Assembly: GCF_003568865.1 (NCBI RefSeq)
Contig: NZ_CP031115.1
Coordinates: 1,798,001 to 1,862,000, forward strand
Origin: Rubrobacter indicoceani
Lineage (GTDB): Bacteria; Actinomycetota; Rubrobacteria; Rubrobacterales; Rubrobacteraceae
DNA length: 64,000 nucleotides
Reading direction: 5' to 3'
Position 1 is the stretch's first letter, and every line of letters starts with the position of its first letter. The notes under the pieces were generated by a model, which ran no database searches, was not told the DNA's origin, and saw only the letters and a list, made by a program, of their open reading frames with translations. This document shows, piece by piece, positions 1-64,000 of this stretch. The position numbers and the translations under genes were made by a program.

Positions 1-1095
1 TCCGAAGATATCTCCGAGGAGGTCTTCCGGCTTGAATCTCGCCTCAACGAGCTTGTCTACGACATGCGGACGCTCGCGATACTGGCCGCCCGTTCCCCCG
101 CCGACGCCGAGCAGATGGCCGGTATCCTGCAGGTTGTTCAGGACATAGAGAAGATAGGCAACGCCGCCTACGACATCGCCAAGATAGTCGTCAAGGAACT
201 CGGCATCCCGCCGGAGCTCCTGCACGATATCCCGGAGGCCGAGGAGATACCGGCCCGCGTCCGCATCCACCCCGAAAGCGAGCTCGACGGGCGTTCGCTT
301 GAAGAGGTGGACCTCGCGGTGGAGACGGGGATGCGCCCTATCGCCATCCGCTCCGAGCAGGACTGGCACTACCATCCCGAGGACAACCACGTTCTGCGCG
401 AGGGCGACGTGATGTTCCTGCAGGGCCCGCCGGAGGGCGTAGCGGAGCTTCGCCGGCTCGCCGGGGCGCGCCCGATGCAGCGGATGCCCGGCGACGACGA
501 CCTCGGCGGTCAGCTCTCGGAGCTTGAGCGGGCCGTGGACATCGTTATCGAGATGAAGAACATCTCGGAGGTGGCGGTGGGGCTTGCGTACTCCGCGCTT
601 CTCTACGACGACGCGGGTCTTGCGCGGGAAGTAGTCGCCATCGAGGGCGAGATGGACGACATGCGCTACCGGCTGGAGCGCTGGGTTCTGCTCGCGGCCA
701 AGCACGTCGAGGACGCCGGGAGGCTTCGGGGGATGCTTCACCTCGCCATCGCCTCCGAGACCATCGCCGACTGCGCAAAAGAGATGGTCTGGATGATCGA
801 ACGCGGCGACGATGTCCACCCCGTCCTCTCCGCCGCCGTCGGTGAATCAGACGAGCTCGTCGTGAAGGTCAACGTCGCCCCCGACTCCCCGGCGGACGGC
901 AGGACGATCATGGACCTGTCTCTGGAGACGGAGACGGGGATGTTCCCGCTGGCGGTGAACCGGGGCGGCCGCTGGACGTACCGCCCGCGCGACAATTATG
1001 TTTTGCGCGGCGACGACGCGCTGCTCTTTACGGGCGCACCCGAGGGCTTCGAGGTTCTCTCGGAGATGTTCGGGCAGGTTTCGGGGGCGGATTGA
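1..1095 (+). CDS. PhoU / TrkA-C regulatory protein (5' partial)
   Basis: The frame is open from the first base of the window, so the N-terminus is missing; the ATG at 64 is internal. Visible order is PhoU-like helices, a TrkA_C (RCK_C) domain, a second PhoU-like helical stretch, and a second TrkA_C domain at the C-terminus. The two TrkA_C copies share the pattern DGR(S/T)...ETGM(R/F)P followed by a W-x-Y(H/R)P-x-DN-x-VLR block. In known families TrkA_C domains bind small ligands and gate K+ channels or transporters; PhoU domains are helical regulatory modules. A role in cation transport regulation is inferred. The stop overlaps the TTG start of the next gene. Confidence 0.75.
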   Translation, partial: SEDISEEVFRLESRLNELVYDMRTLAILAARSPADAEQMAGILQVVQDIEKIGNAAYDIAKIVVKELGIPPELLHDIPEAEEIPARVRIHPESELDGRSLEEVDLAVETGMRPIAIRSEQDWHYHPEDNHVLREGDVMFLQGPPEGVAELRRLAGARPMQRMPGDDDLGGQLSELERAVDIVIEMKNISEVAVGLAYSALLYDDAGLAREVVAIEGEMDDMRYRLERWVLLAAKHVEDAGRLRGMLHLAIASETIADCAKEMVWMIERGDDVHPVLSAAVGESDELVVKVNVAPDSPADGRTIMDLSLETETGMFPLAVNRGGRWTYRPRDNYVLRGDDALLFTGAPEGFEVLSEMFGQVSGAD

Positions 1096-2360
1096 CCCCA
1101 CCGGATAAAAGGCAGGGCCCGCTCCCGGCGGGCCGTCCGGCCTTTGCAGCGGGAACGGTCTTTCTTGCGGTGGCGATGTGCTACTTTCTCGTGCGCGGCT
1201 TTTCACGCCTGACGCCGGGGCTTCTCCAGAACTCAAACGACCTCCGCATCTACTGGCAGACCGGGGAGGCGGTGCTGTCGGGGCGGCTACCGTACCGGGA
1301 CTTCTTTATCGAGTACCCGCCCGGGGCAGTACCGGCCTTTATTCCCCCGGCCTTCTTCACCGACAACCGGCTCGCCTACATAGACGTCTTCGCCCTTCAG
1401 ATGGGGCTGTTTCTGGTGGCGGCGCTCGTTATGGTCGCGGTTTCGTCTCGGCTTCTGTTCGGGGCGGCATCCTGGCCCCTCCCGACGGCGACGTTCGCGG
1501 TCTGTGCTTCGCTTCTCTACCCCGTCGCCCTGACCCGCTACGACGCGACCGTTACGCTCGCCCTTGCGGTGGCGGTTTTCGGCGCGGCGCTCGGCGGACG
1601 CTGGGTCTACCTCGCCTACGCCTCGCTCGGCTTCGGGGCGGCGGCGAAGCTTGTCCCGGTTCTGGCCGCGCCCGCGCTCGCCCTGGCCCGGGGGAAGCCT
1701 GTTCGCGGGTTTCTCGCGGCCGGAATCGTCGGGCTTCTTTTCGTTGTTCCGGCGGTCTTTCTCGGAGAGACGCGGTTTGTGGAGAGCCTTCTGTACCACT
1801 CGGAGCGGGGGGTTCAGATAGAGAGCGTCCCGGCCTCGCTCCTGCTCGCTTCCGGCTCGGTCGAGGCCGTAGTCTTCGACTTCGGGGCGTTCGAGGTTAC
1901 GGGGCCGAAGACCGACCCGGCCGCCGCCCTGAGCCTGCCGGTTACGCTCGGCCTGCTCGCCGTTACGGGCTTCTTCGCCTACCGCGACCACCGCGCCGGA
2001 CGGCTCGATGCTTCGGCGTTTCCGAGGTACGCCGCCGCCTTCGTGCTGGCGTTCATGGTCGGCTCGAAGGTGCTCTCGCCGCAGTATTTCCTCTGGCTTC
2101 TGCCGCTCGTACCGCTCGTCGGGGCAGGGTCGGTCAGGGCCGTCATCTCCGTCCTCTTTGTCACAACCTGCTACCTGACGACCGAGGTCTTCCCGAAAAG
2201 CTACACCGCGCTCGTCAACCTCCAGTCGCCGGGGCCGGAGCTCCTGCTCGCCCGCAACGTCGGGCTGATCCTGCTCTGGCTTGCGGTCGTCTTTCTGCCG
2301 GCCCTTGCGGAAAACTCCGGAGAGCCGAAAGAACAGAGAAAACGGAAGGTCGCGGCGTGA
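1092..2360 (+). CDS. Multi-pass membrane glycosyltransferase, GT87/DUF2029-like
   Basis: A 422-residue, very hydrophobic protein with about ten membrane segments. The N-terminal part carries a periplasmic-loop motif, YRDFFIEYPPG, typical of DUF2029/GT87 mannosyltransferases that use polyprenyl-phosphate sugars; the acidic residues before the YPP motif fit the expected catalytic loop. Start is TTG at 1092, overlapping the previous stop (ATTGA), so translation is probably coupled. The stop overlaps the GTG of the next gene. The exact sugar and acceptor cannot be read from sequence; cell envelope glycan or glycolipid synthesis is the likely setting. Confidence 0.65.
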   Translation: MTPPDKRQGPLPAGRPAFAAGTVFLAVAMCYFLVRGFSRLTPGLLQNSNDLRIYWQTGEAVLSGRLPYRDFFIEYPPGAVPAFIPPAFFTDNRLAYIDVFALQMGLFLVAALVMVAVSSRLLFGAASWPLPTATFAVCASLLYPVALTRYDATVTLALAVAVFGAALGGRWVYLAYASLGFGAAAKLVPVLAAPALALARGKPVRGFLAAGIVGLLFVVPAVFLGETRFVESLLYHSERGVQIESVPASLLLASGSVEAVVFDFGAFEVTGPKTDPAAALSLPVTLGLLAVTGFFAYRDHRAGRLDASAFPRYAAAFVLAFMVGSKVLSPQYFLWLLPLVPLVGAGSVRAVISVLFVTTCYLTTEVFPKSYTALVNLQSPGPELLLARNVGLILLWLAVVFLPALAENSGEPKEQRKRKVAA

Positions 2361-4282
2361 AAGGATTTCTTCGCGTCTTCTCCGTTCTGGCTGTCGTGCT
2401 GCTCCTCGGGGTGATGCTCGGCGTAGAGGGGCCCCAGCTCTCCGAGGGGCGCGCCGTCTCCGGCGCAGGCGCCGCGCTCGCGGGCTCTCTTGAACCGGGG
2501 CGGGCCGAAGGCTCGGCCCGCTACGACGCCCCGACGGATACGTGGCGGGTCGTCTTCACGGTACGGGACTCCGGCGAGACCGTCGGCCGGGCGGTCGTGG
2601 ACGACGATTCCGGTGAGGTCGATCAGGCCCGGCTCGACGGTGGTTCTTCCGGTGAGGAATCGGGCTCCGGCTCGCCACCGGGCGAGCTCGACCGGGATCA
2701 AGCCACAAAGCTGGCCGCCGCAAACCCGGACGTGCGCGAGGAACTCTCCGGCCGAGAATATACGACCCGCGCGGAACTCGAGAACGGCGTGTGGACGGTC
2801 CGTTTCTACATCGAGGGCACCCGCCCGATAGGCGGGGTCCCGCAGGACAACGGCACGAAAGAGGCCGCCCGCGTCGAGCTCGACGCCGACACCTGGGTTG
2901 TCAGAACAGCCTACACCGGCGATGCCGTCGGCTGGAACATGGCTCGCGGCGTGGACGGGGCCTACGGCAAGCAGGCGAACTACTGGTACGTCTGGGGGCC
3001 GATGGCCGCCGTTTTCTTTCTTGCTTTCCTCCGCAACGACAGACTTCTCTCCCTGCGAAACCTCGACCTCACGGTGCTGACGGCGGGCTTCCTTGTCGCG
3101 CACCACTTTTTCCGAATCGGGGAATCGCAGCTCTCCGTCTTTCTCTGGTACCCGCCGCTCTTGTATCTGTTCGTGCGGTGCATCCTGCTGGGTTTCGGAA
3201 TAGGGGAGAGGGTCGGCAGGACAAGCAACTTCCCGACGTGGCTTTTGCTCGCCTTCGCCGGGCTGGCGGGCGGCCTCGTCCTTGCGCTGAACACCGACTC
3301 GCGCGTTATAGACGTAGGGTACGCCGGGGTCGTCGGGGGGCAGCTTATCCTCGACGGGGCGATACCGTACGGCAACATGCCGGACAGCGTCGGGACGGGC
3401 GACACGTACGGCCCCCTGAACTACCTGCTCTACGTGCCGTTTATCCTGATGTTCGGATTTTCGGGGGAGTGGGATTTCCTTCCGGCGGCGCACGCGCTGA
3501 CGTCGTTTTCGTTTGTAGCCGGGGCGTTTGCGATGTTCTTCTCGGGGTGGAAGTTCTCGGGGGTGCGGGCGGGGGCCGCGCTGGCGTTTGCCTGGTGCGC
3601 TTTTCCGTACACGCTCTACGCAGCGAACAACAACACAAACGACATCGTCGTAGCGAGCGCGGCGGCCATCGGGCTGGTCTTCGCCTCGTCGCCGCTCGCC
3701 CGGGGCGTGGCCATCGGGGCGGGCTTCGCGATAAAGCTCTACCCTGTGATACTCGGCCCGCTCTGGCTTCTCTACGACGGCTTCAGGAAGCGTTCCATCG
3801 TAGACTTCTTTCTCGGCGGCGCGACGATATTGCTCATGACGTTCTGGGTTCTGCTGCTCGGCGGAAACCCGGTAGAGGCCGCAAGAATCTTCTACGAAAG
3901 GACGCTCGCTTTTCAGGGCGACCGCGTAACGCCCTGGACGATCTACACCCAGCTGCCGCAGGTTGAGTTCCTGCAGACCCCCGTGACCATCCTTATCGGG
4001 GCGCTCGCCCTCGCGGTCGCGCTCGTTCCACGCAAGCGCACCATCCGCCGTCTCGCGGCCTTCTCCGGTGCGCTCGTCATCGGCTTTCAGCTCACGGTCA
4101 ACTACTGGTACTTCGGCTACGTCGTGTGGTTCGAGCCGTTTGTCTTTCTCGCCCTGCTTCTCGCCACAGACGAGAAGACGGAGCTTGACGGCGCACCCGG
4201 GGTAGAGACCGTCAAAGACGGAGACCCGACAGAAGGGAACCTGCCCTCATCATCCAGGCAGGGAGGTAACCCTCGTGTCTGA
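2357..4282 (+). CDS. Membrane protein with extracytoplasmic N-domain, GT87-like core
   Basis: About 641 residues from the GTG at 2357, which overlaps the stop of the upstream gene (GTGA). Residues 1-25 form a signal-anchor helix. Residues about 30-190 look extracytoplasmic and contain two PepSY-like units with the pattern (D)TWRV/VWTV...G...DxxSGEV; a Gly/Ser-rich linker separates them. The remaining ~440 residues hold roughly ten membrane helices, and a loop near YGPLNYLLYVP resembles the catalytic loop of the GT87 neighbour. I infer a paralogous lipid-linked glycosyltransferase with an added sensory or binding domain. An open frame extends upstream to 1178 but that part lies over the upstream gene and has no membrane character. 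Confidence 0.6.
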   Translation: MKGFLRVFSVLAVVLLLGVMLGVEGPQLSEGRAVSGAGAALAGSLEPGRAEGSARYDAPTDTWRVVFTVRDSGETVGRAVVDDDSGEVDQARLDGGSSGEESGSGSPPGELDRDQATKLAAANPDVREELSGREYTTRAELENGVWTVRFYIEGTRPIGGVPQDNGTKEAARVELDADTWVVRTAYTGDAVGWNMARGVDGAYGKQANYWYVWGPMAAVFFLAFLRNDRLLSLRNLDLTVLTAGFLVAHHFFRIGESQLSVFLWYPPLLYLFVRCILLGFGIGERVGRTSNFPTWLLLAFAGLAGGLVLALNTDSRVIDVGYAGVVGGQLILDGAIPYGNMPDSVGTGDTYGPLNYLLYVPFILMFGFSGEWDFLPAAHALTSFSFVAGAFAMFFSGWKFSGVRAGAALAFAWCAFPYTLYAANNNTNDIVVASAAAIGLVFASSPLARGVAIGAGFAIKLYPVILGPLWLLYDGFRKRSIVDFFLGGATILLMTFWVLLLGGNPVEAARIFYERTLAFQGDRVTPWTIYTQLPQVEFLQTPVTILIGALALAVALVPRKRTIRRLAAFSGALVIGFQLTVNYWYFGYVVWFEPFVFLALLLATDEKTELDGAPGVETVKDGDPTEGNLPSSSRQGGNPRV

Positions 4283-4590
4283 TTTTCTTGAAGAGATCCA
4301 GAGAAGGTGCGTCGATCACGGACCCCGGCTGAGTTGGGCGAACACGATAGAGCCGGGCCGGACTACCCCGCCAGCGTAGTGATCTCTTTTCCCTGAGACC
4401 TGATGCAAGGCGACTATATAGTCGTGACAGCGATCCGAGCACGTACAACGGCAAACACACCGGGCTGATGTTCTCGGATCAGTTCAAGGAGTACCCGTCT
4501 TTCGGCGCTCTGGCACAGACCGGAGTTCGGTGCGGGATGCAGCAGGACGTATCTTCGGAATACCCAACCATATCGTCCATACGAAGATAG
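4275..4590 (+). pseudogene. Decayed coding remnant with intact RBS
   Basis: A strong Shine-Dalgarno GGAGGT (4262-4267) precedes a GTG at 4275 that opens 34 codons beginning MSDFLEEIQRR and ending at TAG 4377-4379. A second, +1-shifted frame is open from about 4369 to the TAG at 4588-4590 and reads like protein (a stretch containing YNGKHTGLMFSDQF). The two frames are adjacent and together could be one frameshifted gene of about 100 codons. I do not recognise the family. The rest, to 4730, shows no feature. Confidence 0.35.
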
Positions 4591-4730
4591 ATCGGCCTTG
4601 ACGGCCCTGAACCGATACTGCCCGCCTACAACACATCGCTTACTCTATAGGCTCAGCCATAGAGCCGGCGGAGTGCGTACACGTGAGATGCTCGGCTCTT
4701 CGTCCACGACAACTGCCTCTGCGAGAAGCT

Positions 4731-6128
4731 CTAGGTCTCCCGCTCGTTTCGCGCCCCTCGCCAGCGGTCGAGGCGGGCTTTGATCCCGCCTTCTGCCCCG
4801 CTCTCTTTCGGCGCGTAGTAGATGCGGTCCGCTAATTCGTCCGGGAGATACCGCTGGTTCATGCCCTCGATGCCGGAGGCCGCATCATCGTGAGCATAGC
4901 GGTAGCCTTCCCCGTAGCCCTCGCCGCGCATCAGGTCGGTCGGGGCGTTTCGGAGGTTCATCGGAACTTCGGGCGGCTCGCCGCTTTTTCGGACTTCTTC
5001 CAGAGCAGCGTTTATCCCCTTGTAGGCAGCGTTTGACTTGGGCGCGCTCGCGAGGTACGTCGTCGCCTGAGCGAGCGGGATACGCCCCTCCGGCATCCCG
5101 ACCATCTGCACCGCTTGAGCAGCGGCGGTCGCGAGCGAAAGGCCGCCGGGGTCGGCGTTTCCGATGTCTTCGCTCGCGAGGATGACGATGCGGCGGGCGA
5201 TAAAGACCGGGTCCTCTCCGGCCTCGATCATCCTTGCAAGGTAATGCAGAGCGGCGTCCGGGTCGCCCCCCCTCACGCTTTTGATAAACGCGCTTGTAAC
5301 GTCGTAGTGCTCTTCTTTTCCATACCGGACCGACCGCTGACCCACAGCCCGCTCGATGTTTTCTACCCCGATGTTCTCTGTCCCCGTCGCCGCGACCTCG
5401 AGCAGGTTCAGAAGCCTGCGACCGTCCCCGCCCGAAGCCCGGAGGAGTTGCCCGCGGGCCTCGTCGCCGGCGTTCGCACCGAGTTCTTCGAGGCCGCGGG
5501 CAAGGAGCAGGGCAAGGTCTTTCTCCGTAAGCCGCTTCAGACGCAAAACCCTGCTGCGCGACAGAAGCGGGGCCGTTACCTCAAAGGACGGGTTCTCGGT
5601 CGTTGCCCCGATAAAGTCCACAAGACCCTCCTCCAGAGCCGGGAGCAGCGCGTCCTGCTGGGCCTTGTTGAAGCGGTGCACCTCGTCCACAAAGACAAGC
5701 GTCGCCCGGTTCTCGTATTTCAGGCGGTCGCGGGCGGCGTTCAGGGCGGCGCGAAGGTCTTTGACCCCGCTCTCGACCGCCGAAAGCGGCGTGAACTCGG
5801 CGTTCACCGAAGATGCCACAACCCGGGCAAGAGTAGTCTTCCCGACGCCCGGAGGCCCCCAGAAGACGATGGAGCCGAGCCGGTTTCGGGTGAGCGCGAC
5901 CCGTAGCGGCCCCCATTCCCCCGTCAGGTGCGGCTGTCCGACTACCTCATCGAGGGTCTTCGGGCGCAGGCGTTCGGCCAGGGGGGCGCGACGGGCGTAG
6001 TTCTCCCGTCCGGCTTCGTCGAAGAGGTCCAGTCTAATCGCGTCCGGCGTAGCGTTCGTCGTGCTCTTTGCGCTGACGGTCCATGCGGCGGGCAGCTTCA
6101 AGGACGTGGGTCGGATGAAGGCTCTCAA
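4731..6128 (-). CDS. rarA: Replication-associated recombination protein RarA (MgsA)
   Basis: AAA+ ATPase of the RarA/MgsA/WRNIP1 family, which acts at stalled replication forks as a clamp-loader-like ATPase. Numbered from the TTG at 6128, Walker A GPPGVGKT is at 91-98 and Walker B with the family signature VFVDEVHRF at 145-153, followed by the sensor region GATTENPSF. The C-terminal half has the conserved tetramerisation and MgsA_C segment (HYDVTSAFIKSVRG; LASEDIGNADP). Homologs normally begin close to the residues LDLFDEA (about 6032), so the first ~30 residues may not be translated; only ATT, CTG or the upstream TTG codons are available as starts there. The gene overlaps the upstream small ORF. 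Confidence 0.93.
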   Translation of the reverse strand: MRAFIRPTSLKLPAAWTVSAKSTTNATPDAIRLDLFDEAGRENYARRAPLAERLRPKTLDEVVGQPHLTGEWGPLRVALTRNRLGSIVFWGPPGVGKTTLARVVASSVNAEFTPLSAVESGVKDLRAALNAARDRLKYENRATLVFVDEVHRFNKAQQDALLPALEEGLVDFIGATTENPSFEVTAPLLSRSRVLRLKRLTEKDLALLLARGLEELGANAGDEARGQLLRASGGDGRRLLNLLEVAATGTENIGVENIERAVGQRSVRYGKEEHYDVTSAFIKSVRGGDPDAALHYLARMIEAGEDPVFIARRIVILASEDIGNADPGGLSLATAAAQAVQMVGMPEGRIPLAQATTYLASAPKSNAAYKGINAALEEVRKSGEPPEVPMNLRNAPTDLMRGEGYGEGYRYAHDDAASGIEGMNQRYLPDELADRIYYAPKESGAEGGIKARLDRWRGARNERET

Positions 6129-6333
6129 GGGCGTTTGTCTCGAGGACCTGATCCACGCTGTGGACCGGGATCATCATCCACTCCGCAGCGTGTTCTACCG
6201 GCAGCGGCTTGCCCGCGGCCCGGTAGACGGCCCACACGGCCCACCTCCCCGGCCTCGACCCGGAGAGAAACTTCACCTCAGCCCCCGGAATCCAGCCACA
6301 GACGCGCCTCTGAAGAGAAGATGTTCCACGCAT
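6034..6333 (-). CDS. Small conserved-looking protein upstream of rarA
   Basis: An ORF of 99 codons from ATG 6333, or 80 from GTG 6276, ending at the TAG 6034-6036 right where homology of rarA begins. No Shine-Dalgarno clearly decides the start. The protein has no membrane segment; its C-terminal half (EHAAEWMMIPVHSVDQVLE, then a charged helix) looks like a folded, helical protein. I do not recognise the family. Tight abutment to rarA suggests co-transcription. Confidence 0.5.
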   Translation of the reverse strand: MRGTSSLQRRVCGWIPGAEVKFLSGSRPGRWAVWAVYRAAGKPLPVEHAAEWMMIPVHSVDQVLETNALESLHPTHVLEAARRMDRQRKEHDERYAGRD

Positions 6334-6395
6334 CGGATTCTAACGCAGGCGCAGCCTTTCGCGCTCCACCGGTCTCTCTGCAAACGCGTTTCTTT

Positions 6396-6836
6396 CTAAA
6401 CAGCGGGTCTTGAGAACCGCCGAACCGAAACGTAGCGTCGGCGCGAGCCGTAGATCGTCGTCGCCGGGTACATCGTACTGTAGGGGTCGCCCGAGTGGCC
6501 GTAACCGTAGGCGTGGCCCATCTCATGGTCTATGACGCGCTGGTAGTCGTTCGGTCCGGCCCCCAGGCTGTCGAGCAGGCAGGAGTTGACCGAGACGCTC
6601 CCGGTTACGCTGTAACCATCGTAGTACCACTCGTAAACGCCCACCGAGCCGCCGGACCAGCAGGAGTAGTAGACCGGAACGTAGCCGTCGCTGTCGGCCA
6701 TCGCCTCGGCGTCGCTCGCCCCCACCGCAAACCCCCCCGCCGCAAAAGCTCCCGCGAGCGCGATCTTCGCCGCGTTTCTCACGAGCGCCTTCCCTGCCGC
6801 CTCCACCACCGACACCGCATCACCGCCGTACAGCAT
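6396..6836 (-). CDS. Minimal secreted metzincin-like metalloprotease
   Basis: Starts at ATG 6836, set by an AGGAGG at 6841-6846 four bases upstream. The 146-residue product has a signal-peptide-like N-terminus (hydrophobic alanine-rich run then ASDAEA, a plausible cleavage site). The mature part of about 100 residues carries the full metzincin zinc signature HExxHxxGxxH (HEMGHAYGYGH) and a downstream methionine, STMYP, suited to the Met-turn. Two cysteines before the motif (YYSC and NSC) could form a disulphide. The size is much smaller than typical matrixins, so this is a bare catalytic core. Substrate unknown. It is divergent from the zincin gene at 6964. Confidence 0.7.
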   Translation of the reverse strand: MLYGGDAVSVVEAAGKALVRNAAKIALAGAFAAGGFAVGASDAEAMADSDGYVPVYYSCWSGGSVGVYEWYYDGYSVTGSVSVNSCLLDSLGAGPNDYQRVIDHEMGHAYGYGHSGDPYSTMYPATTIYGSRRRYVSVRRFSRPAV

Positions 6837-6963
6837 AGTTCCTCCTGAGGTCTTCCCACCCGCCCGCCACCGGTCGCCCGGCATTGTACAGAGTTTCCGC
6901 AGTTTCCATGTCGCTCACCGGCAGAGGGCGCTCCCGTCCCGGGGCTGAAGTACAATATCCAGC

Positions 6964-7332
6964 GTGGATAATGAACCCCTCGACTTCTACACGCTGGTCG
7001 AAAACGCCCTGGAAGACCTCCCCAAAGAACTTGCGGCCCTGCTCGACAACATCGTCATCACCATCGAGGACTGGCCGAGCCCCGACGAGGTGCTCGTCAA
7101 GGAAGACCCGAACGCGAACCTCTACGGGCTGTACGAAGGCGTGCCGCTCACCGAGCGCGGGCCGGGATACTACGGCGTGATGCCGGACAGGATCACTATT
7201 TTTCGCGGTCCCCTGGAGCGGGATTTCCCCGACGAAGAGCTTGAGGAGCAGGTCCAGATCACCGTGATACACGAGCTCGCGCACCACTTCGGCTTCGATG
7301 AGGACAAGCTTGAAGAACTGGGGTGGGGATGA
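6964..7332 (+). CDS. Zincin_1 (DUF1025) family metallopeptidase-like protein
   Basis: 122 residues from GTG 6964. The C-terminus holds HELAHHFGFDE followed by LEELGWG, the hallmark of the small, cytoplasmic Zincin_1/DUF1025 family, in which HExxHH...D supplies zinc ligands. The N-terminal part (DxYTLVENALEDLP...LLDNIVITIEDWP) is also typical for this family. Members are widespread in actinobacteria; their substrate is not known. The stop overlaps the ATG of the next gene (ATGA), so it is the first gene of a three-gene operon with a SRPBCC protein and a TatA-like protein. Confidence 0.85.
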   Translation: MDNEPLDFYTLVENALEDLPKELAALLDNIVITIEDWPSPDEVLVKEDPNANLYGLYEGVPLTERGPGYYGVMPDRITIFRGPLERDFPDEELEEQVQITVIHELAHHFGFDEDKLEELGWG

Positions 7333-7763
7333 GCCGGGTCTCGGTGAACGTCGAGCGGTTCATGGCGGCTCCGGCCCGCGAGGTCGCCGGATACCTCCTT
7401 GACTTCAGAAACGTCCGCGAGTGGATGGTCGGTGTAGAAGACGTGCGCCGCACGTCGGACAACGCTTACCGGCTCGTCGTAAAGACACCCATCGGCCGGC
7501 TGGAACCGGCGGCCGACGTGGTCGAGTCCGGGCTGGACCGCATCCGCTGGGTCTACACTTCGGCGGTCGAGGGCGACGGCGAGGTGGATGTTTCGGGGTC
7601 TTCTTCGGGCTGCACGGTCCGCTACCGGGGTGATTTCAGCGTCCGGGGCCGTATCCTCGGCCGGGCGGCGAAGACCGCCGGGATGGAGAACTTCGCCCAC
7701 AGGCAGGGCGAGCGTTCGCTGGAGCGGCTCAAGCACCTCATGGAAGCCGGGCGATACCGGTGA
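7329..7763 (+). CDS. SRPBCC / polyketide cyclase-like lipid- or ligand-binding protein
   Basis: 144 residues from the ATG at 7329, which overlaps the upstream stop; a GTG at 7323 in the same frame is a less likely start. The pattern VNVERFMAAPAREVAGYLLDFRNVREWM is that of the START/Bet v1 (SRPBCC) fold, where the opening strand and W-containing helix shape a hydrophobic cavity. There is no catalytic signature. The function is probably binding of a small hydrophobic ligand. Its stop overlaps the GTG of the TatA-like gene. Confidence 0.75.
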   Translation: MSRVSVNVERFMAAPAREVAGYLLDFRNVREWMVGVEDVRRTSDNAYRLVVKTPIGRLEPAADVVESGLDRIRWVYTSAVEGDGEVDVSGSSSGCTVRYRGDFSVRGRILGRAAKTAGMENFAHRQGERSLERLKHLMEAGRYR

Positions 7764-7951
7764 TCGGCCCTCTGGAAATCTTCGCGCTTCTCTTTGTTGT
7801 CTTTGTGATCCTCGGCCCGAAGCGCATCGTGAGCCTCGCGAAATCCCTCGGCAAGGGCGCGACGGACTTCGTGGGCTCCCTCGGCTCGCCGCCCGACGAT
7901 GACGACAAGCCCGATAAGGCCCGGCGCAAGCTCCCGCCGCCCCGGGACTAG
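7760..7951 (+). CDS. TatA/MttA/Hcf106-like small membrane protein
   Basis: 63 residues from GTG 7760 (GTGA overlap with the upstream stop). One N-terminal transmembrane helix with the conserved FxxLFVVFVILGPKR pattern of TatA/TatB, followed by an amphipathic helix and an acidic/basic tail. In the Tat system such proteins form the pore or bind TatC during export of folded proteins. No tatC is in the window, so whether this is a housekeeping TatA or a specialised paralogue cannot be settled. Its TAG stop lies inside a CTAG shared with the stop of the convergent coiled-coil gene. Confidence 0.75.
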   Translation: MIGPLEIFALLFVVFVILGPKRIVSLAKSLGKGATDFVGSLGSPPDDDDKPDKARRKLPPPRD

Positions 7952-8877
7952 AGGCCCAGCAGCACCCTCGCCCCCGGTCCGACGTGGGCGTTCGGGGGGC
8001 GTTCGTCCACCCCGGAGAGGTCTTCGCCCGAGCTTGTGACGTAGACCCTCGGCTCCTCGACGGCGAGGCCGGGGTTGGCCGCGAAGTGCCGCCACGAGAC
8101 CCCGCGCCAGGTGAACTCCAGAAGGACCGGCGGCTCCTCACCCCGACCGAGGCCTACGTGGACCCGCGGTTGTCCGAGGGTGCGGGAGAGGGTCGTCACC
8201 GTCTCGCGGTAGCGCGACTCGTTGAACACGTCAAGCCCGGCTCGCAGCCGGTTGGCCGGCTCGGAGAGCCGCTCGCGCTCGGCGCGTTCCTCTTCAAGCT
8301 GAACACGGCTCTCCTCGAGCGCGGCCTCGCGGTCGAGGATCCTCACCTCCCGCTCCTCCAGGTCGCGCTCCAGCCCGGCGATGCGCCGGAGGGCGTCTTC
8401 GAGCGCGCTCTTCTTGCGGGAGACGGTTGTCTTCGAGTCCTGCACGACGGACTCAAGCTCCTCCTCGGACATCCTGAGGAGGTGATCCCGGTGAGACACC
8501 TCGCCCTCGAGCCGCTCTACCTCGCGCTCCAGGCTCTCTATCCGCCTCGCGCCGGTCTCCCGGCCCCGGCGGCGGCTTCTCGCCTCGGACTCCAGAGCAC
8601 CGACCCGTTCTCTGAGGGTCTTCCGCTCCCGCTCGAGCGATTCCACCCGCCCCTCGGCCGCCTCGCTCTCGGCCCGGGTCTCGTCGGCTGAGAGCCGGAG
8701 CCGGGCAAGCTCCTCGTGAAGACCCCGGATGGTGTCCTCCTTGCCCCTGAGCCGCGCCCGAAGCTCGGAAATCTCCTGAGCAGCCTCGAGGTTCGGCGCC
8801 TCGGGGTTTGACGCTTCAGGTTCCCGAGCCTCGGGTGCGCTCTCTTGCCTGGCCTCCGTCTCTTCCCGGTCTTCCAT
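7948..8877 (-). CDS. Coiled-coil protein of unknown function
   Basis: 309 residues. Residues about 30-220 are strongly charged with heptad-like leucine spacing and many E-R/E-K pairs, indicating a long coiled coil. The C-terminal ~90 residues look globular (ESRYRETVTTLSRTLGQ, FTWRGVSWRHFAANPG). The N-terminus is Glu/Ala/Pro-rich and likely disordered. No recognised domain; a structural or scaffolding role is only a guess. It lies downstream of and close to the redoxin-like gene (6-bp gap), suggesting one operon. Confidence 0.7.
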   Translation of the reverse strand: MEDREETEARQESAPEAREPEASNPEAPNLEAAQEISELRARLRGKEDTIRGLHEELARLRLSADETRAESEAAEGRVESLERERKTLRERVGALESEARSRRRGRETGARRIESLEREVERLEGEVSHRDHLLRMSEEELESVVQDSKTTVSRKKSALEDALRRIAGLERDLEEREVRILDREAALEESRVQLEEERAERERLSEPANRLRAGLDVFNESRYRETVTTLSRTLGQPRVHVGLGRGEEPPVLLEFTWRGVSWRHFAANPGLAVEEPRVYVTSSGEDLSGVDERPPNAHVGPGARVLLGL

Positions 8878-8883
8878 AAAAAC

Positions 8884-9495
8884 CTACTCGCCCGACCCTT
8901 CTTCGCCCTCGGTCTCCTTTTTCGCTCGCCGGGTTGTCCGCCGGGGTCTAGCCGGCTTCCCCTCCGCGCCTTCCTCGCCGTCGGCGGTCTCCCCGGCGGG
9001 CTCCTCCGGTTTCGGGAGGCCGGTGATCCCGCTAACGGCGGCGAGCAGTTCGTCCGGGACCGGTCGGGCGTCGGGCCAGGCCGCGGCGACCCTGCGCTCG
9101 CCGTCCACGAGAAAGGTCGCCGAGCGGGCGTGGGGACCGTGCTCGGCGCTTTCCTCGAGAACGCCCCAGGCGGCGGTTGCGGTCATCGTGTAGTCGTAGA
9201 GTACGTAGGACTTCAGACCGACCTTCTTCTGGAATTCACGGGCGGCCTCGGGCTCCGAGACACAGACGCCGACAACGGAGCCCAGGGCGGCGTTGATCTC
9301 GTCCTCTTTTCCGGCGAGCGCCTCGAAGAAAGCCACGTCGTCCCCGCTCCAGGTCCCGCCGAAGAACGCCACCACGACCGGCCCTCGGACCGTTCGCACC
9401 CCGAGCCGGAGACCTCCGCCCTGAGCGCTCGACAGGTTGAAATCCGGGGCTTCGTCTCCGACCGCCGGGGCGGGTGCGTTCTTTATCCGGGCCAA
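8884..9495 (-). CDS. Redoxin/AhpC-fold protein lacking the peroxidatic cysteine
   Basis: The TTG at 9495 is preferred as start because AGGAGG lies nine bases upstream; an in-frame ATG at 9528 gives 11 more residues and no better site. The protein follows the AhpC/TSA (peroxiredoxin) layout: APxPAVGDEAPDFNL, then a core strand VVVAFFGGTWSGDD where active families have a C or CxxC. Here that position is Ser/Gly, and the only cysteine is later (VVGVCVSEPE). A thiol peroxidase activity is therefore unlikely. The last ~45 residues are a charged, Lys/Arg/Glu-rich tail. Likely a redox-dead binding or regulatory member. Confidence 0.65.
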   Translation of the reverse strand: MARIKNAPAPAVGDEAPDFNLSSAQGGGLRLGVRTVRGPVVVAFFGGTWSGDDVAFFEALAGKEDEINAALGSVVGVCVSEPEAAREFQKKVGLKSYVLYDYTMTATAAWGVLEESAEHGPHARSATFLVDGERRVAAAWPDARPVPDELLAAVSGITGLPKPEEPAGETADGEEGAEGKPARPRRTTRRAKKETEGEEGSGE

Positions 9496-9591
9496 CTCTG
9501 TTCCCCTCCTGAAAACCTCTCGTATCACCGGGAAATACTATATCCCAGACGCAAACCTTTAGGGAGGCGGCTCTCTGCTATCCTTCCCGGC

Positions 9592-11160
9592 GTGAAGCTC
9601 CTGATAACACACGGCTACCTGCTGAGCGGCTCGGGGAGCAACGTCTACGTGCAGAACCTCTGCCGCGCTCTGACCCGGGAGGGCCACGACGTTGATCTGC
9701 TCTGCCAGGAGGCCGACCCTTCGCACCTCGACTTCGTCGGCGGCGTGTACACCGCGGGCTCGGAGGGTCTTCACAAGCTTTGGACCCGAGAAACGGACTA
9801 CCCCGGCGAATGTCGGGTGATCCTACCCGACATAGGAGACCTCCTGCCGGTCTACGTCTACGACGACTACCCCGGCTGGCGGGTAAAGACCTTTCTCGAC
9901 CTGACGGACGGGGAGTTCGACGGGTACGTCGGTCGAAACGTCGCGGCCGTAAAGGTCGTTCTGGAGGACCGTCGCCCCGACTGCCTCGTGACCAACCACT
10001 CGGTGCCGGGGCCGCTGATAGCAAGCCGGGCGCTCGCCGGGACGGACGTTCCGTACCTGAGCATCGTCCACGGCAGCTGCCTGCAGTACGTCGCCCGAAA
10101 AAGCGGGAAGTATCTCTCGGTCGCGCGGGACGGCCTCTCGGGGGCGAAAAGGATCATCTCCCCCTCTCCGCACGGGGCATTGACTATCACGGAGGATTTC
10201 CCCGACCTGGCGGGCAGGACCCTGGCCCTCTCCGGCGGCGTGGACACCGGGCTCTTCACCCCCGACGCAAGGGATGCATCCGTAACCCGGACACTCTCCG
10301 GCGGTCAGGGACGCGGCCCGGAGCACAGAGAAGCCGTCGCCGAAGCCCTTGCCCGGAGCCGAAGCGAGAAAGAACTGCTCGCCGCCCTCGAAGGGGTGTC
10401 GCGCTCTTACGACCCGCGCGCCCACGACCGCGACGCCGGAGCGCGGCTGGAAGAGTTTCTCCTCGGCGACGGGCCGCTCGTGGTGTACGTCGGGAAGCTT
10501 ATCCACTCCAAGGGCGTACACTCGCTTGTCTCGGCGTTCGCCGGGCTTCGCGGAAGAAGACCGGACGCGAGGCTGCTCATAGTCGGTTTCGGAACTTTCC
10601 GGGAGGGGCTCGAAGCCCTCACGCTCGCCCTCTCCGCCGAAGATTCGGCCCCTCTGGAGCGGCTCGTCCGGCTCGGCAAGCGTCTGGAAGGTCAGCCCTC
10701 CGGGGGGCTGGAGCACTTCACGGTCGGGGCGGACCACGAGGTTTCGGAGGGCCTCCCGGGGTCGGTGCTGTTCGTGGGGCCGCTGGATCACGGCTCGCTG
10801 TCGAAGCTTCTGCCGTTTGCGGACGCTGCGGTCGTTCCGTCTATCTTCCCCGAAATATTCGGTCTGGTGGCGGCGGAGTTCGCCGCCAGCGGGGTCGTGC
10901 CGTTTGTAGCCCGGCACTCCGGTCTCGCCGAAGCCGGGGCTATCGTCGGGGCGGGTCTGCCGTTCGACGTTACCGTTGCGATGGACGACTTCGAGCGAAA
11001 CCTGACCGAGGCGCTCGAAGGCTTCCTCCTGCTCTCGGCCGGGGAGCGGAGCCGCTGCTCACGTACGGTTCGCAACAACAGCGTCCGGGACCTCAGCTGG
11101 CTCTCGCTAGCCAGAGACCTCGTTGCGCTGGCGCGCGGAGATACCCCGAAAGACGTTTGA
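9592..11160 (+). CDS. GT4-family glycosyltransferase
   Basis: 522 residues from GTG 9592. The GT-B fold is visible: an N-terminal Rossmann half opening KLLITHGYLLSGSGSNVYVQNL, the linker, and a C-terminal half opening VVYVGKLIHSKGVHSLVSAF. The GT4 EX7E motif is intact (PEIFGLVAAEFA), where the two glutamates bind the nucleotide sugar. An insertion of about 80 residues precedes the C-terminal domain. It transfers a sugar from an NDP-sugar to an unknown acceptor in the cytoplasm. A longer upstream open frame to 8845 lies over two opposite genes and is not credible. Confidence 0.85.
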   Translation: MKLLITHGYLLSGSGSNVYVQNLCRALTREGHDVDLLCQEADPSHLDFVGGVYTAGSEGLHKLWTRETDYPGECRVILPDIGDLLPVYVYDDYPGWRVKTFLDLTDGEFDGYVGRNVAAVKVVLEDRRPDCLVTNHSVPGPLIASRALAGTDVPYLSIVHGSCLQYVARKSGKYLSVARDGLSGAKRIISPSPHGALTITEDFPDLAGRTLALSGGVDTGLFTPDARDASVTRTLSGGQGRGPEHREAVAEALARSRSEKELLAALEGVSRSYDPRAHDRDAGARLEEFLLGDGPLVVYVGKLIHSKGVHSLVSAFAGLRGRRPDARLLIVGFGTFREGLEALTLALSAEDSAPLERLVRLGKRLEGQPSGGLEHFTVGADHEVSEGLPGSVLFVGPLDHGSLSKLLPFADAAVVPSIFPEIFGLVAAEFAASGVVPFVARHSGLAEAGAIVGAGLPFDVTVAMDDFERNLTEALEGFLLLSAGERSRCSRTVRNNSVRDLSWLSLARDLVALARGDTPKDV

Positions 11161-11209
11161 ACCCGCCGGTTTTCAGGTAAAGAAAGAGCAATCCCGGTGA
11201 CCGGACACA

Positions 11210-11226
11210 CCCGGCGCTCTGCCGGG
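11210..11226 (+). terminator. Small GC hairpin after the GT4 gene
   Basis: A perfect 6-bp stem CCCGGC/GCCGGG with a 5-nt loop, about 50 bp after the stop of the glycosyltransferase gene and before the Mrp operon. It lacks a T-run, so termination is only possible. Confidence 0.35.
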
Positions 11227-11330
11227 GTCTCAAAGCAGATTTTTATCAACCTCGGATGGAGTTCGATGTATCGATACGTACGTTCGGGCAACGAGACCGG
11301 ATCGTCGCGGACGTCTGGAAAGAAAACCGC

Positions 11331-11846
11331 ATGACACGGCGTCCTGTGTTTGGGTTCGCTATATGGGCGGTGCTGCTCAGCGCCCTGTGGCTGATGCTGA
11401 CCGGCGGTTCGACGTCGAACTGGTACATCGGGGTTTTGGCCGTCGTGGCCGGGGCCGCCCTCGGGGTGTACCTCGGGCGCGGAGGTTCGGGCTGGAGCCT
11501 GAAGGTCGGCGGGGCCCTGCGCTTCGCGCCGTTCTTTCTTCTGAGGTCCCTCAGCGGCGGCCTCGACGTCGCCGTAAGGGCCGTCAGGCCGAGCCTCCCC
11601 CTGGAGCTGGAGATGGTCGAGTTTGAATTCTCGATAGAAAACCACCCGGCAAGGATATTCATGGTCTGCGTGCTCGGCCTCCTTCCCGGAACCCTCGGGG
11701 CGAGGCTCGAAGGCGACCGGCTCCACATCCACTCGCTTGTCGGCGGGGAGAGCGCTCTTGAGGGCGCGGTCGAACTCGAATCAAAGGTCGCAGACCTCTT
11801 CGGGCTCGACGCACCGGGCTCGAAGGGCACGGGTCCGTCGGCGTGA
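11331..11846 (+). CDS. mnhE: Na+/H+ antiporter subunit MnhE/MrpE (operon 1)
   Basis: About 171 residues from ATG 11331, where the first hydrophobic helix begins; an upstream in-frame start at 11256 adds 25 polar residues not seen in the family. Two N-terminal membrane helices are followed by a cytoplasmic domain with the conserved MrpE segment FEFSIENHPARIFMVCVLGLLPGTL and a later D-x-LHIHSL motif. MrpE is an accessory subunit of the Mrp cation/proton antiporter. First gene of a plus-strand operon of eight genes with end-to-end overlaps. Confidence 0.85.
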   Translation: MTRRPVFGFAIWAVLLSALWLMLTGGSTSNWYIGVLAVVAGAALGVYLGRGGSGWSLKVGGALRFAPFFLLRSLSGGLDVAVRAVRPSLPLELEMVEFEFSIENHPARIFMVCVLGLLPGTLGARLEGDRLHIHSLVGGESALEGAVELESKVADLFGLDAPGSKGTGPSA

Positions 11847-12130
11847 CGGTCTTCTACGCCGTGGTCGCTGCGTTTTTGCTTCTCAATATCCTCACGGGCC
11901 TCGTGCGGGTCTACCTCGGTCCAAGTCCGGCGGACCGGATGCTCTCGGCCCAGCTTTTCGGAACCACCGGCGTCGGGATACTGCTGCTGCTCTCCATGTT
12001 CACCTCCGCACCGGCCCTGATAGACGTGGCCCTCGCCCTCGCCCTGCTAAGCGCGGTCGCGACCGTTGCCTTTGTCGTGCGCGTACCGCAGAGCAGGGCG
12101 CGGGCAAACTCCGAAAAAGAGTCCGGGTAA
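11843..12130 (+). CDS. mnhF: Antiporter subunit MnhF/MrpF (operon 1)
   Basis: 95 residues, GTG start at 11843 overlapping the mnhE stop (GTGA). Three predicted membrane helices; the conserved loop VYLGPSPADRMLSAQLFGT after helix 1 identifies MrpF (family motif R-x-x-x-GP-x-x-x-DR). Small integral membrane subunit needed for assembly and ion transport in the Mrp complex. The charged C-terminal tail is not conserved. Confidence 0.88.
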   Translation: MTVFYAVVAAFLLLNILTGLVRVYLGPSPADRMLSAQLFGTTGVGILLLLSMFTSAPALIDVALALALLSAVATVAFVVRVPQSRARANSEKESG

Positions 12131-12131
12131 C

Positions 12132-12437
12132 GTGGCGCTTGTGCTCGACGCGGCGACCGTTTTGCTTGTTCTGGCCGGGGCGTTCTTTTTTCTCGCCGGG
12201 ACGCTCGGCCTTCTGCGCTTCCCGGACGCCTACACGCGGCTGCACTCGCTCACCAAAGCCGACAACACGGGCCTCGGGTTGATCGTCGCCGGGCTGGCCC
12301 TGCAGTCGGGTTCGGTTCCCGTCGCGCTCAAGCTTGTTTTTGTGTGGCTGCTCGTTCTTGTCTCGGGGGCCGTGGCGGCGCATTTGATCTCCTCCTCCGC
12401 CCTTGAAGGCGGCCTCAAGCCCTGGAGAAAACGTTGA
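12132..12437 (+). CDS. mnhG: Antiporter subunit MnhG/MrpG (operon 1)
   Basis: 101 residues from GTG 12132, one base after the mnhF stop. Three membrane helices with the family signature GTLGLLRFPDAYTRLHSLTKADN at the end of helix 1, including the conserved proline-aspartate and histidine that are implicated in Mrp function. Ends overlapping the TTG of the A/B fusion gene. An open frame extends upstream to 12066 but overlaps mnhF and has no family support. Confidence 0.88.
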   Translation: MALVLDAATVLLVLAGAFFFLAGTLGLLRFPDAYTRLHSLTKADNTGLGLIVAGLALQSGSVPVALKLVFVWLLVLVSGAVAAHLISSSALEGGLKPWRKR

Positions 12438-13414
12438 GCTTCTCGGCCGGCCTCGCGGGCCTCGTCTTCGACGTGATCCTCGCCGCCGCCCTGCCGCTGC
12501 TCGCCTGGCGCGTGCTCTCGGCCCGCGACCTCTTCCGGGCCGTCGTGCTGTTCATAGCTTTCGGGCTGCTCGTCGCTACCGCGTGGGCGCGGCTTGGCGC
12601 GCCGGACATCGCCCTCGCGGAGGCCGCTATCGGGGCCGGTCTGACCGGGGCGCTTTTCCTGAACGCCATCGGGGGGCTTTCAGGAAGCGGTAAAGACCCG
12701 GGGTCCGAAAGCGCGGAACCGACCGACACCGTACCTCGCGCCGGGGTGACGCGGTCTGTTCTGCTGATCCCCGCAGTCGGGCTCGCCGGGCTGCTTCTGT
12801 GGGCGTTTCTGAGCCTGCCGGAGCCGGTCGTGGATCTCCCGGGTCAGGTTTTCGGGGCGATAGAACGGGGCGAGGTGAGCCACCCCGTAACGGCGGTGCT
12901 GCTCAACTTCAGAAGCTACGACACGCTCCTTGAGATCGGAGTTCTCCTGCTCGCCGTGCTGTGCGTATGGTCGCTCCGGCTCTCTCCGGTCAGGGTCGCT
13001 TCCCCAGCCTCGCGTTCCCCGGTTCTCGCCGGGATGGTTCGGCTGCTGGGTCCGGCGATGGTCGTGAGCGGCATCTACCTGCTCTGGGCCGGCACAAGCC
13101 AGCCGGGTGGAGCCTTTCAGGCCGGGGCCGTTCTCGGCGCTCTCGGGGTGCTGCTGGTCCTGGCCGGCATCCTTGACTCCACGCTCGGGTCCGGCGGGAC
13201 CGTTCGGGCGGGCCTCGCCGTCGGGTTCTCGGTCTTCCTGCTCGTCGGGGTCGCAACGATGCTGATAACCGGAACCTTTCTTCAGTACCCGGCTGGCGGG
13301 GAGTATGGTCTGATCCTCACCATAGAACTCGTCCTCACCTTCTCGATAGCCCTCACCCTGACCGCCCTGTTCACCGCCAGCCCACCCCGGGCGGGGGGTG
13401 ACCGGCGTGGGTGA
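12434..13414 (+). CDS. Fusion: MrpA C-terminal domains (DUF4040/MbhE-like) + MrpB
   Basis: 326 residues from TTG 12434 (TTGA overlap). Three parts can be read: residues 1-~85, a DUF4040/MbhD-type unit (LGAPDIALAEAAIGAGLTGALFLN, equal to the C-terminal region of MrpA); ~105-185, an MbhE-like unit with HPVTAVLLNFRSYDTLLEI; and ~195-315, MrpB with GTSQPGGAFQAGAVLGALG. In canonical operons the first two belong to the large MrpA. Here they are detached from the antiporter-like part of MrpA and joined to MrpB, which resembles the modular organisation of Mbh/Mbx-type membrane complexes. Confidence 0.85.
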   Translation: MSFSAGLAGLVFDVILAAALPLLAWRVLSARDLFRAVVLFIAFGLLVATAWARLGAPDIALAEAAIGAGLTGALFLNAIGGLSGSGKDPGSESAEPTDTVPRAGVTRSVLLIPAVGLAGLLLWAFLSLPEPVVDLPGQVFGAIERGEVSHPVTAVLLNFRSYDTLLEIGVLLLAVLCVWSLRLSPVRVASPASRSPVLAGMVRLLGPAMVVSGIYLLWAGTSQPGGAFQAGAVLGALGVLLVLAGILDSTLGSGGTVRAGLAVGFSVFLLVGVATMLITGTFLQYPAGGEYGLILTIELVLTFSIALTLTALFTASPPRAGGDRRG

Positions 13415-13754
13415 GGTGGAGGTCTATCTCGTCTCCGGCGTTCTTATCTTTGTGGTCTGCGCCTACGCGCTGGTCGTTCACGCGCACCTGATCAGGAAAG
13501 TCCTTGCCCTGAACATCATGGGCAGCGGCATCTTTCTTCTTTTCACCGCGATAGCCCGGCGCACCGATACCCCCGACCCGGTGCCGCACGCGATGGTCCT
13601 GACCGGCATCGTCGTTGCCGTCAGCGCGACGGCCTTTGCCCTTGCCCTGGTCAGGAAACTGCACCAAGCCACCGGACGCCCGTACCTCCCCGAGGAACCC
13701 GACCGGAGCCCTCGGCCCCCGAAAGAAACCCGAAGAAACCCGGAGCGCGGATAG
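13407..13754 (+). CDS. mnhC: Antiporter subunit MnhC/MrpC (NuoK-like, operon 1)
   Basis: About 115 residues. GTG 13407 is preferred because a GGGGGGTG Shine-Dalgarno lies 7 bases upstream; GTG 13398 is in frame but sits inside that element. Three membrane helices and the NuoK-type segment HLIRKVLALNIMGSGIFLLFTAIA, then P(D)PVPHAMVLTGIVVAVSATAFALALV. This subunit is homologous to NuoK of complex I and contributes to the proton path. The tail after residue 95 is Pro/Arg-rich. Confidence 0.88.
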   Translation: MGEVEVYLVSGVLIFVVCAYALVVHAHLIRKVLALNIMGSGIFLLFTAIARRTDTPDPVPHAMVLTGIVVAVSATAFALALVRKLHQATGRPYLPEEPDRSPRPPKETRRNPERG

Positions 13755-15289
13755 TGGCGGCCCCCGGAACCTCCCTTGCCATACTTCTTCCGGTCCTGCT
13801 GCCGCTTGTCGGGGCGACGGTCGCCTTTCTTGCGGGTGGTGCGTCCCTTAAAACAGGGCGAAGGGTTCAGGTCGGGACGGGGCTGCTCACCGCGGCGGGG
13901 GTGCTCGGGTCCGTGGTCCTGCTCTGGAGCGTGGTCGCGGCGGAGGGTCCGGTAAGCTACCAGCTCGCGGGCTGGGAGGTTCCGGTCGGCATCGCGCTGC
14001 GGGCCGACGGCCTCAGCGTCCTTATGCTCCTGACGACCGCGCTCGTCGGCGGGTTCGGGAGCATATACGCGGTTGGGTACTTCAGCAGCAACAACGAAGA
14101 CCGCCGGACGGGGCGGGAGGTGGAAGGTTTCCGGGATCCCGGCCGCTCTTTCTGGCCGCTCTGGCTGTTTCTCTGGGCCGCGCTCAACGGTCTGTTCCTG
14201 TCCGGGGACGCCTTCAACCTCTACGTAACGCTGGAGCTGCTCGGGCTCTCGGCGGCGGCTTTGATCTCCCTCGGCGGCACCGGTTCCGCGCTGGCGGCCG
14301 GGATGCGCTACCTGATGGTCTCGCTGCTCGGCTCGCTGGCGTACCTGCTCGGTGTCGCCCTGCTGTACGGGGCGTTCGGCGTCCTTGATATCTCCCTGCT
14401 CGGGGAGAATGCCTCTTCCGTTCCGGCGACGTGGGCGGCCCTGGCCTTTATATCGCTCGGCATGGCCCTGAAGACCGGGCTCTTTCCGCTGCATTTCTGG
14501 TTGCCCTCGGCGTATTCCGCCTCTCCGTCCGTGGCGAGCGCGCTGCTCGCCGCGCTTGTCGGCAAGGCCTCTTTCTACATCCTGCTCCGGCTCTGGTTCG
14601 ATGTCTTCGAGGGGTCGGTCCCGGCGGTCTCGGGGCAGCTGCTCGGGGCGTTCGGGGCGGTGGCGATACTCTGGGGGGCGATAATGGCCGTTCGACAGCG
14701 CAGGCTCAAGCTGCTGCTGGCCTACTCGTCGGTCTCGCAGATCGGCTACCTCTTTCTTGTCTTTGCGCTGGTGACGGGGGGTGGACGGGGGTTCGACGCC
14801 TGGGCCGGAGCATCGTACCTCGTGCTGGCTCACGCCAGCGCCAAGGCGGCCATGTTCATGGCGGCGGGGGCGATAATCTTCGCCCTCGGCCACGACGACA
14901 TAGACCGGCTGCGGGGCATCGCTCAGAAGCTGCCTATCCCGGTGGCGAGCTTCGCGATCGCCGGCATCACCATCATGGGCCTCCCGACCAGCGGCGGCTT
15001 TACGGCGAAGTGGCTTCTGCTCAGTTCCTCGCTCTCGTCCGGTCAGTGGTGGTACGGCGGGGTGATACTCGCCGGAGGCGTCCTCGCCGCCGTCTACCTG
15101 CTGCGCTTCTTGAACCCCGCCCTTATACAGGTAAAGACCAGCCCTGTACTCCGCATCCCGCCGAAGAGCATGTCGGTCTCGGCGTTTATGCTGGCCCTGA
15201 TCTCACTTGCACTCGGGCTCGTCTCCGCCCCGCTGCTCGATCTCCTCGCCGTCGGCGCACCCTTCCAGCCGGAGGTTCCCGGAGAGTGA
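13754..15289 (+). CDS. mnhD: Antiporter-like subunit MnhD/MrpD (NuoN/NuoM family, operon 1)
   Basis: 511 residues from GTG 13754, whose G is the last base of the preceding TAG. About 14 membrane helices. Key features of the proton_antipo_M family are present: LFLSGDAFNLYVTLELLGLSA with its essential glutamate, K in GMALKTGLFPLHFWLPSAYSASPS, and the broken-helix region with LLAYSSVSQIGYLF and HASAKAAMFMAAGAI. These Lys/Glu residues carry protons in complex I and Mrp. It is the first of three consecutive antiporter-like subunits. Confidence 0.85.
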   Translation: MAAPGTSLAILLPVLLPLVGATVAFLAGGASLKTGRRVQVGTGLLTAAGVLGSVVLLWSVVAAEGPVSYQLAGWEVPVGIALRADGLSVLMLLTTALVGGFGSIYAVGYFSSNNEDRRTGREVEGFRDPGRSFWPLWLFLWAALNGLFLSGDAFNLYVTLELLGLSAAALISLGGTGSALAAGMRYLMVSLLGSLAYLLGVALLYGAFGVLDISLLGENASSVPATWAALAFISLGMALKTGLFPLHFWLPSAYSASPSVASALLAALVGKASFYILLRLWFDVFEGSVPAVSGQLLGAFGAVAILWGAIMAVRQRRLKLLLAYSSVSQIGYLFLVFALVTGGGRGFDAWAGASYLVLAHASAKAAMFMAAGAIIFALGHDDIDRLRGIAQKLPIPVASFAIAGITIMGLPTSGGFTAKWLLLSSSLSSGQWWYGGVILAGGVLAAVYLLRFLNPALIQVKTSPVLRIPPKSMSVSAFMLALISLALGLVSAPLLDLLAVGAPFQPEVPGE

Positions 15290-16791
15290 GCTTCCCGACG
15301 CTGCTGCCGCTCCTGATAATCCTCTGCTCGTCGGGGGTGAGCTTCGCCATCCTCTTCCTCGGCGACGACCGCTCGCGCCTCAGAACCACGCTCTACCTCG
15401 GCGGCGAGGTGCTGAAGCTCGCGCTCGTCCTTGTGATGCTCCGGGGCATCTACCTCGGGGACGACTACGAACTCCGCATACCCCTTCTTCCGGGCATAGA
15501 CTTCCTGCTCAAGGCGAACACCCTTTCGATGCTCTTCCTTGTGCTCTCGGCCGGGCTCTGGCTTGTCACGACGGTGTACTCCATCGGCTACCTGCGCGGC
15601 AAGCCGCACCAGAGCCGCTTCTTTGCGTTCTTCGGGTTCTCGGTCAGCGCGACCGCCGGGATAGCCCTCGCCGGGAACCTCTTCACGTTCTTTATCTTCT
15701 TTGAGTTGCTGACGCTCGCGACGTACCCGCTTATTGTCCACCGGGACACGCCGGAAGCGATGCGGGTCGGCAGGCTCTACCTTGTCTACACGCTCTCGGG
15801 CGGGGTGGTGCTGCTCGCCGGGGCCGTCGCCATGCAGCTCGTCGCCGGATCGGTGGAGTTCACCGCCGGGGGCGCGATAGACGGCTCGGAGGCGAACAAC
15901 GCGGTGCTCGTTGTCATCTTCTTCCTGCTTATAGCCGGGCTTGCGGTGAAGAACGCCTTTGTCCCGGTCCACGGCTGGCTCCCGCAGGCGATGGTCGCCC
16001 CGACCCCGGTGAGCGCGCTTCTTCACGGCGTCGCCGTCGTCAAGGCCGGAGCCTTTGGAATAGTGCGCGTCGTCTACGAGGTCTACGGCATAGACCTCGC
16101 TCAGAGCCTCGGGGTCCTGTTCCCGATCACGGTTATAGCCTCGATAACCATCCTCTACGGTTCTCTGATGGCCGTCCGGCAGGACGAGCTCAAGAAACGC
16201 CTCGCGTACTCAACGGTGAGTCAGGTCTCCTATATCGCGCTCGGCATCTCGCTCTTCGGGCTTATCGGCGCGATCGGCGGGGTCGTTCACCTCGTGCATC
16301 AGGGGGTTATGAAGGTTACGCTCTTTCTGTGCGCCGGGGCCGTCGCCGAGACGCTCGGCATCAAGCACATCAGCAGGATGAACGGGGTCGGTCGCAGGAT
16401 GCCGTGGACGATGGGCGCCTTCGCGCTGGCCTCGTTCGGCATGATCGGGCTCCCCCCCCTTGCGGGGTTTGTAAGCAAGTGGCATCTCGGCCTCGGCGCG
16501 ATGGAGGCCGGGCAGGGCTGGGTTATAGCCGTCCTTATCGGAAGCACCATCCTCAACGCGGCGTACTTCCTCCCGATAATCTACCGGGCTTTCTTTCTTG
16601 AACCGACCGAAGAGGCCGCCCGGCAACCGAAGAAGAGCCGCTTCGAAGCGGACTGGCTGATGCTGATCCCGATCCTTACGGTCGCTCTGCTCTCGCTGCT
16701 GGTCGGGGTGCTGGCCGGGTCGAGCGTGAGCCCCTTAGGATGGGCGGAGCTGATAGCCCAGCAGGAGTGGAACTATGACGTTGATCGATAG
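15286..16791 (+). CDS. Second antiporter-like subunit (MrpD/NuoM family, operon 1)
   Basis: 501 residues from GTG 15286 (overlap GTGA with the preceding stop). Same family as its neighbour: FTFFIFFELLTLATYPLIVH contains the conserved Glu, GLAVKNAFVPVHGWLPQAMVAPTPVSALLHG the conserved Lys and the APTPVS loop, and KRLAYSTVSQVSYIALG and HQGVMKVTLFLCAGAV the second half. The presence of several independent pump-like subunits in one operon recalls complex I and Mbx. It overlaps the next gene by 17 bp. Confidence 0.85.
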   Translation: MSFPTLLPLLIILCSSGVSFAILFLGDDRSRLRTTLYLGGEVLKLALVLVMLRGIYLGDDYELRIPLLPGIDFLLKANTLSMLFLVLSAGLWLVTTVYSIGYLRGKPHQSRFFAFFGFSVSATAGIALAGNLFTFFIFFELLTLATYPLIVHRDTPEAMRVGRLYLVYTLSGGVVLLAGAVAMQLVAGSVEFTAGGAIDGSEANNAVLVVIFFLLIAGLAVKNAFVPVHGWLPQAMVAPTPVSALLHGVAVVKAGAFGIVRVVYEVYGIDLAQSLGVLFPITVIASITILYGSLMAVRQDELKKRLAYSTVSQVSYIALGISLFGLIGAIGGVVHLVHQGVMKVTLFLCAGAVAETLGIKHISRMNGVGRRMPWTMGAFALASFGMIGLPPLAGFVSKWHLGLGAMEAGQGWVIAVLIGSTILNAAYFLPIIYRAFFLEPTEEAARQPKKSRFEADWLMLIPILTVALLSLLVGVLAGSSVSPLGWAELIAQQEWNYDVDR

Positions 16792-18553
16792 TTCCTCCGG
16801 CTTTCTGTTCTCCGCCGCGTGGGTCTCGACGTTCTTCGTGCCGCTGCTGCTGGCGGTTCTGCTGGCCCCGGCCTTCTCCCGGAGGCTCGCGCTCGCCGGC
16901 GCCCCGCTTGCCGCGCTTCCGGCCCTCGCCGTCGGGGTCTTCGGTGGTTCGGGGGTCGAGATCCCCTGGCTTTTGCTCGGGACACGGCTCGGCCTCTCGG
17001 AGGTTACGCGGGTCTTTCTTATCTTTACCGCGCTGCTCTGGCTTGCAGCCGGGGTCTACGCCCGGTCGTACACAAGGAACGACGCTGCAAAAGTCCGGTT
17101 CTTCGCCTTCTTCCTTGCAACGATGGCCGGGAACCTCGGCCTCCTCGTCGCCCGCGACCTCGCAGGCTTCTACCTGTTCTTCACCCTGATGAGCTTTGCG
17201 GCCTACGGTCTTATCGTCCACGACCTCAGCGACCGGGCCCGACGGGCGTCGAGGGTGTACCTGATCATGGTCGTTATAGGCGAGGCGTTCGTGCTCCCGG
17301 CGGTCATCCTTACCGCCGCGACGACCAACGGCGACTTCGACACCCTTGCAACGGGGATATCCGCTACGGGCTACCGCGACGTCATCACCCTCCTCGCCCT
17401 CGTCGGTTTCGGGGTCAAGGCCGGCGCGCTCCCGGTACACCTCTGGCTTCCGCTCGCCCACCCCGCCGCCCCGACCCCGGCCAGCGCGGTTCTGAGCGGC
17501 TCCATGATAAAGGCCGGGCTTCTCGGCTGGCTGACCTTCACCCCCGCGGGAGCGACCCAGATGCCCGTCTTCGGAACAGCCTGCCTCGTGATCGGCCTGG
17601 GCGCTGTTTTCTACGGGGTCTTCGCGGGTCTTGCACAGTCGGAGCCGAAGACCATCCTCGCTTACTCCAGCATCAGCCAGATGGGGCTGATGACCCTCGC
17701 CCTCGGGGTCGGCCTCGCCTTCCCGGCGGCCTGGCCGGCGGCCCTTGCCGCCATACTCGTCTACGCAACCCACCACGCCCTTGCAAAAGGCGCGCTCTTT
17801 CTGGGCGTCGGCGTAGCCGACGAGGCCGCTTCACGCGGTTCGGGCGCGAGGGTTCTCGCCCTCGGCGGCCTTTTGCTCGCCGCGCTCGTTATAGCGGGCG
17901 CCCCCCTGACAAGCGGCTCGCTCGCCAAGGAGTTCCTGAAGGAGGCCAGCTACGCCGCCCAGAGCCCGTGGGACTCGCTTCTCGAACCGCTCATACAGCT
18001 CGGAGCCGTGGGCACCACGCTCCTGATGATGCGTTTTCTGCACGAGATGCACGGCCGACTCTTTCCGGCGGACGCCGGGGAGCGGTCCTCCCCGGCTCGC
18101 CTGTCGCCCGGTCTCGCCGGACCGTGGTTTTTCCTTCTCGGCGGGATGTTCGCCGTGCTCGGGTTCCTGGACCCTCCGCCCTCGGGTCTTCTCTACGCGC
18201 TGCTCTCGTTCTCGGCGCTCTGGCCGGTCGTTCTCGGCGCTGCACTCTACCTTGTCTTCGGGCTGTCCCGGCAGGTGCGACTCCCGTATCCGAAGGTGCC
18301 GGAGGGAGATTTGATCGTCCCCGTATCCCGCGCCATCTCCGGCGGCTACGGAGCGGCCGGCTCCTCGGTGAAGGCGCTTCGCGCCGGGCTCTCCGGTCCG
18401 GCCTCGCAAACCGAAACCGGCCTGCGTAAAGCCCTCGGGTGGCTCGGCGATCGCTTCGCTCTCACCGAGGTCTGGCTCAGAAAATGGACCGTCTCCGGCG
18501 GCATAGTCCTCACCCTGACGGTAGCCCTTTTCCTGATCGCCGCCCTCCGGTAG
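16775..18553 (+). CDS. Third antiporter-like subunit (NuoL/MrpA N-terminal family, operon 1)
   Basis: 592 residues from ATG 16775. About 14-16 membrane helices with the proton_antipo_M pattern: DLAGFYLFFTLMSFAAYGLIVHD replaces the usual Glu-bearing helix with an FTLMS segment, so the key glutamate seen in its two neighbours appears to be missing here; the lysine-bearing GFGVKAGALPVHLWLPLAHPAAPTPASAVLSG is kept, as is ILAYSSISQMGLMT. The C-terminal part has a long amphipathic stretch and a final membrane helix, reminiscent of the NuoL lateral helix. Last gene of operon 1. Confidence 0.8.
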   Translation: MTLIDSSSGFLFSAAWVSTFFVPLLLAVLLAPAFSRRLALAGAPLAALPALAVGVFGGSGVEIPWLLLGTRLGLSEVTRVFLIFTALLWLAAGVYARSYTRNDAAKVRFFAFFLATMAGNLGLLVARDLAGFYLFFTLMSFAAYGLIVHDLSDRARRASRVYLIMVVIGEAFVLPAVILTAATTNGDFDTLATGISATGYRDVITLLALVGFGVKAGALPVHLWLPLAHPAAPTPASAVLSGSMIKAGLLGWLTFTPAGATQMPVFGTACLVIGLGAVFYGVFAGLAQSEPKTILAYSSISQMGLMTLALGVGLAFPAAWPAALAAILVYATHHALAKGALFLGVGVADEAASRGSGARVLALGGLLLAALVIAGAPLTSGSLAKEFLKEASYAAQSPWDSLLEPLIQLGAVGTTLLMMRFLHEMHGRLFPADAGERSSPARLSPGLAGPWFFLLGGMFAVLGFLDPPPSGLLYALLSFSALWPVVLGAALYLVFGLSRQVRLPYPKVPEGDLIVPVSRAISGGYGAAGSSVKALRAGLSGPASQTETGLRKALGWLGDRFALTEVWLRKWTVSGGIVLTLTVALFLIAALR

Positions 18554-18569
18554 GCCTTTTACGCCCCCC

Positions 18570-18590
18570 CGTCCCCCTTTTCCGGGGACG
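18570..18590. terminator. Hairpin between the two convergent Mrp operons
   Basis: A 7-bp stem CGTCCCC/GGGGACG with a 7-nt pyrimidine loop, located between the ends of the plus-strand and minus-strand antiporter operons. It could terminate transcription from either side. No long T-run. Confidence 0.4.
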
Positions 18591-18654
18591 AGCGTTTCAG
18601 GCAGGTGCGGAGTACGGACGGTCTCCGGGATGAGCCGCACCCGGAAGAATATCT

Positions 18655-19014
18655 CTAGCGGGTATCCCGGTCCTTGCCAGAGAGGGGCAGGCCGCTTCCG
18701 GACTCGTCTACCGCACCGGGCGTCCGCATCGAAACCCGCCGAGCAAAAGCCGACTGAGCGACGAGGTGCGCGGCGACGGGTGTGGTTACGAGAAGGAAGA
18801 GGCCTATAAGGACCGAGCGCAATATAACGGGCGGCCCGCCCGTCAGGCACGACGCTGCAAGGAAAACTATAACCCCGAGAAAGACCGCCTTGCTCGCCGC
18901 GTGCAGGCGCGTGTACACGTCCGGGAAGCGCACGACCCCGTAGACCCCGATGGTCATTATCACAAGGCCGAGAACGACGAGCGCGTCGTCGAGCAGGGAG
19001 ATGAAAGTCTCCAT
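18655..19014 (-). CDS. mnhG: Antiporter subunit MnhG/MrpG (operon 2)
   Basis: 119 residues from ATG 19014. Three membrane helices with the family loop GVVRFPDVYTRLHAASKAV following helix 1. The ATG overlaps the last base of the mnhF stop region, so both are translationally coupled. The C-terminal 30 residues are a variable polar tail. Last gene of the canonical minus-strand mnhABCDEFG operon. Confidence 0.88.
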   Translation of the reverse strand: METFISLLDDALVVLGLVIMTIGVYGVVRFPDVYTRLHAASKAVFLGVIVFLAASCLTGGPPVILRSVLIGLFLLVTTPVAAHLVAQSAFARRVSMRTPGAVDESGSGLPLSGKDRDTR

Positions 19015-19280
19015 CAGAAGATCCTCCCCTTTATGTAATACCGGGCCGCCGCGACCGTCGCTATAAACGAGAGCAGCGCAAGGACAAGGGCGGCGTCGAG
19101 GTAGTAGGGCACGCCCTGAGAGTCGGTGAAAAGGACGAGGAGCGCGATCAGGATAAGCGTCAGAACATCCAGAGCCTGAATCCGGTCTGCGGGCGAGCGG
19201 CGTTTTATGACCAGCACCACGCTCACCCCGAAGAGCACCGTCATCCACGCCGCTGCGATGTAGAAGATGAAATCACCCAA
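19014..19280 (-). CDS. mnhF: Antiporter subunit MnhF/MrpF (operon 2)
   Basis: 88 residues from TTG 19280. Three membrane helices and the signature loop VIKRRSPADRIQALDVLTLI, matching the R...(S/G)PADR motif of MrpF. The conserved acidic residue in helix 3 (YYLDAALVLALLSF) is present. It sits 33 bp after mnhE. Confidence 0.85.
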   Translation of the reverse strand: MGDFIFYIAAAWMTVLFGVSVVLVIKRRSPADRIQALDVLTLILIALLVLFTDSQGVPYYLDAALVLALLSFIATVAAARYYIKGRIF

Positions 19281-19313
19281 ACCGCATCATCCCTTTCTTC
19301 CCTTCGCTTCTCT

Positions 19314-19808
19314 TCACGGGAAAACCTTTCTCTGGTACCTCTGGTAGAACCGCTCGCGGTCCCGCCTGACCGCGTCCGGGTCCGAGGCGTCGAGCGCGTG
19401 GATCAGCCACACCCCGCGCCCGTAGTCCACCTCTACAAGGTACGTTCCCGGCGAGAGCGTCGTCTGTATCGCGGAGACCGCAAGCCCGACCCGGCTTCTC
19501 TCGCCTATCGGGACCGCCACGATGCCGGGCTTATCGAGCGGCCTTATGTGCAGCACCACGAAGATCACCTCGACGGTCCCCTTCACTATGTCCCACACCG
19601 CGCCCGCAACAAAGAGCGGCAGGTAAAGGACCCTTGAGAAAAGGTCCGGCATCGGCTTCGGCTTCCCCCCGAAAAGAAAATCCCTGAAGACAAACAGTAT
19701 CGTCCCGGAGAACACCGCCCCCATAAGGATGTCCCAGCCGGCGAAGCTTGAGATCACCGAGCAGTAGACGCCGGTCAGAAGAACAAGCGAGACGGCGAAA
19801 CGCACCAT
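19314..19808 (-). CDS. mnhE: Antiporter subunit MnhE/MrpE (operon 2)
   Basis: 164 residues from ATG 19808, one base after the mnhD stop. Two N-terminal membrane helices, then the cytoplasmic domain with the conserved pattern LAVSAIQTTLSPGTYLVEVDYGR. Clearly the MrpE family but only loosely similar to the operon 1 copy, indicating the two clusters are old paralogues or have different origins rather than a recent duplication. Confidence 0.85.
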   Translation of the reverse strand: MVRFAVSLVLLTGVYCSVISSFAGWDILMGAVFSGTILFVFRDFLFGGKPKPMPDLFSRVLYLPLFVAGAVWDIVKGTVEVIFVVLHIRPLDKPGIVAVPIGERSRVGLAVSAIQTTLSPGTYLVEVDYGRGVWLIHALDASDPDAVRRDRERFYQRYQRKVFP

Positions 19809-19809
19809 G

Positions 19810-21189
19810 CTAACGACCCCCCGTCAGAACGCTCGCGGCCTGCTCGCTCACAAAGAGCAGCGGCTCCGGCCAGAGACCGGTCGCGAGTATCAGCAGCGCG
19901 ATGGTCAGCGTCAGGGTCCGGATGCGGACGGGTGAGGGTTTGCTCCCGATCTTTATGTCCTCGGTCCCGGCCCAGTAAGTTCTCTGGTAGATCTGGAACA
20001 TGTAGATAAACGAGAGCGCACCCCCGAGAAAGACGAGCGCGACCAGAACCGGGCTGCCCTCGACGACGCCCGCCTGAAAAAGCGCCGCCTTGCCGAGAAA
20101 GCCCGAGGCCGGCGGAAGCCCCGCCACGCTGAAGACTCCGACCACAAAGATAAAGCCAGCCAGCCAGCCCCGAAGCCCGCAGCACAGAAACAAAAGCGTC
20201 TTGTTCAGGGCGTTCACGATGGAGTACAGGATGGCGGCGGCGTAACCGACCGGACCGCCGATGGCGAGCGCGATCATGATGTACCCCACCTGCCCGATGG
20301 CCGAGTACGCGACGACCTCCGTCGAGCGGCGGCGGCTTATAGCCTGCACCGCGCCGTAGATGATGCTCACCGTCCCGAGGACTATCAAAGCCGTCGAGCC
20401 GACTTCGAGCTCGCGGGGCAGGATCTCCCCCCCGAAGCGCAAAAGCCCGTAGCTCCCGATGTTCGCGAGCGCCCCCGAGAGCATCGCCGCGACCGCCGGA
20501 CGCACCCCGGTATAGACCGTCGGAAGCCAGAAGTGAAACGGGAACAGGCCAAGCTTCACCCCGAAGGCCACAAAGACGACCACCGCGATGGAGAGCGAAG
20601 GGGCGATGGCCTGCTCCTCCACCCGAACGGCGATCTCCGACATCTGGAGCGTCCCCGTCAGGTGATACAGCCCGGCGACGGCTATAAGGAACATCACGCT
20701 CCCGAGCAGGTTCACCGTCGCAAAGATAAAAGCCGCCCGCGTCTGCCTCGGTCCGCCGCCGTACCCGACAAGAACGTAGGAGGCGATCATGGATATCTCG
20801 AAGAAAACGTAGAAGTTGAAGGCGTCCCCCGTCAGGAACAGCCCGGTAAGCCCCGTCGCCAGAAACAACGCCATCCCCGGAAAGACCCGCGACGTTACGC
20901 CGTTCATCACCTCGTAGACAAGCGCGGCGAGCACGACGAACCCGCTGAGCGCGGCGAACGTCACCCCGAGGGGATCGGCCCGCAGCACGATGCCTACACC
21001 CGGCGCCCAGCCCCCCGAAACCATCTCGAGCGTCCCGTCGCGCAGGATAAGGTACCCGAGGTAGAAGACCGCCGAAAGGCTGACCGTCAGGGCGGCGACC
21101 GCCGTCCAGCCGACCCACGCCCGTCTGCCGTCCAGGACCGAGAGCAGGACCGCCGCAAACCACACTACCCCGATCAGCGCGATGAGCAC
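19810..21189 (-). CDS. mnhD: Antiporter subunit MnhD/MrpD (operon 2)
   Basis: 459 residues from GTG 21189, directly after the mnhC TAG. About 14 membrane helices. Conserved family features: FLTGDAFNFYVFFEISMIASYVLVG with the catalytic Glu, VAFGVKLGLFPFHFWLPTVYTG with the Lys, and VVAYSAIGQVGYIMIALAIG. Length is usual for MrpD. Together with MrpA it forms the ion-translocating core of the antiporter. Confidence 0.9.
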   Translation of the reverse strand: MLIALIGVVWFAAVLLSVLDGRRAWVGWTAVAALTVSLSAVFYLGYLILRDGTLEMVSGGWAPGVGIVLRADPLGVTFAALSGFVVLAALVYEVMNGVTSRVFPGMALFLATGLTGLFLTGDAFNFYVFFEISMIASYVLVGYGGGPRQTRAAFIFATVNLLGSVMFLIAVAGLYHLTGTLQMSEIAVRVEEQAIAPSLSIAVVVFVAFGVKLGLFPFHFWLPTVYTGVRPAVAAMLSGALANIGSYGLLRFGGEILPRELEVGSTALIVLGTVSIIYGAVQAISRRRSTEVVAYSAIGQVGYIMIALAIGGPVGYAAAILYSIVNALNKTLLFLCCGLRGWLAGFIFVVGVFSVAGLPPASGFLGKAALFQAGVVEGSPVLVALVFLGGALSFIYMFQIYQRTYWAGTEDIKIGSKPSPVRIRTLTLTIALLILATGLWPEPLLFVSEQAASVLTGGR

Positions 21190-21567
21190 CTAGACCGGCC
21201 TCCATTCGCCGCGTTCCTGCTCGCTCTCCTCAGCCTCCTCGGCCTCCTCCAGCTTCTCGGACTCAAGCGACTCGAGCGATAAGTAGACCCGGTAGGCGAT
21301 GGAGAGCAGAAGGGCGGTTATGCCGAAGCTGATAACGATGGCCGTCAGCGTCATGGCCTGAACAAGCGGGTCGCTCACGGATGCGCCCTCCTGCAGTGGA
21401 TAGAGCGGAGCCTGACCCCGGCTGAGGCCGCTCGCCATTATAAAGAGGTTGGCGGCGTTCGATATAAGGACCGTCCCGACCACGATGCGTATAAGGTCGC
21501 CCTTCAGGAGCAGCGTCGCGCCCGCCCCGAACAGCACCGCTATTGCAAGGGACAGGGCGAGGTTCAA
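21190..21567 (-). CDS. mnhC: Antiporter subunit MnhC/MrpC (NuoK-like, operon 2)
   Basis: 125 residues from ATG 21567, overlapping the mnhB stop (ATGA). Three membrane helices with GDLIRIVVGTVLISNAANLFIMASG and SDPLVQAMTLTAIVISFGITALLLSI, both typical of NuoK/MrpC. The last 25 residues are a Glu-rich tail encoded by a GAG/GAA-rich stretch. Confidence 0.9.
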   Translation of the reverse strand: MNLALSLAIAVLFGAGATLLLKGDLIRIVVGTVLISNAANLFIMASGLSRGQAPLYPLQEGASVSDPLVQAMTLTAIVISFGITALLLSIAYRVYLSLESLESEKLEEAEEAEESEQERGEWRPV

Positions 21568-22067
21568 AGCGTCTCCTCCGGTCGGTCCGAATCGTCCGCC
21601 GATACGCCCTCGGCGGTGGCGCGGGCAACGAAGTTTATGGCCCCCACCCCGAAGCCGAAGACCAGCAGGAACACCCCGACATCAAAGGCCACGGCGGTGA
21701 TGATCTCAAGCGTCCCGAAGGTTATGACCTCCGCGCCCGGCGGCGGCCAGTGGGTGAAGAGGTTCTGTCCGAAAAAGAGCGGCACAAAGGCCGGGAGCAG
21801 CGCGAGCGTCAGGCCGAACGCCACCCCGAAGGTCGGTATGTGCCGGACAAGCGGGAGCCGGGACGCCCGCTCGTAGCCGAACGAGACAAACTGTATAAGA
21901 ATGCCGAGCGAGGCTATGACCCCGGCGTTGAAACCGTCTCCGGTGTCGGCATAGCCCTTTATCAGGACCGCGAGCGCAACGACGAGCGAGGGCGCGAAGA
22001 GCAGCCTCGCGACCACCTCGGTCATCACCGTCATACCCGTTTCGTTGCCTTTGGCGTCGTTCATCAT
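21564..22067 (-). CDS. mnhB: Antiporter subunit MnhB/MrpB (operon 2)
   Basis: 167 residues from ATG 22067, directly after the mnhA TAG. Four membrane helices and the family block KGYADTGDGFNAGVIASLGILIQF, which aligns with the QPGGAFQAGAVLGALG block of the operon 1 fusion protein. MrpB is a small membrane subunit required for the full complex. Confidence 0.88.
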   Translation of the reverse strand: MMNDAKGNETGMTVMTEVVARLLFAPSLVVALAVLIKGYADTGDGFNAGVIASLGILIQFVSFGYERASRLPLVRHIPTFGVAFGLTLALLPAFVPLFFGQNLFTHWPPPGAEVITFGTLEIITAVAFDVGVFLLVFGFGVGAINFVARATAEGVSADDSDRPEETL

Positions 22068-24440
22068 CTAGCGCAGCCTCCCGCGAAGAAGCAGGGCCGA
22101 GATCCCGATAACGGCGATGCCTATGACCATGATCTCCCCGAGCGTGTCCAGACCCCGGAAGTCCGCCAGGATCACGGTGACTATGTCGTAGCCGTGGGCA
22201 TCCGGGGTGAGCCTTATGTGTTCGTCCGCGATGCTCTCGGGCGGCGCGGGCTGCGAGAGCGCGCCCCACACCACAAAGAGCGCAAACAGCCCGGAGACGA
22301 CCCCTATCGAGTACGCCCGGAGGCGCGAGGCCCGGTTCAGCGAAGCCTTCTCGGTCCGCTCCAGAACTTCCTTCGGCATCAGGGCGAGTATCCCGAGAAA
22401 GAGAAGGGTCAGCATGATCTCGACCAGCACCGCAACGAGCGCTACGTCCGGCGCACCGAGAAAGGCGTACACGACCGCCAGCCCGAAGCCGACCGACCCC
22501 ATCACCAGCACGAGCGTCAGGTGGTTGCGCGGTATCGTTACCGCGACCGCCGCCGCCGCCACCAGCAGCAGGACCAGCAGCAGCGGCAGGTCAACGCCCC
22601 GCACCCCCCCGACGGAGTAGACGCTTCCCCCGGAAGGCACCGAGGCGAGGAACCCGGCCCCGACGAGCAGCGCGGCCGGTATAAGGATGGCCGACACCCG
22701 GCTCCTGAGCGTATCAACCTCTATGTCGTGGACGCTGTCGGAGACGTTGTTCATGCCGTGCAGGGAGGCGGCGTAGAGCCGCTCCGGCCCTGCAAGCTCC
22801 CCGACCTTGGCGAAGCCTTCTGCGGCCCCGCTCCAGAACCGCCTCGTCACGACAACGAGCGCCGCCAGCGCAAAGGTCGCCCCGGCGAGCAGGTTCTCCG
22901 GCCTTGTATCGAGGTGGTACGCCGCCTCAACCGAAACAGCTTCCCCGAAGGAGACGCCTGCCGCCGCGTTCGCAAGGCCCACGAACGGCCCGACAAAGAC
23001 CCCGCCCCCGAGCGTGAGGACGCCGAGCAGGACGATCGGCGCGACCATAACCGCCGGGGGCTTTACGACGCTCTTCACCGTCTCCTGTGCCGTGCTCCCG
23101 AGAAAGACCCCGCTCCAGAACCGCCACATGTACGAGAGCGTCAGGACCGCCCCGAGAAGGGCCATAAACGGGAAGACACCGCCGCGCTCAAGAGACGCGG
23201 CGAAGAGCAGCTCGTCCTTGAAGAAACCGATGGTCAGCGGGAGCGCGCCGAGGCCCGCCGCCGCAACCCCGCTTGCGGCGGCCAGAACGGGCATCTTCCC
23301 CGCAAGCCCCCCGAGCTTCGAGAGCCGGTACTCACCGCCGGTGGCCTCCGTTACCGTCCCGGCGGTCAGGAAGAGCGCGCTCTTGACAAGGGCGTGGGCA
23401 AGAACGTAGAAGCTCGCGGCGGCCACGCCGTAGGAGCCACCGAGGCCGAACATAAACACAACGTACCCGTACTGGCTGATCGTCGAATAAGCCAGAAGCT
23501 GCTTGAGTACATCGCGCGAGAGCGCAAGGACGCCGCCCACCACCATCGAGGAAAAGCCGATCACGATCAGCGCGTCCAGAAGAAGCTGGCTTGTCTGGAT
23601 CAGCGGGTAGACGCGCCCGATAAGAAAGACCCCAGCCGCGACCATCGCCGCCGAGTGAAGATACGCCGACACCGGGGTCGGGGCGGCCATCGCCCTCGGA
23701 AGCCAGAAGTGAAACGGAACCTGCGCGCTTTTAGCGAGCCCGGCGACCGCTATAAGGGCGGCGGCGACGGTGAGGTGCGGGCCGGGCTGAACGACCTGCT
23801 CGAGTTCGGGGAGCAGAAAGGTCCCGTAGCGGACGTAGAGCATAACGGCCCCGACGAGCAGCAGGACCGCCGTTACCCCGGTTACGAGCATCGCCATAAG
23901 GGCCGAGTAGCGTGACTCCCGTTCGTGTACGTCGTAGCCGATCAGGAAATAAGACGCTATGGCGGTGAGGTCCCAGAAGACAAAGATAAGGAACAGGTCC
24001 TGCGCCGTTACCAGCCCGACCATCGAACCCATGAACATAAGGATGAGGGCGTGGAACTTCGTCGCCTCGGCGGGCGACCGGCCCTGGTGCTCCAGGTGCA
24101 GCGCCAGGTACTTAGAGGAGTAGAACACGACGCACGCCCCGATGCCCGTCGCGAGCATCGCGTAGAGCGCACCGAGACCGTCGAGCTCGAAGGCGAGCCG
24201 GAGGTTCCAGGTCGGCGACCAGGGCAGGTCTATGCTCCCACCGCCCATCACCCCCCAGCCCCACACGACCGCGAGGAAGGCCGCAAGCGCGGAGCCGACG
24301 CTCACGGGGACGGTCAGGCGGTGGTCCAGGCTTCCGGCCAGCGCCGTCAGGGGGGCCGCCAGCAAAGCCAGCACGAGCGGCAGACCGACGGCGAGCGTCG
24401 TCAGGAGGCCCTCCTGCGGCCGGGCAGGCCGGAACCGCAA
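22068..24440 (-). CDS. mnhA: Antiporter large subunit MnhA/MrpA (operon 2)
   Basis: 790 residues from TTG 24440. N-terminal ~480 residues are NuoL-like: LFLIFVFWDLTAIASYFLIGYD, GLAKSAQVPFHFWLPRAMAAPTPVSAYLHSA with the conserved Lys, LLAYSTISQYGYVVFMFG, HALVKSALFLTAGTV. The C-terminal ~250 residues contain DUF4040 (FAYLGAPDVALVAVLVEIMLTLLFLG-type helix) and the MbhE-like unit ending YDIVTVILADFRGLDTLGEIMVIG. This is the intact MrpA architecture that is split in operon 1. First gene of the mnhABCDEFG operon. Confidence 0.92.
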   Translation of the reverse strand: MRFRPARPQEGLLTTLAVGLPLVLALLAAPLTALAGSLDHRLTVPVSVGSALAAFLAVVWGWGVMGGGSIDLPWSPTWNLRLAFELDGLGALYAMLATGIGACVVFYSSKYLALHLEHQGRSPAEATKFHALILMFMGSMVGLVTAQDLFLIFVFWDLTAIASYFLIGYDVHERESRYSALMAMLVTGVTAVLLLVGAVMLYVRYGTFLLPELEQVVQPGPHLTVAAALIAVAGLAKSAQVPFHFWLPRAMAAPTPVSAYLHSAAMVAAGVFLIGRVYPLIQTSQLLLDALIVIGFSSMVVGGVLALSRDVLKQLLAYSTISQYGYVVFMFGLGGSYGVAAASFYVLAHALVKSALFLTAGTVTEATGGEYRLSKLGGLAGKMPVLAAASGVAAAGLGALPLTIGFFKDELLFAASLERGGVFPFMALLGAVLTLSYMWRFWSGVFLGSTAQETVKSVVKPPAVMVAPIVLLGVLTLGGGVFVGPFVGLANAAAGVSFGEAVSVEAAYHLDTRPENLLAGATFALAALVVVTRRFWSGAAEGFAKVGELAGPERLYAASLHGMNNVSDSVHDIEVDTLRSRVSAILIPAALLVGAGFLASVPSGGSVYSVGGVRGVDLPLLLVLLLVAAAAVAVTIPRNHLTLVLVMGSVGFGLAVVYAFLGAPDVALVAVLVEIMLTLLFLGILALMPKEVLERTEKASLNRASRLRAYSIGVVSGLFALFVVWGALSQPAPPESIADEHIRLTPDAHGYDIVTVILADFRGLDTLGEIMVIGIAVIGISALLLRGRLR

Positions 24441-24705
24441 GCTGCGCGCTCTATCACGGTGCTGCTGTTCTTTCGAACATGATCCGACCCCGAAAATCCG
24501 CCGTACGGCACGCAGAACCCCGTAACCGCGGGCAAACGCAACCGTGTCTCCGAATACAGTTCCATATATCTAACACGAGTCCCGGCGGGGCGCACGGCTA
24601 TTCACCGCGCTCCACAAAGTTACCCGAGCGGTTAGAATGTGGCGGAGAAGAAAGTCCGGGAAGTAACGGCGACCACCTCTCTTCTACCGGGAGAAGATTT
24701 CATAC
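24441..24705. promoter_or_regulatory. Divergent intergenic region, mnhA / moaA
   Basis: 265 bp between two divergently transcribed genes, hence expected to hold both promoters. The segment near 24540-24590 is locally A/T-richer than its surroundings. I could not identify clear -35/-10 pairs. A GGGAGAAG Shine-Dalgarno precedes the moaA ATG. Confidence 0.35.
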
Positions 24706-25701
24706 ATGAAACAGCTTACGCAACTCACCGACTCCTACGAGCGGAAGATGGATTACCTCCGCATCTCCGTCACGGACCGCTGCAATTTCCGCTGCCAGTA
24801 CTGCATGCCGGAGAACATTGTCTTTCAGGACAAGTCCGAGATCCTCACCCTCGAAGAGATGCTTACCTTCGCCGAAGCCGCCCTTCAGCTCGGCGTCACA
24901 AAGGTGCGGGTAACGGGCGGTGAGCCGCTGGTGCGGCGCGGGGTCGTGAAGTTCGTCGGGTGGCTCAAGGACCTCGGCTTTGAGGAAGTAACGATGACGA
25001 GCAACGGCTTCCTGCTCGAAGAGAACCTCGAGGGGCTGGTGGAGGCCGGTCTCGACCGGATAAACATCTCCCTCGACACGCTTCAGGCGGAGAAGTTCCA
25101 GTTCATCACGCGCCGCAACCACTTCGAGAAGGTCTGGCGTTCGATTATGGCGGCCCTTGAAACGCCGCTCTCGCCGGTGAAGATCAACGCGGTCGCGATG
25201 CGCGGGGTAAACGACGATGAGATCGTGGACATGGCCCGCCTGACGCAGAAGTACCCGCTGCACGTCCGCTTTATCGAGCTTATGCCCCTGAACGGCGACA
25301 CGGACGGCTCGCGCTTCCGGTCGCTCTTTATCCCCGGCAGGGAGATCCTTGAGATCGCCCAGTCCGGGCTCGGCGACCTCGAACCCGTGGGGAAGGACGA
25401 CCCGGCGGCCCCGGCGGACGAGTTCACCTTCGCTGGCGCGCCGGGGAACTTCGGGGTCATCACCCCGGTTTCGGAGCCGTTCTGCGCCCGCTGCAGCAGG
25501 CTTCGCCTCACGGCGGACGGGAAGGTCCATCCGTGTCTGCTGACCGACCTCGACATCCCGGTCAAGGCCGCCATCCGCTCGGAGAACCCGGTCGAAGAGA
25601 TCCACCGCGTTCTCCGGGAGACGGCGCGGGTGAAGCCCGCGGCGGGCCTGACGCTCCCGGAGGAATCGCGCAACCGGACGATGTCCCAGATCGGCGGCTA
25701 G
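24706..25701 (+). CDS. moaA: GTP 3',8-cyclase MoaA
   Basis: 331 residues from ATG 24706. Radical-SAM enzyme of molybdenum cofactor synthesis; with MoaC it converts GTP to cyclic pyranopterin monophosphate. The N-terminal CxxxCxxC (C26, C30, C33, in DRCNFRCQYCMP) binds the SAM-linked 4Fe-4S cluster; the second cluster is bound by C260, C263 and C277 (CARCSRLRLTADGKVHPC). GGEPL and the C-terminal Gly-Gly, needed for activity in this family, are present. No other moa gene is adjacent, so it is transcribed alone here. Confidence 0.97.
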   Translation: MKQLTQLTDSYERKMDYLRISVTDRCNFRCQYCMPENIVFQDKSEILTLEEMLTFAEAALQLGVTKVRVTGGEPLVRRGVVKFVGWLKDLGFEEVTMTSNGFLLEENLEGLVEAGLDRINISLDTLQAEKFQFITRRNHFEKVWRSIMAALETPLSPVKINAVAMRGVNDDEIVDMARLTQKYPLHVRFIELMPLNGDTDGSRFRSLFIPGREILEIAQSGLGDLEPVGKDDPAAPADEFTFAGAPGNFGVITPVSEPFCARCSRLRLTADGKVHPCLLTDLDIPVKAAIRSENPVEEIHRVLRETARVKPAAGLTLPEESRNRTMSQIGG

Positions 25702-25732
25702 AGAGCCGGTTCGAGCCAGCAGGCTGTTCGGA

Positions 25733-27820
25733 CTAGAAGGCCTCTCCGGAGGCGCGCCGTCGGAAGCGCTCGCTTCTGAGGCTCGGAGCGATACCGAGAA
25801 AGACCTCGGCGACCTCCGGGTCGAACTGCGTCCCGGCGTTGGCCTCTATCTCCGCGACGGCCTCTTCGTGGGAGAGCCCGCGACGGTACGGGCGGTCCTG
25901 CACCATCGAGTCGTAGGCGTCGGCGACAAAGACTATCCGGGCGTGGAGCGGGACGTTCTTTCCGGCGAGTCCGTCGGGGTAGCCGCGCCCGTCGTGCCGC
26001 TCGTGGTGGTGGCGGACTATCGGGACTATCCCGGAGAGGTGCGGGATCTGGGCCACCACCCCCGCCCCCATGACGGTGTGCCGCTTTATTAGCTCGAACT
26101 CTTCGGCGGTCAGCTTGCCGGGCTTTTTAAGGACACCGTCCGGGACGCCGATCTTCCCGATATCGTGGAGCATCGCCCCGAGCGAAAGCACGTCTATCTC
26201 CTTCCGGTCGAGGCCCATCCCGGCGCCTATTCTCCTGGCGAGCCCCCGAACGGATTTCATGTGTTCGGCAAGCCCCCGGTCCCGGATGCTCGCGGCTTCG
26301 AGAAGCGCGGCGACAACGGTGTCCGAAGCCTCCGGCACGTCCGGCAAGAAACGTGAGGACTCGACCTCGACCCCTCGCGCTATCCGCCTCGCCCGTCCGA
26401 CCGCAGAGGCCGCGTCATGCTCTGAGGGATCGGCTATAACGTAGCCGACGGAGACCTGAAGCCGACAGGACGACGACCGACCAGCCTCGGCGACGGTCTG
26501 CTCAGCCCAGCGACAGAAACGCTCGGCCCGCCTTTCGCCGCCGCTTTTTAGAACAACGAAGAGCTCCTCGAATTTGTAGCGGAAGGTGCGCTGCGACTCG
26601 TCTATCCGCTCCCCGATGACGCGCAGGAGCCGCTCGGCTTCGGGGTCTACCCTGTGCTGGTCCCATAACCCCTCGAAGCGCAGGCAGACAAGCGTCAGGA
26701 CGCCCTCCTCGCGGGTTCGCATCTCGTCGAGCACCCGGTAGAACGAGTCGCGGTTGGGCAGCCCCGTCGCGAAGTCCCGCCCCCCCGGGGACTCCCACGC
26801 ACTCGTCAGGGCCGAGGAGGCCTGATCGGCGATGAACATCAGCACCCGCTCGTCTTTCTCGTCGAACTCCCGCCCCCCGACGAGCAGCGTACCGTTGTGC
26901 TCGCTGCCGGGTATCCTGAGCGGCACCGCCAGAAAACCGCGCACGTCCCCGGCCCGCTTCTCCGGCTCGCGGTATGCCCCCTCGCGTCGCGAACCCCTGA
27001 GCACGGTCTCCTGAAGCGCCGGGTTCCACCACGTCGGACACACCTCGATGTCTTCGGAGGCGCTCGTGGCGTGGTTGTTGCCGTCCAGGACAACGACGTG
27101 TGAGAAGCGCGCCGGGACAAGGTCCCGCGCTGCAGCCGCCGTCCACTGCAATATCCGCTCGAGGTCGAGTACTTCAAGAATCGGCCCGAAGTTCAGGGCC
27201 AGCCCGGAGACGCTCTCCGAGTACACCCTCTCGGACTCCAGCTCCAGCCTCGTTCTCCGTCCGGCCTCCTGCAGCGTCTGGTTTCTGAAGGACATCAGGC
27301 CCAGCGCGCCGCAGTAGACCCCGAAGCTCCCGGCCAGCAGAAAGGACTCCGGAGATGAAAAGGAGAAGCCGCCCGCAACGAACAGCGAGACGCTGTACGC
27401 CACAAGCGAAAAACAGGCCGCCACGACCGCAAGAGCCGGCCCCCTCACCCACAGGACAGGCAGCGCGGCAAGAAAGAAAATCCCCCCGAAGACCTGCCCC
27501 CCACCGAGCACCACCATCCCGGCGAGCACGGAGTCAAGGATCACGACGGCGAAATAGTTTGTAAGCAGGGACGGACGCCCGAGTATCACCAGAACCCCGA
27601 GCAGCCCCCCTAGAGCCGCCCCAAGAAGAGCGACCACGGAACCGGACCCCGATTCAAGCAGGAAGAACCCCACCGCCCCGAAGACCGCCACCCGAAATAT
27701 CCCGCTCCCGATCACATCAGACCCGTGCGCGGTGCTGTTGAGCCCGTGCCCCTGCACGGACCTGCGCACCGGCTGTTTCAAGTCCCCCTCCAGGCAGATG
27801 GTGTTCTTTACGCGACACAT
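25733..27820 (-). CDS. Membrane GAF - degenerate GGDEF - HD-GYP protein
   Basis: 695 residues from ATG 27820; a TTG at 27781 with GGAGGG just upstream is an attractive alternative start. Six to seven membrane helices in residues ~35-190, then a GAF-like region (~210-340), a GGDEF-like domain (FATGLPNRDSFYRVLDEM) in which the GG(D/E)EF site reads KFEEL, so diguanylate cyclase activity is unlikely, and a C-terminal HD-GYP domain with intact HD (552-553), HHERHDGRGYP (ending at 615) and VADAYD. HD-GYP domains hydrolyse cyclic di-GMP. Expected role: membrane sensor controlling c-di-GMP breakdown. Converges on moaA with a 31-bp gap. Confidence 0.88.
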   Translation of the reverse strand: MCRVKNTICLEGDLKQPVRRSVQGHGLNSTAHGSDVIGSGIFRVAVFGAVGFFLLESGSGSVVALLGAALGGLLGVLVILGRPSLLTNYFAVVILDSVLAGMVVLGGGQVFGGIFFLAALPVLWVRGPALAVVAACFSLVAYSVSLFVAGGFSFSSPESFLLAGSFGVYCGALGLMSFRNQTLQEAGRRTRLELESERVYSESVSGLALNFGPILEVLDLERILQWTAAAARDLVPARFSHVVVLDGNNHATSASEDIEVCPTWWNPALQETVLRGSRREGAYREPEKRAGDVRGFLAVPLRIPGSEHNGTLLVGGREFDEKDERVLMFIADQASSALTSAWESPGGRDFATGLPNRDSFYRVLDEMRTREEGVLTLVCLRFEGLWDQHRVDPEAERLLRVIGERIDESQRTFRYKFEELFVVLKSGGERRAERFCRWAEQTVAEAGRSSSCRLQVSVGYVIADPSEHDAASAVGRARRIARGVEVESSRFLPDVPEASDTVVAALLEAASIRDRGLAEHMKSVRGLARRIGAGMGLDRKEIDVLSLGAMLHDIGKIGVPDGVLKKPGKLTAEEFELIKRHTVMGAGVVAQIPHLSGIVPIVRHHHERHDGRGYPDGLAGKNVPLHARIVFVADAYDSMVQDRPYRRGLSHEEAVAEIEANAGTQFDPEVAEVFLGIAPSLRSERFRRRASGEAF

Positions 27821-27916
27821 ATATTGTGCTATCTTTACACTCTTGCTGCAACTTACAGTGCAGAGTTCAGTTTATGCAGGGTTTTCTGATTTCTAAGTAA
27901 ACAGGTTTACCGTGGT

Positions 27917-29305
27917 TCAAGCATTACCTGCGGCATCGGGGTCGCTGGCTTTGTCCGGGGGGCTTTTCGGGGGGGCGCCCAGGATGTCGAAGGAGAACCG
28001 GTGGTCGTCGGCGGCCCGGTAGCCTTCGGCTTCGGTGTCCAGGATTCTCAGAAAGGCCCGCACGACCACCTCATCGAACTGTTTTCCCGCGCCCCGGTTC
28101 ATCTCTTCGCGGGCCGAGGGCGGGTCGAGTCCGGGCCTTCGGGGCTGATCCAAGACCATAGCGGCGTAAGCCTGAGCCACGGCGAGGATGCGGGCTTCGA
28201 GCGGGATCCAGGCCGCCCGGAGTCGGTCGGGGTAGCCGCGCCCGTCGGGGCGTTCGTGGTGCCAGCGCACCCACTTCGACATCTCGGAGAACTCCGGCAC
28301 CGAGGCGAGGGCTTTCTCCCCGAGTTCCGGATGTTCGTAGATGCGGGCTTTAGCGATGGAGTTGAGGTTGCCGCTCGTCCGGAGGAGTTCGTTCGGCAGG
28401 CCGAACATCCCGATGTTGTGCAGAAGACCGGCCATACGCAGCTTCGCGACATCGGCGGGTTTCAAGTCCAGCTCCCCGGCGATATCCGCGGCGTACACCG
28501 CCGTAGCAGCGGCATGGAGGTGTGTGTATCCATCCTGACGACCGAGGTCTTCTATCACCATCGCCCCGAAGGTCAGGTTCGACAGAGCAAGGGATTCTTC
28601 AAGGGAGGCGATGCGGCTCCTCAACTTTGCATTCTCCCGGACGTTCTCCCGGGTTCGGTAGACAAGTATCTGACTCGACACCGCGCCGATAACAACCACG
28701 ATCGCAGCGACCGGTCCATATACTATCAGGGCGAGAATTCCGAGTACTGAAGCCAGGACATTCAGAATGTCTGTCACCAGAAAAGGCTCTATGAGTCCTT
28801 TCCACGTAGTGTGCAAGCCCTGCTCATATTTTACATAGAGCAAACCGGCGTTTGTCGTGTGATTTACGAGCAATAACGTCAGTCCAGATAAGAATGTCGC
28901 GTAAGAAGCTATGGATACGGGTGTGTCCGAACTATTGATCAGCAGAGGCGACGTCAGCAACGAGAGTACGATTCCCGTTAGAAATATCTCTACTGTGTTT
29001 CTCGCATTTTCATAGGCCAGACGCTTGAGGTTGCGTCTAGCCAATATGAATGTAGAAGGAATCAACCCAATCGCAACCCAGAATGGCCCGATCAACACTA
29101 TCGAAACAATAATAACTATGTCTGAAGCATCAATGCTCCAACGGTCGCTCACGCTGATAGGGAAACGTTCCGTGATCAGCAAGAGCAAACTACAGATCAC
29201 AGCCCCGAAAAATAGCTGAGCCTCCCAGTCTAAGCCGTACCAGTAAACCCAAGAAGCAGCTAGTCCTATTCCAAGGGCCGACAATATAGCGGTATAAGAC
29301 CTCAA
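27917..29305 (-). CDS. Membrane HD-GYP-like protein with mutated metal site
   Basis: 462 residues. Residues ~5-215 hold six to seven membrane helices with conserved-looking loops (RWSIDASDIVIIVSIVLIGP; YENARNTVEIFLTGI), a MASE-like sensor arrangement. The C-terminal domain aligns with HD-GYP and keeps HHERPDGRGYP (GYP 357-359), but the defining HD is HN (296-297, LLHNIGMFGLP) and the later VADAYD aspartate is Gln (VAQAYA). Two metal ligands are therefore lost, and phosphodiesterase activity is unlikely; a c-di-GMP receptor or partner of the adjacent HD-GYP protein is a reasonable inference. Base composition of the membrane half is noticeably less GC-rich than the neighbours. Confidence 0.82.
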   Translation of the reverse strand: MRSYTAILSALGIGLAASWVYWYGLDWEAQLFFGAVICSLLLLITERFPISVSDRWSIDASDIVIIVSIVLIGPFWVAIGLIPSTFILARRNLKRLAYENARNTVEIFLTGIVLSLLTSPLLINSSDTPVSIASYATFLSGLTLLLVNHTTNAGLLYVKYEQGLHTTWKGLIEPFLVTDILNVLASVLGILALIVYGPVAAIVVVIGAVSSQILVYRTRENVRENAKLRSRIASLEESLALSNLTFGAMVIEDLGRQDGYTHLHAAATAVYAADIAGELDLKPADVAKLRMAGLLHNIGMFGLPNELLRTSGNLNSIAKARIYEHPELGEKALASVPEFSEMSKWVRWHHERPDGRGYPDRLRAAWIPLEARILAVAQAYAAMVLDQPRRPGLDPPSAREEMNRGAGKQFDEVVVRAFLRILDTEAEGYRAADDHRFSFDILGAPPKSPPDKASDPDAAGNA

Positions 29306-29401
29306 GTCTACGGCTAAAGTAGAGTTGTCTTTCGGCGCGCTTACTTTCGGCCTCCCGAGCGGTTCAAGTTAGAGTCATAGGTTTTTGTGTCTGGCATCCA
29401 T

Positions 29402-29428
29402 CTACCAAGCCTTGCTGCGATCGTTCAT
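29402..29428 (-). CDS. Octapeptide ORF 1 (MNDRSKAW)
   Basis: An 8-codon ORF, ATG 29428 to TAG 29402, with a strong purine-rich Shine-Dalgarno (AGAGGTGGAG) two to seven bases upstream. The peptide MNDRSKAW is nearly identical to that of the second ORF 93 bp upstream. Between the two copies the codons for Arg, Lys and Ala and the stop codon differ but the residues do not, as expected for selection on the peptide. It ends about 97 bp before the HD-GYP-like gene on the same strand, so it may be a leader ORF. A further 18-codon ORF (29341-29397) follows without a clear ribosome site. Confidence 0.6.
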   Translation of the reverse strand: MNDRSKAW

Positions 29429-29494
29429 ATCTCCACCTCTTTTCCATTGGTCAAGTCAATGTAAGTGTTGCATCAGGACGAGCTTTTAGGCTGG

Positions 29495-29521
29495 TTACCA
29501 GGCTTTGCTACGATCTGTCAT
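29495..29521 (-). CDS. Octapeptide ORF 2 (MTDRSKAW)
   Basis: An 8-codon ORF, ATG 29521 to TAA 29495, preceded by the Shine-Dalgarno GGGGGTGA four bases upstream. It shares DRSKAW plus start with ORF 1 using different synonymous codons (CGT/CGC, AAA/AAG, GCC/GCT, TAA/TAG). Size excludes an enzyme; candidates are a regulatory leader peptide for the downstream HD-GYP-like gene or a short signalling peptide. RSK matches the basic-x-basic pattern seen in some antibiotic-induced stalling leaders, which is only suggestive. Confidence 0.6.
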   Translation of the reverse strand: MTDRSKAW

Positions 29522-29562
29522 TTCGTCACCCCCTTTTACGCTCGTGCGCCTTTTCGCGCTTT

Positions 29563-29591
29563 ATGCTACGTGCTTGTATACCCGAAGTGAA
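29563..29591 (-). promoter_or_regulatory. Candidate promoter upstream of the octapeptide ORFs
   Basis: On the minus strand, TTCACT (29586-29591) and TAGCAT (29563-29568) are 17 bp apart, each matching four of six consensus bases. It would start transcription about 35 bp upstream of octapeptide ORF 2. The 330-bp region between the MFS gene and the HD-GYP-like gene otherwise contains only the two small ORFs. Confidence 0.35.
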
Positions 29592-29637
29592 GGGTGATGC
29601 TTCACCGCCGGGGTTCAAGGTCCGGCTGGGGGCGGGA

Positions 29638-30843
29638 TCACCCGGTGGGTTTTGCGCCGGAGCGGATCACGGCCAGCACGAGGATGCCGAAGGCGGCCAT
29701 TGCTGCTGCGGCGATCAGGTACGAGGGTTGCGGGCCTGCTGCGGCTACGATGAAGCCTCCGGCCGCGAGGGCTACAACCTCTCCGGTGCTGCGAAACAGA
29801 AAGAGCACGGAGTAGACGCGCCCGAGAAAGGCTCCGGGGACGGTTCTCTGGAGCAGCGCGTCGGTTGCGACGTTGTCTACGCCGTTGCAGGAACCGGCTA
29901 GGCACATCGCCGCGAGCACAAGGGTGAAGAGCGGCGAGAAGCCGACAAACGCAAGGGCCGCGCAGGCTGCGACGATGCTTGCGAAGTAGGCAAAGACAAG
30001 GTTTGCCCGGTCTCCGAGCGCGGCCATCAGGGCGGAACCGGAGATCATCCCGACCCCGTAGGTCGCGACGAGCAGCCCGTATCCGGCGTTCCCCGCGTCG
30101 AAGGTCTCCCGCGCAAGAAAGGCCTCCGCCGGGACGGTGGAGTTCTCGGCGAGGACAAGGAGCAGCGCCCCGAGAACCAGCCCGAGCGGCAGCCGCGCCC
30201 CCGTCAGATACAGCAGCCCGGCTCTGAGCTCCGTCAGGAAGCCTTCCTCCTCGTCCGGGTTGCGGTCCGCCGGCATGGGCACAAAAGCCAGAAAAGCGGC
30301 CGAGACGATAAAGGTCAGGGCGTCCACGACAAAGGCGACATCAACCCCGACCAGGGCGATGAGGCCGCCGCCGAGGGCCGGTCCGAGCGCGATGGAGAAG
30401 CTGAAGGAGCCGCTGATCAGGGCGTTGGCGCGGGTTATGTCACCGCCGCCGATAACGCCGGGGAACGCCGAGCGGATGGTCGGGTTGAAGAGCGTCTGGC
30501 AGACGCCGAGGGCGAAGACAAGCGGGTAGAGCAGCGTAACATCGTCCACAAAGACAAGGGAGGTTATGATCCCGGCCCGCGCAAGGTCCACCGAGACGAG
30601 CAGCCGTCTGCGGTCGCGAAGGCGGTCCGCCAGTACCCCGACGAGCGGGCTGGCGAGCGTCGGGAGAAGCCGGGCGACGAGTATCCCACCGACGCTCGCC
30701 GCGCTCCCGGTCAGGTCGGCGACAAAGACCACGAGCGCGACGAGCGTTACGGCGTCACCGATGAATGAGATGCTCTGTCCGGCCCACAGACGCATAAACC
30801 TGCGGTTCTGTACAAGCGGGGCCCGTCCTCCGGCTTCCGGCAA
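29638..30843 (-). CDS. MFS transporter (drug/siderophore exporter type)
   Basis: 401 residues from TTG 30843 with GGGGGAG five bases upstream. Twelve membrane helices. The early motif A is GVLADRLRDRRRLL, typical of major facilitator antiporters, and the N-terminal NRRFMRLWAGQSISFIGDAV is characteristic of the MFS_3/EntS/MefA-like branch, which exports macrolides, siderophores or other small molecules by proton antiport. Substrate not predictable. It is transcribed in the same direction as the octapeptide ORFs downstream. Confidence 0.9.
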   Translation of the reverse strand: MPEAGGRAPLVQNRRFMRLWAGQSISFIGDAVTLVALVVFVADLTGSAASVGGILVARLLPTLASPLVGVLADRLRDRRRLLVSVDLARAGIITSLVFVDDVTLLYPLVFALGVCQTLFNPTIRSAFPGVIGGGDITRANALISGSFSFSIALGPALGGGLIALVGVDVAFVVDALTFIVSAAFLAFVPMPADRNPDEEEGFLTELRAGLLYLTGARLPLGLVLGALLLVLAENSTVPAEAFLARETFDAGNAGYGLLVATYGVGMISGSALMAALGDRANLVFAYFASIVAACAALAFVGFSPLFTLVLAAMCLAGSCNGVDNVATDALLQRTVPGAFLGRVYSVLFLFRSTGEVVALAAGGFIVAAAGPQPSYLIAAAAMAAFGILVLAVIRSGAKPTG

Positions 30844-30927
30844 GTTTTCTCCCCCAACCTGTGCTTCGGGCGACCGTAACTCCGTGCCCGGTAAACGGTT
30901 TGTATTCTACAGGCCGGAGGCGACGAA

Positions 30928-31254
30928 TCAGTCGGGTTCGATGGTGGAGATCAAACCGCCGCTCGTGAGCCCTTCCTGGTAGAGTTCCGCGAGTTCTAGG
31001 TGGCACTTTATAACGACGGCCTTGCCGTTTTTGTGCGCTTCTATCATGATGTTGGTCGCCTGCTTGAAGCTCATGTTCGGAACGACCTTCCTGAGCACGT
31101 CTATAACGTGTTCCATCGGGGTGAAGTCGTCGTTGTGCAGGATAACCTTGTAGGGTGGTTCCTGGCTTGTGCGGTTCTCCGTCGTCTCTTTCGGCTTTGT
31201 GTCCGGGCCGGAGGCCATAGCTGAAATACCGGGTGTGATGTCAGTAGTTCTCAT
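30928..31254 (-). CDS. clpS: ATP-dependent Clp protease adaptor ClpS
   Basis: 108 residues from ATG 31254, which overlaps the acuC stop (ATGA). The core from residue ~33 has the ClpS signature PYKVILHNDDFTPMEHVIDVL and later A-x-x-IMxEAHKNGKAVV, which form the N-degron pocket and ClpA/ClpC interface. ClpS delivers N-end-rule substrates to the Clp protease. An internal ATG (MASGPDTKP) is a possible alternative start; the first ~30 residues are not conserved in the family. Confidence 0.95.
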   Translation of the reverse strand: MRTTDITPGISAMASGPDTKPKETTENRTSQEPPYKVILHNDDFTPMEHVIDVLRKVVPNMSFKQATNIMIEAHKNGKAVVIKCHLELAELYQEGLTSGGLISTIEPD

Positions 31255-32456
31255 AGGATCAATGGTACGACTTTCTCGAGCACTTCTGTAGCGGTTTTGC
31301 GGTTTTGGGCGGCGATTTCCCTGGCTCTAGCCGCGGGCGGGAAGTCTTTTGCGAGGTCCAGCATCATCTCCGGGAGCGTTACGGGGCTCTGCATGCCGCG
31401 TTCGAGCAACCAGCCCTGCGGGAGGTGTTCCGGTACGGTCTGATGCGACATGACCGCCCAGAGCGTGGTCCACGCCCGGGGCACGACGCGCCAGATGTCG
31501 TAGCCGCCGCCGCCCGTCGCAACCCAGCGTCCTTTGCAGAGCTCGTGGGCGAGGTCGTGGATGCGCCGGGGTATGTGCCTGTAGAGGCGCATCGTCGCCG
31601 AGAGGTGCGTGAGCGGGTCGAGTACGTGCCCGTCGCAGCCGTTCTGCGAGATTATGATGTCCGGCCCGAACGCCCGCAGTGCTTCGGGTACGACCGCCTC
31701 GAAGGTCTCTATCCAGGTGTCGTCGCTGGTGAAGGGCTCCAGTGGCACGTTCACGGAGTAACCGAGGCCGTCACCCCGGCCCTTCTCGCCCACCTCGCCC
31801 GTTCCGGGAAAAAGAAACCGCCCGGTCTCGTGCATGGAGATAGTGAGCACCTGCGGGTCGTCGTAGAACATCCACTGTACGCCGTCGCCGTGATGAGCGT
31901 CGGTGTCTACGTAGGCTATCTTGATGCCGGGGTGCTCTTCCTTGAGGCGGGCGATGGCTACGCCGGCGTCGTTGTAGACGCAGAACCCCGCCGCCCGGGA
32001 GCGCATCGCATGGTGCAGACCGCCGGAGATGCAGAGGGCGTGATTCACCTCCCCGCTCATAACCATCCGCGAGGCCTTGAGAACGGCCCCGACGACGTGC
32101 GAGGAGGCCCGGTGCATGCCGGGGAAGATGGGGTTGTCTGCGGTTCCGATGCCGTAGGAGAGAAGGTCGTCGCGGTTCGGGCCGTTGCTGTTGCACTGCT
32201 GGACACGCCGAACGTAGGTGAGGCTGTGGACGGTGGTGAGGTCGTCGTCGGTGGCGGGTTCGGCCCCGACCATCGCGTAGGAGTCGGTCAGGCCGAGGGC
32301 TTCGCAGAGTTCGAAGGTGAGCCGGATGCGGAGCGGGTTGAAGGGGTGATCCCCGCCGAACCCGTAGGATTCAAGCGTGCGGTCGTGTACGAGAACGGCC
32401 TCTTCGCCGGGGTCTCCCCGGCGGGAGCGGTCTCTTTCTTCTCCGATGATCTTCAT
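31251..32456 (-). CDS. acuC: Acetoin utilisation/histone-deacetylase-like protein AcuC
   Basis: 401 residues from ATG 32456. Class I histone-deacetylase fold, zinc-dependent amidohydrolase. Visible catalytic elements: the His-His pair at 148-149 (SGGLHHAM), DTDAHHGDGVQWMFYDD at 184-200 with zinc ligands D186 and H188, and the third zinc ligand in QNGCDGH. In Bacillus AcuC deacetylates acetyl-CoA synthetase; that role is plausible but no acs gene is in view. Translationally coupled to clpS. Confidence 0.92.
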   Translation of the reverse strand: MKIIGEERDRSRRGDPGEEAVLVHDRTLESYGFGGDHPFNPLRIRLTFELCEALGLTDSYAMVGAEPATDDDLTTVHSLTYVRRVQQCNSNGPNRDDLLSYGIGTADNPIFPGMHRASSHVVGAVLKASRMVMSGEVNHALCISGGLHHAMRSRAAGFCVYNDAGVAIARLKEEHPGIKIAYVDTDAHHGDGVQWMFYDDPQVLTISMHETGRFLFPGTGEVGEKGRGDGLGYSVNVPLEPFTSDDTWIETFEAVVPEALRAFGPDIIISQNGCDGHVLDPLTHLSATMRLYRHIPRRIHDLAHELCKGRWVATGGGGYDIWRVVPRAWTTLWAVMSHQTVPEHLPQGWLLERGMQSPVTLPEMMLDLAKDFPPAARAREIAAQNRKTATEVLEKVVPLIL

Positions 32457-32645
32457 CCCCCGTCCCCACTCTCTGCCTGACGTGTTGCGGGCTTGATGCG
32501 GTTCGTGGATGTGCGGAATTCTTCCGGTAGTCTCATCCGGCTCTCCCTTTCCCTGTGTATCGAGCCGGACCCACCCCGGCGGTTCGGCTCGCTCTACTCC
32601 CCTGCGTACCCGTTAGTCTTGAACGTGAAGCGAATCCCGAGCGGC

Positions 32646-32936
32646 CTAGTGCTCGTAGTCGCAGACTATCCGACCATTGCTCAGGCGGTCGAGTTTTTCG
32701 ACGACTTCGAGGTGTGCCTCGTGGGTTGCGTAAGTCTTTAAACCTTCCCGATCCTCGAAGCGGGCGAAGAGCGCGTGCGTATAGTCGCCGCTCCGACCGC
32801 TGAAGTCCTCTCCGACGGTGAGGTCAAGGACGCCCGGAACCTTCTCCTTCAAGGCGCCAAGCGAGGCGAGCAGGTCTTCCCGCTCGTCGGCGGGTACACC
32901 GCTCTTCACGTCGAAAAATACAAGGTGATCTACCAT
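32646..32936 (-). CDS. Dabb (stress-responsive A/B barrel) domain protein
   Basis: 96 residues from ATG 32936 with CGGAGG four to five bases upstream. The dimeric alpha-beta barrel pattern is clear: VDHLVFFDVK at the start, SLGALKEKVPGVLDLTVGEDFSGRS, THALFARFEDREGLKTYATHEAH(L). Dabb proteins are small dimeric ferredoxin-like proteins, some of them enzymes in polyketide tailoring, most uncharacterised. The start overlaps the end of the EamA gene. The 190 bp between this stop and acuC hold only its presumed promoter. Confidence 0.9.
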   Translation of the reverse strand: MVDHLVFFDVKSGVPADEREDLLASLGALKEKVPGVLDLTVGEDFSGRSGDYTHALFARFEDREGLKTYATHEAHLEVVEKLDRLSNGRIVCDYEH

Positions 32937-33898
32937 GGTTCCTCCGATTTTCGGTCTCTCTCCCGGTCTGCGCTTAGTTTATCGGATAGCGCACTCCGAT
33001 TTACCCGAGAACGGTCTACCGGAGGACGGGTTACCGGGGAACGGTTTACGAGGTAGATGCCGAGCAGGACCAGCGCCCCCCCGAAGACAAGCGAGGCGTG
33101 CAGCTCCTCGCCGAGCACGACGACCCCCACAACGACCGCGCTCAGCGGCACGGCGAAGATGTACGCCGAGACCCGGCTTGCCTCCCCGGCACCTACAAGG
33201 GCGAACCAGATCAGCCACGAGGCCGAGATCCCCGCGAGCGACGAATACGCGAGGCTCCCGAGATACACCGCCCCGAGCTCAACGTCGCTGACCGACTCGG
33301 TCAGGAGCCCGAGCAGGCTCAGCATCACCCCGCCCGCAAAGAACGGCACCGCCACCGACCAGAGCGGCGACACACGATCCTGAACCCGCTTGAAATACAC
33401 GGTCCCGCACGCCCAGAAAAACGCCGATAAGACCCCGAAGAGAACCCCGGACGCGGTGGTACCACCCACCCCGGAGGCCAGGCCGCCGAGGCTTACGACG
33501 GCTATCCCGAAAAACCCGAGCAGAAGCCCCGACACCTTCACCCCCGACAGCCCCTCCCCGAGAAAGCGCCACGCGAGAAGCCCCACGAGAACCGGCTGCA
33601 AATAGACCAGAACCGCCGCCAGCCCCGAGGGGAGGCTCATGATCGCAAAGGTCTGAAACCCGATAAAAAACACCACGTTCAACAGCGTCAGCGCAACAAA
33701 AGCCCCGGCGTTTCTTCTGAAGTTCGGCTTCCCCCCGAACATCCGGGCCACCAGCAGCATCACCGCACCACCGACCATCGCCCGCAGCCCGGCAAACAGA
33801 AGCGGCGGAGAGACCTCGAGCCCGACCTTCACCACCGCAAAAGAAGACCCCCAGAGCGCGATCAGAACCCCGAAAGCCAGCAGGACATCGCGCCTCAA
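32930..33898 (-). CDS. EamA/DMT-family transporter
   Basis: 322 residues from TTG 33898. Ten membrane helices in two EamA repeats; the first shows LIALWGSSFAVVKVGLEVSPP and AVLVYLQPVLVGLLAWRFLGE, the second VSAYIFAVPLSAVVVGVVVLGEELH. Probably a metabolite or amino-acid exporter; substrate unknown. The C-terminal ~35 residues are polar and encoded by a ~15-bp unit repeated about four times (SPVT/PPVD/SRVN/SALS, each preceded by NR/TR/DR), which is not part of the family fold. Confidence 0.88.
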   Translation of the reverse strand: MRRDVLLAFGVLIALWGSSFAVVKVGLEVSPPLLFAGLRAMVGGAVMLLVARMFGGKPNFRRNAGAFVALTLLNVVFFIGFQTFAIMSLPSGLAAVLVYLQPVLVGLLAWRFLGEGLSGVKVSGLLLGFFGIAVVSLGGLASGVGGTTASGVLFGVLSAFFWACGTVYFKRVQDRVSPLWSVAVPFFAGGVMLSLLGLLTESVSDVELGAVYLGSLAYSSLAGISASWLIWFALVGAGEASRVSAYIFAVPLSAVVVGVVVLGEELHASLVFGGALVLLGIYLVNRSPVTRPPVDRSRVNRSALSDKLSADRERDRKSEEPW

Positions 33899-34031
33899 AC
33901 AAAAGCCCGATCAGACCGAAACTTACCGCAAAATCCTCCGTATAAAAGAACCGTGAACAAGGAGATCAAAGCCCCGCAGAACCGGGAAAACAGGATTTCG
34001 GGGGATTTTTCACAAAAGACCTCGTAACAGC

Positions 34032-34059
34032 TTGACACACTCTGGTTCATGTGTATAAT
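34032..34059 (+). promoter_or_regulatory. Near-consensus sigma-70 promoter of the sigma-factor gene
   Basis: TTGACA at 34032-34037 and TATAAT at 34054-34059 with a 16-bp spacer, both perfect hexamers. This is unusually strong for this genome and predicts a start near 34066 and a 160-nt 5' leader before the ATG at 34227. Confidence 0.85.
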
Positions 34060-34226
34060 TCAGGGTTCTGTAGAGACTTAGAGAACTCCACAATCCGAGC
34101 CTGAACCCCTGCTGAATCAGTATATCCGTTGGTCGGGACTCTGTCCCGGCGGCATCTACACGCGGCGTCGGGGGTGCGGGACCAAATCTTTTGCAGACGA
34201 GATCATAAACAAAGAGGAGAAGCTTC

Positions 34227-35099
34227 ATGGCGAAAACAAAGAACACTCAGACGTTTGACAGGATCGGCGAGACCCCGGATCTCATTCCGGGTTATTTCGC
34301 CCGCATAGATAAGGGCCAGCTGCTCACGCACGCCGAGGAGATAGACCTCTCTAACCGTGCCAAGCAGGGCGACCGCCGGGCGCGCCAGAGGCTTATCGAG
34401 AAAAACCTCCGGCTCGTGGTCTCCGTCGCAAAGAAGTACCGCGGATACGGTCTGCCCTTCGAGGACCTTATCCAGGAAGGCAACATAGGTCTCATGAAGG
34501 CGGTCGAGAAGTTCGATCCGGACCGGGGCTTCCGCTTTTCGACGTACGCTACGTGGTGGATCCGTCAGGCGGTACAGCGGGCGGTGGCGGACAAGGGCCG
34601 GACGATCCGCGTCCCCGTCCACATGACCGAGAAGATCCGCAAGATGGCCCGGACCTACAACGAGCTTTCCGCGCTCTTCAACCGGGAGCCGACGGATGAG
34701 GAAGTCGCCGAGAAGCTTGAGTGGCCCGTCGAGGAAGTCCGGGACGTGAAGGGTGCGATGCCGGACGCCACCAGCCTCAACCAGCGCATGAGCAGCGACG
34801 ACGACGCCTCCGAGATCGGCGAGTTCGTCGAGGACGACAAGGCTTCGGACACCGCCGGCACCGTCGCCCGGGAGATGGAGACGGGCGTTCTGCGGGAGGC
34901 CGTCGAGAAGCTTCCGGAACGCAACAAGCACGTCCTTATAAGGCGATACGGACTCGATGGCAAAGACTCCGCAACGCTTGCACAGCTCTCCGACGAGCTG
35001 GGTGTCAGCCGTGAAAGAGTCCGGCAGCTTCAGCGTGAAGCGGAGCGCATGATAAAGGGCGGGGAATTCGGTTCGCTCCTCAACGGCACCGCCGCGTAA
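34227..35099 (+). CDS. RNA polymerase sigma factor, RpoD/SigA family (group 1/2)
   Basis: 290 residues from ATG 34227 with GAGGAG upstream. Region 1.2 ([23 protein letters not shown]), region 2 ([42 protein letters not shown], then [19 protein letters not shown] at 103-120, the -10 contact), region 3, and the region 4 helix-turn-helix ([26 protein letters not shown], 251-276). It lacks the long acidic N-terminus of primary sigma factors, so it could be a compact principal sigma or a group 2 paralogue. Flanked by a strong promoter and a terminator, it is monocistronic. Confidence 0.93.
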
Positions 35100-35124
35100 A
35101 GCAGAACACCAAAACTGCCGAAAA

Positions 35125-35150
35125 GGGCCGTTCTCTTTCGGGAGCGGCCC
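35125..35150 (+). terminator. Rho-independent-type hairpin after the sigma gene
   Basis: GGGCCGTTCTC (35125-35135) pairs with GGGAGCGGCCC (35140-35150) over 11 positions including two G-U pairs, loop TTTC. It lies 26 bp after the stop and is followed by a short AT-rich stretch. Confidence 0.7.
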
Positions 35151-35179
35151 GAATATTTGATACACTTCAAAACCTGAGC

Positions 35180-35254
35180 GGGCCAGTAGCTCAGTGGTAG
35201 AGCAGGGGACTTTTAATCCTCGTGTCGAAGGTTCGATCCCTTCCTGGCTCACCA
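35180..35254 (+). tRNA. tRNA-Lys (UUU)
   Basis: A full cloverleaf can be drawn: acceptor GGGCCAG/CTGGCTC with one G-U pair, D-arm GCTC...GAGC, anticodon stem GGGGA/TCCTC with loop CTTTTAA (anticodon TTT), T-arm with GGTTCGATCC, discriminator A at 35251 and an encoded CCA (35252-35254). Confidence 0.97.
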
Positions 35255-35266
35255 GCAGGTCCAGAG

Positions 35267-35339
35267 GCCCCCATCGTCTAGAGGCCCAGGACACCGCCCT
35301 TTCAAGGCGGCGGCACGGGTTCGAATCCCGTTGGGGGCA
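35267..35339 (+). tRNA. tRNA-Glu (UUC)
   Basis: Acceptor GCCCCCA/TGGGGGC, anticodon stem CCGCC/GGCGG with loop CTTTCAA (anticodon TTC), T-arm GGGTTCGAATCCC, discriminator A. CCA is not encoded. Separated from tRNA-Lys by 12 bp, so probably one transcript. Confidence 0.97.
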
Positions 35340-35369
35340 CTTCAGGGGTTCCGCCCGGAACCCTTTTCG

Positions 35370-35442
35370 GGGCGATTAGCTCAGCGGTAGAGCACCTTCC
35401 CTTACAAGGAGGGGGTCGCTGGTTCGAACCCAGCATCGCCCA
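35370..35442 (+). tRNA. tRNA-Val (UAC), likely island insertion site
   Basis: Acceptor GGGCGAT/ATCGCCC, D-arm GCTC...GAGC, anticodon stem CTTCC/GGAGG with loop CTTACAA (anticodon TAC), T-arm TGGTTCGAACCCA, discriminator A; no encoded CCA. A toxin-antitoxin pair and a tyrosine integrase begin just downstream, the usual layout when an element integrates into a tRNA 3' end and restores it. Confidence 0.97.
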
Positions 35443-35445
35443 CTC
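35420..35445. other. Putative left attachment site (tRNA-Val 3' end)
   Basis: Inferred position only: tyrosine integrases of this type commonly recombine in the T-arm/acceptor 3' part of a tRNA. The matching second copy was not found in the window, so the right end is probably beyond 64000. Confidence 0.4.
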
Positions 35446-35484
35446 ACGAAATACCTGCAAATAGCCTGAATTTTTTCGATATAC

Positions 35485-35512
35485 AAGCCCCTGAACATTG
35501 ATTCGGGGGCTT
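35485..35512 (+). terminator. Strong hairpin after the tRNA cluster
   Basis: An 11-bp stem AAGCCCCTGAA (35485-35495) / TTCGGGGGCTT (35502-35512) with one T-G pair and a 6-nt loop, 43 bp downstream of tRNA-Val. It probably ends the tRNA transcript and belongs to the element side of the junction. Confidence 0.7.
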
Positions 35513-35513
35513 T

Positions 35514-35534
35514 GTGCAGCAACCGTGCAGCAAC
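35514..35534. repeat. Direct repeat GTGCAGCAAC x2, possible integrase arm sites
   Basis: Two exact 10-bp copies of GTGCAGCAAC at 35514-35523 and 35525-35534, an 11-bp period, about one helical turn, between tRNA-Val and the integrase gene. The placement suits integrase or excisionase arm-type binding. Confidence 0.45.
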
Positions 35535-35676
35535 GCGGATAGAGAAATTTGTGTGTCTCTGCGCGTCATACATTCAGCGGAAGTACAATTTGAGATGGTA
35601 CGAGTGACTTTCCACAGGGGGGCGTCGTCTGTCCGATGAGGTTCAAGGCTGACTTAGATGGTGCAGGAGGTTTCTG

Positions 35677-35883
35677 ATGGAGTACATCGTAGATCAGGAC
35701 GGTGAGCGCAAGAGCGTCGTGCTTTCGGTAGAGGAGTATGAGCGAATGCTGGATCTCATCGAAGAGTTGGAGGATATTCGGCTTCTCGATGAGGCGAAGG
35801 CTCGCAGGGGGCGTGGCGAGGGCGATTACGTTCGGTGGGATGGAATACGCGACAAGATCGGCTCTGAGTACGAGAGCAGGTAG
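35677..35883 (+). CDS. Phd/YefM-type antitoxin
   Basis: 68 residues from ATG 35677. The N-terminal EYIVDQDGERKSVVLSVEEYERMLDLIEELED is the DNA-binding/dimerisation pattern of Phd/YefM-like antitoxins; the acidic C-terminal part would wrap the toxin. It is followed 9 bp later by a RelE-type toxin gene. Antitoxin-toxin order supports autoregulation of the pair. Located between tRNA-Val and the integrase, it likely helps keep the island in the chromosome. Confidence 0.85.
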   Translation: MEYIVDQDGERKSVVLSVEEYERMLDLIEELEDIRLLDEAKARRGRGEGDYVRWDGIRDKIGSEYESR

Positions 35884-35892
35884 AGACCGCTC

Positions 35893-36162
35893 GTGTACCG
35901 GATCATCGTCGAGCGGACGGCGGAGAAGGCACTGAAGAAGCGCGTCCGGCCTGATGAAGCCGAGCGCATCCGGGCGGCTGTGGACTTACTTGCGGAAGAC
36001 CCGCATCCGGCAGGTAGCATCAAGCTACGTGGCCGCGATGGGTACAGACTGCGGGTAGGTGATTACCGGATTATTTACGAGGTAGAAGAAGCTAGTGAAG
36101 AGGTTCCGGCTACTATCTACGTAGAGGCCATTGGGCATCGGCAGGGAATATACGATGGGTAG
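35893..36162 (+). CDS. RelE/ParE-family toxin
   Basis: 89 residues from GTG 35893. The RelE fold is evident: YRIIVERTAEKALKKR, LAEDPHPAGSIKLRGRDGYRLRVGDYRIIYEV, IYVEAIGHRQGIYDG. The conserved R-x-G-D-YR-I-Y block and the C-terminal basic/aromatic residues match ribosome-dependent mRNA interferases of the RelE group. The toxin probably cleaves mRNA at the ribosome when the antitoxin decays. Confidence 0.9.
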   Translation: MYRIIVERTAEKALKKRVRPDEAERIRAAVDLLAEDPHPAGSIKLRGRDGYRLRVGDYRIIYEVEEASEEVPATIYVEAIGHRQGIYDG

Positions 36163-36207
36163 TAAGCCGACAACTCCGATGGCCTCTGGAGCTTCGTCAA
36201 AGAGCAG

Positions 36208-37386
36208 TTATCCGAGGGCCTCGTCTATGGCGTTCGCGGCTTCACCGCCCATACCGGGGAGCATGTGGGAGTAGGTGTCGAGGGTGATGGCTACGCTGGC
36301 GTGGCCGAGGAGTTCCTGGACGAACTTGGGGTGGACATTTCTCTGGAAGAGGAGCGAGGCGCAGGTGTGGCGGAGGTCGTGAAAGGTGACGCCCTTCCCG
36401 GCAAGCCCGGCTTCCGTGAGGAGTGGAGTGAAAGACCTCTGGCGTAGGTTCGAGGGGTTGATGAGGTTCCCTATCTCTCCGGCGAAGACGAGGCCGTGAT
36501 CTCTATAGAGGCTACCGAGCTTCAGCTTCTCTTCTGCCTGGCGAGCCGAGTGGCGGTGGAGAGCTTTCGCCGAGCCGGGTGTGAGCCGGATGGTGCGGCG
36601 GCTCTTCTTTGTCTTGACGTCGCCGAGGGCGAGCCTCCTGCCGTTTTCGGTTCGGGTCTGTGTCCGGCGCACGCGGAGTACGGGGATGGTTGCGTCGAGG
36701 TCTACGTCGTCCCACTTGAGCCCCAGAAGCTCACCGCGCCTCATCCCGGTGTGGACGGCGAGAACGTAGAAGGCGTGCAGGCGGTCATCCTTCGCGGCTT
36801 CGAGAAACGCGCGGGCCTCCTCGCGTGAGAGCGGGCGCATCTCTTTTTGGGCGGGCGTTGGGGCTTTGACGCTGTCCGCCGGGTTACGGGGGATGAGATC
36901 CCATTTCACGGCCTGATCCAGAGCCTTGTGAGCAACGTGGTGGATCTTCTGCACCGTCGAGCCGGAGAGCCCCTCTCCCCCACCTTTACCCCGATCAAGG
37001 CGGTCCCGGTAGAGTCCCTGGAGGTGGATAGCGTTCAGGTTCCCCAGCTTGATCCGCCCGAGTGCGGGCCTGATGTGGTTGGTTATGAGGTACGCATCAC
37101 GGGAGAAGGTGGACTCGCGGATCGTGCCGCGCACGCAGTCCGAGATCCAGGCGTCGAAGTACTCCCCGACGGTCATGTTCCTGTCGTCAACCACGAGGCC
37201 GATGTCCCGGTCGGCCATGGCCTTCGTGAGCTTTTTCCGCACGTCTTCCCTGGTCTTTCCGGTCACGTAACGCCTCTTTGGACCGCTCGCGGTGTGAACG
37301 GTGTAGCTCCCCCGGTAACCAACCTTCACCCCGTCGCGCTTGTGAAGATAGATGCTCCCCTCCCCGTTTCCCCTCTTGCGGCTCAT
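36208..37386 (-). CDS. Tyrosine-type site-specific integrase
   Basis: 392 residues from ATG 37386 with AAAGGAGAGG upstream. Order: N-terminal AP2-like arm-binding region (GSIYLHKRDGVKVGYRGSYTV), SAM-like core-binding domain (~70-165), catalytic domain with R216 (HTGMRRGE), Lys near 259-261, H336-x-x-R339 (HDLRHT), H362 (LLGHASV) and nucleophile Y372 (DTYSHML). All catalytic residues are intact. Phage/ICE-type enzyme expected to act at tRNA-Val. Its ATG overlaps the stop of the upstream DUF6788-like gene. Confidence 0.95.
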   Translation of the reverse strand: MSRKRGNGEGSIYLHKRDGVKVGYRGSYTVHTASGPKRRYVTGKTREDVRKKLTKAMADRDIGLVVDDRNMTVGEYFDAWISDCVRGTIRESTFSRDAYLITNHIRPALGRIKLGNLNAIHLQGLYRDRLDRGKGGGEGLSGSTVQKIHHVAHKALDQAVKWDLIPRNPADSVKAPTPAQKEMRPLSREEARAFLEAAKDDRLHAFYVLAVHTGMRRGELLGLKWDDVDLDATIPVLRVRRTQTRTENGRRLALGDVKTKKSRRTIRLTPGSAKALHRHSARQAEEKLKLGSLYRDHGLVFAGEIGNLINPSNLRQRSFTPLLTEAGLAGKGVTFHDLRHTCASLLFQRNVHPKFVQELLGHASVAITLDTYSHMLPGMGGEAANAIDEALG

Positions 37387-37694
37387 GCGCCTCTCCTTTC
37401 CCTTAGCTCTTCTACCGGATCATCCGTCTTCCCGAGGTAGAGCTTCTTCTGCTTTCCGCCCTCGTGGTAGCGGAAGTACCAGTACGGTCCCTGTTCTTTT
37501 ACCTGTCCATCTTTCCTGTAGTAGCGGCGCACCTCGGCCTGGAGCGTCCCGTCGGCGTGAGGCCGGTACTCAAGGACTCCGGAGACGGGCTTGCCCTTAA
37601 CGGTTCGTATTCTTTTCTCGACCGCTCGACCGAGCCGTTCGAGGTCAGGCAACTCCAGGTCCTCCAGCTCCGCGATCATCCTCTCTACGTCCAT
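37383..37694 (-). CDS. DUF6788-like protein upstream of the integrase
   Basis: 103 residues from ATG 37694, chosen because AGAGGAGG lies three bases upstream; a longer frame to 37793 has no such site. N-terminal helix rich in Glu/Leu (VERMIAELEDLELPDLERLGRAV), then QGPYWYFRYHEGGKQKKLYLGK, a pattern of the DUF6788 family seen in mobile elements. Translational coupling to the integrase suggests a recombination-directionality or regulatory role, which is inference. Confidence 0.7.
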   Translation of the reverse strand: MDVERMIAELEDLELPDLERLGRAVEKRIRTVKGKPVSGVLEYRPHADGTLQAEVRRYYRKDGQVKEQGPYWYFRYHEGGKQKKLYLGKTDDPVEELRERRGA

Positions 37695-37851
37695 GAACCT
37701 CCTCTGGAGGGTCGGGCTCCGGGATGCACCACCGCCGGAGCGTTTTACGTTCAAGTGCGATGTGCGCGTACAGTAAGTATGCGCGTCCTGCACACTTTCT
37801 CAACACCTTTTCAGTCTATTTCCAGGTATTTTCTCTCTCACTGTGTGTACG

Positions 37852-38310
37852 TCAGAACAGAGAAGGAACGGGCAGGCAGACAGAGTCCGGCACACCAGCC
37901 AGACGGAGCGGCTGCCAGGACGCCGGAGCGGAAGGGCGGGGACCGGCGCACCAGACGGGCAGGCCGCGGCAGAGGGCTTCGCGGACGGCGAGCGAGGAGC
38001 CGGGACCGAGGACACCATCAGCGGGCGAGAAGACCACGAGGACATCTGCCCCGGCGACCACCGCCCGGGTACGGGCGGCGAGCCGGGCGCGAGGTGGACC
38101 GGGGAACGACGAGGCGTGGAGGACGACTGCCGAGGGGCAAGCGACGCGGACAGCCGCATCAACGCCCGATGCGCAGCCGACGCGCACCGAACCGCCAGCG
38201 GTAAGGACGGCCGAGACGACCAGCGCCACCGGGAACGGAGAGCCGTGCCGGGAGCCAGCGAAAGCTACGACGCCAGAAAGGGAGAACGGATGTGGGAATT
38301 CCTTTTGCAT
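37852..38310 (-). CDS. DprA/LOG-like (SLOG superfamily) Rossmann protein
   Basis: 152 residues from ATG 38310. Reads VVAFAGSRHG at the N-terminus, then GGSVRVGCASGVDAAVR and ADVLVVFSPAD...GPGSSLAVREALCRGLPVW, the three hallmarks of the DprA/LOG (SLOG) nucleotide-binding fold: GSR loop, G-x-A-x-G-x-D, and P-x-GS/T-x-x. SLOG proteins bind nucleotides or nucleotide-derived signals and are common in mobile elements and conflict systems. The opposite strand is also open across this region, but only this one shows family structure. Its exact ligand is unknown. Confidence 0.7.
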   Translation of the reverse strand: MQKEFPHPFSLSGVVAFAGSRHGSPFPVALVVSAVLTAGGSVRVGCASGVDAAVRVACPSAVVLHASSFPGPPRARLAARTRAVVAGADVLVVFSPADGVLGPGSSLAVREALCRGLPVWCAGPRPSAPASWQPLRLAGVPDSVCLPVPSLF

Positions 38311-38375
38311 TACGATCGCACCTGCTAGAGAGCGGCCGACGAGCGGAGCGCAAGGGCGGGTCCCGAAAGGTTTTG

Positions 38376-38447
38376 CGAAGCGCAGCGAAGCAAACCCGAA
38401 AGCTCGGCCCTGATGGCCGCCCTCCGGGTTTGCTTCGCTACGCTTCG
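38376..38447. repeat. 23-bp inverted repeat (large hairpin)
   Basis: Arms 38376-38398 and 38425-38447 are complementary at 22 of 23 positions, ending CAAACCCG/CGGGTTTG, with a 26-nt loop that itself contains GGCC/GGCC. Could be an RNA hairpin or a cruciform. It lies between the SLOG gene and the next minus-strand gene in a 400-bp gene-free stretch. Confidence 0.75.
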
Positions 38448-38482
38448 GTGCCAGAGTGTGATGCTTCCTGTCTTTGGCGGAT

Positions 38483-38604
38483 AGCGGTAGCTTGCCGCCT
38501 CCGGAGCCTCGCCGTTTGGGAACTTTCGCTCAGGCGCACGGGGGCGAAACGCCCCCGTGCGCCGCTATACCGCCTTCCGACATGTCAAGAGGTAGGACAC
38601 AGCC
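38483..38604. other. Element A: ~120-nt structured intergenic element
   Basis: Related to element B at 44944-45067 in the same orientation: AGCGGTAGCT(T/G)GCCGC, then CGGAG(C/T)CTC(G/A)CCG, a G-rich hairpin with a GAA-type loop, CCGCCTT, and GGTAG(GA)CACAGCC. In this copy the hairpin is a perfect 14-bp stem at 38533-38563. No protein reading frame is shared. Could be a structured RNA or a cassette-boundary element. Confidence 0.5.
38533..38563. repeat. Perfect 14-bp hairpin, AAA loop
   Basis: GGCGCACGGGGGCG (38533-38546) and CGCCCCCGTGCGCC (38550-38563) pair perfectly across a 3-nt AAA loop. Extremely stable in RNA and symmetric on both strands. No T-run follows, so a plain terminator is uncertain. 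Confidence 0.85.
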
Positions 38605-38711
38605 GACATAAAGACTCTTCGACGCCTGCCTTGATGGGTGGACAGGAACCTTCTTACCGTGGTGCGATGTGCCGCTACACTTCGGGCTCGAAGGATTGTA
38701 CCATTGGGCGT

Positions 38712-39299
38712 CTACTGTCTATTACGCTGCATTTCAGAAGCGTCTTCGGCTATTGCATCCTCATACTCGTTTGCCCTACGCTCTGTGTCGACGACGGCCA
38801 CGGGCAAGAGGCTGAACAGGAGTATCGAGATCTCGACGAGGTACAAGAAGCATATAATGATGCCGGACGATGTTCGAAGCAGCGTTGCCGTCCAGTCCAG
38901 GACAGCTTGGCCGACTCCCTTTGAGAGCGCCCCACTAATATCGGTCGACAATATCCAGTTCGCCAGAACCTCTAGTGTGTGTAAGGCGTTCTGGGCATTA
39001 GGGAGCAGCAGCCTGGCCGCTATCACGGCTGCGAAGGCGTAAGCTGCGTGCTTCCAGATCGGCGAGAACCGTTGCGCTAATCGGGAGCGCGGGCTGTCAG
39101 GCTCACCGGATCTCTTTTCAAGCACTGCGACGGGGTCGAGGACGGAAACGAGAACGCCGAGGATGCCAAAGACTACGGCGGCCACGGCAATAAGTCCGTT
39201 GAGGGAACCTACCTGCGTCGAGACCTCTACATCCCAGAACAGTAGCGCCCCGAGAGGAAGGCTGAGACACACTAACACCCATATGGTCTTACTGTTCAC
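38712..39299 (-). CDS. Four-helix membrane protein, partner of the 349-residue protein
   Basis: 195 residues from GTG 39299, one base after the stop of the upstream gene. Two N-terminal membrane helices, a basic cytoplasmic loop (LEKRSGEPDSPRSRLAQRFSP), then two to three more helices and an acidic, Glu/Asp-rich C-terminus (VVDTERRANEYEDAIAEDASE). I do not recognise the family. A small multi-helix membrane protein coupled to a cytoplasmic partner inside a defence island is the layout of two-component abortive-infection systems, in which the membrane protein is the effector; this is inference. Confidence 0.6.
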   Translation of the reverse strand: MNSKTIWVLVCLSLPLGALLFWDVEVSTQVGSLNGLIAVAAVVFGILGVLVSVLDPVAVLEKRSGEPDSPRSRLAQRFSPIWKHAAYAFAAVIAARLLLPNAQNALHTLEVLANWILSTDISGALSKGVGQAVLDWTATLLRTSSGIIICFLYLVEISILLFSLLPVAVVDTERRANEYEDAIAEDASEMQRNRQ

Positions 39300-39300
39300 G

Positions 39301-40350
39301 CTAGGGACGGTTGATTATATGGCCAATTTTTGGACGAGCAGTAGTCCAGGCGCTGAGAAGGTTCTCTTCGCCCCAGAGAGGTTCGTTCACCCAACCGTCT
39401 GTGAGCTCGACAGATGACCGTCCGACTGCCTCGTCGAAACGGTGGATTCGACCGTCGTTCTTGAACTTCACACCCACCCAGTAATTATCCCCGGCTTCGT
39501 GCTGATTCCAATCGTTTATTGCCTGCTGTAGAGCTTGTTCGTCGGGCTCCCAGTCGAGCTCCATGCGAAAGTTCTTCTGGATGTCTTCAGTACAGTCCCT
39601 CCGCGCGAAGGGCATGACCGAATCGAGGAACCTATGAAGAGCGCCTCGGTGATCATGCCGTGGTATTTCGACGGTGGAGTTGACAATGTATTTCCGGATC
39701 TCACCAACCTTGTTCCTAATCTCTTGTAGCGGCGCGGTCGTCTTTAACTGAGAAGTTTTGAACCGGGCCTTCAGTTCGCCGTCCGGATCGTCGTCTATGG
39801 TGCGAGAGAAGCCGTGGAGGCGCTTTGTTATTTGACCTGGGTCGCGCTCGACTTCTCGTACGCGAGCGTATCCGCTGTGCCACCGGAGGTAGTTGTAGAA
39901 ATATTCGGTTGCGCTGCTCATGCCGGGGCCTCTGTATGCGCCGAGGTTGTCGGGAGCCAGCGCAACCGCGATCCCCTCTTCCGGCATGAACCAGAAGTAG
40001 CGTGCCCATCCGGGTTTGGATCCTTCACGAATATTCTGAAACTCCGCTCGAAGATTTCCAGGCTCGCCCTCGGGCGGCAGAGACGCAACTCCACGCGCGT
40101 CAGCGGGCGCTTCATTCCACAGGGCTACCCCGACATTGCCATCTCCGTCAGCGGCAGAACCGACGCAGTAGACTCTCGGTGGGATCTTCTTGTCATTAGT
40201 GAAGGTACAGGTCGCCTTGTAGTCGCCCTTCGCTCTAACCCAGTACAGGAATTCCGGCCACCATTCGGTCAAAGCTCCAAACTCGGGAGTATCGTCCTCG
40301 TCCGAGCGATAAATGCCACACTTGTCGAGCCGGTAGATATAAATTCTCAT
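39301..40350 (-). CDS. Uncharacterised 349-residue protein, first gene of a two-gene unit
   Basis: Starts at ATG 40350. A 6-codon ORF (ATG 40367 to TGA 40347, peptide MPHYPT) with AAGGTAGG upstream ends in a TGA overlapping this ATG, so initiation may depend on translation of that leader. The protein is soluble, mixed alpha/beta, with aromatic-rich segments (ARYFWFMPEEGIAVALAPDN; GMSSATEYFYNYLRWHSGYAR). I cannot assign a domain. Probably the sensor/cytoplasmic partner of the adjacent membrane protein. Confidence 0.6.
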   Translation of the reverse strand: MRIYIYRLDKCGIYRSDEDDTPEFGALTEWWPEFLYWVRAKGDYKATCTFTNDKKIPPRVYCVGSAADGDGNVGVALWNEAPADARGVASLPPEGEPGNLRAEFQNIREGSKPGWARYFWFMPEEGIAVALAPDNLGAYRGPGMSSATEYFYNYLRWHSGYARVREVERDPGQITKRLHGFSRTIDDDPDGELKARFKTSQLKTTAPLQEIRNKVGEIRKYIVNSTVEIPRHDHRGALHRFLDSVMPFARRDCTEDIQKNFRMELDWEPDEQALQQAINDWNQHEAGDNYWVGVKFKNDGRIHRFDEAVGRSSVELTDGWVNEPLWGEENLLSAWTTARPKIGHIINRP

Positions 40351-40425
40351 GTGGGATAATGTGGCATGCTAACCTACCTTTTATCAAGCAGAGTGCTTAT
40401 CGATCAGTGCTTCGGCGACCCTGCG

Positions 40426-41010
40426 TTAGTTCCTGGATTCTCTCATCGCCCGAATCGCCTCAGAGCCGTCCAGGCGCTGCTTCTTCATTAATTCTTCCGC
40501 AACCGCATGGATCTCGGACCACCATGAACCAAGATCAGTGCGCACCTTTTCAAGCGTCGCCTCGTAACAAGCTTCGAGTCCACCACAGGAGCTCTTCGCA
40601 ATTTGCAGCATCGCCAGCGCATCCTCGTAATCGTCTCCTACCTCATTTGGCCGTACTTCGCGTAGTGCATCTGCATCTACAGGAAAACCCATACTCTCCA
40701 TTATTTCCGCCGTTTCCTGAGCGGAGTCAGCGCTTTGTACGAAATTCTTGAATGGGATCGGCGGTACTTCTTGCTTATGAAGCACGTACTGTGATAGCGG
40801 TCCCGCCAAACAACCTGCAGCAAGATCAAGAGCCTGTTGAGGTGTCGGCTCGTTGGGCCACTCGGTGTGAATTTTCCCTTCCCCATACACGTACAGCTCC
40901 ACGATCTCAATCCCAGCGCGATGGAAAAAGACAGCACGTGCCGCCTCATGGTAAGAGTCATTAACAACCTGACTTGAGTAAGCCAACATATCCTCCAAAC
41001 CGCTTCGCAT
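40426..41010 (-). CDS. M41/FtsH-peptidase-like protein with broken zinc motif
   Basis: 194 residues from ATG 41010. The N-terminal part follows the small M41-like pattern: a helix YHEAARAVFFHRAGIEIVELYVYGEG, then TPQQALDLAAGCLAGPLSQY, matching HEA(G/A)HAVV...AGPAAE of FtsH-like peptidases. Here HEAAH is HEAAR (H21, E22, R25), so one zinc-binding His is lost. A later helix DYEDALAMLQIAK occupies the position of the third ligand. Probably inactive as a protease and serving as a binding or sensing domain. Lies between the unknown pair and the HEPN-like gene on the same strand. Confidence 0.6.
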   Translation of the reverse strand: MRSGLEDMLAYSSQVVNDSYHEAARAVFFHRAGIEIVELYVYGEGKIHTEWPNEPTPQQALDLAAGCLAGPLSQYVLHKQEVPPIPFKNFVQSADSAQETAEIMESMGFPVDADALREVRPNEVGDDYEDALAMLQIAKSSCGGLEACYEATLEKVRTDLGSWWSEIHAVAEELMKKQRLDGSEAIRAMRESRN

Positions 41011-41064
41011 CTTCGTGCCCCAACAGAAGCGTAGGGCATCGGTAACACCATATGGCGGAAACCA

Positions 41065-41967
41065 CTATGCCCCTGTCGCTTCCCTATAGACGATCACTAT
41101 CTCATGTACCAGCTGCACAGCGCAGAAAAGCTTGATGGATGCTAGTTCGCCGAAGTTCTCGGAGACACCATGCAGTATGGCGTGACGGTTGGTGCTGTTT
41201 ACGAACTCCGGATCGGAGAATTTCCCGTTGTTATAAAGCTCGTTCACTCGGAAGAGAGCGTGTTCCAATGACACTTGCTCAACTGTATCATAACGCTCCC
41301 ATAAATCCCTATTCAGTATCTCGTCGACGGCTTCTTCAAGGCCTGTCGAAGTGGGCGGGTTCGTGGCATCGTACTCGAATTCCAGGGCGTCGTTTACCTT
41401 ATGGAGCCAAGCGTTCCCGCGACCATATTCGCCGGTCTCCTGCCGTAGGAGACCTTCTATCTGCGGAGCGAGCGCACACACCGACAAGATGTACTTCTCG
41501 TTCTTGTGTGCCCAGAAAGCTTCCTCGAAGACGGCCCTACGCCAGCCAGGGTAGAGGTCCCATCGGTCCACCATGTCCCAGAGGACCTCATAATCGTTGC
41601 GACTGAAGTATGCTGGTATCCTGTGGTCGAGTTCTTCCTTTACTTTGGCATCTGGTTTGTCTACCAAGTCATTCAGCAGCGTCCTGAACTCGCTTACGGT
41701 CATCTCCATGAGGGACGCTTCGTGCCACCCGCCTCTGGCAAAAGTAAAGGTGCGGATGATCGCGTGGCGGGGTCCCTCTTCGATTCTGCAAAACTCTTCG
41801 GCGAGGCGTTGGACTTGAGGCTCAATCTGTCGCCAATGCGAGAGGGCGTGGTTCGCCGCCTCAATCTGCGGCGCGTAGCGGTTAGCGATTTCGAGTGCGT
41901 GTCTCACGCCGGGCGGCACGGCTCGATTAGCGGCTTCGACTGCACGTCTTATGTCATCCGGAATCAT
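41065..41967 (-). CDS. HEPN-like protein (candidate RNase)
   Basis: 300 residues from ATG 41967 with AAGGAG upstream. The N-terminal ~70 residues are helical. The C-terminal ~120 residues look like a HEPN bundle: a helix KYILSVCALAPQIEGLLRQETG and a terminal motif NRHAILHGVSENFGELASIKLF, where R261 and H266 fit the RX4H catalytic pattern of HEPN RNases (also seen in DUF4209-like proteins). HEPN enzymes cut RNA in toxin-antitoxin and abortive defence systems. No MNT-type nucleotidyltransferase antitoxin is adjacent. Confidence 0.6.
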   Translation of the reverse strand: MIPDDIRRAVEAANRAVPPGVRHALEIANRYAPQIEAANHALSHWRQIEPQVQRLAEEFCRIEEGPRHAIIRTFTFARGGWHEASLMEMTVSEFRTLLNDLVDKPDAKVKEELDHRIPAYFSRNDYEVLWDMVDRWDLYPGWRRAVFEEAFWAHKNEKYILSVCALAPQIEGLLRQETGEYGRGNAWLHKVNDALEFEYDATNPPTSTGLEEAVDEILNRDLWERYDTVEQVSLEHALFRVNELYNNGKFSDPEFVNSTNRHAILHGVSENFGELASIKLFCAVQLVHEIVIVYREATGA

Positions 41968-42062
41968 TGGTTACAACTCCTTCGTAGCTCGTGTCCCGCT
42001 TGGGCTTGTCCGAGCACAATGCCAACGCTCCGTCACCTCCGGATCCCTTACGGACTCAATGT

Positions 42063-43937
42063 TCAAAAGTAACCCATCTTGCCTATCATCGCGTCGATGA
42101 CATCGAAGTTGTGGCCCACTGTGTCCACAGACTTGGTAGTTCCGCTTGTAGACACGGGTTGTTTGAGAAGTCCGCTCTCGATGGGTGCCCAGTTCCGGCC
42201 CTGTTCGTCATACTCCGCCTTCATTTGCGAGTAGGCTGAAGGGTCTCCGTAGCCCATCTTATGCACCACCGCGAAGCGTCCAAGTGGCGCCCAGTCGCGC
42301 CGGTGAGGTTTGTCGGGATGAACATCCTTTTCCACGTCCACGTGTACTAGGGAAAGCAGAACCTCGAAACGATGAAAGGCTGATTCGTACATAAAATCGA
42401 GGGCAAGGTACTCTCGAAGCGGCTCTCGCAGCGTCTTGTATAGCCACTCCGCAATGGGTTCGTAGTAACGTGTATCGTCGTGCAGGGCCGCGTTGACCAT
42501 CTCTTTCTGACGACTGACGGCCCGGGGGTAGACCTTCAGTATTAGCGGGCTGGGACCGTAGATGTCTGTGGATTCTGAGTCACGCAGCAGTGCTCTGAGA
42601 AACGGCCAGTTCTCCGTCGCCGTTGCCGGGACACCGCCAGCGTACAGGAGGAGCACAGCCGGGTAGAGTTCCAAGCGACCCCACATCTCGAGGTAGCTCC
42701 CGTCAACCCTGGGTGGGCTGGCAGACAATTCGAGCAGCTCGCGGAAAGCTGGTATCTTTCGCTCCGCTGCATAGTATCCGCCGGCAGCCATGAGCCCAAC
42801 CGCAGCTTCGCAGGATCTCTCGTACGAAAGGATGCGCCTTTTCATCTCTGACGCGAACCCCGCTGACTCTGCAGACCTGTCGGTTGCCGGCGGCCGCCAG
42901 CTCATTGGGAAACGACTCTCGCCGAACAGCTTCTCCCTGGTCTCTCGACCGATAGAGCTTACGAGTTCTCTGAGGCGTACGTCGCGCGTGGGATCGTCCA
43001 GGTAACGTTTCGCGGTCGCAACCGCTACCGGCGCGGAGAGCGGGTCGTCACCGCCGAATGTGTCGAGCGCCTCGACTTTTTCGAGGAGGTCTGTAAAGAA
43101 CTCGTCTGCTCCCGCAGCCTCGATGGACGTACCCCTGATGAACGACGTTAGCGACCGCTCGCCTTCGGAGGGCTCTCCTCGGGAGACCCAGTAGGCCATG
43201 TAGCGCCGGCTTCCGACGCGCTTTAGGGCATCTACGAGAGCAGTGTCGTAGGTTCCCGACCATCCGCAGATGACCAGACCGTACTCATCGAAGATGCGCT
43301 CGAGCAGTGTGTTTACGCGGGGGTCGTACTCTTTGAGTTCCTCCGGAGTGTTCTTTATGCGGGTGTCGAGGTAGTCGCCGTGGATCTTGACCACGGTGCA
43401 GCCGGAGTGCTGCAACGGCGGCGCGCCCTCGACCGCATCCGGTGTGTCTATAACTACCGGCGAGACGTTCTCCGCTTCGAGCGCCCTTTCCAGGAGCCGG
43501 TCGAAGTTGGTCGTGAGGATGACGCGCACGTGACCTTCCGCGCACAGCCGCGCGACCGCGCGGTGTGCATCGGTTGGGACCTTCTTGCCCTCTTCGCGCT
43601 CATGCTCATTCGGCTCGAAATACCCTTGCAGGAGCGCTCTACGCTCGTCTCGCGTCGGTGCGAGCGCGTTTACTACCTCGGAGTAGTTAGGGGCTTGGTC
43701 GAAGCGTTCGCGGTACCAGGTTTCAGGGTCGTCCGTGTCTTGGCCTTCCGCCGCAGCCAGCTTTCGGACCAGGTCTAGGGTCACCTCCCATCCAGTCGGC
43801 ACACCCGCGGCCCTGGACACACCGGAACCCAGTAGCAAGGCGTAAGTACCCGGCCCGGCGTGCATGGCGAACGCCAACGACAGCTCCGGCTTTACTCTCA
43901 ACCGACTCGTATCATCCCTATTCACCCTTCTACTCAC
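42063..43937 (-). CDS. SIR2-domain anti-phage-type NADase
   Basis: 624 residues from GTG 43937, overlapping the upstream gene by 8 bp. The SIR2_2-type domain shows LLLGSGVSRAAGVPTGW (37-50, NAD-binding GxGxS), ILTTNFDRLLERAL, VVKIHGDYLD and YGLVICGWSGTYDTAL. Unlike protein deacetylases of the sirtuin family, such domains in defence proteins degrade NAD+ after phage sensing. The C-terminal ~330 residues are helical and lack a recognised fold, probably for sensing or oligomerisation. It forms a two-gene unit with the upstream protein. Confidence 0.85.
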   Translation of the reverse strand: MSRRVNRDDTSRLRVKPELSLAFAMHAGPGTYALLLGSGVSRAAGVPTGWEVTLDLVRKLAAAEGQDTDDPETWYRERFDQAPNYSEVVNALAPTRDERRALLQGYFEPNEHEREEGKKVPTDAHRAVARLCAEGHVRVILTTNFDRLLERALEAENVSPVVIDTPDAVEGAPPLQHSGCTVVKIHGDYLDTRIKNTPEELKEYDPRVNTLLERIFDEYGLVICGWSGTYDTALVDALKRVGSRRYMAYWVSRGEPSEGERSLTSFIRGTSIEAAGADEFFTDLLEKVEALDTFGGDDPLSAPVAVATAKRYLDDPTRDVRLRELVSSIGRETREKLFGESRFPMSWRPPATDRSAESAGFASEMKRRILSYERSCEAAVGLMAAGGYYAAERKIPAFRELLELSASPPRVDGSYLEMWGRLELYPAVLLLYAGGVPATATENWPFLRALLRDSESTDIYGPSPLILKVYPRAVSRQKEMVNAALHDDTRYYEPIAEWLYKTLREPLREYLALDFMYESAFHRFEVLLSLVHVDVEKDVHPDKPHRRDWAPLGRFAVVHKMGYGDPSAYSQMKAEYDEQGRNWAPIESGLLKQPVSTSGTTKSVDTVGHNFDVIDAMIGKMGYF

Positions 43938-44646
43938 TACGTGGACCGTCTACGTATTCGAGGAGCATTTTGCCCAGAGTGGTTATCCCCTCAGAGCCGC
44001 TCTTCCTCGGGGCGATCAGGCCCAGGCGGCGCAGGTTTTCGCGGTATTCCTGCTTCATGGTGGCGTCCCAGATTTCCTCCTCTGACATCATGGTTTCGAG
44101 TAGTGGCGGGCTGACGATGGCTTCATGGCGTTCGTAGTATTCGTTGGCTTTTTCGCCCACCATCTCCGTTCCGTAGTAGCCGAGGATGATCAGCTCGGAG
44201 TCGTTGATCTGCTCCAGGAGCGAGAGAAGCTTTCTCTCTTCTTCGTAGCGGACCTCCTCGTGGGTGAGGCTGTTCTTGAGGAGGGCCGCGAGGCGCCGCC
44301 GACGTTCATCGCTGGGCGTCGCGGCGGCCTGATAAGCGGCCTCCCGGAAGAGGTCCGCAAACTCCTGGGTACGCATCTTTAGCTCCAGTACATCTTGCTG
44401 TAGATTCCCCAGCTCGTCGTCAAGGGCGGTGACGAAGTCAGCGATCCTGTCCTGACGCTGGTTGGGAACGATGCTACGCACGACTTCTCCGAGGATAGGA
44501 CCAATGTGTGGAATGAACCCGAGCGCGACGGACCAAGCGCTAACCGCATAATCTATTTCGTTCTCATTGAGGTCTGGTCGGATTGGCTTCCGTGAATTCT
44601 CGGGCAGGTTATCCGTCCGACGCTCCGGTATGTTCTCTTCGCTCAC
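43930..44646 (-). CDS. Uncharacterised partner of the SIR2 protein
   Basis: 238 residues from GTG 44646, chosen because GGGAGA lies four bases upstream; a longer frame starts at 44766. A short hydrophobic stretch (WSVALGFIPHIGPILGEVV) is followed by charged helices (LDDELGNLQQDVLELKMRTQEFADLF; RRRRLAALLKNSLTHEEVRYEEERKLL), similar in style to DUF4393/Abi-alpha proteins, but I do not assert membership. The 8-bp overlap with the SIR2 gene argues for a common function such as sensor, inhibitor or trigger. Confidence 0.6.
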   Translation of the reverse strand: MSEENIPERRTDNLPENSRKPIRPDLNENEIDYAVSAWSVALGFIPHIGPILGEVVRSIVPNQRQDRIADFVTALDDELGNLQQDVLELKMRTQEFADLFREAAYQAAATPSDERRRRLAALLKNSLTHEEVRYEEERKLLSLLEQINDSELIILGYYGTEMVGEKANEYYERHEAIVSPPLLETMMSEEEIWDATMKQEYRENLRRLGLIAPRKSGSEGITTLGKMLLEYVDGPRSE

Positions 44647-45325
44647 TTGATCTCCCAATACTCTGGCCCATGCTGTGGTCAAAACAACCCAAAGCACGTC
44701 TCCGTCGGCTGCCTCCGTACCCCTCCTGTACTTGATGTCGTAGTTGACGACAAAGTCGAGGTCCATTGGCCTCGGCTAAAGTCAGCTCTCCGAACCGCCT
44801 CGCGCTGCTACGCCTTGCTTGTGAGAGAAATGCTGCCTAAAGCGGATGCGTGCGGCTTCCCCTCGACTCATCAGTTCATTCTACTGAGGGCTTTAGCCCC
44901 GTGAGGACATCAAATGTTACCTACGTGTTTCCTCTCAGCGGCGAGCGGTAGCTGGCCGCGTTTCGGAGTCTCACCGATGACGAGCTCCCGCTTAGGGACG
45001 GGAGCCGAAGGCTTGCGGTCCGCCTTACCAAGCTTCCGCCTTTCCTTCCACCAAGGTAGCACAGCCCGGGGTCCCCGGCGGGCGCGAAGCGACCCGAAGG
45101 GCGGCCTCAGGCCGCCGACGGGGTGGGTGTGCGGGCTTTTCGGCAGAGCTGGATTTTATGGAAGTGGATCGCTCGCGCAATCGCCCGGGTATGCGAGTGC
45201 TGGCCCGAGGGTAGTCTGCGTTGCGTTTCGATTGCTGGGTTCTGATCTAGCATACGCTGCACCGCAGTAGATAGAATGCCAGCATGCGTGTGGCTTCGTG
45301 CTGAAAACGTTCTGGGGGTGAAGAT
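44647..45325. other. Gene-free divergent region with element B
   Basis: About 680 bp between the divergent SIR2-partner gene and the methyltransferase gene. It carries element B, a perfect 7-bp stem GGCGGCC/GGCCGCC with loop TCA at 45100-45116, and the methyltransferase promoter region. No convincing coding frame. Confidence 0.6.
44944..45067. other. Element B: ~120-nt structured intergenic element
   Basis: Second copy of the element described at 38483. The first 16 nt differ from element A at one position; the next conserved block (44964-44976) at two of 13. Its hairpin (about 44996-45021) has a GAA loop like copy A but a different stem sequence (AGCC/GGCT core), so pairing is kept while bases change. 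Ends with GGTAGCACAGCC. Confidence 0.5.
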
Positions 45326-48300
45326 ATGACTTACGGTGAACTTTTGGAGATCCTTCGCAAGTCTGGGGTGGGAGTTATAGACCGTCCGGTGTCTGCGGAC
45401 TCTTTAGGAATACCGAGTGCGACACAGTCACGGCTGATAACCGAACTCCACGGCTTAGTTCGTGTGTACTACGCCGAGACTCCGAGCGTAGCTCCTTCAG
45501 TGCCACGAGTGAGAAGCAAGCTAGAGGGTACAGGCTACGACGATCTGGTGCTCTCTACCACGGATGGTGAGGAGTTCGTGGTCGTCCGCGTTGACGCTCA
45601 AGGGGACGCGGTCCACAAGGCGCTCTCCGCTGCGGAGATCGTAGGGCTCCTGAAGAATGCGAGGCTAGAAGACGATACGGACCCGGTGGCCGTCAGCGAC
45701 CGCATCCTGGAGCTCTTGACACTCGAAGAGGTGCCGAGGGCATACAACAACCGTGGCCTGTTCTCCGACGATTACCTGGAGCACAGGGTCCCGGAGGGCA
45801 CGGAATGGGCCGAAGATATTTCGGCTGCCTACGAAGGCTTCCGCAAGCTTTATGAGGAGAAGAAGGGTCACCTGGCAGGACTCGACGAGGCGAACACTGA
45901 GATGGAGTTCGTGGAACCCGCTCTAGCGTTGCTCGGCTTCCATCCCATCAAACGGGCGAAAACGAAGGCGGGGGCGATACCCGACTACGCGCTGTTCGGA
46001 AGTGCCGAGGACAAAAACGCTGCCTCCACGCGGAAGAAGGACTCCGAGGCCTTCTACGCGCGCACGCTCGCAGTGGTTGAGGGCAAGTACTGGGGACGCA
46101 ACCTCGACGTCTACACCAAGAAAGAGGACAAGCGAGAGACTGAGAAGCAGACCTCCTCGCCAGAGATGCAGGTCGTGCGTTACCTGCGGGAGACGGAGAT
46201 CTCCTGGGGCATCCTGACTAATAGCGCGGAGTGGCGGCTGTACCACGGCGACTCTCTCGGCAAGGCAAAAAGGTATTACTCCGTGGACTTCGAGAAGGCG
46301 CTCGCTACCGCGGAGGATTTCAGGCGTTTCTACCTGTTCTTTCGGCGCGAAGCGTTCGCGCCGAAGGGTCCGGAGTCCAGGAGCTTTCTCGATGAAGTAC
46401 TCGACGGCTCGAAGAGGTACGCAATCCGGGTCGGCAAGAACCTCAAAGATGTCGCCTTTACCCAGGTCTTTCCGCAGCTTGCAAAAGGGTTTTTGGAGAA
46501 TCACACCAGGGAGCAGAACCTCCCGATAGACGAGGAGGCAATGGGCAAGGTCTACCGGGGCACGCTTGCCCTGCTGTACCGGTTGCTTTTCCTGCTCTAC
46601 GCCGAGTCGCGAGACCTACTGCCGACCGGTGATCCTCTAGGCTACGGGGCCCGTGGCATCAACGCCATCAAGGAGCAGGTGGCCGAACGTCTGGACAAAG
46701 GGTACACGTACACAGACGGATATGTACTGTGGCAGAGCCTCGACGACCTTTTCCGCATCGTTGACCGAGGAGACCGGGCGTTGAAGGTGCCCCCGTATAA
46801 CGGCGGGCTGTTCAGGAATGATGGCAACCACGAGTTGCTGGCGACGCACAGGATCTCCGATAATCTCCTTGCGCCCGCTCTCGATGCGCTCTCGCGGCAG
46901 AGGGATGAAGATAGCGAAAACAGGTTCGTAGATTACGGATATGTCGGGGTGCGGGAGCTTGGAAGCGTCTACGAGGGCCTGCTGGAGTTCTCACTGAAGA
47001 TCGCGGACGAAGACCTCGTCGCCGTCAAGGAGAAGGGCAAGGAGGTCTACGTCAAGGCGGGGACCCAGGGACGCAAGAGGGTCGTTGGCAGGGTGAATAA
47101 AGGCGAACCTTATCTCATCAACGACAAGAAGGAGCGCAAGGCCACCGGCTCCTACTACACCCCGCGCTACATCGTGGACTACATCGTCGAGAACACCCTG
47201 GGGCCACTGGTCGAGGAGCGGCGGGCGGCACTCGAAGAGAAGCTCGAAGAGGTGAGACGCACCGACGACTCTTTGAAGCGGTCCCGCAAGAGCGAAGAGT
47301 ACCGGGCCGAGCGCCGCCGGGAGGCGGGCGCTCTTGAGACGCTGTTGGACGTGAAGGTCCTGGATCCGGCGATGGGGAGCGGACATTTCCTGGTCGCGGC
47401 GGTGGACTATCTGACCGACGAGTTTAGCCGCTTGATCTCCGAACTCGAGGCAGAACCGATTATCGAGCAACTCGCGCACCTGAGGAATGAGATCGAGGGC
47501 AGCCTGAAGAAATACGGTACGGAGGCGAGCGCGGAGCAGCTCTCCGACGCCAACCTGCTGAAGCGGATGATCCTCAAACGGTGTGTCTATGGGGTGGACC
47601 AGAACGAGATGGCCGTGGAGCTCGCCAAGCTGAGCCTCTGGCTGGACGCCTTCACCGTGGGGGCGCCGCTCTCGTTCCTCGACCATCACCTCAAGTATGG
47701 CAACAGCCTGATCGGGTCGTCGGTGCGAGAGGTGCGCCGCGAAGTCGAAAGCTCCGGGTCCTTGTTCGGCAACCAGTTTACTGCGACACTCATACAGGGG
47801 ACGAAGCTAATGCAGTACGTTGGCGACAACCCTGACGCGACCGCCGGGCAGGTAAAGGAATCTGTCGTCAGCTACGGTAAAGCCGAGAGCGTTCTCGCCC
47901 GCAACAAGCGTATGCTCGACATCTGGACTAGCCAGCACTTCGGCAACGAGCGAGCCAAGAACTTCCTCTCCGAGACAGTCACCACAGGTGCGGTGGATCA
48001 CCTCACGAGAGGAGATTACGATCACTTCACCGGAGAAGACCGGAAGATCATAAACACGGCCACCGACCTTGCGGAGACCAAGAGCTTCTTCCATTGGGAG
48101 CTTGAGTTTCCCGACGTGTTCTTCAAGGATGCTGGCGCACGGGATAACCCCGGTTTTGATGCGGTGGTTGGAAACCCGCCGTATGACGTGCTTGCTCAAA
48201 AAGAGGTTGGCGGGGACACGGCAACAGAGGTTGTTTATTATCGCTCTGATCCAAAATTCCATCCGTCACTCGGAGGCAAACTCAACTACTACAAACTCTT

Positions 48301-49720
48301 CTCAGTAGCTTTCACTGCTCAGGCGAGAAGGATGGGAAGGTGCGGGTTGATCATCCCTCTGAGCATTGTAGGAGATAAGAGCGCGCTAGCCCTTCGCGAG
48401 TACCTTCTCACCAATGCTCAGCTAGAAGTGCTGGAATGCTTTCCTCAGAAGGACGATGCAAAGAACAGAGTGTTCGAGGACGCGAAGCTGTCCACTTGTG
48501 TGGTTCTTTGGCGGAAAGACGAGCCGGGGAGTAAGTTCTTTATTCGTACTCACCCCGGCAAGTACATAGAGAAGAGTTCACGGTCCAGTTGGGCTTCATA
48601 CGAAGATGTGCAACTCTTCGATGCCGAAGAACTCAACATCCCGAACTTGAACCAAGATGAACTAAATCTCGTTCTCCGGCTCGCAACAGAAATGCGAATG
48701 ACGACGCTCGATGCTTTTGCGGACGTTGTGCAGGGTGAAATCAACCTCACAGGAGACGCTGAACACATTTCCACTACTCCAGGCGAGCACAAGATCGCCC
48801 GTGGAGCGCAAGTTGCTCGTTACCTGGTATCAGAAGCCTTGTCACAAGGCGAACCGCTTTTCTTGCACAAGGATCGTTTTCTCGTGGGCGAGAGGCCGAC
48901 TAGCAAGGCTTTCGCTTTCCAGAAACAGAGAGTGGTATTCCAGCGGAACACAGGTGTAGATGACGCAAGGAGGATCCACGCAGCTCTGCTTCAGCAGGGC
49001 TCCTTTGCAGCGGACTCCTTGAACTTTTTGTCGGTGATCTCGGATAAGATTTCAACAGGAGCCCTCCTCGGGGTGCTGAACAGCTCGCTTACCGAATGGA
49101 GATTCAGACTGTCGAGCACAAACAACCATGTAAATGCCTACGAAATAGAGCGGTTACCTGTGCCCAAAACGATAGCAGCAACAGATATTTCCGAGCGCGA
49201 TGTAGCAGCAGGAAGAGTTATTGCCATGTACGAGAGTGATGACTACGCTGCCGTGTTGCGATGGGCCAACGAGCGGTTAGGTTGGTCAGCTCAGGCGGGA
49301 CTGTCCGACATGAGTGCGAACGACGCGGTGTATATACTCCTTTCTGACCTTGCGGAAAGAATGACATCTTCGATAGGCAAGTCAACCGAAATCGAGCAGC
49401 GCTGGCATGAATGGGTCGAAACAGCGGTACCGAAGGCGGACGAGCTTACTAAGAAGTTCCGAAAAGGAGCATGGGTAGAGGTCGGACTCCGGGATGGCTG
49501 GGATGGCGTGAAGGCGGTGTTCCAAACGCGAGGCGCGGTACCGCCTTCGGGTACGCTCCAGGAGCTGCGGAGCGAGACGGAAGGCGCTCTGAGCAAACTG
49601 AGACCGCTGTACGAGCGCATCGAGGCGACGGACCGCCTGATCGATCAGATCGTCTACCGGCTCTACGGTCTGACAGAGGAGGAGATCTCCGTGGTCGAAG
49701 AGAGCATGAAGGGCGTTTAG
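45326..49720 (+). CDS. Nuclease-methyltransferase fusion (type IIG / Eco57I-like)
   Basis: 1464 residues from ATG 45326 with GGGGGTG upstream. N-terminal region: a PD-(D/E)xK-like nuclease core with P219-D220, then E252-x-K254 (AVVEGKYW). Central N6-adenine methyltransferase: motif I LDPAMGSGHFL near 678-688, a long helical insert, and the catalytic NPPY near 949-952. C-terminal ~400 residues resemble a target-recognition and coiled-coil region. Such single-chain nuclease-methylases both mark and restrict DNA. It is followed 9 bp later by a PLD-SNF2 helicase and then a CoiA-like gene, so it is likely the modification and recognition part of a larger system. Confidence 0.85.
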   Translation: MTYGELLEILRKSGVGVIDRPVSADSLGIPSATQSRLITELHGLVRVYYAETPSVAPSVPRVRSKLEGTGYDDLVLSTTDGEEFVVVRVDAQGDAVHKALSAAEIVGLLKNARLEDDTDPVAVSDRILELLTLEEVPRAYNNRGLFSDDYLEHRVPEGTEWAEDISAAYEGFRKLYEEKKGHLAGLDEANTEMEFVEPALALLGFHPIKRAKTKAGAIPDYALFGSAEDKNAASTRKKDSEAFYARTLAVVEGKYWGRNLDVYTKKEDKRETEKQTSSPEMQVVRYLRETEISWGILTNSAEWRLYHGDSLGKAKRYYSVDFEKALATAEDFRRFYLFFRREAFAPKGPESRSFLDEVLDGSKRYAIRVGKNLKDVAFTQVFPQLAKGFLENHTREQNLPIDEEAMGKVYRGTLALLYRLLFLLYAESRDLLPTGDPLGYGARGINAIKEQVAERLDKGYTYTDGYVLWQSLDDLFRIVDRGDRALKVPPYNGGLFRNDGNHELLATHRISDNLLAPALDALSRQRDEDSENRFVDYGYVGVRELGSVYEGLLEFSLKIADEDLVAVKEKGKEVYVKAGTQGRKRVVGRVNKGEPYLINDKKERKATGSYYTPRYIVDYIVENTLGPLVEERRAALEEKLEEVRRTDDSLKRSRKSEEYRAERRREAGALETLLDVKVLDPAMGSGHFLVAAVDYLTDEFSRLISELEAEPIIEQLAHLRNEIEGSLKKYGTEASAEQLSDANLLKRMILKRCVYGVDQNEMAVELAKLSLWLDAFTVGAPLSFLDHHLKYGNSLIGSSVREVRREVESSGSLFGNQFTATLIQGTKLMQYVGDNPDATAGQVKESVVSYGKAESVLARNKRMLDIWTSQHFGNERAKNFLSETVTTGAVDHLTRGDYDHFTGEDRKIINTATDLAETKSFFHWELEFPDVFFKDAGARDNPGFDAVVGNPPYDVLAQKEVGGDTATEVVYYRSDPKFHPSLGGKLNYYKLFSVAFTAQARRMGRCGLIIPLSIVGDKSALALREYLLTNAQLEVLECFPQKDDAKNRVFEDAKLSTCVVLWRKDEPGSKFFIRTHPGKYIEKSSRSSWASYEDVQLFDAEELNIPNLNQDELNLVLRLATEMRMTTLDAFADVVQGEINLTGDAEHISTTPGEHKIARGAQVARYLVSEALSQGEPLFLHKDRFLVGERPTSKAFAFQKQRVVFQRNTGVDDARRIHAALLQQGSFAADSLNFLSVISDKISTGALLGVLNSSLTEWRFRLSSTNNHVNAYEIERLPVPKTIAATDISERDVAAGRVIAMYESDDYAAVLRWANERLGWSAQAGLSDMSANDAVYILLSDLAERMTSSIGKSTEIEQRWHEWVETAVPKADELTKKFRKGAWVEVGLRDGWDGVKAVFQTRGAVPPSGTLQELRSETEGALSKLRPLYERIEATDRLIDQIVYRLYGLTEEEISVVEESMKGV

Positions 49721-49729
49721 GAGTAGCGC

Positions 49730-52700
49730 GTGCAGATACCGGACTTTGTAGACAATGGCGACCCGAAGGCGTTCCAGGTCCTCAACCACCTGCTGAGGAC
49801 GCAGCCCAGGGCGGACTTCGCCAGCGGGTACTTCAACCTCGGCGGCTACTCGCTGTTGCGAGAGTCGCTGGCGGGAGTGCCGGAGTTCAGGTTGTTGCTC
49901 TCGCGCGAGCCGGGGCGGGCCGCGCCCACGGACGGGGCGGGCGGCGGGGAGCTGTACCCGGCGGGGTTCAAGGCGGACCTGGCGAGGACGCGCTTCGACG
50001 AGCGCAACGTGGCGCTGGCGCGGGAGCTGGTGGAGCTGTTGCAGGAGGAGCGGGTTAAGGTTCGCCTGTTTACCGACGGGTTCTTCCACGGCAAGGCTTA
50101 CGTGTTCGGGGACGTGGGAATGGTGGGCTCCTCAAACTTCACCGCCGCCGGGCTGACGGCGAACTCGGAGTTGAACAGTGTCCACAAGCAGGGCTACGCG
50201 GTGGACGAGCTGAGGCGGTGGTTCGGGAGGCTGTGGGAGCGGTCTGTGGACTACGAGGAGGAACTGATCGGGCTCCTCAAAGAGTCCAAGTTCGACTCGC
50301 GGGGGTACTCGCCCTACGAGGTGTTCATGAAAAGCCTCTACGAGTATTTCAAGGACGAGCTGGAGATAGACAAAGAAGACGAGCGGGAAGCAGGGACCTC
50401 GCTGGTGCCTCTGGCAAACTTCCAGGAGGTCGCGTACAAGAAGGGGCTGCAGATCCTGGAGCGCTACGACGGGCTCCTCGTTGGCGACTCCGTGGGCCTG
50501 GGCAAGACCTGGGTCGGCAAGAAGCTCCTGGAACACTACGGTTACTTCCAGCGCAAGAGGTGCCTCGTGGTCTGCCCGGCGCAGCTCAGGAAGATGTGGC
50601 GCAAGGAGCTGACCGAGGCGACCATTCCCCACAAGATTGTGACGATGGAGAAGCTCGGGGGCAACGACTCCGACGCGGCCCGGTTCGCGGGGTACGAGGT
50701 CGTGCTGGTGGACGAATCGCACAACTTCCGCAACGCCAACAACCGCTATGACGCGCTCAGCAGGATCACCGGCACGGGGGAGCGCAAGAAGGTCATCCTG
50801 CTCACCGCCACCCCGATCAACAACGGCGTCTTTGACCTGTACAACCAGGTCTCGCTGTTCACGCGCGGCGACGAGCGGTACTTCGCTAGAGCGGGCATCC
50901 CCTACCTCAGGCGGTACTTCGTTGAGGCGGTGGAGAACGGGGACCTCTTGAACCTCATGGAAGAGGTTGCCGTCAGGCGCACGCGGCACTTCGTCGCTCA
51001 GAACTACCCCGACGCGGAGATAGACGGGAAGAAGATCCACTTCCCCAAGCGAGTCCTCAAGACGGAGCGCTACAACCTGGAGAAATCCTACGGAGGGCTA
51101 TACGAAAAGGTCGCCAGCGGCATCGAGGACCTCAACCTCGTCTCCTACAACCGCGAGGCGCTGGTGCGCGAGAAGGGTCGGCGCGAAGAGGAGACCCAAG
51201 CACGCAACGAGGCGCTCATCGCCATCATGAAGGTCGGTTTCCTCAAACGGTTTGAGTCCAGCGTCGCGGCGTTTCGTAAGAGCATTGGGGGCCAACTTGC
51301 GTTCCAGCGTGCTTTTCTCGAAGCCCTTAAAGAGGGGCGCATTCTGGATGCTCCCACGTACCGACGCGCGCTGGTCACGGACGCGGACGTGGAGGTTCAG
51401 GATCTCCTCGAAGACCTGCCCGTCGTCTCCGCTGCGGACTACAACGAGGACGCCTTCGTTGCGCTCGTGAGGGAGGACATACAAGCTCTCGAAACTCTGC
51501 ACTCCGCGGTCGAGGGCATAGGGGTGGACGAAGACGACAAGCTCTGGCAACTCGCCTACCTCTTGGACGAGAGGCCGGAGGGCGGCAAGACGCTTGTGTT
51601 CACGACCTACAAAGACACGGCGGAGTACCTGGGCGAGGCGTTCAGGAAGCATCCTGGCCTGGGGCTGGAGAATCGGCGTCTGGAGGTGCTGCACGGGGGC
51701 ATAGCGCCCGAGACCAGAGGCAACGTGGTCGAGCGGTTCGCGCCGCTAGCGAGCGAGAAGCCCGAGCTCGTTGGCTCCCACGACGGTGTTGACGTACTTC
51801 TCTCGACGGACGTTCTGTCGGAAGGGCAGAACTTGCAGGATGCGGACTGCGTTGTGAATTATGACCTGCACTGGAACCCGACGCGGATGGTGCAGAGGGT
51901 CGGGCGCATAGACCGACTGGGAAGCGCGCACGACAGGATCACAGTCCACAACTTCTTTCCAGAGGAAGGGCTAGACGAGCTGCTCGGCCTCATGGAGCGC
52001 CTCGCGGTAAAGATAGAGGCCATAGACCGCAACGTCGGTTTAGAGGCGAGCATCCTCGGCGAGAAGGTCAACCCGAGGGAGTTCAACGCCCTCAGGCGGA
52101 TAGAGGACGAAGACCAGTCGGTGACCTGGGAGCTGGAGGCGGAGATCGACGTTTCGGGCGAATTTATTCGTCAGGTTCTCGCCGATCACCTCAAGCAGTT
52201 CGGCCCCGAGCGGCTCGAACGGATCCCAAACGGAGTACACAGTAGCTTCGCCTCTGGTAAGCCGGGCTTCTTTTTCCACTTCCAGGTGCGAGGTCAGCAC
52301 CTCTGGCGCCTCTATGACGAGGGCAGCGGCGAGGTCCTCGACTCTCTGCTCACTATCTACAAGCGCATCCGCTGCGGTCCCGATACCCGGAGAGCTGAAT
52401 CCGGGCGCGACGTGCACGAGGTGCTTGCTCGTGTGAGAGAGGAGTTGCTCTCTGAGCTGAATTCGCGCATCGCGTCCTCCGAGGCCCCAAGCCAGCTCTT
52501 CAAAGAGCAACGGGACGCGGTCGCTATTTTGAGACGCAACCTGAAGCACCCCACTGTGCCACGCGAAGATTCGCTGGAGTTGTTGCAGATTTTACGGGGG
52601 CATATGCCCCGCGCATTGCGACGAGAGCTCGGGGAAACGCTTGAGTCTCGTGCCGACAGCGATTACGAAGCGCTTGTAGCGGAGCTACAAGGTTTTGTGG

Positions 52701-52807
52701 CACGCTACGACCTCTCCGTGAGCAACCAGGGAAATTTGCGAGACTCGGCGGAAGAAGAGATCCGCGAGGATGAGCTAGAGCTCGTGGCGTACCTGGATTT
52801 GAGCTAG
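49730..52807 (+). CDS. PLD-nuclease + SNF2 helicase fusion protein
   Basis: 1025 residues from GTG 49730 (GGAG upstream). N-terminal ~190 residues: a phospholipase-D-type nuclease with FHGKAYVFGDVGMVGSSN near 117-134 (HxK...D...GSSN). Then an SF2/SNF2 helicase: Walker A GDSVGLGKT near 252-260, DESH near 328-331, LTATPINN, and motifs V-VI in STDVLSEGQNLQ...MVQRVGRIDRLGS near 690-730. The C-terminal ~250 residues are uncharacterised. Resembles HepA/DrmD-like helicases of restriction systems; the attached PLD domain would supply cleavage during ATP-driven translocation. Confidence 0.88.
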   Translation: MQIPDFVDNGDPKAFQVLNHLLRTQPRADFASGYFNLGGYSLLRESLAGVPEFRLLLSREPGRAAPTDGAGGGELYPAGFKADLARTRFDERNVALARELVELLQEERVKVRLFTDGFFHGKAYVFGDVGMVGSSNFTAAGLTANSELNSVHKQGYAVDELRRWFGRLWERSVDYEEELIGLLKESKFDSRGYSPYEVFMKSLYEYFKDELEIDKEDEREAGTSLVPLANFQEVAYKKGLQILERYDGLLVGDSVGLGKTWVGKKLLEHYGYFQRKRCLVVCPAQLRKMWRKELTEATIPHKIVTMEKLGGNDSDAARFAGYEVVLVDESHNFRNANNRYDALSRITGTGERKKVILLTATPINNGVFDLYNQVSLFTRGDERYFARAGIPYLRRYFVEAVENGDLLNLMEEVAVRRTRHFVAQNYPDAEIDGKKIHFPKRVLKTERYNLEKSYGGLYEKVASGIEDLNLVSYNREALVREKGRREEETQARNEALIAIMKVGFLKRFESSVAAFRKSIGGQLAFQRAFLEALKEGRILDAPTYRRALVTDADVEVQDLLEDLPVVSAADYNEDAFVALVREDIQALETLHSAVEGIGVDEDDKLWQLAYLLDERPEGGKTLVFTTYKDTAEYLGEAFRKHPGLGLENRRLEVLHGGIAPETRGNVVERFAPLASEKPELVGSHDGVDVLLSTDVLSEGQNLQDADCVVNYDLHWNPTRMVQRVGRIDRLGSAHDRITVHNFFPEEGLDELLGLMERLAVKIEAIDRNVGLEASILGEKVNPREFNALRRIEDEDQSVTWELEAEIDVSGEFIRQVLADHLKQFGPERLERIPNGVHSSFASGKPGFFFHFQVRGQHLWRLYDEGSGEVLDSLLTIYKRIRCGPDTRRAESGRDVHEVLARVREELLSELNSRIASSEAPSQLFKEQRDAVAILRRNLKHPTVPREDSLELLQILRGHMPRALRRELGETLESRADSDYEALVAELQGFVARYDLSVSNQGNLRDSAEEEIREDELELVAYLDLS

Positions 52808-52822
52808 GCAGGAGCGAGAGCC

Positions 52823-54853
52823 GTGAACCTTCCGCCTCCGCTAAAGCACGAGGTCGCGCTCCTAAGAGGAGAAGAGGTCCTAGCACCTGCGCTGGAAGAG
52901 TTATGCGGTGGCGATGGCCTGCATCCAGAGGCTCAAAGGATCGCGGATGCCTCCAGAAGCAGGCTCCTGAGATGCGCCGTCTGCGGCGCTGCCGTGAAGA
53001 AGGTATTCGGAAGCAGTAAGCGCTGGCATTTCGCCCTTTTTCCCAACGCGGTGCCGTGCGACCACGAGAACGAGACAGTCGAGCACCGCGAGTCGAAGCT
53101 CGCCCTGTACCGTGCGCTTAGAAACCGTCTCGCCGACGACTGGAGCGTACACCTCGAAAGGCGACTGGAGAACGGTCGGCGTCCAGATGTACTTGCCGTG
53201 AACGAAAACGGAGTCCGGGTCGCGTTCGAGGTGCAGTACGCGGATCTCTCGAAGAGCGAGTGGTGCAAACGCCACGAAGACTACGCGAAGCTTGGCATCA
53301 GGGATGTATGGTTGCTCGGTCACGTCCGCGAGCCGGACGAGCGGAACTGGCTTATCAAGCGCGACGCTCTGGCGAGCGTGCTCGCCGCTACCGAGGGACA
53401 GAGGATCGTCTACATCGGCCGTCGGCAGGATGACAGAAACGTTCGGTGTCAAGAGGTGATCTTTGGTAGCGGGCTTCCCCGGGGGGAGCTTCCGTACGCC
53501 AGGACTGCCTCCTCGTCTCCAGGTACGTTCGTCGCCATGTGGCCGGGTCCAGCGATAGCCGAGTGGGTGGAGTATGGCCCCGGCGCGATCAAGCTGCTAG
53601 AAGACGGCACGTTGCACACACCCGCCGACATCACGTTCGAGAAGCTGCGGAGAAGGGCCGAGTGGGAACGCCGGCAGAAAGAACTCAGGCGAAGAGCCGA
53701 CGAGGAGCGCCGTCGCAAGGAAGCAGAACGACGGGCGCGAACCACCGTGGATGCGGAACGCCGCCGCAGGTGGGGCGAAGAGCGCCGAGCTGAAGAGGCC
53801 CGCGCCTGGCAGGACTCGCCGGAGCGGGCAGCGGCCCTCAAGGTGTTGGGCGACCGGATACTGACGTTCCTTGAGTCGGAGAGGTCGCTGGACAAGAACA
53901 TCTACAGTCCTGCGGGTCGGTGGAAGACCGCCTTTTTCCTATCGCGCGTCCACGGCCGTCCGCCGGGGACCGTCTTTGACTGGTTCAAAGCGGCGGGTGC
54001 CGTGTTACGCGAGCATCCGCACAACAAACGCGAAGGCAGCAAGTGGGCTTGGGCGGCTCTCCACGACTTCGTCGACCGGCTCGCACGAGAGGGGCTGGTC
54101 GAGTTCGACCACCACGATGATCGAGATAGGACAAGGTATTGGAGAACTCCACGTAATAGCGATCAGCGTCAAGAGCTCCTTGCGAGACGCGCCGAAGAGG
54201 CCAGATACCGTGAGGAAGAGCGGCAAGAGGCACTGAGAGATGCAGAACGCCGAACAGAACTCGAAGAGAAGTGGGAGCGCAACCGCAGAGCACGTGAGCG
54301 GCGGGAGAAGGCGGAAATCGAAGCTCGCCCCGCACATCCACCGTTGCTGGTCCCGCTGAATCGAGCGCAGCTACTACAACGCCAGAAGCAGCTAGAGAGG
54401 TGGCTTGTCTCAAGTGTACGTGAGAGAGCACGTGCTGCGCTTGGCCAATATCTATTGAACCGCCTTGAAAGAGAAGAGAACTTAGATCGGGCTGTGCTCA
54501 CTCACCCCGGCGAGTGGAAGGTTTGGCTGTTCCTGAACTACGTGCATGATGCGGCACCGAGCGAAATGCTGGATCTAAAGAAGGTCGCTGATGAAGCGTC
54601 AAGACGCTTTGAGGCAGTTGAGGATCCCACACTCCTTAACGAAGCCGTACGACTATTCGTGCTTTTCTTACGTGACGAAGGATTCTTAGCAAAAGACAAG
54701 CACAATAACGACCTGCTTGGCGGAGTTCAGCAGCGCTTCGTCGTAATCGGCACCGCTGCGGAGTGGACCAGCCGTCTTGAACAAAAGATAAAGAGTTCCC
54801 GTGATGCCTCATGGCAAAGACCTAGACTACAGGGAACGGATCCCGCCAGATAG
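52823..54853 (+). CDS. CoiA-like nuclease with zinc motif and coiled coils
   Basis: 676 residues from GTG 52823, 15 bp after the helicase gene. Residues 51-81 contain CxxC and a later C79/H81, a likely zinc site. Residues ~88-165 match the competence-protein CoiA-like nuclease: E90-x-K92 helix, E112, then RRPDVLAV (D122) and FEVQ (E136, Q138), followed by SEWCKRHEDYAKLGIRDVWLLG. Residues ~290-340 and ~455-515 are long Arg/Glu-rich coiled coils; two related helical modules (RILTFLESER...SPAGRWKTAFFLSRVHG and YLLNRLEREENLDRAVLTHPGEWKVWLFLNYVHD) repeat. Likely DNA nuclease/effector of the three-gene operon. Confidence 0.75.
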   Translation: MNLPPPLKHEVALLRGEEVLAPALEELCGGDGLHPEAQRIADASRSRLLRCAVCGAAVKKVFGSSKRWHFALFPNAVPCDHENETVEHRESKLALYRALRNRLADDWSVHLERRLENGRRPDVLAVNENGVRVAFEVQYADLSKSEWCKRHEDYAKLGIRDVWLLGHVREPDERNWLIKRDALASVLAATEGQRIVYIGRRQDDRNVRCQEVIFGSGLPRGELPYARTASSSPGTFVAMWPGPAIAEWVEYGPGAIKLLEDGTLHTPADITFEKLRRRAEWERRQKELRRRADEERRRKEAERRARTTVDAERRRRWGEERRAEEARAWQDSPERAAALKVLGDRILTFLESERSLDKNIYSPAGRWKTAFFLSRVHGRPPGTVFDWFKAAGAVLREHPHNKREGSKWAWAALHDFVDRLAREGLVEFDHHDDRDRTRYWRTPRNSDQRQELLARRAEEARYREEERQEALRDAERRTELEEKWERNRRARERREKAEIEARPAHPPLLVPLNRAQLLQRQKQLERWLVSSVRERARAALGQYLLNRLEREENLDRAVLTHPGEWKVWLFLNYVHDAAPSEMLDLKKVADEASRRFEAVEDPTLLNEAVRLFVLFLRDEGFLAKDKHNNDLLGGVQQRFVVIGTAAEWTSRLEQKIKSSRDASWQRPRLQGTDPAR

Positions 54854-54891
54854 ATAATCGGAGCTTGGTCGAAGGCTGTGAGCAGGCTTAC

Positions 54892-57800
54892 TCAATCAAA
54901 TTTCCAAGCCGTTCTAACTTCGGGTAAAGGATCTTCCGCACACGCTAGCTCCCACCTTTGCAGTATATGGGGGGACGCAATACCGTCTCTACTGGCGTAC
55001 GCTTGAAACAGGCGGTATGCGAGCCGCGCGGCCAACCAGCGGTACTCGGGTCTCCACTTCACCGGCAGCAAAGATGCAAGCTGCTCCTCACGGTCTCTTG
55101 CTCCATGAGGGGGCAGTTGAGTATCCTCGAGCAGGTCTTGAAGTGACACTGCTATAGCATCCAACTGACGCTCGCTGAACGCTCCCGAATGCTGATGCAG
55201 TAAGCTCCTCAGAACGCTGAGCACGGTGTTCAGAGCCGACGGCTTCCGAGAGAGGGTCCGGTTGATAAGCTTATCAAGGAGGCTTCCCGGCGGCGCCGGG
55301 ATGCTCCCTTGCTCAGCGTGTTCGATCCATAGACGGATTCCATGCGCTGCGGACCTGGCACGTGCCTGAACGCCGGAATCCAGGTCGGCAGAGATCTTAT
55401 TGGCTACCCGTTCTTCAAGGCCTTTGTTCACGTAGAGGAGCATCGGGAGCGCGGACGCCACCGGCACGCCCGTCTGCTCAATCTCGTCCATAAACTGCTG
55501 TACCGCAACCTTGTCTGCATCTTCCGCTCCTGCCATTCTTGGCAGAAGAGCCATGGAGACTAACCTTAGCCTACCCTCGATACGTTGACTCACACCTCCC
55601 AAAGGTTCCAGTGCATCGTTAGCTAAATGTGGGGTCAGGGCTTGTTTCTCTTCGTCCCATAGAGCAATCACTTTTCTCAGAATCTGGACCGCTTCGTCCA
55701 AGCTCCAGTCGATGAAAATTTGCTTATCTTCGAGACTTGGCGGTTTTAGAGGAACCGTGGACCTGAGCAGTAGTTCTGGAAGGCCCTCCTCGCCTGGGCT
55801 AAATGTGATGCTTTGAACTTTGTTACCGTTAGTTGCCTGCCACTGCACCGATCTCACAAAATCCAGGGAGAGTACGTACCTGCGATAGATATCTTTAGCT
55901 CTGCCCGGCTCCGGCTCAGGCAGGGAGAGAAAAGCGTAGGGTAGGAAGCTCGTATCAGACGGAAGCCCCGTCTGCTCGTGTACTCGCGACCATAAAGCTT
56001 CACCGAAAGCCTTGCTTTGTTCGGCGGTCAAACCTCCGGCGTCGAAGAGCCAAGCGAGCCTGACCGAAGCCCTCTTCCTTGCTTCGGGGGTGCCGCTGTA
56101 TACCAAACGATTGAGATTTTCGATAGGTGAGGTCCAGTTAGACCTATCCAGGTCAGTAGGTAGCTTCTTTCTGTAATCCCATTGGAGCAAATTGATAGGG
56201 TCCATCCAAGTATCGATGATACTAGTCTCAACGCCTGTATCACCGAGGACGGGCAAGCTCAATAGTTCCGGGACCCGTTGGATGATCTGATCTCGCGACA
56301 TGCCGTATGTCAACAACCGCTTGAACAAAGCTTTCGTGCAATCGTGGAGCAGGTGGTGTTCTCTGAAGAGCGGCAGCTCGTACATCTGCTTGGCCTGATC
56401 AAACAACTTTTCTCGTTGCTCCCCTGAACAACGAATAGAAAGTCGCGAGAGGAGCTCCGAAGCTACCTTTACCTGACGCTGCGAGAAGCTTCTCCACTGA
56501 ACGTCGATCTGACCAGGGTTATTAACCAACTGCCTGGTTGACTGAACTAGCGAGTTGAACAGTACGTCAAATAGACGGTTTACAATCTCTGGGGGTAGCG
56601 CGGCGACATAGGCCCTGTCCCAAAGTCGCAGCAACTCTTTCTCTTTCGCTAAGCGGATCATCGAGGTAAAGGACCACAACGGCGCGTGTGGCTCGATCCA
56701 ACGAGTTGCGGTCAGGAGCGTCTCGGAGAACCTGTTGACGCTACCCACCCTGGCAAGCAAGGCGCCATCCTCTGCCATCCTAAGCAGTGCAAAGGCCGGT
56801 AATATGGGGTTGACATTGAGTCCTGCAGACATGTTTGTGTTGGTAGTTTGATGTCCTGGATCGAATCCCGGGAGCGTTTCCTGCTGCCACTCGCGCAAAG
56901 AAGGGGCTACACCAACGACCGTTCCCTCTAGGTTCTCGATCTCGACCCAGGGGTTGCATCTATACCGTTCCAGCTCGTGTAACCGGTCGCGCGATTCAAA
57001 GAGCATCCCTTCTCCATAATCAGAGCTGTTCGCCTTGATGCCCTCTAGCAACACCAGCGCAAGACCCTCCTGCGAAAAGAGCGCATGATCGGCGCTATAC
57101 GGCTGCATTCGGGAGCGCAAGATCCCCAGCGTCCGCTGGGCTATCCTCTCTGCCTCGTCCAGAAGCCCTAGCTCAGCTAGCAAGGCTGCTCGCCTCAGCT
57201 CCCATATGGAAGACGCAGCTGACGCTTCCGGCCACTGTGCTAGCGTAAGATGTACCCTTTCTTGATCCAGGCGGAAAAGGTGGAACAAGCTCTCTTCATG
57301 GAACCATCGAGCTTGCCAGTCCTCACTTCTACCCTTCAGATTCTTCAGCTGATCCATCCAGTGCCGAAAACGTTCTTCGTCCTGGTCTTCTCTTGCCAAG
57401 CGGGCTAGCGCGAAGGTAAGGTCTATCCAGCATTCCGCTATCGACTTCCAATCGAGATCCTTATACCTGGCGACATCGGGCCGTACGGTGGCACTCGGAA
57501 TCTCGATTAGATGCGGGAAGGGGTTGTAAGCCTCGACGATCGAAGCGATCTTGTCATCCCACCCCGAGAAGAGAGGCACCAAACACCTCTCCAGCCGCCA
57601 GTTTAGCTCGTACAACAAGAACATGTCTTTTGGGATATTTAGGCTCGCCGTGGAGTCTAAGATAGCGTAGATCCAATGCTCTGTTCCGCGCCATAGAGAG
57701 TCCCTGTTTCTGCTAGGTGCCACGGCCCATCCCGGGTAGCACGCCCGACTACTACTCCATCTCTCTAACAGGTTTTCGAGGTCTTCAACGGTTACCGGTG

Positions 57801-58830
57801 TCATTGGCAGCGGCATGTCTGGTCCTGGCTCAGGGATAGGCTGGGGACCGCTTGGTATCTCAGGCAACCCCTCGCTCCGACACCGTAGCCTCGACTTGGA
57901 AGAAAGCGGCCAGCGGTCAACTCTTGGTGGTCTGCCCTCGGCAAGGTTGGATAAGAACCATTCCGTCGCGCGAGCATGCCGCATAGAGGGGTCGTGCCAC
58001 TCCGATTGCGGAAACAGTGGCGAGAGGTCTATTGGAGTAACTCCACGGCTCTCCAGCAAACGGCGTTGAGGACCCGAAAGGTTCAGCAAACCCGCCAGGT
58101 AGATAGGTGGAGTTGAGGGTCCCAGATTGTCTCGAACCCACCCTGTCCAATTCAGAAAGTTGGGATCGTCGCCCGAGAAGCCGAGTAAGCAAAAGGCATT
58201 CTCCATAATCGACTGCTGTACCAGGTTGACGAGAGGAGCCGACTTTGCGGGATAGACTCTGAAATCTTCTTCTGTAATGACAAAGGGCCTATGAGAAGGA
58301 AAGCTGCCGTGCAGCTTAACTATCCTGGGCTTGGTTTGGGCGGGTACGTTGGAAGAGGCGTGAACCAGTTCGTACTTCCGCTCGTGTACGGCTAACCGCG
58401 CCCTCTCCAGTAAGGTGTCGTAGTTAGTAGTGAACACGTCCGACCAAGGTAAGGACAGCAAATCTTCGTGGATAGGACCGGGCTCGTAGCTTTCATCAGG
58501 TATGGATTGTGCTAAAAGTTTGTCTAGCGCCGGACGGCCGAAGGATGTTTTAAACTCACTCGCTAGCCTTGTAGCATTCGCCGTCTTCCTCTTCTTGTCG
58601 TCCTCGCGAGCTACCTGACTTGCGGAGTTCAACGGGTACAGAGCATCGTACATTGCCCCTGCGAGATCAACCCAGAGCGGGAACATGGGGGTGTCTAGCG
58701 AGCTGCGCCTCGCGTTGCGGCTGAAGCCCGCTCCAATCATTACGGCCGCCCGCCCGAACTCGCGTCCGCTCCATAAGCGGTCCCGGATTCTCTCCACCTG
58801 TGGCTGATCGAGGAAGCTGTTGTCCAGCAT
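54892..58830 (-). CDS. Large defence-associated SIR2 protein (DSR-like)
   Basis: About 1312 residues from ATG 58830, with AGGAGGT 11-12 bases upstream; an ATG at 58854 lies before that site. The N-terminal SIR2 domain shows AVMIGAGFSRNA (NAD loop), DVFTTNYDTLLERA, RIVKLHGSFPSHRPFVITEEDF and LLGFSGDDPNFL. The remaining ~1000 residues are alpha-helical, with repeated helix-hairpin texture, as in DSR1/DSR2 proteins, which deplete NAD+ when they bind phage tail or tube proteins. Codon and base composition are markedly less GC-rich than the backbone, indicating recent transfer. It stands alone and convergent to the CoiA-like gene. Confidence 0.85.
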   Translation of the reverse strand: MLDNSFLDQPQVERIRDRLWSGREFGRAAVMIGAGFSRNARRSSLDTPMFPLWVDLAGAMYDALYPLNSASQVAREDDKKRKTANATRLASEFKTSFGRPALDKLLAQSIPDESYEPGPIHEDLLSLPWSDVFTTNYDTLLERARLAVHERKYELVHASSNVPAQTKPRIVKLHGSFPSHRPFVITEEDFRVYPAKSAPLVNLVQQSIMENAFCLLGFSGDDPNFLNWTGWVRDNLGPSTPPIYLAGLLNLSGPQRRLLESRGVTPIDLSPLFPQSEWHDPSMRHARATEWFLSNLAEGRPPRVDRWPLSSKSRLRCRSEGLPEIPSGPQPIPEPGPDMPLPMTPVTVEDLENLLERWSSSRACYPGWAVAPSRNRDSLWRGTEHWIYAILDSTASLNIPKDMFLLYELNWRLERCLVPLFSGWDDKIASIVEAYNPFPHLIEIPSATVRPDVARYKDLDWKSIAECWIDLTFALARLAREDQDEERFRHWMDQLKNLKGRSEDWQARWFHEESLFHLFRLDQERVHLTLAQWPEASAASSIWELRRAALLAELGLLDEAERIAQRTLGILRSRMQPYSADHALFSQEGLALVLLEGIKANSSDYGEGMLFESRDRLHELERYRCNPWVEIENLEGTVVGVAPSLREWQQETLPGFDPGHQTTNTNMSAGLNVNPILPAFALLRMAEDGALLARVGSVNRFSETLLTATRWIEPHAPLWSFTSMIRLAKEKELLRLWDRAYVAALPPEIVNRLFDVLFNSLVQSTRQLVNNPGQIDVQWRSFSQRQVKVASELLSRLSIRCSGEQREKLFDQAKQMYELPLFREHHLLHDCTKALFKRLLTYGMSRDQIIQRVPELLSLPVLGDTGVETSIIDTWMDPINLLQWDYRKKLPTDLDRSNWTSPIENLNRLVYSGTPEARKRASVRLAWLFDAGGLTAEQSKAFGEALWSRVHEQTGLPSDTSFLPYAFLSLPEPEPGRAKDIYRRYVLSLDFVRSVQWQATNGNKVQSITFSPGEEGLPELLLRSTVPLKPPSLEDKQIFIDWSLDEAVQILRKVIALWDEEKQALTPHLANDALEPLGGVSQRIEGRLRLVSMALLPRMAGAEDADKVAVQQFMDEIEQTGVPVASALPMLLYVNKGLEERVANKISADLDSGVQARARSAAHGIRLWIEHAEQGSIPAPPGSLLDKLINRTLSRKPSALNTVLSVLRSLLHQHSGAFSERQLDAIAVSLQDLLEDTQLPPHGARDREEQLASLLPVKWRPEYRWLAARLAYRLFQAYASRDGIASPHILQRWELACAEDPLPEVRTAWKFD

Positions 58831-59092
58831 ACAGCGGTTGTACCTCCTATCCATTCACGGCATCTTTTTACTTTGACGGCTCGGATCCCCTACGCGTTCT
58901 ATCTGTGGCTCTTTTGAATACCCTACGCTCTGTACGAGCCAATTCAGAAATCGCTCTTCCTTCGCGTGATTGTACGTGCAAGATACAAAACATGCTTGAA
59001 CAATCGATGGTTATCGCAAGACATACAAAGATAACCTGATGCGCTGTCGACTTTTGCTACGTGTCAAAAAGTTTTGAACGAACTTCACGTTT
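58831..59092. other. Gene-free spacer
   Basis: 262 bp of lower GC content between the DSR-like gene and the replication module. It presumably includes the DSR promoter. No hairpin or coding signal noticed. Confidence 0.5.
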
Positions 59093-60103
59093 TCAGAGAG
59101 TCTCTACCTCTGGACACGCACCCCACAGCCCTGCTCCCCGCTCCCCGGCCTCTTCCCGTAGCCGCTCGTACTCGCGGCGGTGCTCGTGGGAGAAGTCGGT
59201 GGTGCGGGCAAGCCCAAGCTCCAGGAGGTCCTCGTTGAAGGAGTGTGTGTAGGTGCCGTCCCTGTCCGGGTCGAGGTAGACGTAGGCGAGGGTGCGGCCG
59301 TAGGCGTCTTCGGAGTCGCCGATGCGCGGTATCTCGAGGCGCACGAGGCGTCCTTTGCGAGTTACGTTGCCCTCCCTGTCGGTCTGGCGCTCGCGGAGGA
59401 CCCGCTCTGCGTATCCGCTGGCCTCACGGCCGTAGCAGCCGATGGGCTGGTCGGGGGCGACGGTTTCGGGGGTGTCGACGCCTATGAGCCTGACGGGGGT
59501 GGCGCGTCCCTGCGACTCGATCTCTACCGTGTCGCCGTCCGTTACGCTTACGACCTCGCCGTAGAGGACGTCCGCGCCGCCCATGCGGTACACGAGGCCG
59601 TCGAAGCCAACCCGCGACACCGGGTAGAAGAGCCCGGCGAGGACGAGGGCTATCGCCACGAACACCCTCTCGGAGCCTGCACCAGAGCGGACCCGGTATT
59701 CGTCGCGGCCGGGGAAGACGGCGATGGCGCGGGAGGGCCAGAAGAGCTGAACTCCTCCGAGGGTCATCATGTCGGCAAGGAGGTGGCTTCCGTAGCCGAC
59801 GGCGACGGCGAGCATCGGGGCGGGGCTGCCGAGGAGCCACCACGGGGGAAGGCCGAGGAGAAGCGTCACGAGCAAGAGGGCTACGAGGGAGTGAAGAAAG
59901 GAGCGGTGGCCGAAGAGGCGGTTGAGGACCTCGGAGATGGTGCCGAGCTGGTGGCCGATCCAGCTTTTAGGGTAGTCGGCGTCGGGGAGGACGGAGGCGA
60001 CGGCCGCGATGAGGACCGCCGGAACCTCGTAGTGTACGTTCGCCACCGCCGTTGCGGCAAACCAGCAGCACTCGGCGAAGACTATGTGCGTAGCTACCTT
60101 CAC
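59093..60103 (-). CDS. DUF457/YdjM-like membrane domain fused to a thermonuclease
   Basis: 336 residues from ATG 60103. Residues 1-165: DUF457 metal-dependent-hydrolase pattern with H6, LPDADYP (39-45), GHRSFLHS (65-72) and GYGSHLLADMMTLGG (103-117), interleaved with four membrane helices. Residues ~180-330: a staphylococcal-nuclease (TNase) domain with DGDT (189-192), R205, E213 (VRLIGVDTPET) and R270 (DAYGRTLAYV), i.e. all three catalytic residues. Topology suggests the nuclease lies on one face of the membrane after the fourth helix; which face is not certain. Uncommon fusion in a replication-type module. Confidence 0.85.
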   Translation of the reverse strand: MKVATHIVFAECCWFAATAVANVHYEVPAVLIAAVASVLPDADYPKSWIGHQLGTISEVLNRLFGHRSFLHSLVALLLVTLLLGLPPWWLLGSPAPMLAVAVGYGSHLLADMMTLGGVQLFWPSRAIAVFPGRDEYRVRSGAGSERVFVAIALVLAGLFYPVSRVGFDGLVYRMGGADVLYGEVVSVTDGDTVEIESQGRATPVRLIGVDTPETVAPDQPIGCYGREASGYAERVLRERQTDREGNVTRKGRLVRLEIPRIGDSEDAYGRTLAYVYLDPDRDGTYTHSFNEDLLELGLARTTDFSHEHRREYERLREEAGERGAGLWGACPEVETL

Positions 60104-60104
60104 G

Positions 60105-60701
60105 CTAGTCTTTCGGCCTCTGCAGCTTGAAGAAGAACGGACGCAGACCGTACATCAGGGCGAAGGTTATGCCGGCGAGGATGTAGAGGCTCTGGTCTTC
60201 GAGGCCCAAAGAGACGTAGCGGACGGCCATGGCGACCGCCGCCACGATAAAGATAACGGGCGTCATGTCTATGTAGCGTTTCTCGTCCTCCAGGCGCAAC
60301 TCCTCGACCTCGGCGCCGAGACGCTCCAGGGCGGTGCGTCCGGTGCCGGAGAGGCGGCCTTCGACAACGACGCGGCGGCCCTTGAGTGCGGGGCCGAGGA
60401 CGTGCTCGATCTCCCCCATCGAGGAGCGGTAGAGGGCGCGCTGGAGAGACGCTTCGTCTACGTCGCGGCCACGGGTCTCGGGCACGTCTTTTGCGTTGAG
60501 GAGGTTCCGCTTCCAGGCTTCGAGGGCGAGGTGGACCAGGGCGGACTTACGGGATCCGGCGGGGATCATAAGCGCATCCCCGTCCGGAGCGGCGTGGCGG
60601 GTGTCGAAGGTGCGGATGGCAGGCTTGTCCGGTCTCGGGGCGTGGGCTGACCTGCGTTCGCCGCCCGGCCTGCTCTTTTCGCGTGAGGTGTCGAAGTCCA
60701 T
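60105..60701 (-). CDS. Small protein with two C-terminal membrane helices
   Basis: 198 residues from ATG 60701, one base before the DUF457-nuclease gene. A disordered, charged N-terminus is followed by a helical domain (LVHLALEAWKRNLLNA; SLQRALYRSSMGEIEHVLGPAL), then a short VVVEGRLSGTGRTALERLG segment and two membrane helices near the end. I do not recognise it. Tight coupling suggests it works with the membrane nuclease downstream. Confidence 0.65.
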   Translation of the reverse strand: MDFDTSREKSRPGGERRSAHAPRPDKPAIRTFDTRHAAPDGDALMIPAGSRKSALVHLALEAWKRNLLNAKDVPETRGRDVDEASLQRALYRSSMGEIEHVLGPALKGRRVVVEGRLSGTGRTALERLGAEVEELRLEDEKRYIDMTPVIFIVAAVAMAVRYVSLGLEDQSLYILAGITFALMYGLRPFFFKLQRPKD

Positions 60702-60780
60702 GTGGCGTGCGTCCTCGGGTGCGTGTGATCCCCCCTCTTATATAGGGTTTCACACACGGTATATCGGGGTCATTTTGCGC

Positions 60781-61050
60781 TCATTTGCAGATGTTTCCTT
60801 CGGAGCGTATCGCCCTCAGGTCCGGGTCTCTCCTGGTGAGGATCACCCCCACCATCTCTTCCTGATTTCCCCGTAACCGATGCTCGATGCTCCGTCTGAC
60901 GGGGCCGTTCAGCCTTTTCAGACCGACTACGACGAGGCGGTAATCCGAGAACTCGCCGTCAGCATCCTCGACCGCCCTGACCTCCAGGCCGAGGGAGCGC
61001 ATCTCCAGGTACAGGGAGCGTGCGAGCATCGAGCGATCCGGCGGCCTCAC
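60781..61050 (-). CDS. Small hypothetical protein of the replication module
   Basis: 89 residues from GTG 61050, which overlaps the stop of the TubC-N-like gene (GTGA). Alpha/beta pattern: SLYLEMRSLGLEVRAVEDADG, SDYRLVVVGLKRL, IEHRLRGNQEEMVGVILTRRDPDLRAI. The longer open frame to 61341 overlaps its neighbour and has no structure. Function unknown. Confidence 0.6.
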   Translation of the reverse strand: MRPPDRSMLARSLYLEMRSLGLEVRAVEDADGEFSDYRLVVVGLKRLNGPVRRSIEHRLRGNQEEMVGVILTRRDPDLRAIRSEGNICK

Positions 61051-61385
61051 ACGCTTCTCCTCCGGCGCGACTTCGCGTCCTCTATAACCCACGCCGGGCA
61101 GCCGGACGCGGGGACCTCGTGCCACTCTCCGGTGGCGGGGTCGTGGACGGCGATGTAGCCCCGCTCTTTCGCGTAGCGGATAACGAGGCCGCGTTTTGCG
61201 GCGGCTTCGAGTTTGATTCGCTCCGCTTCGATGATGCGGATGAGGGAGCGTTTGTTCTCGCGGAGCGTCCGGCGCAGCTCCTCGGTCGCGAGGTCTTTCG
61301 GGGCGTCTACGCGGAGCATCAGGCCGTTCACCTTCAGGCAAACGCCCTGCTCACGAAGCTTTTCGAGCATGTCTCTCGCGCTCAT
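61047..61385 (-). CDS. TubC N-terminal-like docking domain protein
   Basis: 112 residues from ATG 61385, overlapping the primase stop (ATGA). Residues 4-55 follow the TubC_N pattern: LEKLREQGVCLKVNGLMLRVDAPKDLATEELRRTLRENKRSLI. This domain is a docking module in biosynthetic enzymes and occurs as small proteins next to phage and plasmid replication genes. The C-terminal half (YAKERGYIAVHDPATGEWHEVPASGCPAW) is typical of the latter group. Confidence 0.75.
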   Translation of the reverse strand: MSARDMLEKLREQGVCLKVNGLMLRVDAPKDLATEELRRTLRENKRSLIRIIEAERIKLEAAAKRGLVIRYAKERGYIAVHDPATGEWHEVPASGCPAWVIEDAKSRRRRSV

Positions 61386-63910
61386 ATGGTGAACCCGACC
61401 CGGTCTTCGCCGCCCTCGCTATCTACTCTACCGTTCCCGCAGTTTGCGTTGGTTGCGTAGGTAGCGTTGGCGGAAGCATGGTCTCCGGGCTGTTCTCTCT
61501 CGGACTTGCCGTTGGTCTCGTCATCGCGGGCGCGGTAGTCGGCTTCGGGGTCTACGGTAACAACGGCACCAACGGCGTTTTTCGGGCTTTCTTTCTCCGA
61601 GTCAGCGTTGGTTGCGTAGGTAGCGTTGGTGGAGGTGTCTTCATTACCTACGCTACCAACCCTACCTACGCTATTTTCTTGCAGGACTTTTAGTTCGAGC
61701 CTGATAACCTTCTCCTTGCCACGCCATCCGAAGCCCACTTGCAGCGCGGCGGAGCGTGTGGCGAGCTTTCTGATGGCCTGGCTGAGTTCCTTTGGTCTCT
61801 CGGGAAGCGCCTCGCAGCCTGTGTCTTCCAGCTCGCGGTGGAGTTCGGTCGCGGTTATCTCAAGGCGTCCGCCCGCAGTCTCGATCAGCTCCTTGAGGTA
61901 AGCACCGAGAACGTCGAGCGGATCCGGTGAGGAAAGCTCCTCGTAGACACGCTTCGCATGGACCTTGAAGTACATTAGTAGCCTTGCGGCGGCCTCCACG
62001 TCCTCAACCTCGATGCAGTTCGCCTCCGGGTTCCGGCACACGGCCAGCAAGAGCGAGAGGCGGGCGAGGTATCCCCGGAGCTTTGCCCACACCCCTTCGA
62101 GCCTGGCCGGGAAACCCGGCTCCATCGCCTCCGCTCCGAGGGCGTTGATCTCAGAGGCGAAGACCCGTTTTGCCCCGGTCGTGAGGCGCAGAGGCTTGGG
62201 TTTTGGATCGCCGTTCTCGTCGGTGGCAAGGGTGAGGACTGCGAGGCTCTCGTAGAGTGTGGCGTATTTCTGTTCCGCCTCCTGACTCACCTCGTGGTCG
62301 GTGAAACGTATTTGTCTGGATTCGGGGTAGGCAAAAAGGAAACGGTCGGTAAGGCCGTCTTCCGATCCGGCTCCCAGCTCGGAGAGCATGGCGGGCTGTA
62401 TGCCTCCGAAGAGAGAGACGAAGGGTTTGGCGACGATGATCGGCTCTCCCTGACGGCTTTTCCTATCAACAACGACCTCATCCCCCGACCAGAACGAGAG
62501 CCAGTGCTGCCTGTCCGATCCCTTCCCCCCCTTGTACTGGTCCATGGAACGAACCCACCCGGAGAGTTCGTCCTTATAGACGAGAAGCCCCCGAGGGTTG
62601 TCCTCCAGGATGGAGACGAGGGCCTCGACGGTGGTATCCGAGGCGACGGAGCGTTCCATGGTCGGCGGGGTCGGTTCTTCCGGCGCTGGCTCAGAGTTCT
62701 TGCGGGCTGTACGCTGCTCGACCTCCCACTCCCGGACCTCCTGTTTCCAGACCTCTTTTCCCTCGGCGTAGTTTTTGCCGAACCCACGCTGACGCTCGAA
62801 GGCGGGTTTCCTGGCGAGCTTGGCCGCCGGGGTCTTCATGGCTCCGGGGCTCGCGACGACGGCCACGAAGAGAGCGGCGTACTCTCGCCAGCCTCCTTTT
62901 ATCTGAATGATGCGGCTCGTGCCGATGGCACTGCTGAGGGTGGCGAGCATCGGGAGAGCCACCAACTCGGGAGCGCAGCCGAGGGCGGCTTCGGACTCGG
63001 AAATTAAAGGCCGACAGGATGCGGGCATGGCGTCGGTTGGGAATTCTACGGTTTGAGACAGCGGCGGCGGGGATCCAACCGCGAGTTGTCTCGTGTCGTT
63101 CGCGCTACAAGAGTAAAACTCGCTCGTCCCGGAGAGAGCGCGAGCGATGGTGCGGCGACGGTAGTCCTTGCGGTTCCACTTGTCTCTCACGAGGTTGGAC
63201 CGGGAGAAGAGATCCTCTATGCGCTCTTCGTCGGGGCCGCACCAGAAGGCGAGCATGGAGACGAGGGCGAGGTCGGCCTCTGAGTCCGATGCGTAGCCGG
63301 TGCGGTCGCCTTCCCAGAGGCGGATAAACCTGTTTCCGTTCGCGGAGGAGATGGCGCGGCGCAGGATCTCGTCGTCGGAGAGGCCGTTCGGCGCGTGGCC
63401 GTTTCGGGGAGGCTCGGGCGGGAAGAGCTTCCGGTGCAGCCTGTCTATCTCTCTCTGACGGGCTTCGGTGCGGGCCGGGGTTCCGGGGAGCCTGTCTCCG
63501 GTTACGGTGAAGAAACGGCCCCGATCGTAGAGTTCGATGCGCCCCTTGCGGTTTCCGCCCCCGGGCAGCGTCGCACGGACGATAATGTGAATGCCTGTGC
63601 CGCTCGGAGATAGTTCGGTGTAGGAGTCGAGGTCGTCTACGATCTCCCTCGCCCACGACCCTACCTCTCCAGTGTCCGGGTTTACACATGAGTCGAGGTC
63701 CACGCCCAAGAACGGGTCCTGTTCGGTGAAGACGAAGCCGACGCCGTCGTAGTCCGGGGCGGCGCGTCTTACTTCGGAGAGCGTCGTCCACGTACTCGGG
63801 TCGTCGGTGCGGGCGCGTCGTCCGGTGGTCGGGGAGTACGGGACTTTGGTCTTTTTGCCGCCGGACCTATCTTCGTATCGCCAGCAGATCCACTGCGCGA
63901 AGTCTTTCAT
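61382..63910 (-). CDS. Primase / DUF3987 replication protein
   Basis: 842 residues from ATG 63910 with GAGGAGG upstream. N-terminal primase-polymerase-like part: GVDLDSC (D71-x-D73) and SGTGIHI (H108), then a helical linker. Central DUF3987 helicase-like part: a P-loop variant SPGAMKT, LLVYKDELSGWV as the Walker B-like element and SLFGGIQP. The C-terminal ~90 residues (NATYATNA repeats) are low complexity and encoded by iteron-like repeats. Proteins of this class initiate replication of phages and integrative elements. Usual fold order and length fit. Confidence 0.85.
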   Translation of the reverse strand: MKDFAQWICWRYEDRSGGKKTKVPYSPTTGRRARTDDPSTWTTLSEVRRAAPDYDGVGFVFTEQDPFLGVDLDSCVNPDTGEVGSWAREIVDDLDSYTELSPSGTGIHIIVRATLPGGGNRKGRIELYDRGRFFTVTGDRLPGTPARTEARQREIDRLHRKLFPPEPPRNGHAPNGLSDDEILRRAISSANGNRFIRLWEGDRTGYASDSEADLALVSMLAFWCGPDEERIEDLFSRSNLVRDKWNRKDYRRRTIARALSGTSEFYSCSANDTRQLAVGSPPPLSQTVEFPTDAMPASCRPLISESEAALGCAPELVALPMLATLSSAIGTSRIIQIKGGWREYAALFVAVVASPGAMKTPAAKLARKPAFERQRGFGKNYAEGKEVWKQEVREWEVEQRTARKNSEPAPEEPTPPTMERSVASDTTVEALVSILEDNPRGLLVYKDELSGWVRSMDQYKGGKGSDRQHWLSFWSGDEVVVDRKSRQGEPIIVAKPFVSLFGGIQPAMLSELGAGSEDGLTDRFLFAYPESRQIRFTDHEVSQEAEQKYATLYESLAVLTLATDENGDPKPKPLRLTTGAKRVFASEINALGAEAMEPGFPARLEGVWAKLRGYLARLSLLLAVCRNPEANCIEVEDVEAAARLLMYFKVHAKRVYEELSSPDPLDVLGAYLKELIETAGGRLEITATELHRELEDTGCEALPERPKELSQAIRKLATRSAALQVGFGWRGKEKVIRLELKVLQENSVGRVGSVGNEDTSTNATYATNADSEKESPKNAVGAVVTVDPEADYRARDDETNGKSEREQPGDHASANATYATNANCGNGRVDSEGGEDRVGFTI
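61455..61671. repeat. Three iteron-like repeats inside the primase gene
   Basis: GCGTAGGTAGCGTTGG occurs exactly at 61455-61470 and 61614-61629; an inverted copy with one mismatch lies at 61656-61671. The two direct copies sit in a 25-bp identical context (61446-61470 and 61605-61629). They lie near the 3' end of the replication gene, a position used for origins inside initiator genes in phages such as lambda. Confidence 0.7.
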
Positions 63911-64000
63911 CTCGTCCTCCTCGTCCGTGGGTTGTAGCGGGCTTCGAGGAGGGCGGCGCGTTCTCTCGCCGCCTGCGTCGCGGCTTGCCAGTCGCGTCTA
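63907..64000 (-). CDS. C-terminus of an upstream gene (partial)
   Basis: A reading frame enters from the right window edge and ends at TGA 63907-63909, overlapping the primase ATG. The visible ~30 residues are Arg/Ala-rich (DWQAATQAARERAALLEARY) and end in a basic tail. No assignment possible. Confidence 0.5.
   Translation of the reverse strand, partial: RRDWQAATQAARERAALLEARYNPRTRRTR

Follow-up and report, generated by a model that had tools for sequence, protein, structure and literature searches.

What are two open reading frames of eight codons, one encoding MTDRSKAW and the other MNDRSKAW, doing in front of a gene for a membrane protein with an HD-GYP-like domain? They lie in the window, the whole 64,000-nt stretch of Rubrobacter indicoceani DNA analysed here. 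The first-pass annotation had described two such frames 93 bp apart, each behind a strong Shine-Dalgarno (SD) sequence, in the leader of a membrane HD-GYP-like gene. Both frames are present, with starts at that spacing, but on the minus strand; GGGGGTGA precedes MTDRSKAW, the SD-like AGAGGTGGAG precedes MNDRSKAW, and the gene, here called TM-HD, lies downstream on the same strand. In window coordinates, the locus is laid out as follows.

29638–30843, minus strand: MFS gene, upstream (Pfam MFS_1/MFS_3)
29563–29591, minus strand: putative array promoter P1, TTCACT (29591–29586), 17 nt, TAGCAT (29568–29563); inferred, the consensus first drawn by eye
29526–29533, minus strand: Shine-Dalgarno-like sequence of micro-ORF 1 (sequence and 44-unit alignment)
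29495–29521, minus strand: micro-ORF 1, MTDRSKAW, ATG ACA GAT CGT AGC AAA GCC TGG TAA
29431–29440, minus strand: Shine-Dalgarno-like sequence of micro-ORF 2 (sequence and 44-unit alignment)
29402–29428, minus strand: micro-ORF 2, MNDRSKAW, ATG AAC GAT CGC AGC AAG GCT TGG TAG
27917–29305, minus strand: TM-HD gene, 462 aa from TTG, start codon uncertain (Pfam HD_5, 1.5e-31)
25733–27820, minus strand: GAF-GGDEF-HD-GYP gene, HD and GYP motifs intact (Pfam)

Over codons 3–9 the two frames differ four times, each time by a third-position transition, and a residue changes at codon 2 alone; the silent divergence around identical residues 3–8 that had been noted is borne out by this comparison. Among 5000 dinucleotide-preserving shuffles of the leader, none yields an SD-led ORF pair with at least three common C-terminal residues. 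The GAF-GGDEF-HD-GYP gene is probably a partner of the TM-HD gene, or co-regulated with it, at clade-A loci; many clade-A TM-HD genes have a second HD-GYP gene about 2 kb behind them. The MFS gene is a candidate exporter for the window locus only. As a universal exporter it was rejected: no MFS gene stands beside the second array of the same genome (L107), and the MFS neighbour is not conserved at clade-B loci. Elsewhere in the window, reading translations by eye, a ClpS-like adaptor gene (30928–31254, minus strand) is followed by an AcuC/histone-deacetylase-like gene (31251–32456, minus strand), and three tRNA genes are clustered at 35180–35442 on the plus strand.

Micro-ORF arrays in the Rubrobacteraceae

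Conservation of the pair was to be judged from short ORFs ending in DRSKAW in related genomes. None occurs in 38 other Rubrobacteraceae genomes, and the window genome itself has none besides the window locus and one chance match (DRCKAW, antisense inside a UMP-kinase-like ORF). Such a search fails because the sequence shifts from locus to locus while the architecture of the array persists. Since the exact peptide is absent from the family, relatives were sought through the downstream protein and their leaders were read unfiltered by sequence. It is the architecture, not the peptide, that is conserved among them: one to five SD-led micro-ORFs of 6–11 codons before a TM-HD gene. The word "pair" is true of the window, with its two copies, and too narrow for the family.

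At least one unit stands directly 5' of 36 of the 43 assessable TM-HD genes (45 TM-HD membrane domains were found, two of them at contig ends), in a set of genomes that includes MAGs and is phylogenetically non-independent; two or more units are present at 31 loci and a single unit at five. The seven array-less genes are G013:C1:1051534, G014:C1:304151, G015:C11, G021:C102, G025:C17, G026:C213 and G027:C13. The leaders of relatives encode MTDRWRTW/MLDRWRTW; MTEGGVRAW/MIEGARSW/MTEGARSW; MNFAQRHGW and two copies of MTFGQRHGW; MFWARKSW/MFWARSSW; MARRSW four times; and MSKRVW, MAKRTW, MARKSW and MARKIW twice each. Arrays of paralogues comprise three MSEGKIHAW and one MAEGKIHAW; M[TR]EGKSHIW, MTEGVRGW and MGRKAW three times each; MFCRKGW, MRFGSRRAW and MPKSNAW twice each; four MPRIASW and one MSAPRIASW; and others. 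Those found later are three MTDASRAW with MTEASRAW, MTEANARAW with two MTEGTARAW, and M[QS]KI[ER]LGHKYW pairs. Paralogous TM-HD genes within one genome have unrelated peptides: M[TN]DRSKAW and, at its second TM-HD locus, three copies of MSEGKARFW in the window genome (G000), MIDRFRTW and MPRIASW in G001, and MARRSW and MGRKAW in G038. Read from these sequences, locus specificity of the peptide is supported. The basic-x-basic motif to which the first-pass annotation had pointed is not general; MPRIASW, MWAKANSW and MPKSNAW are counterexamples.

Exclusive linkage is supported by a covariance model of the unit built on sequence alone (R1), to which the window micro-ORFs 1 and 2 score at E 1.2e-4 and 3.9e-4. 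Across 39 Rubrobacteraceae genomes, every array cluster that it detects lies before a TM-HD gene. Across 357 other Actinomycetota it returns isolated partial matches and no arrays, and the matches that were inspected fall where ordinary genes have their SD and start; the same 357 also lack the TM-HD membrane domain. Among the genomes searched, both arrays and TM-HD are restricted to the Rubrobacteraceae. Within the family the membrane domain is present in 24 of 39 genomes and units in 23 of those 24, the exception (G009) being represented by truncated contigs only; family genomes that lack the membrane domain (e.g., genus g12) have no array. A search of genome contigs with the TM-HD protein returned Rubrobacter loci only, plus a Stutzerimonas HD-domain match, and the viral contigs searched gave no match.

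Three irregular loci may be recorded here. At G001:C4:809076-810325 (L060/L108) the TM-HD gene is split over two frames, either as a pseudogene or by sequencing error, and its five MPRIASW units are intact. The 5' copy at L055 (G025:C1) is a decaying unit, MPKLKNNAWQAVLSR, without a stop directly after Trp. At L143 (G021:C102) an SD-led MLFRHRAR, ending in Arg instead of Trp, stands before an otherwise array-less TM-HD gene.

Coding evolution of the units

Forty-four aligned units run from an SD core (GGNGGTG) over RTG and a middle that varies to TGGTAR; outside the coding sequence, conservation is highest at the SD. Start-to-start spacing is 68–117 nt in 40 of 41 cases, and mostly 70–95 nt. 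Over the first 32 arrays, Trp mostly follows a small residue (A, S, C, T or G), and the position preceding that one is K or R in 22.5 of 32 arrays and otherwise N, H, A or S. Trp precedes the stop in every unit, an invariance that is partly one of ascertainment because later searches took Trp-ending ORFs only. In twelve clade-A leaders read unfiltered, the repeated peptides are all of the Trp-ending micro-ORF kind.

The further statistics rest on 34 arrays with 80 units, assembled before the M[QS]KI[ER]LGHKYW pairs were joined. Of the 80 units, 79 end in TAA or TAG and one in TGA, whereas TGA ends 48 of 105 long ORFs (p = 2e-13). TAA and TAG can both be read by RF1. Avoidance of UGA, a leaky stop, would keep the C-terminal Trp exact.

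Comparison of consecutive units, with Trp and codon 2 excluded, finds 151 identical, 49 synonymously changed and 17 non-synonymously changed codons. Between consecutive units there are 55.2 synonymous differences over 148.3 sites and 30.8 non-synonymous differences over 502.7, for a dN/dS of 0.125 (binomial p = 4e-16). Codon 2 is looser, with a pN of 0.20 compared with 0.06 for the remaining codons, and Ser codons swap between TCN and AGY inside three arrays (G038a, G020a and G021b). Over the 42 nt that precede each SD, likeness is 57.4% within arrays and 55.7% between them. Recent tandem duplication or gene conversion is ruled out as the source of the likeness: spacers that are unrelated mean that the copies are neither fresh duplicates nor homogenised by conversion, and the synonymous sites have diverged. 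Between arrays, dN is 0.86 and dS 1.5. The peptides are thus held alike inside an array and are free to differ between arrays. That selection acts on the peptide, not the DNA, as had been proposed from the window pair, is strongly supported by the within-array dN/dS and by spacers that are equally unlike within and between arrays; by the same codon comparisons, it is supported that the micro-ORFs are translated and that this translation is under selection.

The TM-HD protein and its divergence with the peptide

AlphaFold2, given 26 relatives, models the TM-HD protein with a mean pLDDT of 86 and predicts a helical membrane domain (1–196), a long helix (198–258) and then the HD domain. In Foldseek the membrane part matches TmRibU (probability 1.00, TMt 0.63, but at a weak E of 0.06), with ThiT and metal S-components as the next matches. 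The membrane domain is accordingly predicted to resemble ECF S-components. The S-component fold is also that of 5TMR-type sensor kinases (PMC11109136). LytS, YpdA and BtsS (5TMR-LYT) likewise join an S-component-like membrane domain to a signalling domain; TM-HD differs from them in having no match to Pfam PF07694 (5TMR-LYT) and in its output, a degenerate HD-GYP domain. Fusion of an S-component-like domain to a degenerate HD-GYP domain is not named in the passages of PMC11109136 consulted.

The C-terminal part matches the HD-GYP domains of DvhD and PA4781. It shares the catalytic-domain fold of the phosphodiesterases PA4781, PmGH and DvhD, together with HH (kept in TM-HD) and GYP (kept except for one GFP), and departs from them at the predicted active site. 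Of the 29 array-bearing proteins examined, 28 have a changed HD dyad, HN in clade A (the window protein included) and QD, MD, RD or QN in clade B; the exception, G021b, keeps it. Among six array-less proteins, three have it intact. The Lys of GK is nearly always lost, and the Asp of VAD mostly. From these residues, the domain is likely to be a catalytically dead or altered c-di-GMP-binding domain, and peptide dependence and catalytic loss may go together.

Peptide distances follow the membrane domain. The partial Spearman Mantel correlation of peptide with membrane domain, given HD, is 0.20 (p = 0.0025) overall, 0.28 (p = 0.017) in clade A and 0.58 (p = 0.0005) in clade B, the permutations understating relatedness; that of peptide with HD, given the membrane domain, is -0.01 to -0.06. 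Linkage or resolution may contribute to this signal, since of the two domains the membrane domain lies closer to the array and is the faster-evolving one. Divergence of the peptide together with the TM-HD membrane domain is supported by these sequence distances.

Possible functions of the arrays

We lean, if only slightly, towards reading the multi-copy micro-peptide as a cognate ligand of the adjacent TM-HD receptor. Each unit would be translated on its own to a short peptide with a free C-terminal Trp, and tandem copies would raise the peptide dose. The peptide would bind the S-component-like membrane domain through its C-terminal half, which is proposed as the binding part because most copies share their C-terminal residues and residue 2 is loose. 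The signal of binding would pass through the long helix to the usually degenerate HD-GYP domain, which would probably no longer cleave c-di-GMP and might bind it or act on a partner, possibly the intact HD-GYP protein next door. With its own peptide for each TM-HD paralogue, the peptide-receptor pairs would stay insulated. Binding, the side of the membrane, the route of export and the output are the parts of this scheme that we infer. The units show no signal sequence or precursor form, no protease or dedicated exporter accompanies the arrays among the surrounding ORFs that were examined, and leaderless 6–11-mers are not known to have an export route.

Of the two roles first suggested for the window pair, that of a signalling peptide fits better. 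The other generalises to a leader acting in cis, with translation of the micro-ORFs, or stalling on them, controlling transcription or translation of TM-HD on the same mRNA; we regard it as a real but rather unlikely account, and judge in the same way its stalling version, with a basic residue, a small residue, Trp in the P site and a stop in the A site. The position of the arrays, always just 5' of the gene, and the Trp before every stop speak for it, as does basic-x-basic at some loci. TnaC, SpeFL, the ErmCL +x+ class and trp leaders are likewise tiny SD-led frames that stand ahead of a gene and have a Trp/stop end. The arrays differ from these arrest and attenuation leaders in being identical repeats that are locus-specific and have no shared arrest motif: Trp is invariant and position -3 usually basic, and the remaining residues vary between loci but not within arrays. 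Arrest on a conserved ribosome would not predict a peptide that is specific to the locus and identical within arrays. Arrests at stop codons such as those of TnaC and PepNL need UGA and RF2, whereas the arrays avoid UGA. Ligand and receptor are favoured over arrest because the same peptide recurs in an array, another is found at each paralogue, the arrays are linked solely to TM-HD, and peptide and membrane domain codiverge. Classical Trp attenuation was rejected: each ORF has one Trp, and the gene that follows, TM-HD, is no Trp gene.

Transcription bears on this account from both sides. A TAG[C/T]A[T/A] hexamer lies 37–47 nt 5' of the first unit start at 11 of 13 clade-A loci, including the window. 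The last unit is about 100–220 nt from the TM-HD gene. In this interval 19 of 34 loci carry, beyond shuffle expectation (p < 0.05), a promoter-like element (a TGT[A/G]C-like -35, 17 nt, a NANAAT-like -10); the result is descriptive only, because the consensus was drawn from the same sequences. Transcripts from a promoter 3' of the array would exclude the units and so remove them from control in cis. No such element is present at the window locus, G001a or G004a; since the window shows P1 only, its units may lie in the TM-HD mRNA, as a cis-acting leader would have it. Folding of the window leader does not surpass that of its shuffles (z 0.51), and no attenuator and no convincing terminator was found in it. 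In clade-A leaders (e.g., L022 and L024) an inverted repeat with compensatory changes, for example GTACGGAGCCTG...CAGGCTCCGTAC, surrounds the TM-HD promoter-like element. Compared over 11 clade-A loci, this moderately covarying helix, which would suit control in cis, has double changes in 6 of 9 pairs, yet is broken in several sequences; it may represent an operator, or a hairpin formed in read-through RNA.

A peptide that stays inside the cell and acts on the cytoplasmic face of TM-HD, or on some other target, would not be a cell-to-cell signal at all. The peptides have no secretion signal, and no export machinery is common to all arrays; divergence of the peptide, however, tracks the membrane domain instead of the HD domain in the cytoplasm, and a product that is exported and diluted would be well served by gene copies in tandem. 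We judge an intracellular effector improbable. The units are very unlikely to be minimal RiPP genes, encoding precursors of a modified peptide or of a cofactor made by enzymes from elsewhere in the genome. In the biarylitides (PMC13417212) an 18-bp gene encodes a 5-aa peptide and is paired with a P450; these, too, are stand-alone genes of few codons, and in the arrays the invariant Trp could be the modified residue; the arrays differ in having multiple copies, locus-specific sequences and a receptor-like neighbour, and no P450 or other modifying enzyme is shared beside them. That the peptides are incidental to a structured RNA or DNA element is scarcely credible. The strict SD and Trp-stop spelling of the units speaks for such an element, as do the inverted repeats beside the promoter-like site of TM-HD, but changes within arrays are synonymous far beyond expectation, the Ser TCN/AGY swaps among them. 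Rfam scans gave tRNAs only at gathering level and noise only at the relaxed level, and the leader has no stable fold; a likeness to the GEMM c-di-GMP riboswitch found no support in the same scans.

The ligand-receptor reading has its nearest parallels among the Gram-positive pheromones. In agrD-agrC, comX-comP, Phr/Rap and shp/rgg, likewise, a short peptide gene lies beside a receptor gene, peptide and receptor codiverge, and paralogous pairs coexist in one genome. Those pheromones are cut or modified from longer precursors that have export signals, by way of named exporters or proteases, whereas the units of the Rubrobacteraceae would be 6–11 codons translated directly, from up to five separate ORFs with no linked exporter, and the receptor would be S-component-like plus HD-GYP-like. 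None of the nearest systems (pheromone pairs, biarylitides, leader peptides) has tandem stand-alone micro-ORFs for one locus-specific peptide, and no comparable system was found in the open-access literature searched, where a subscription paper could be missed. Standard annotation misses such arrays because it applies a minimum ORF length. That leaderless tandem micro-peptides form a new signalling class, with S-component-like receptors, degenerate HD-GYP outputs and insulated channels into c-di-GMP signalling, we put a little short of an even chance. If the peptides are ligands, the class would be new within the broad kind of peptide-receptor pairs.

Even as elements acting in cis, the arrays would show coding evolution in an unexplained form: tandem micro-ORFs that are identical and change in concert. 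For signalling in the Rubrobacteraceae, the review PMC4748050 lists only LuxR-like genes. If the peptides are ligands, an S-component-like membrane domain would be what ties micropeptides to c-di-GMP signalling. This deep-branching family of Actinomycetota would then possess the smallest possible signalling genes, with no precursor processing, and would offer about 30 natural peptide-receptor pairs that bring their own specificity controls.
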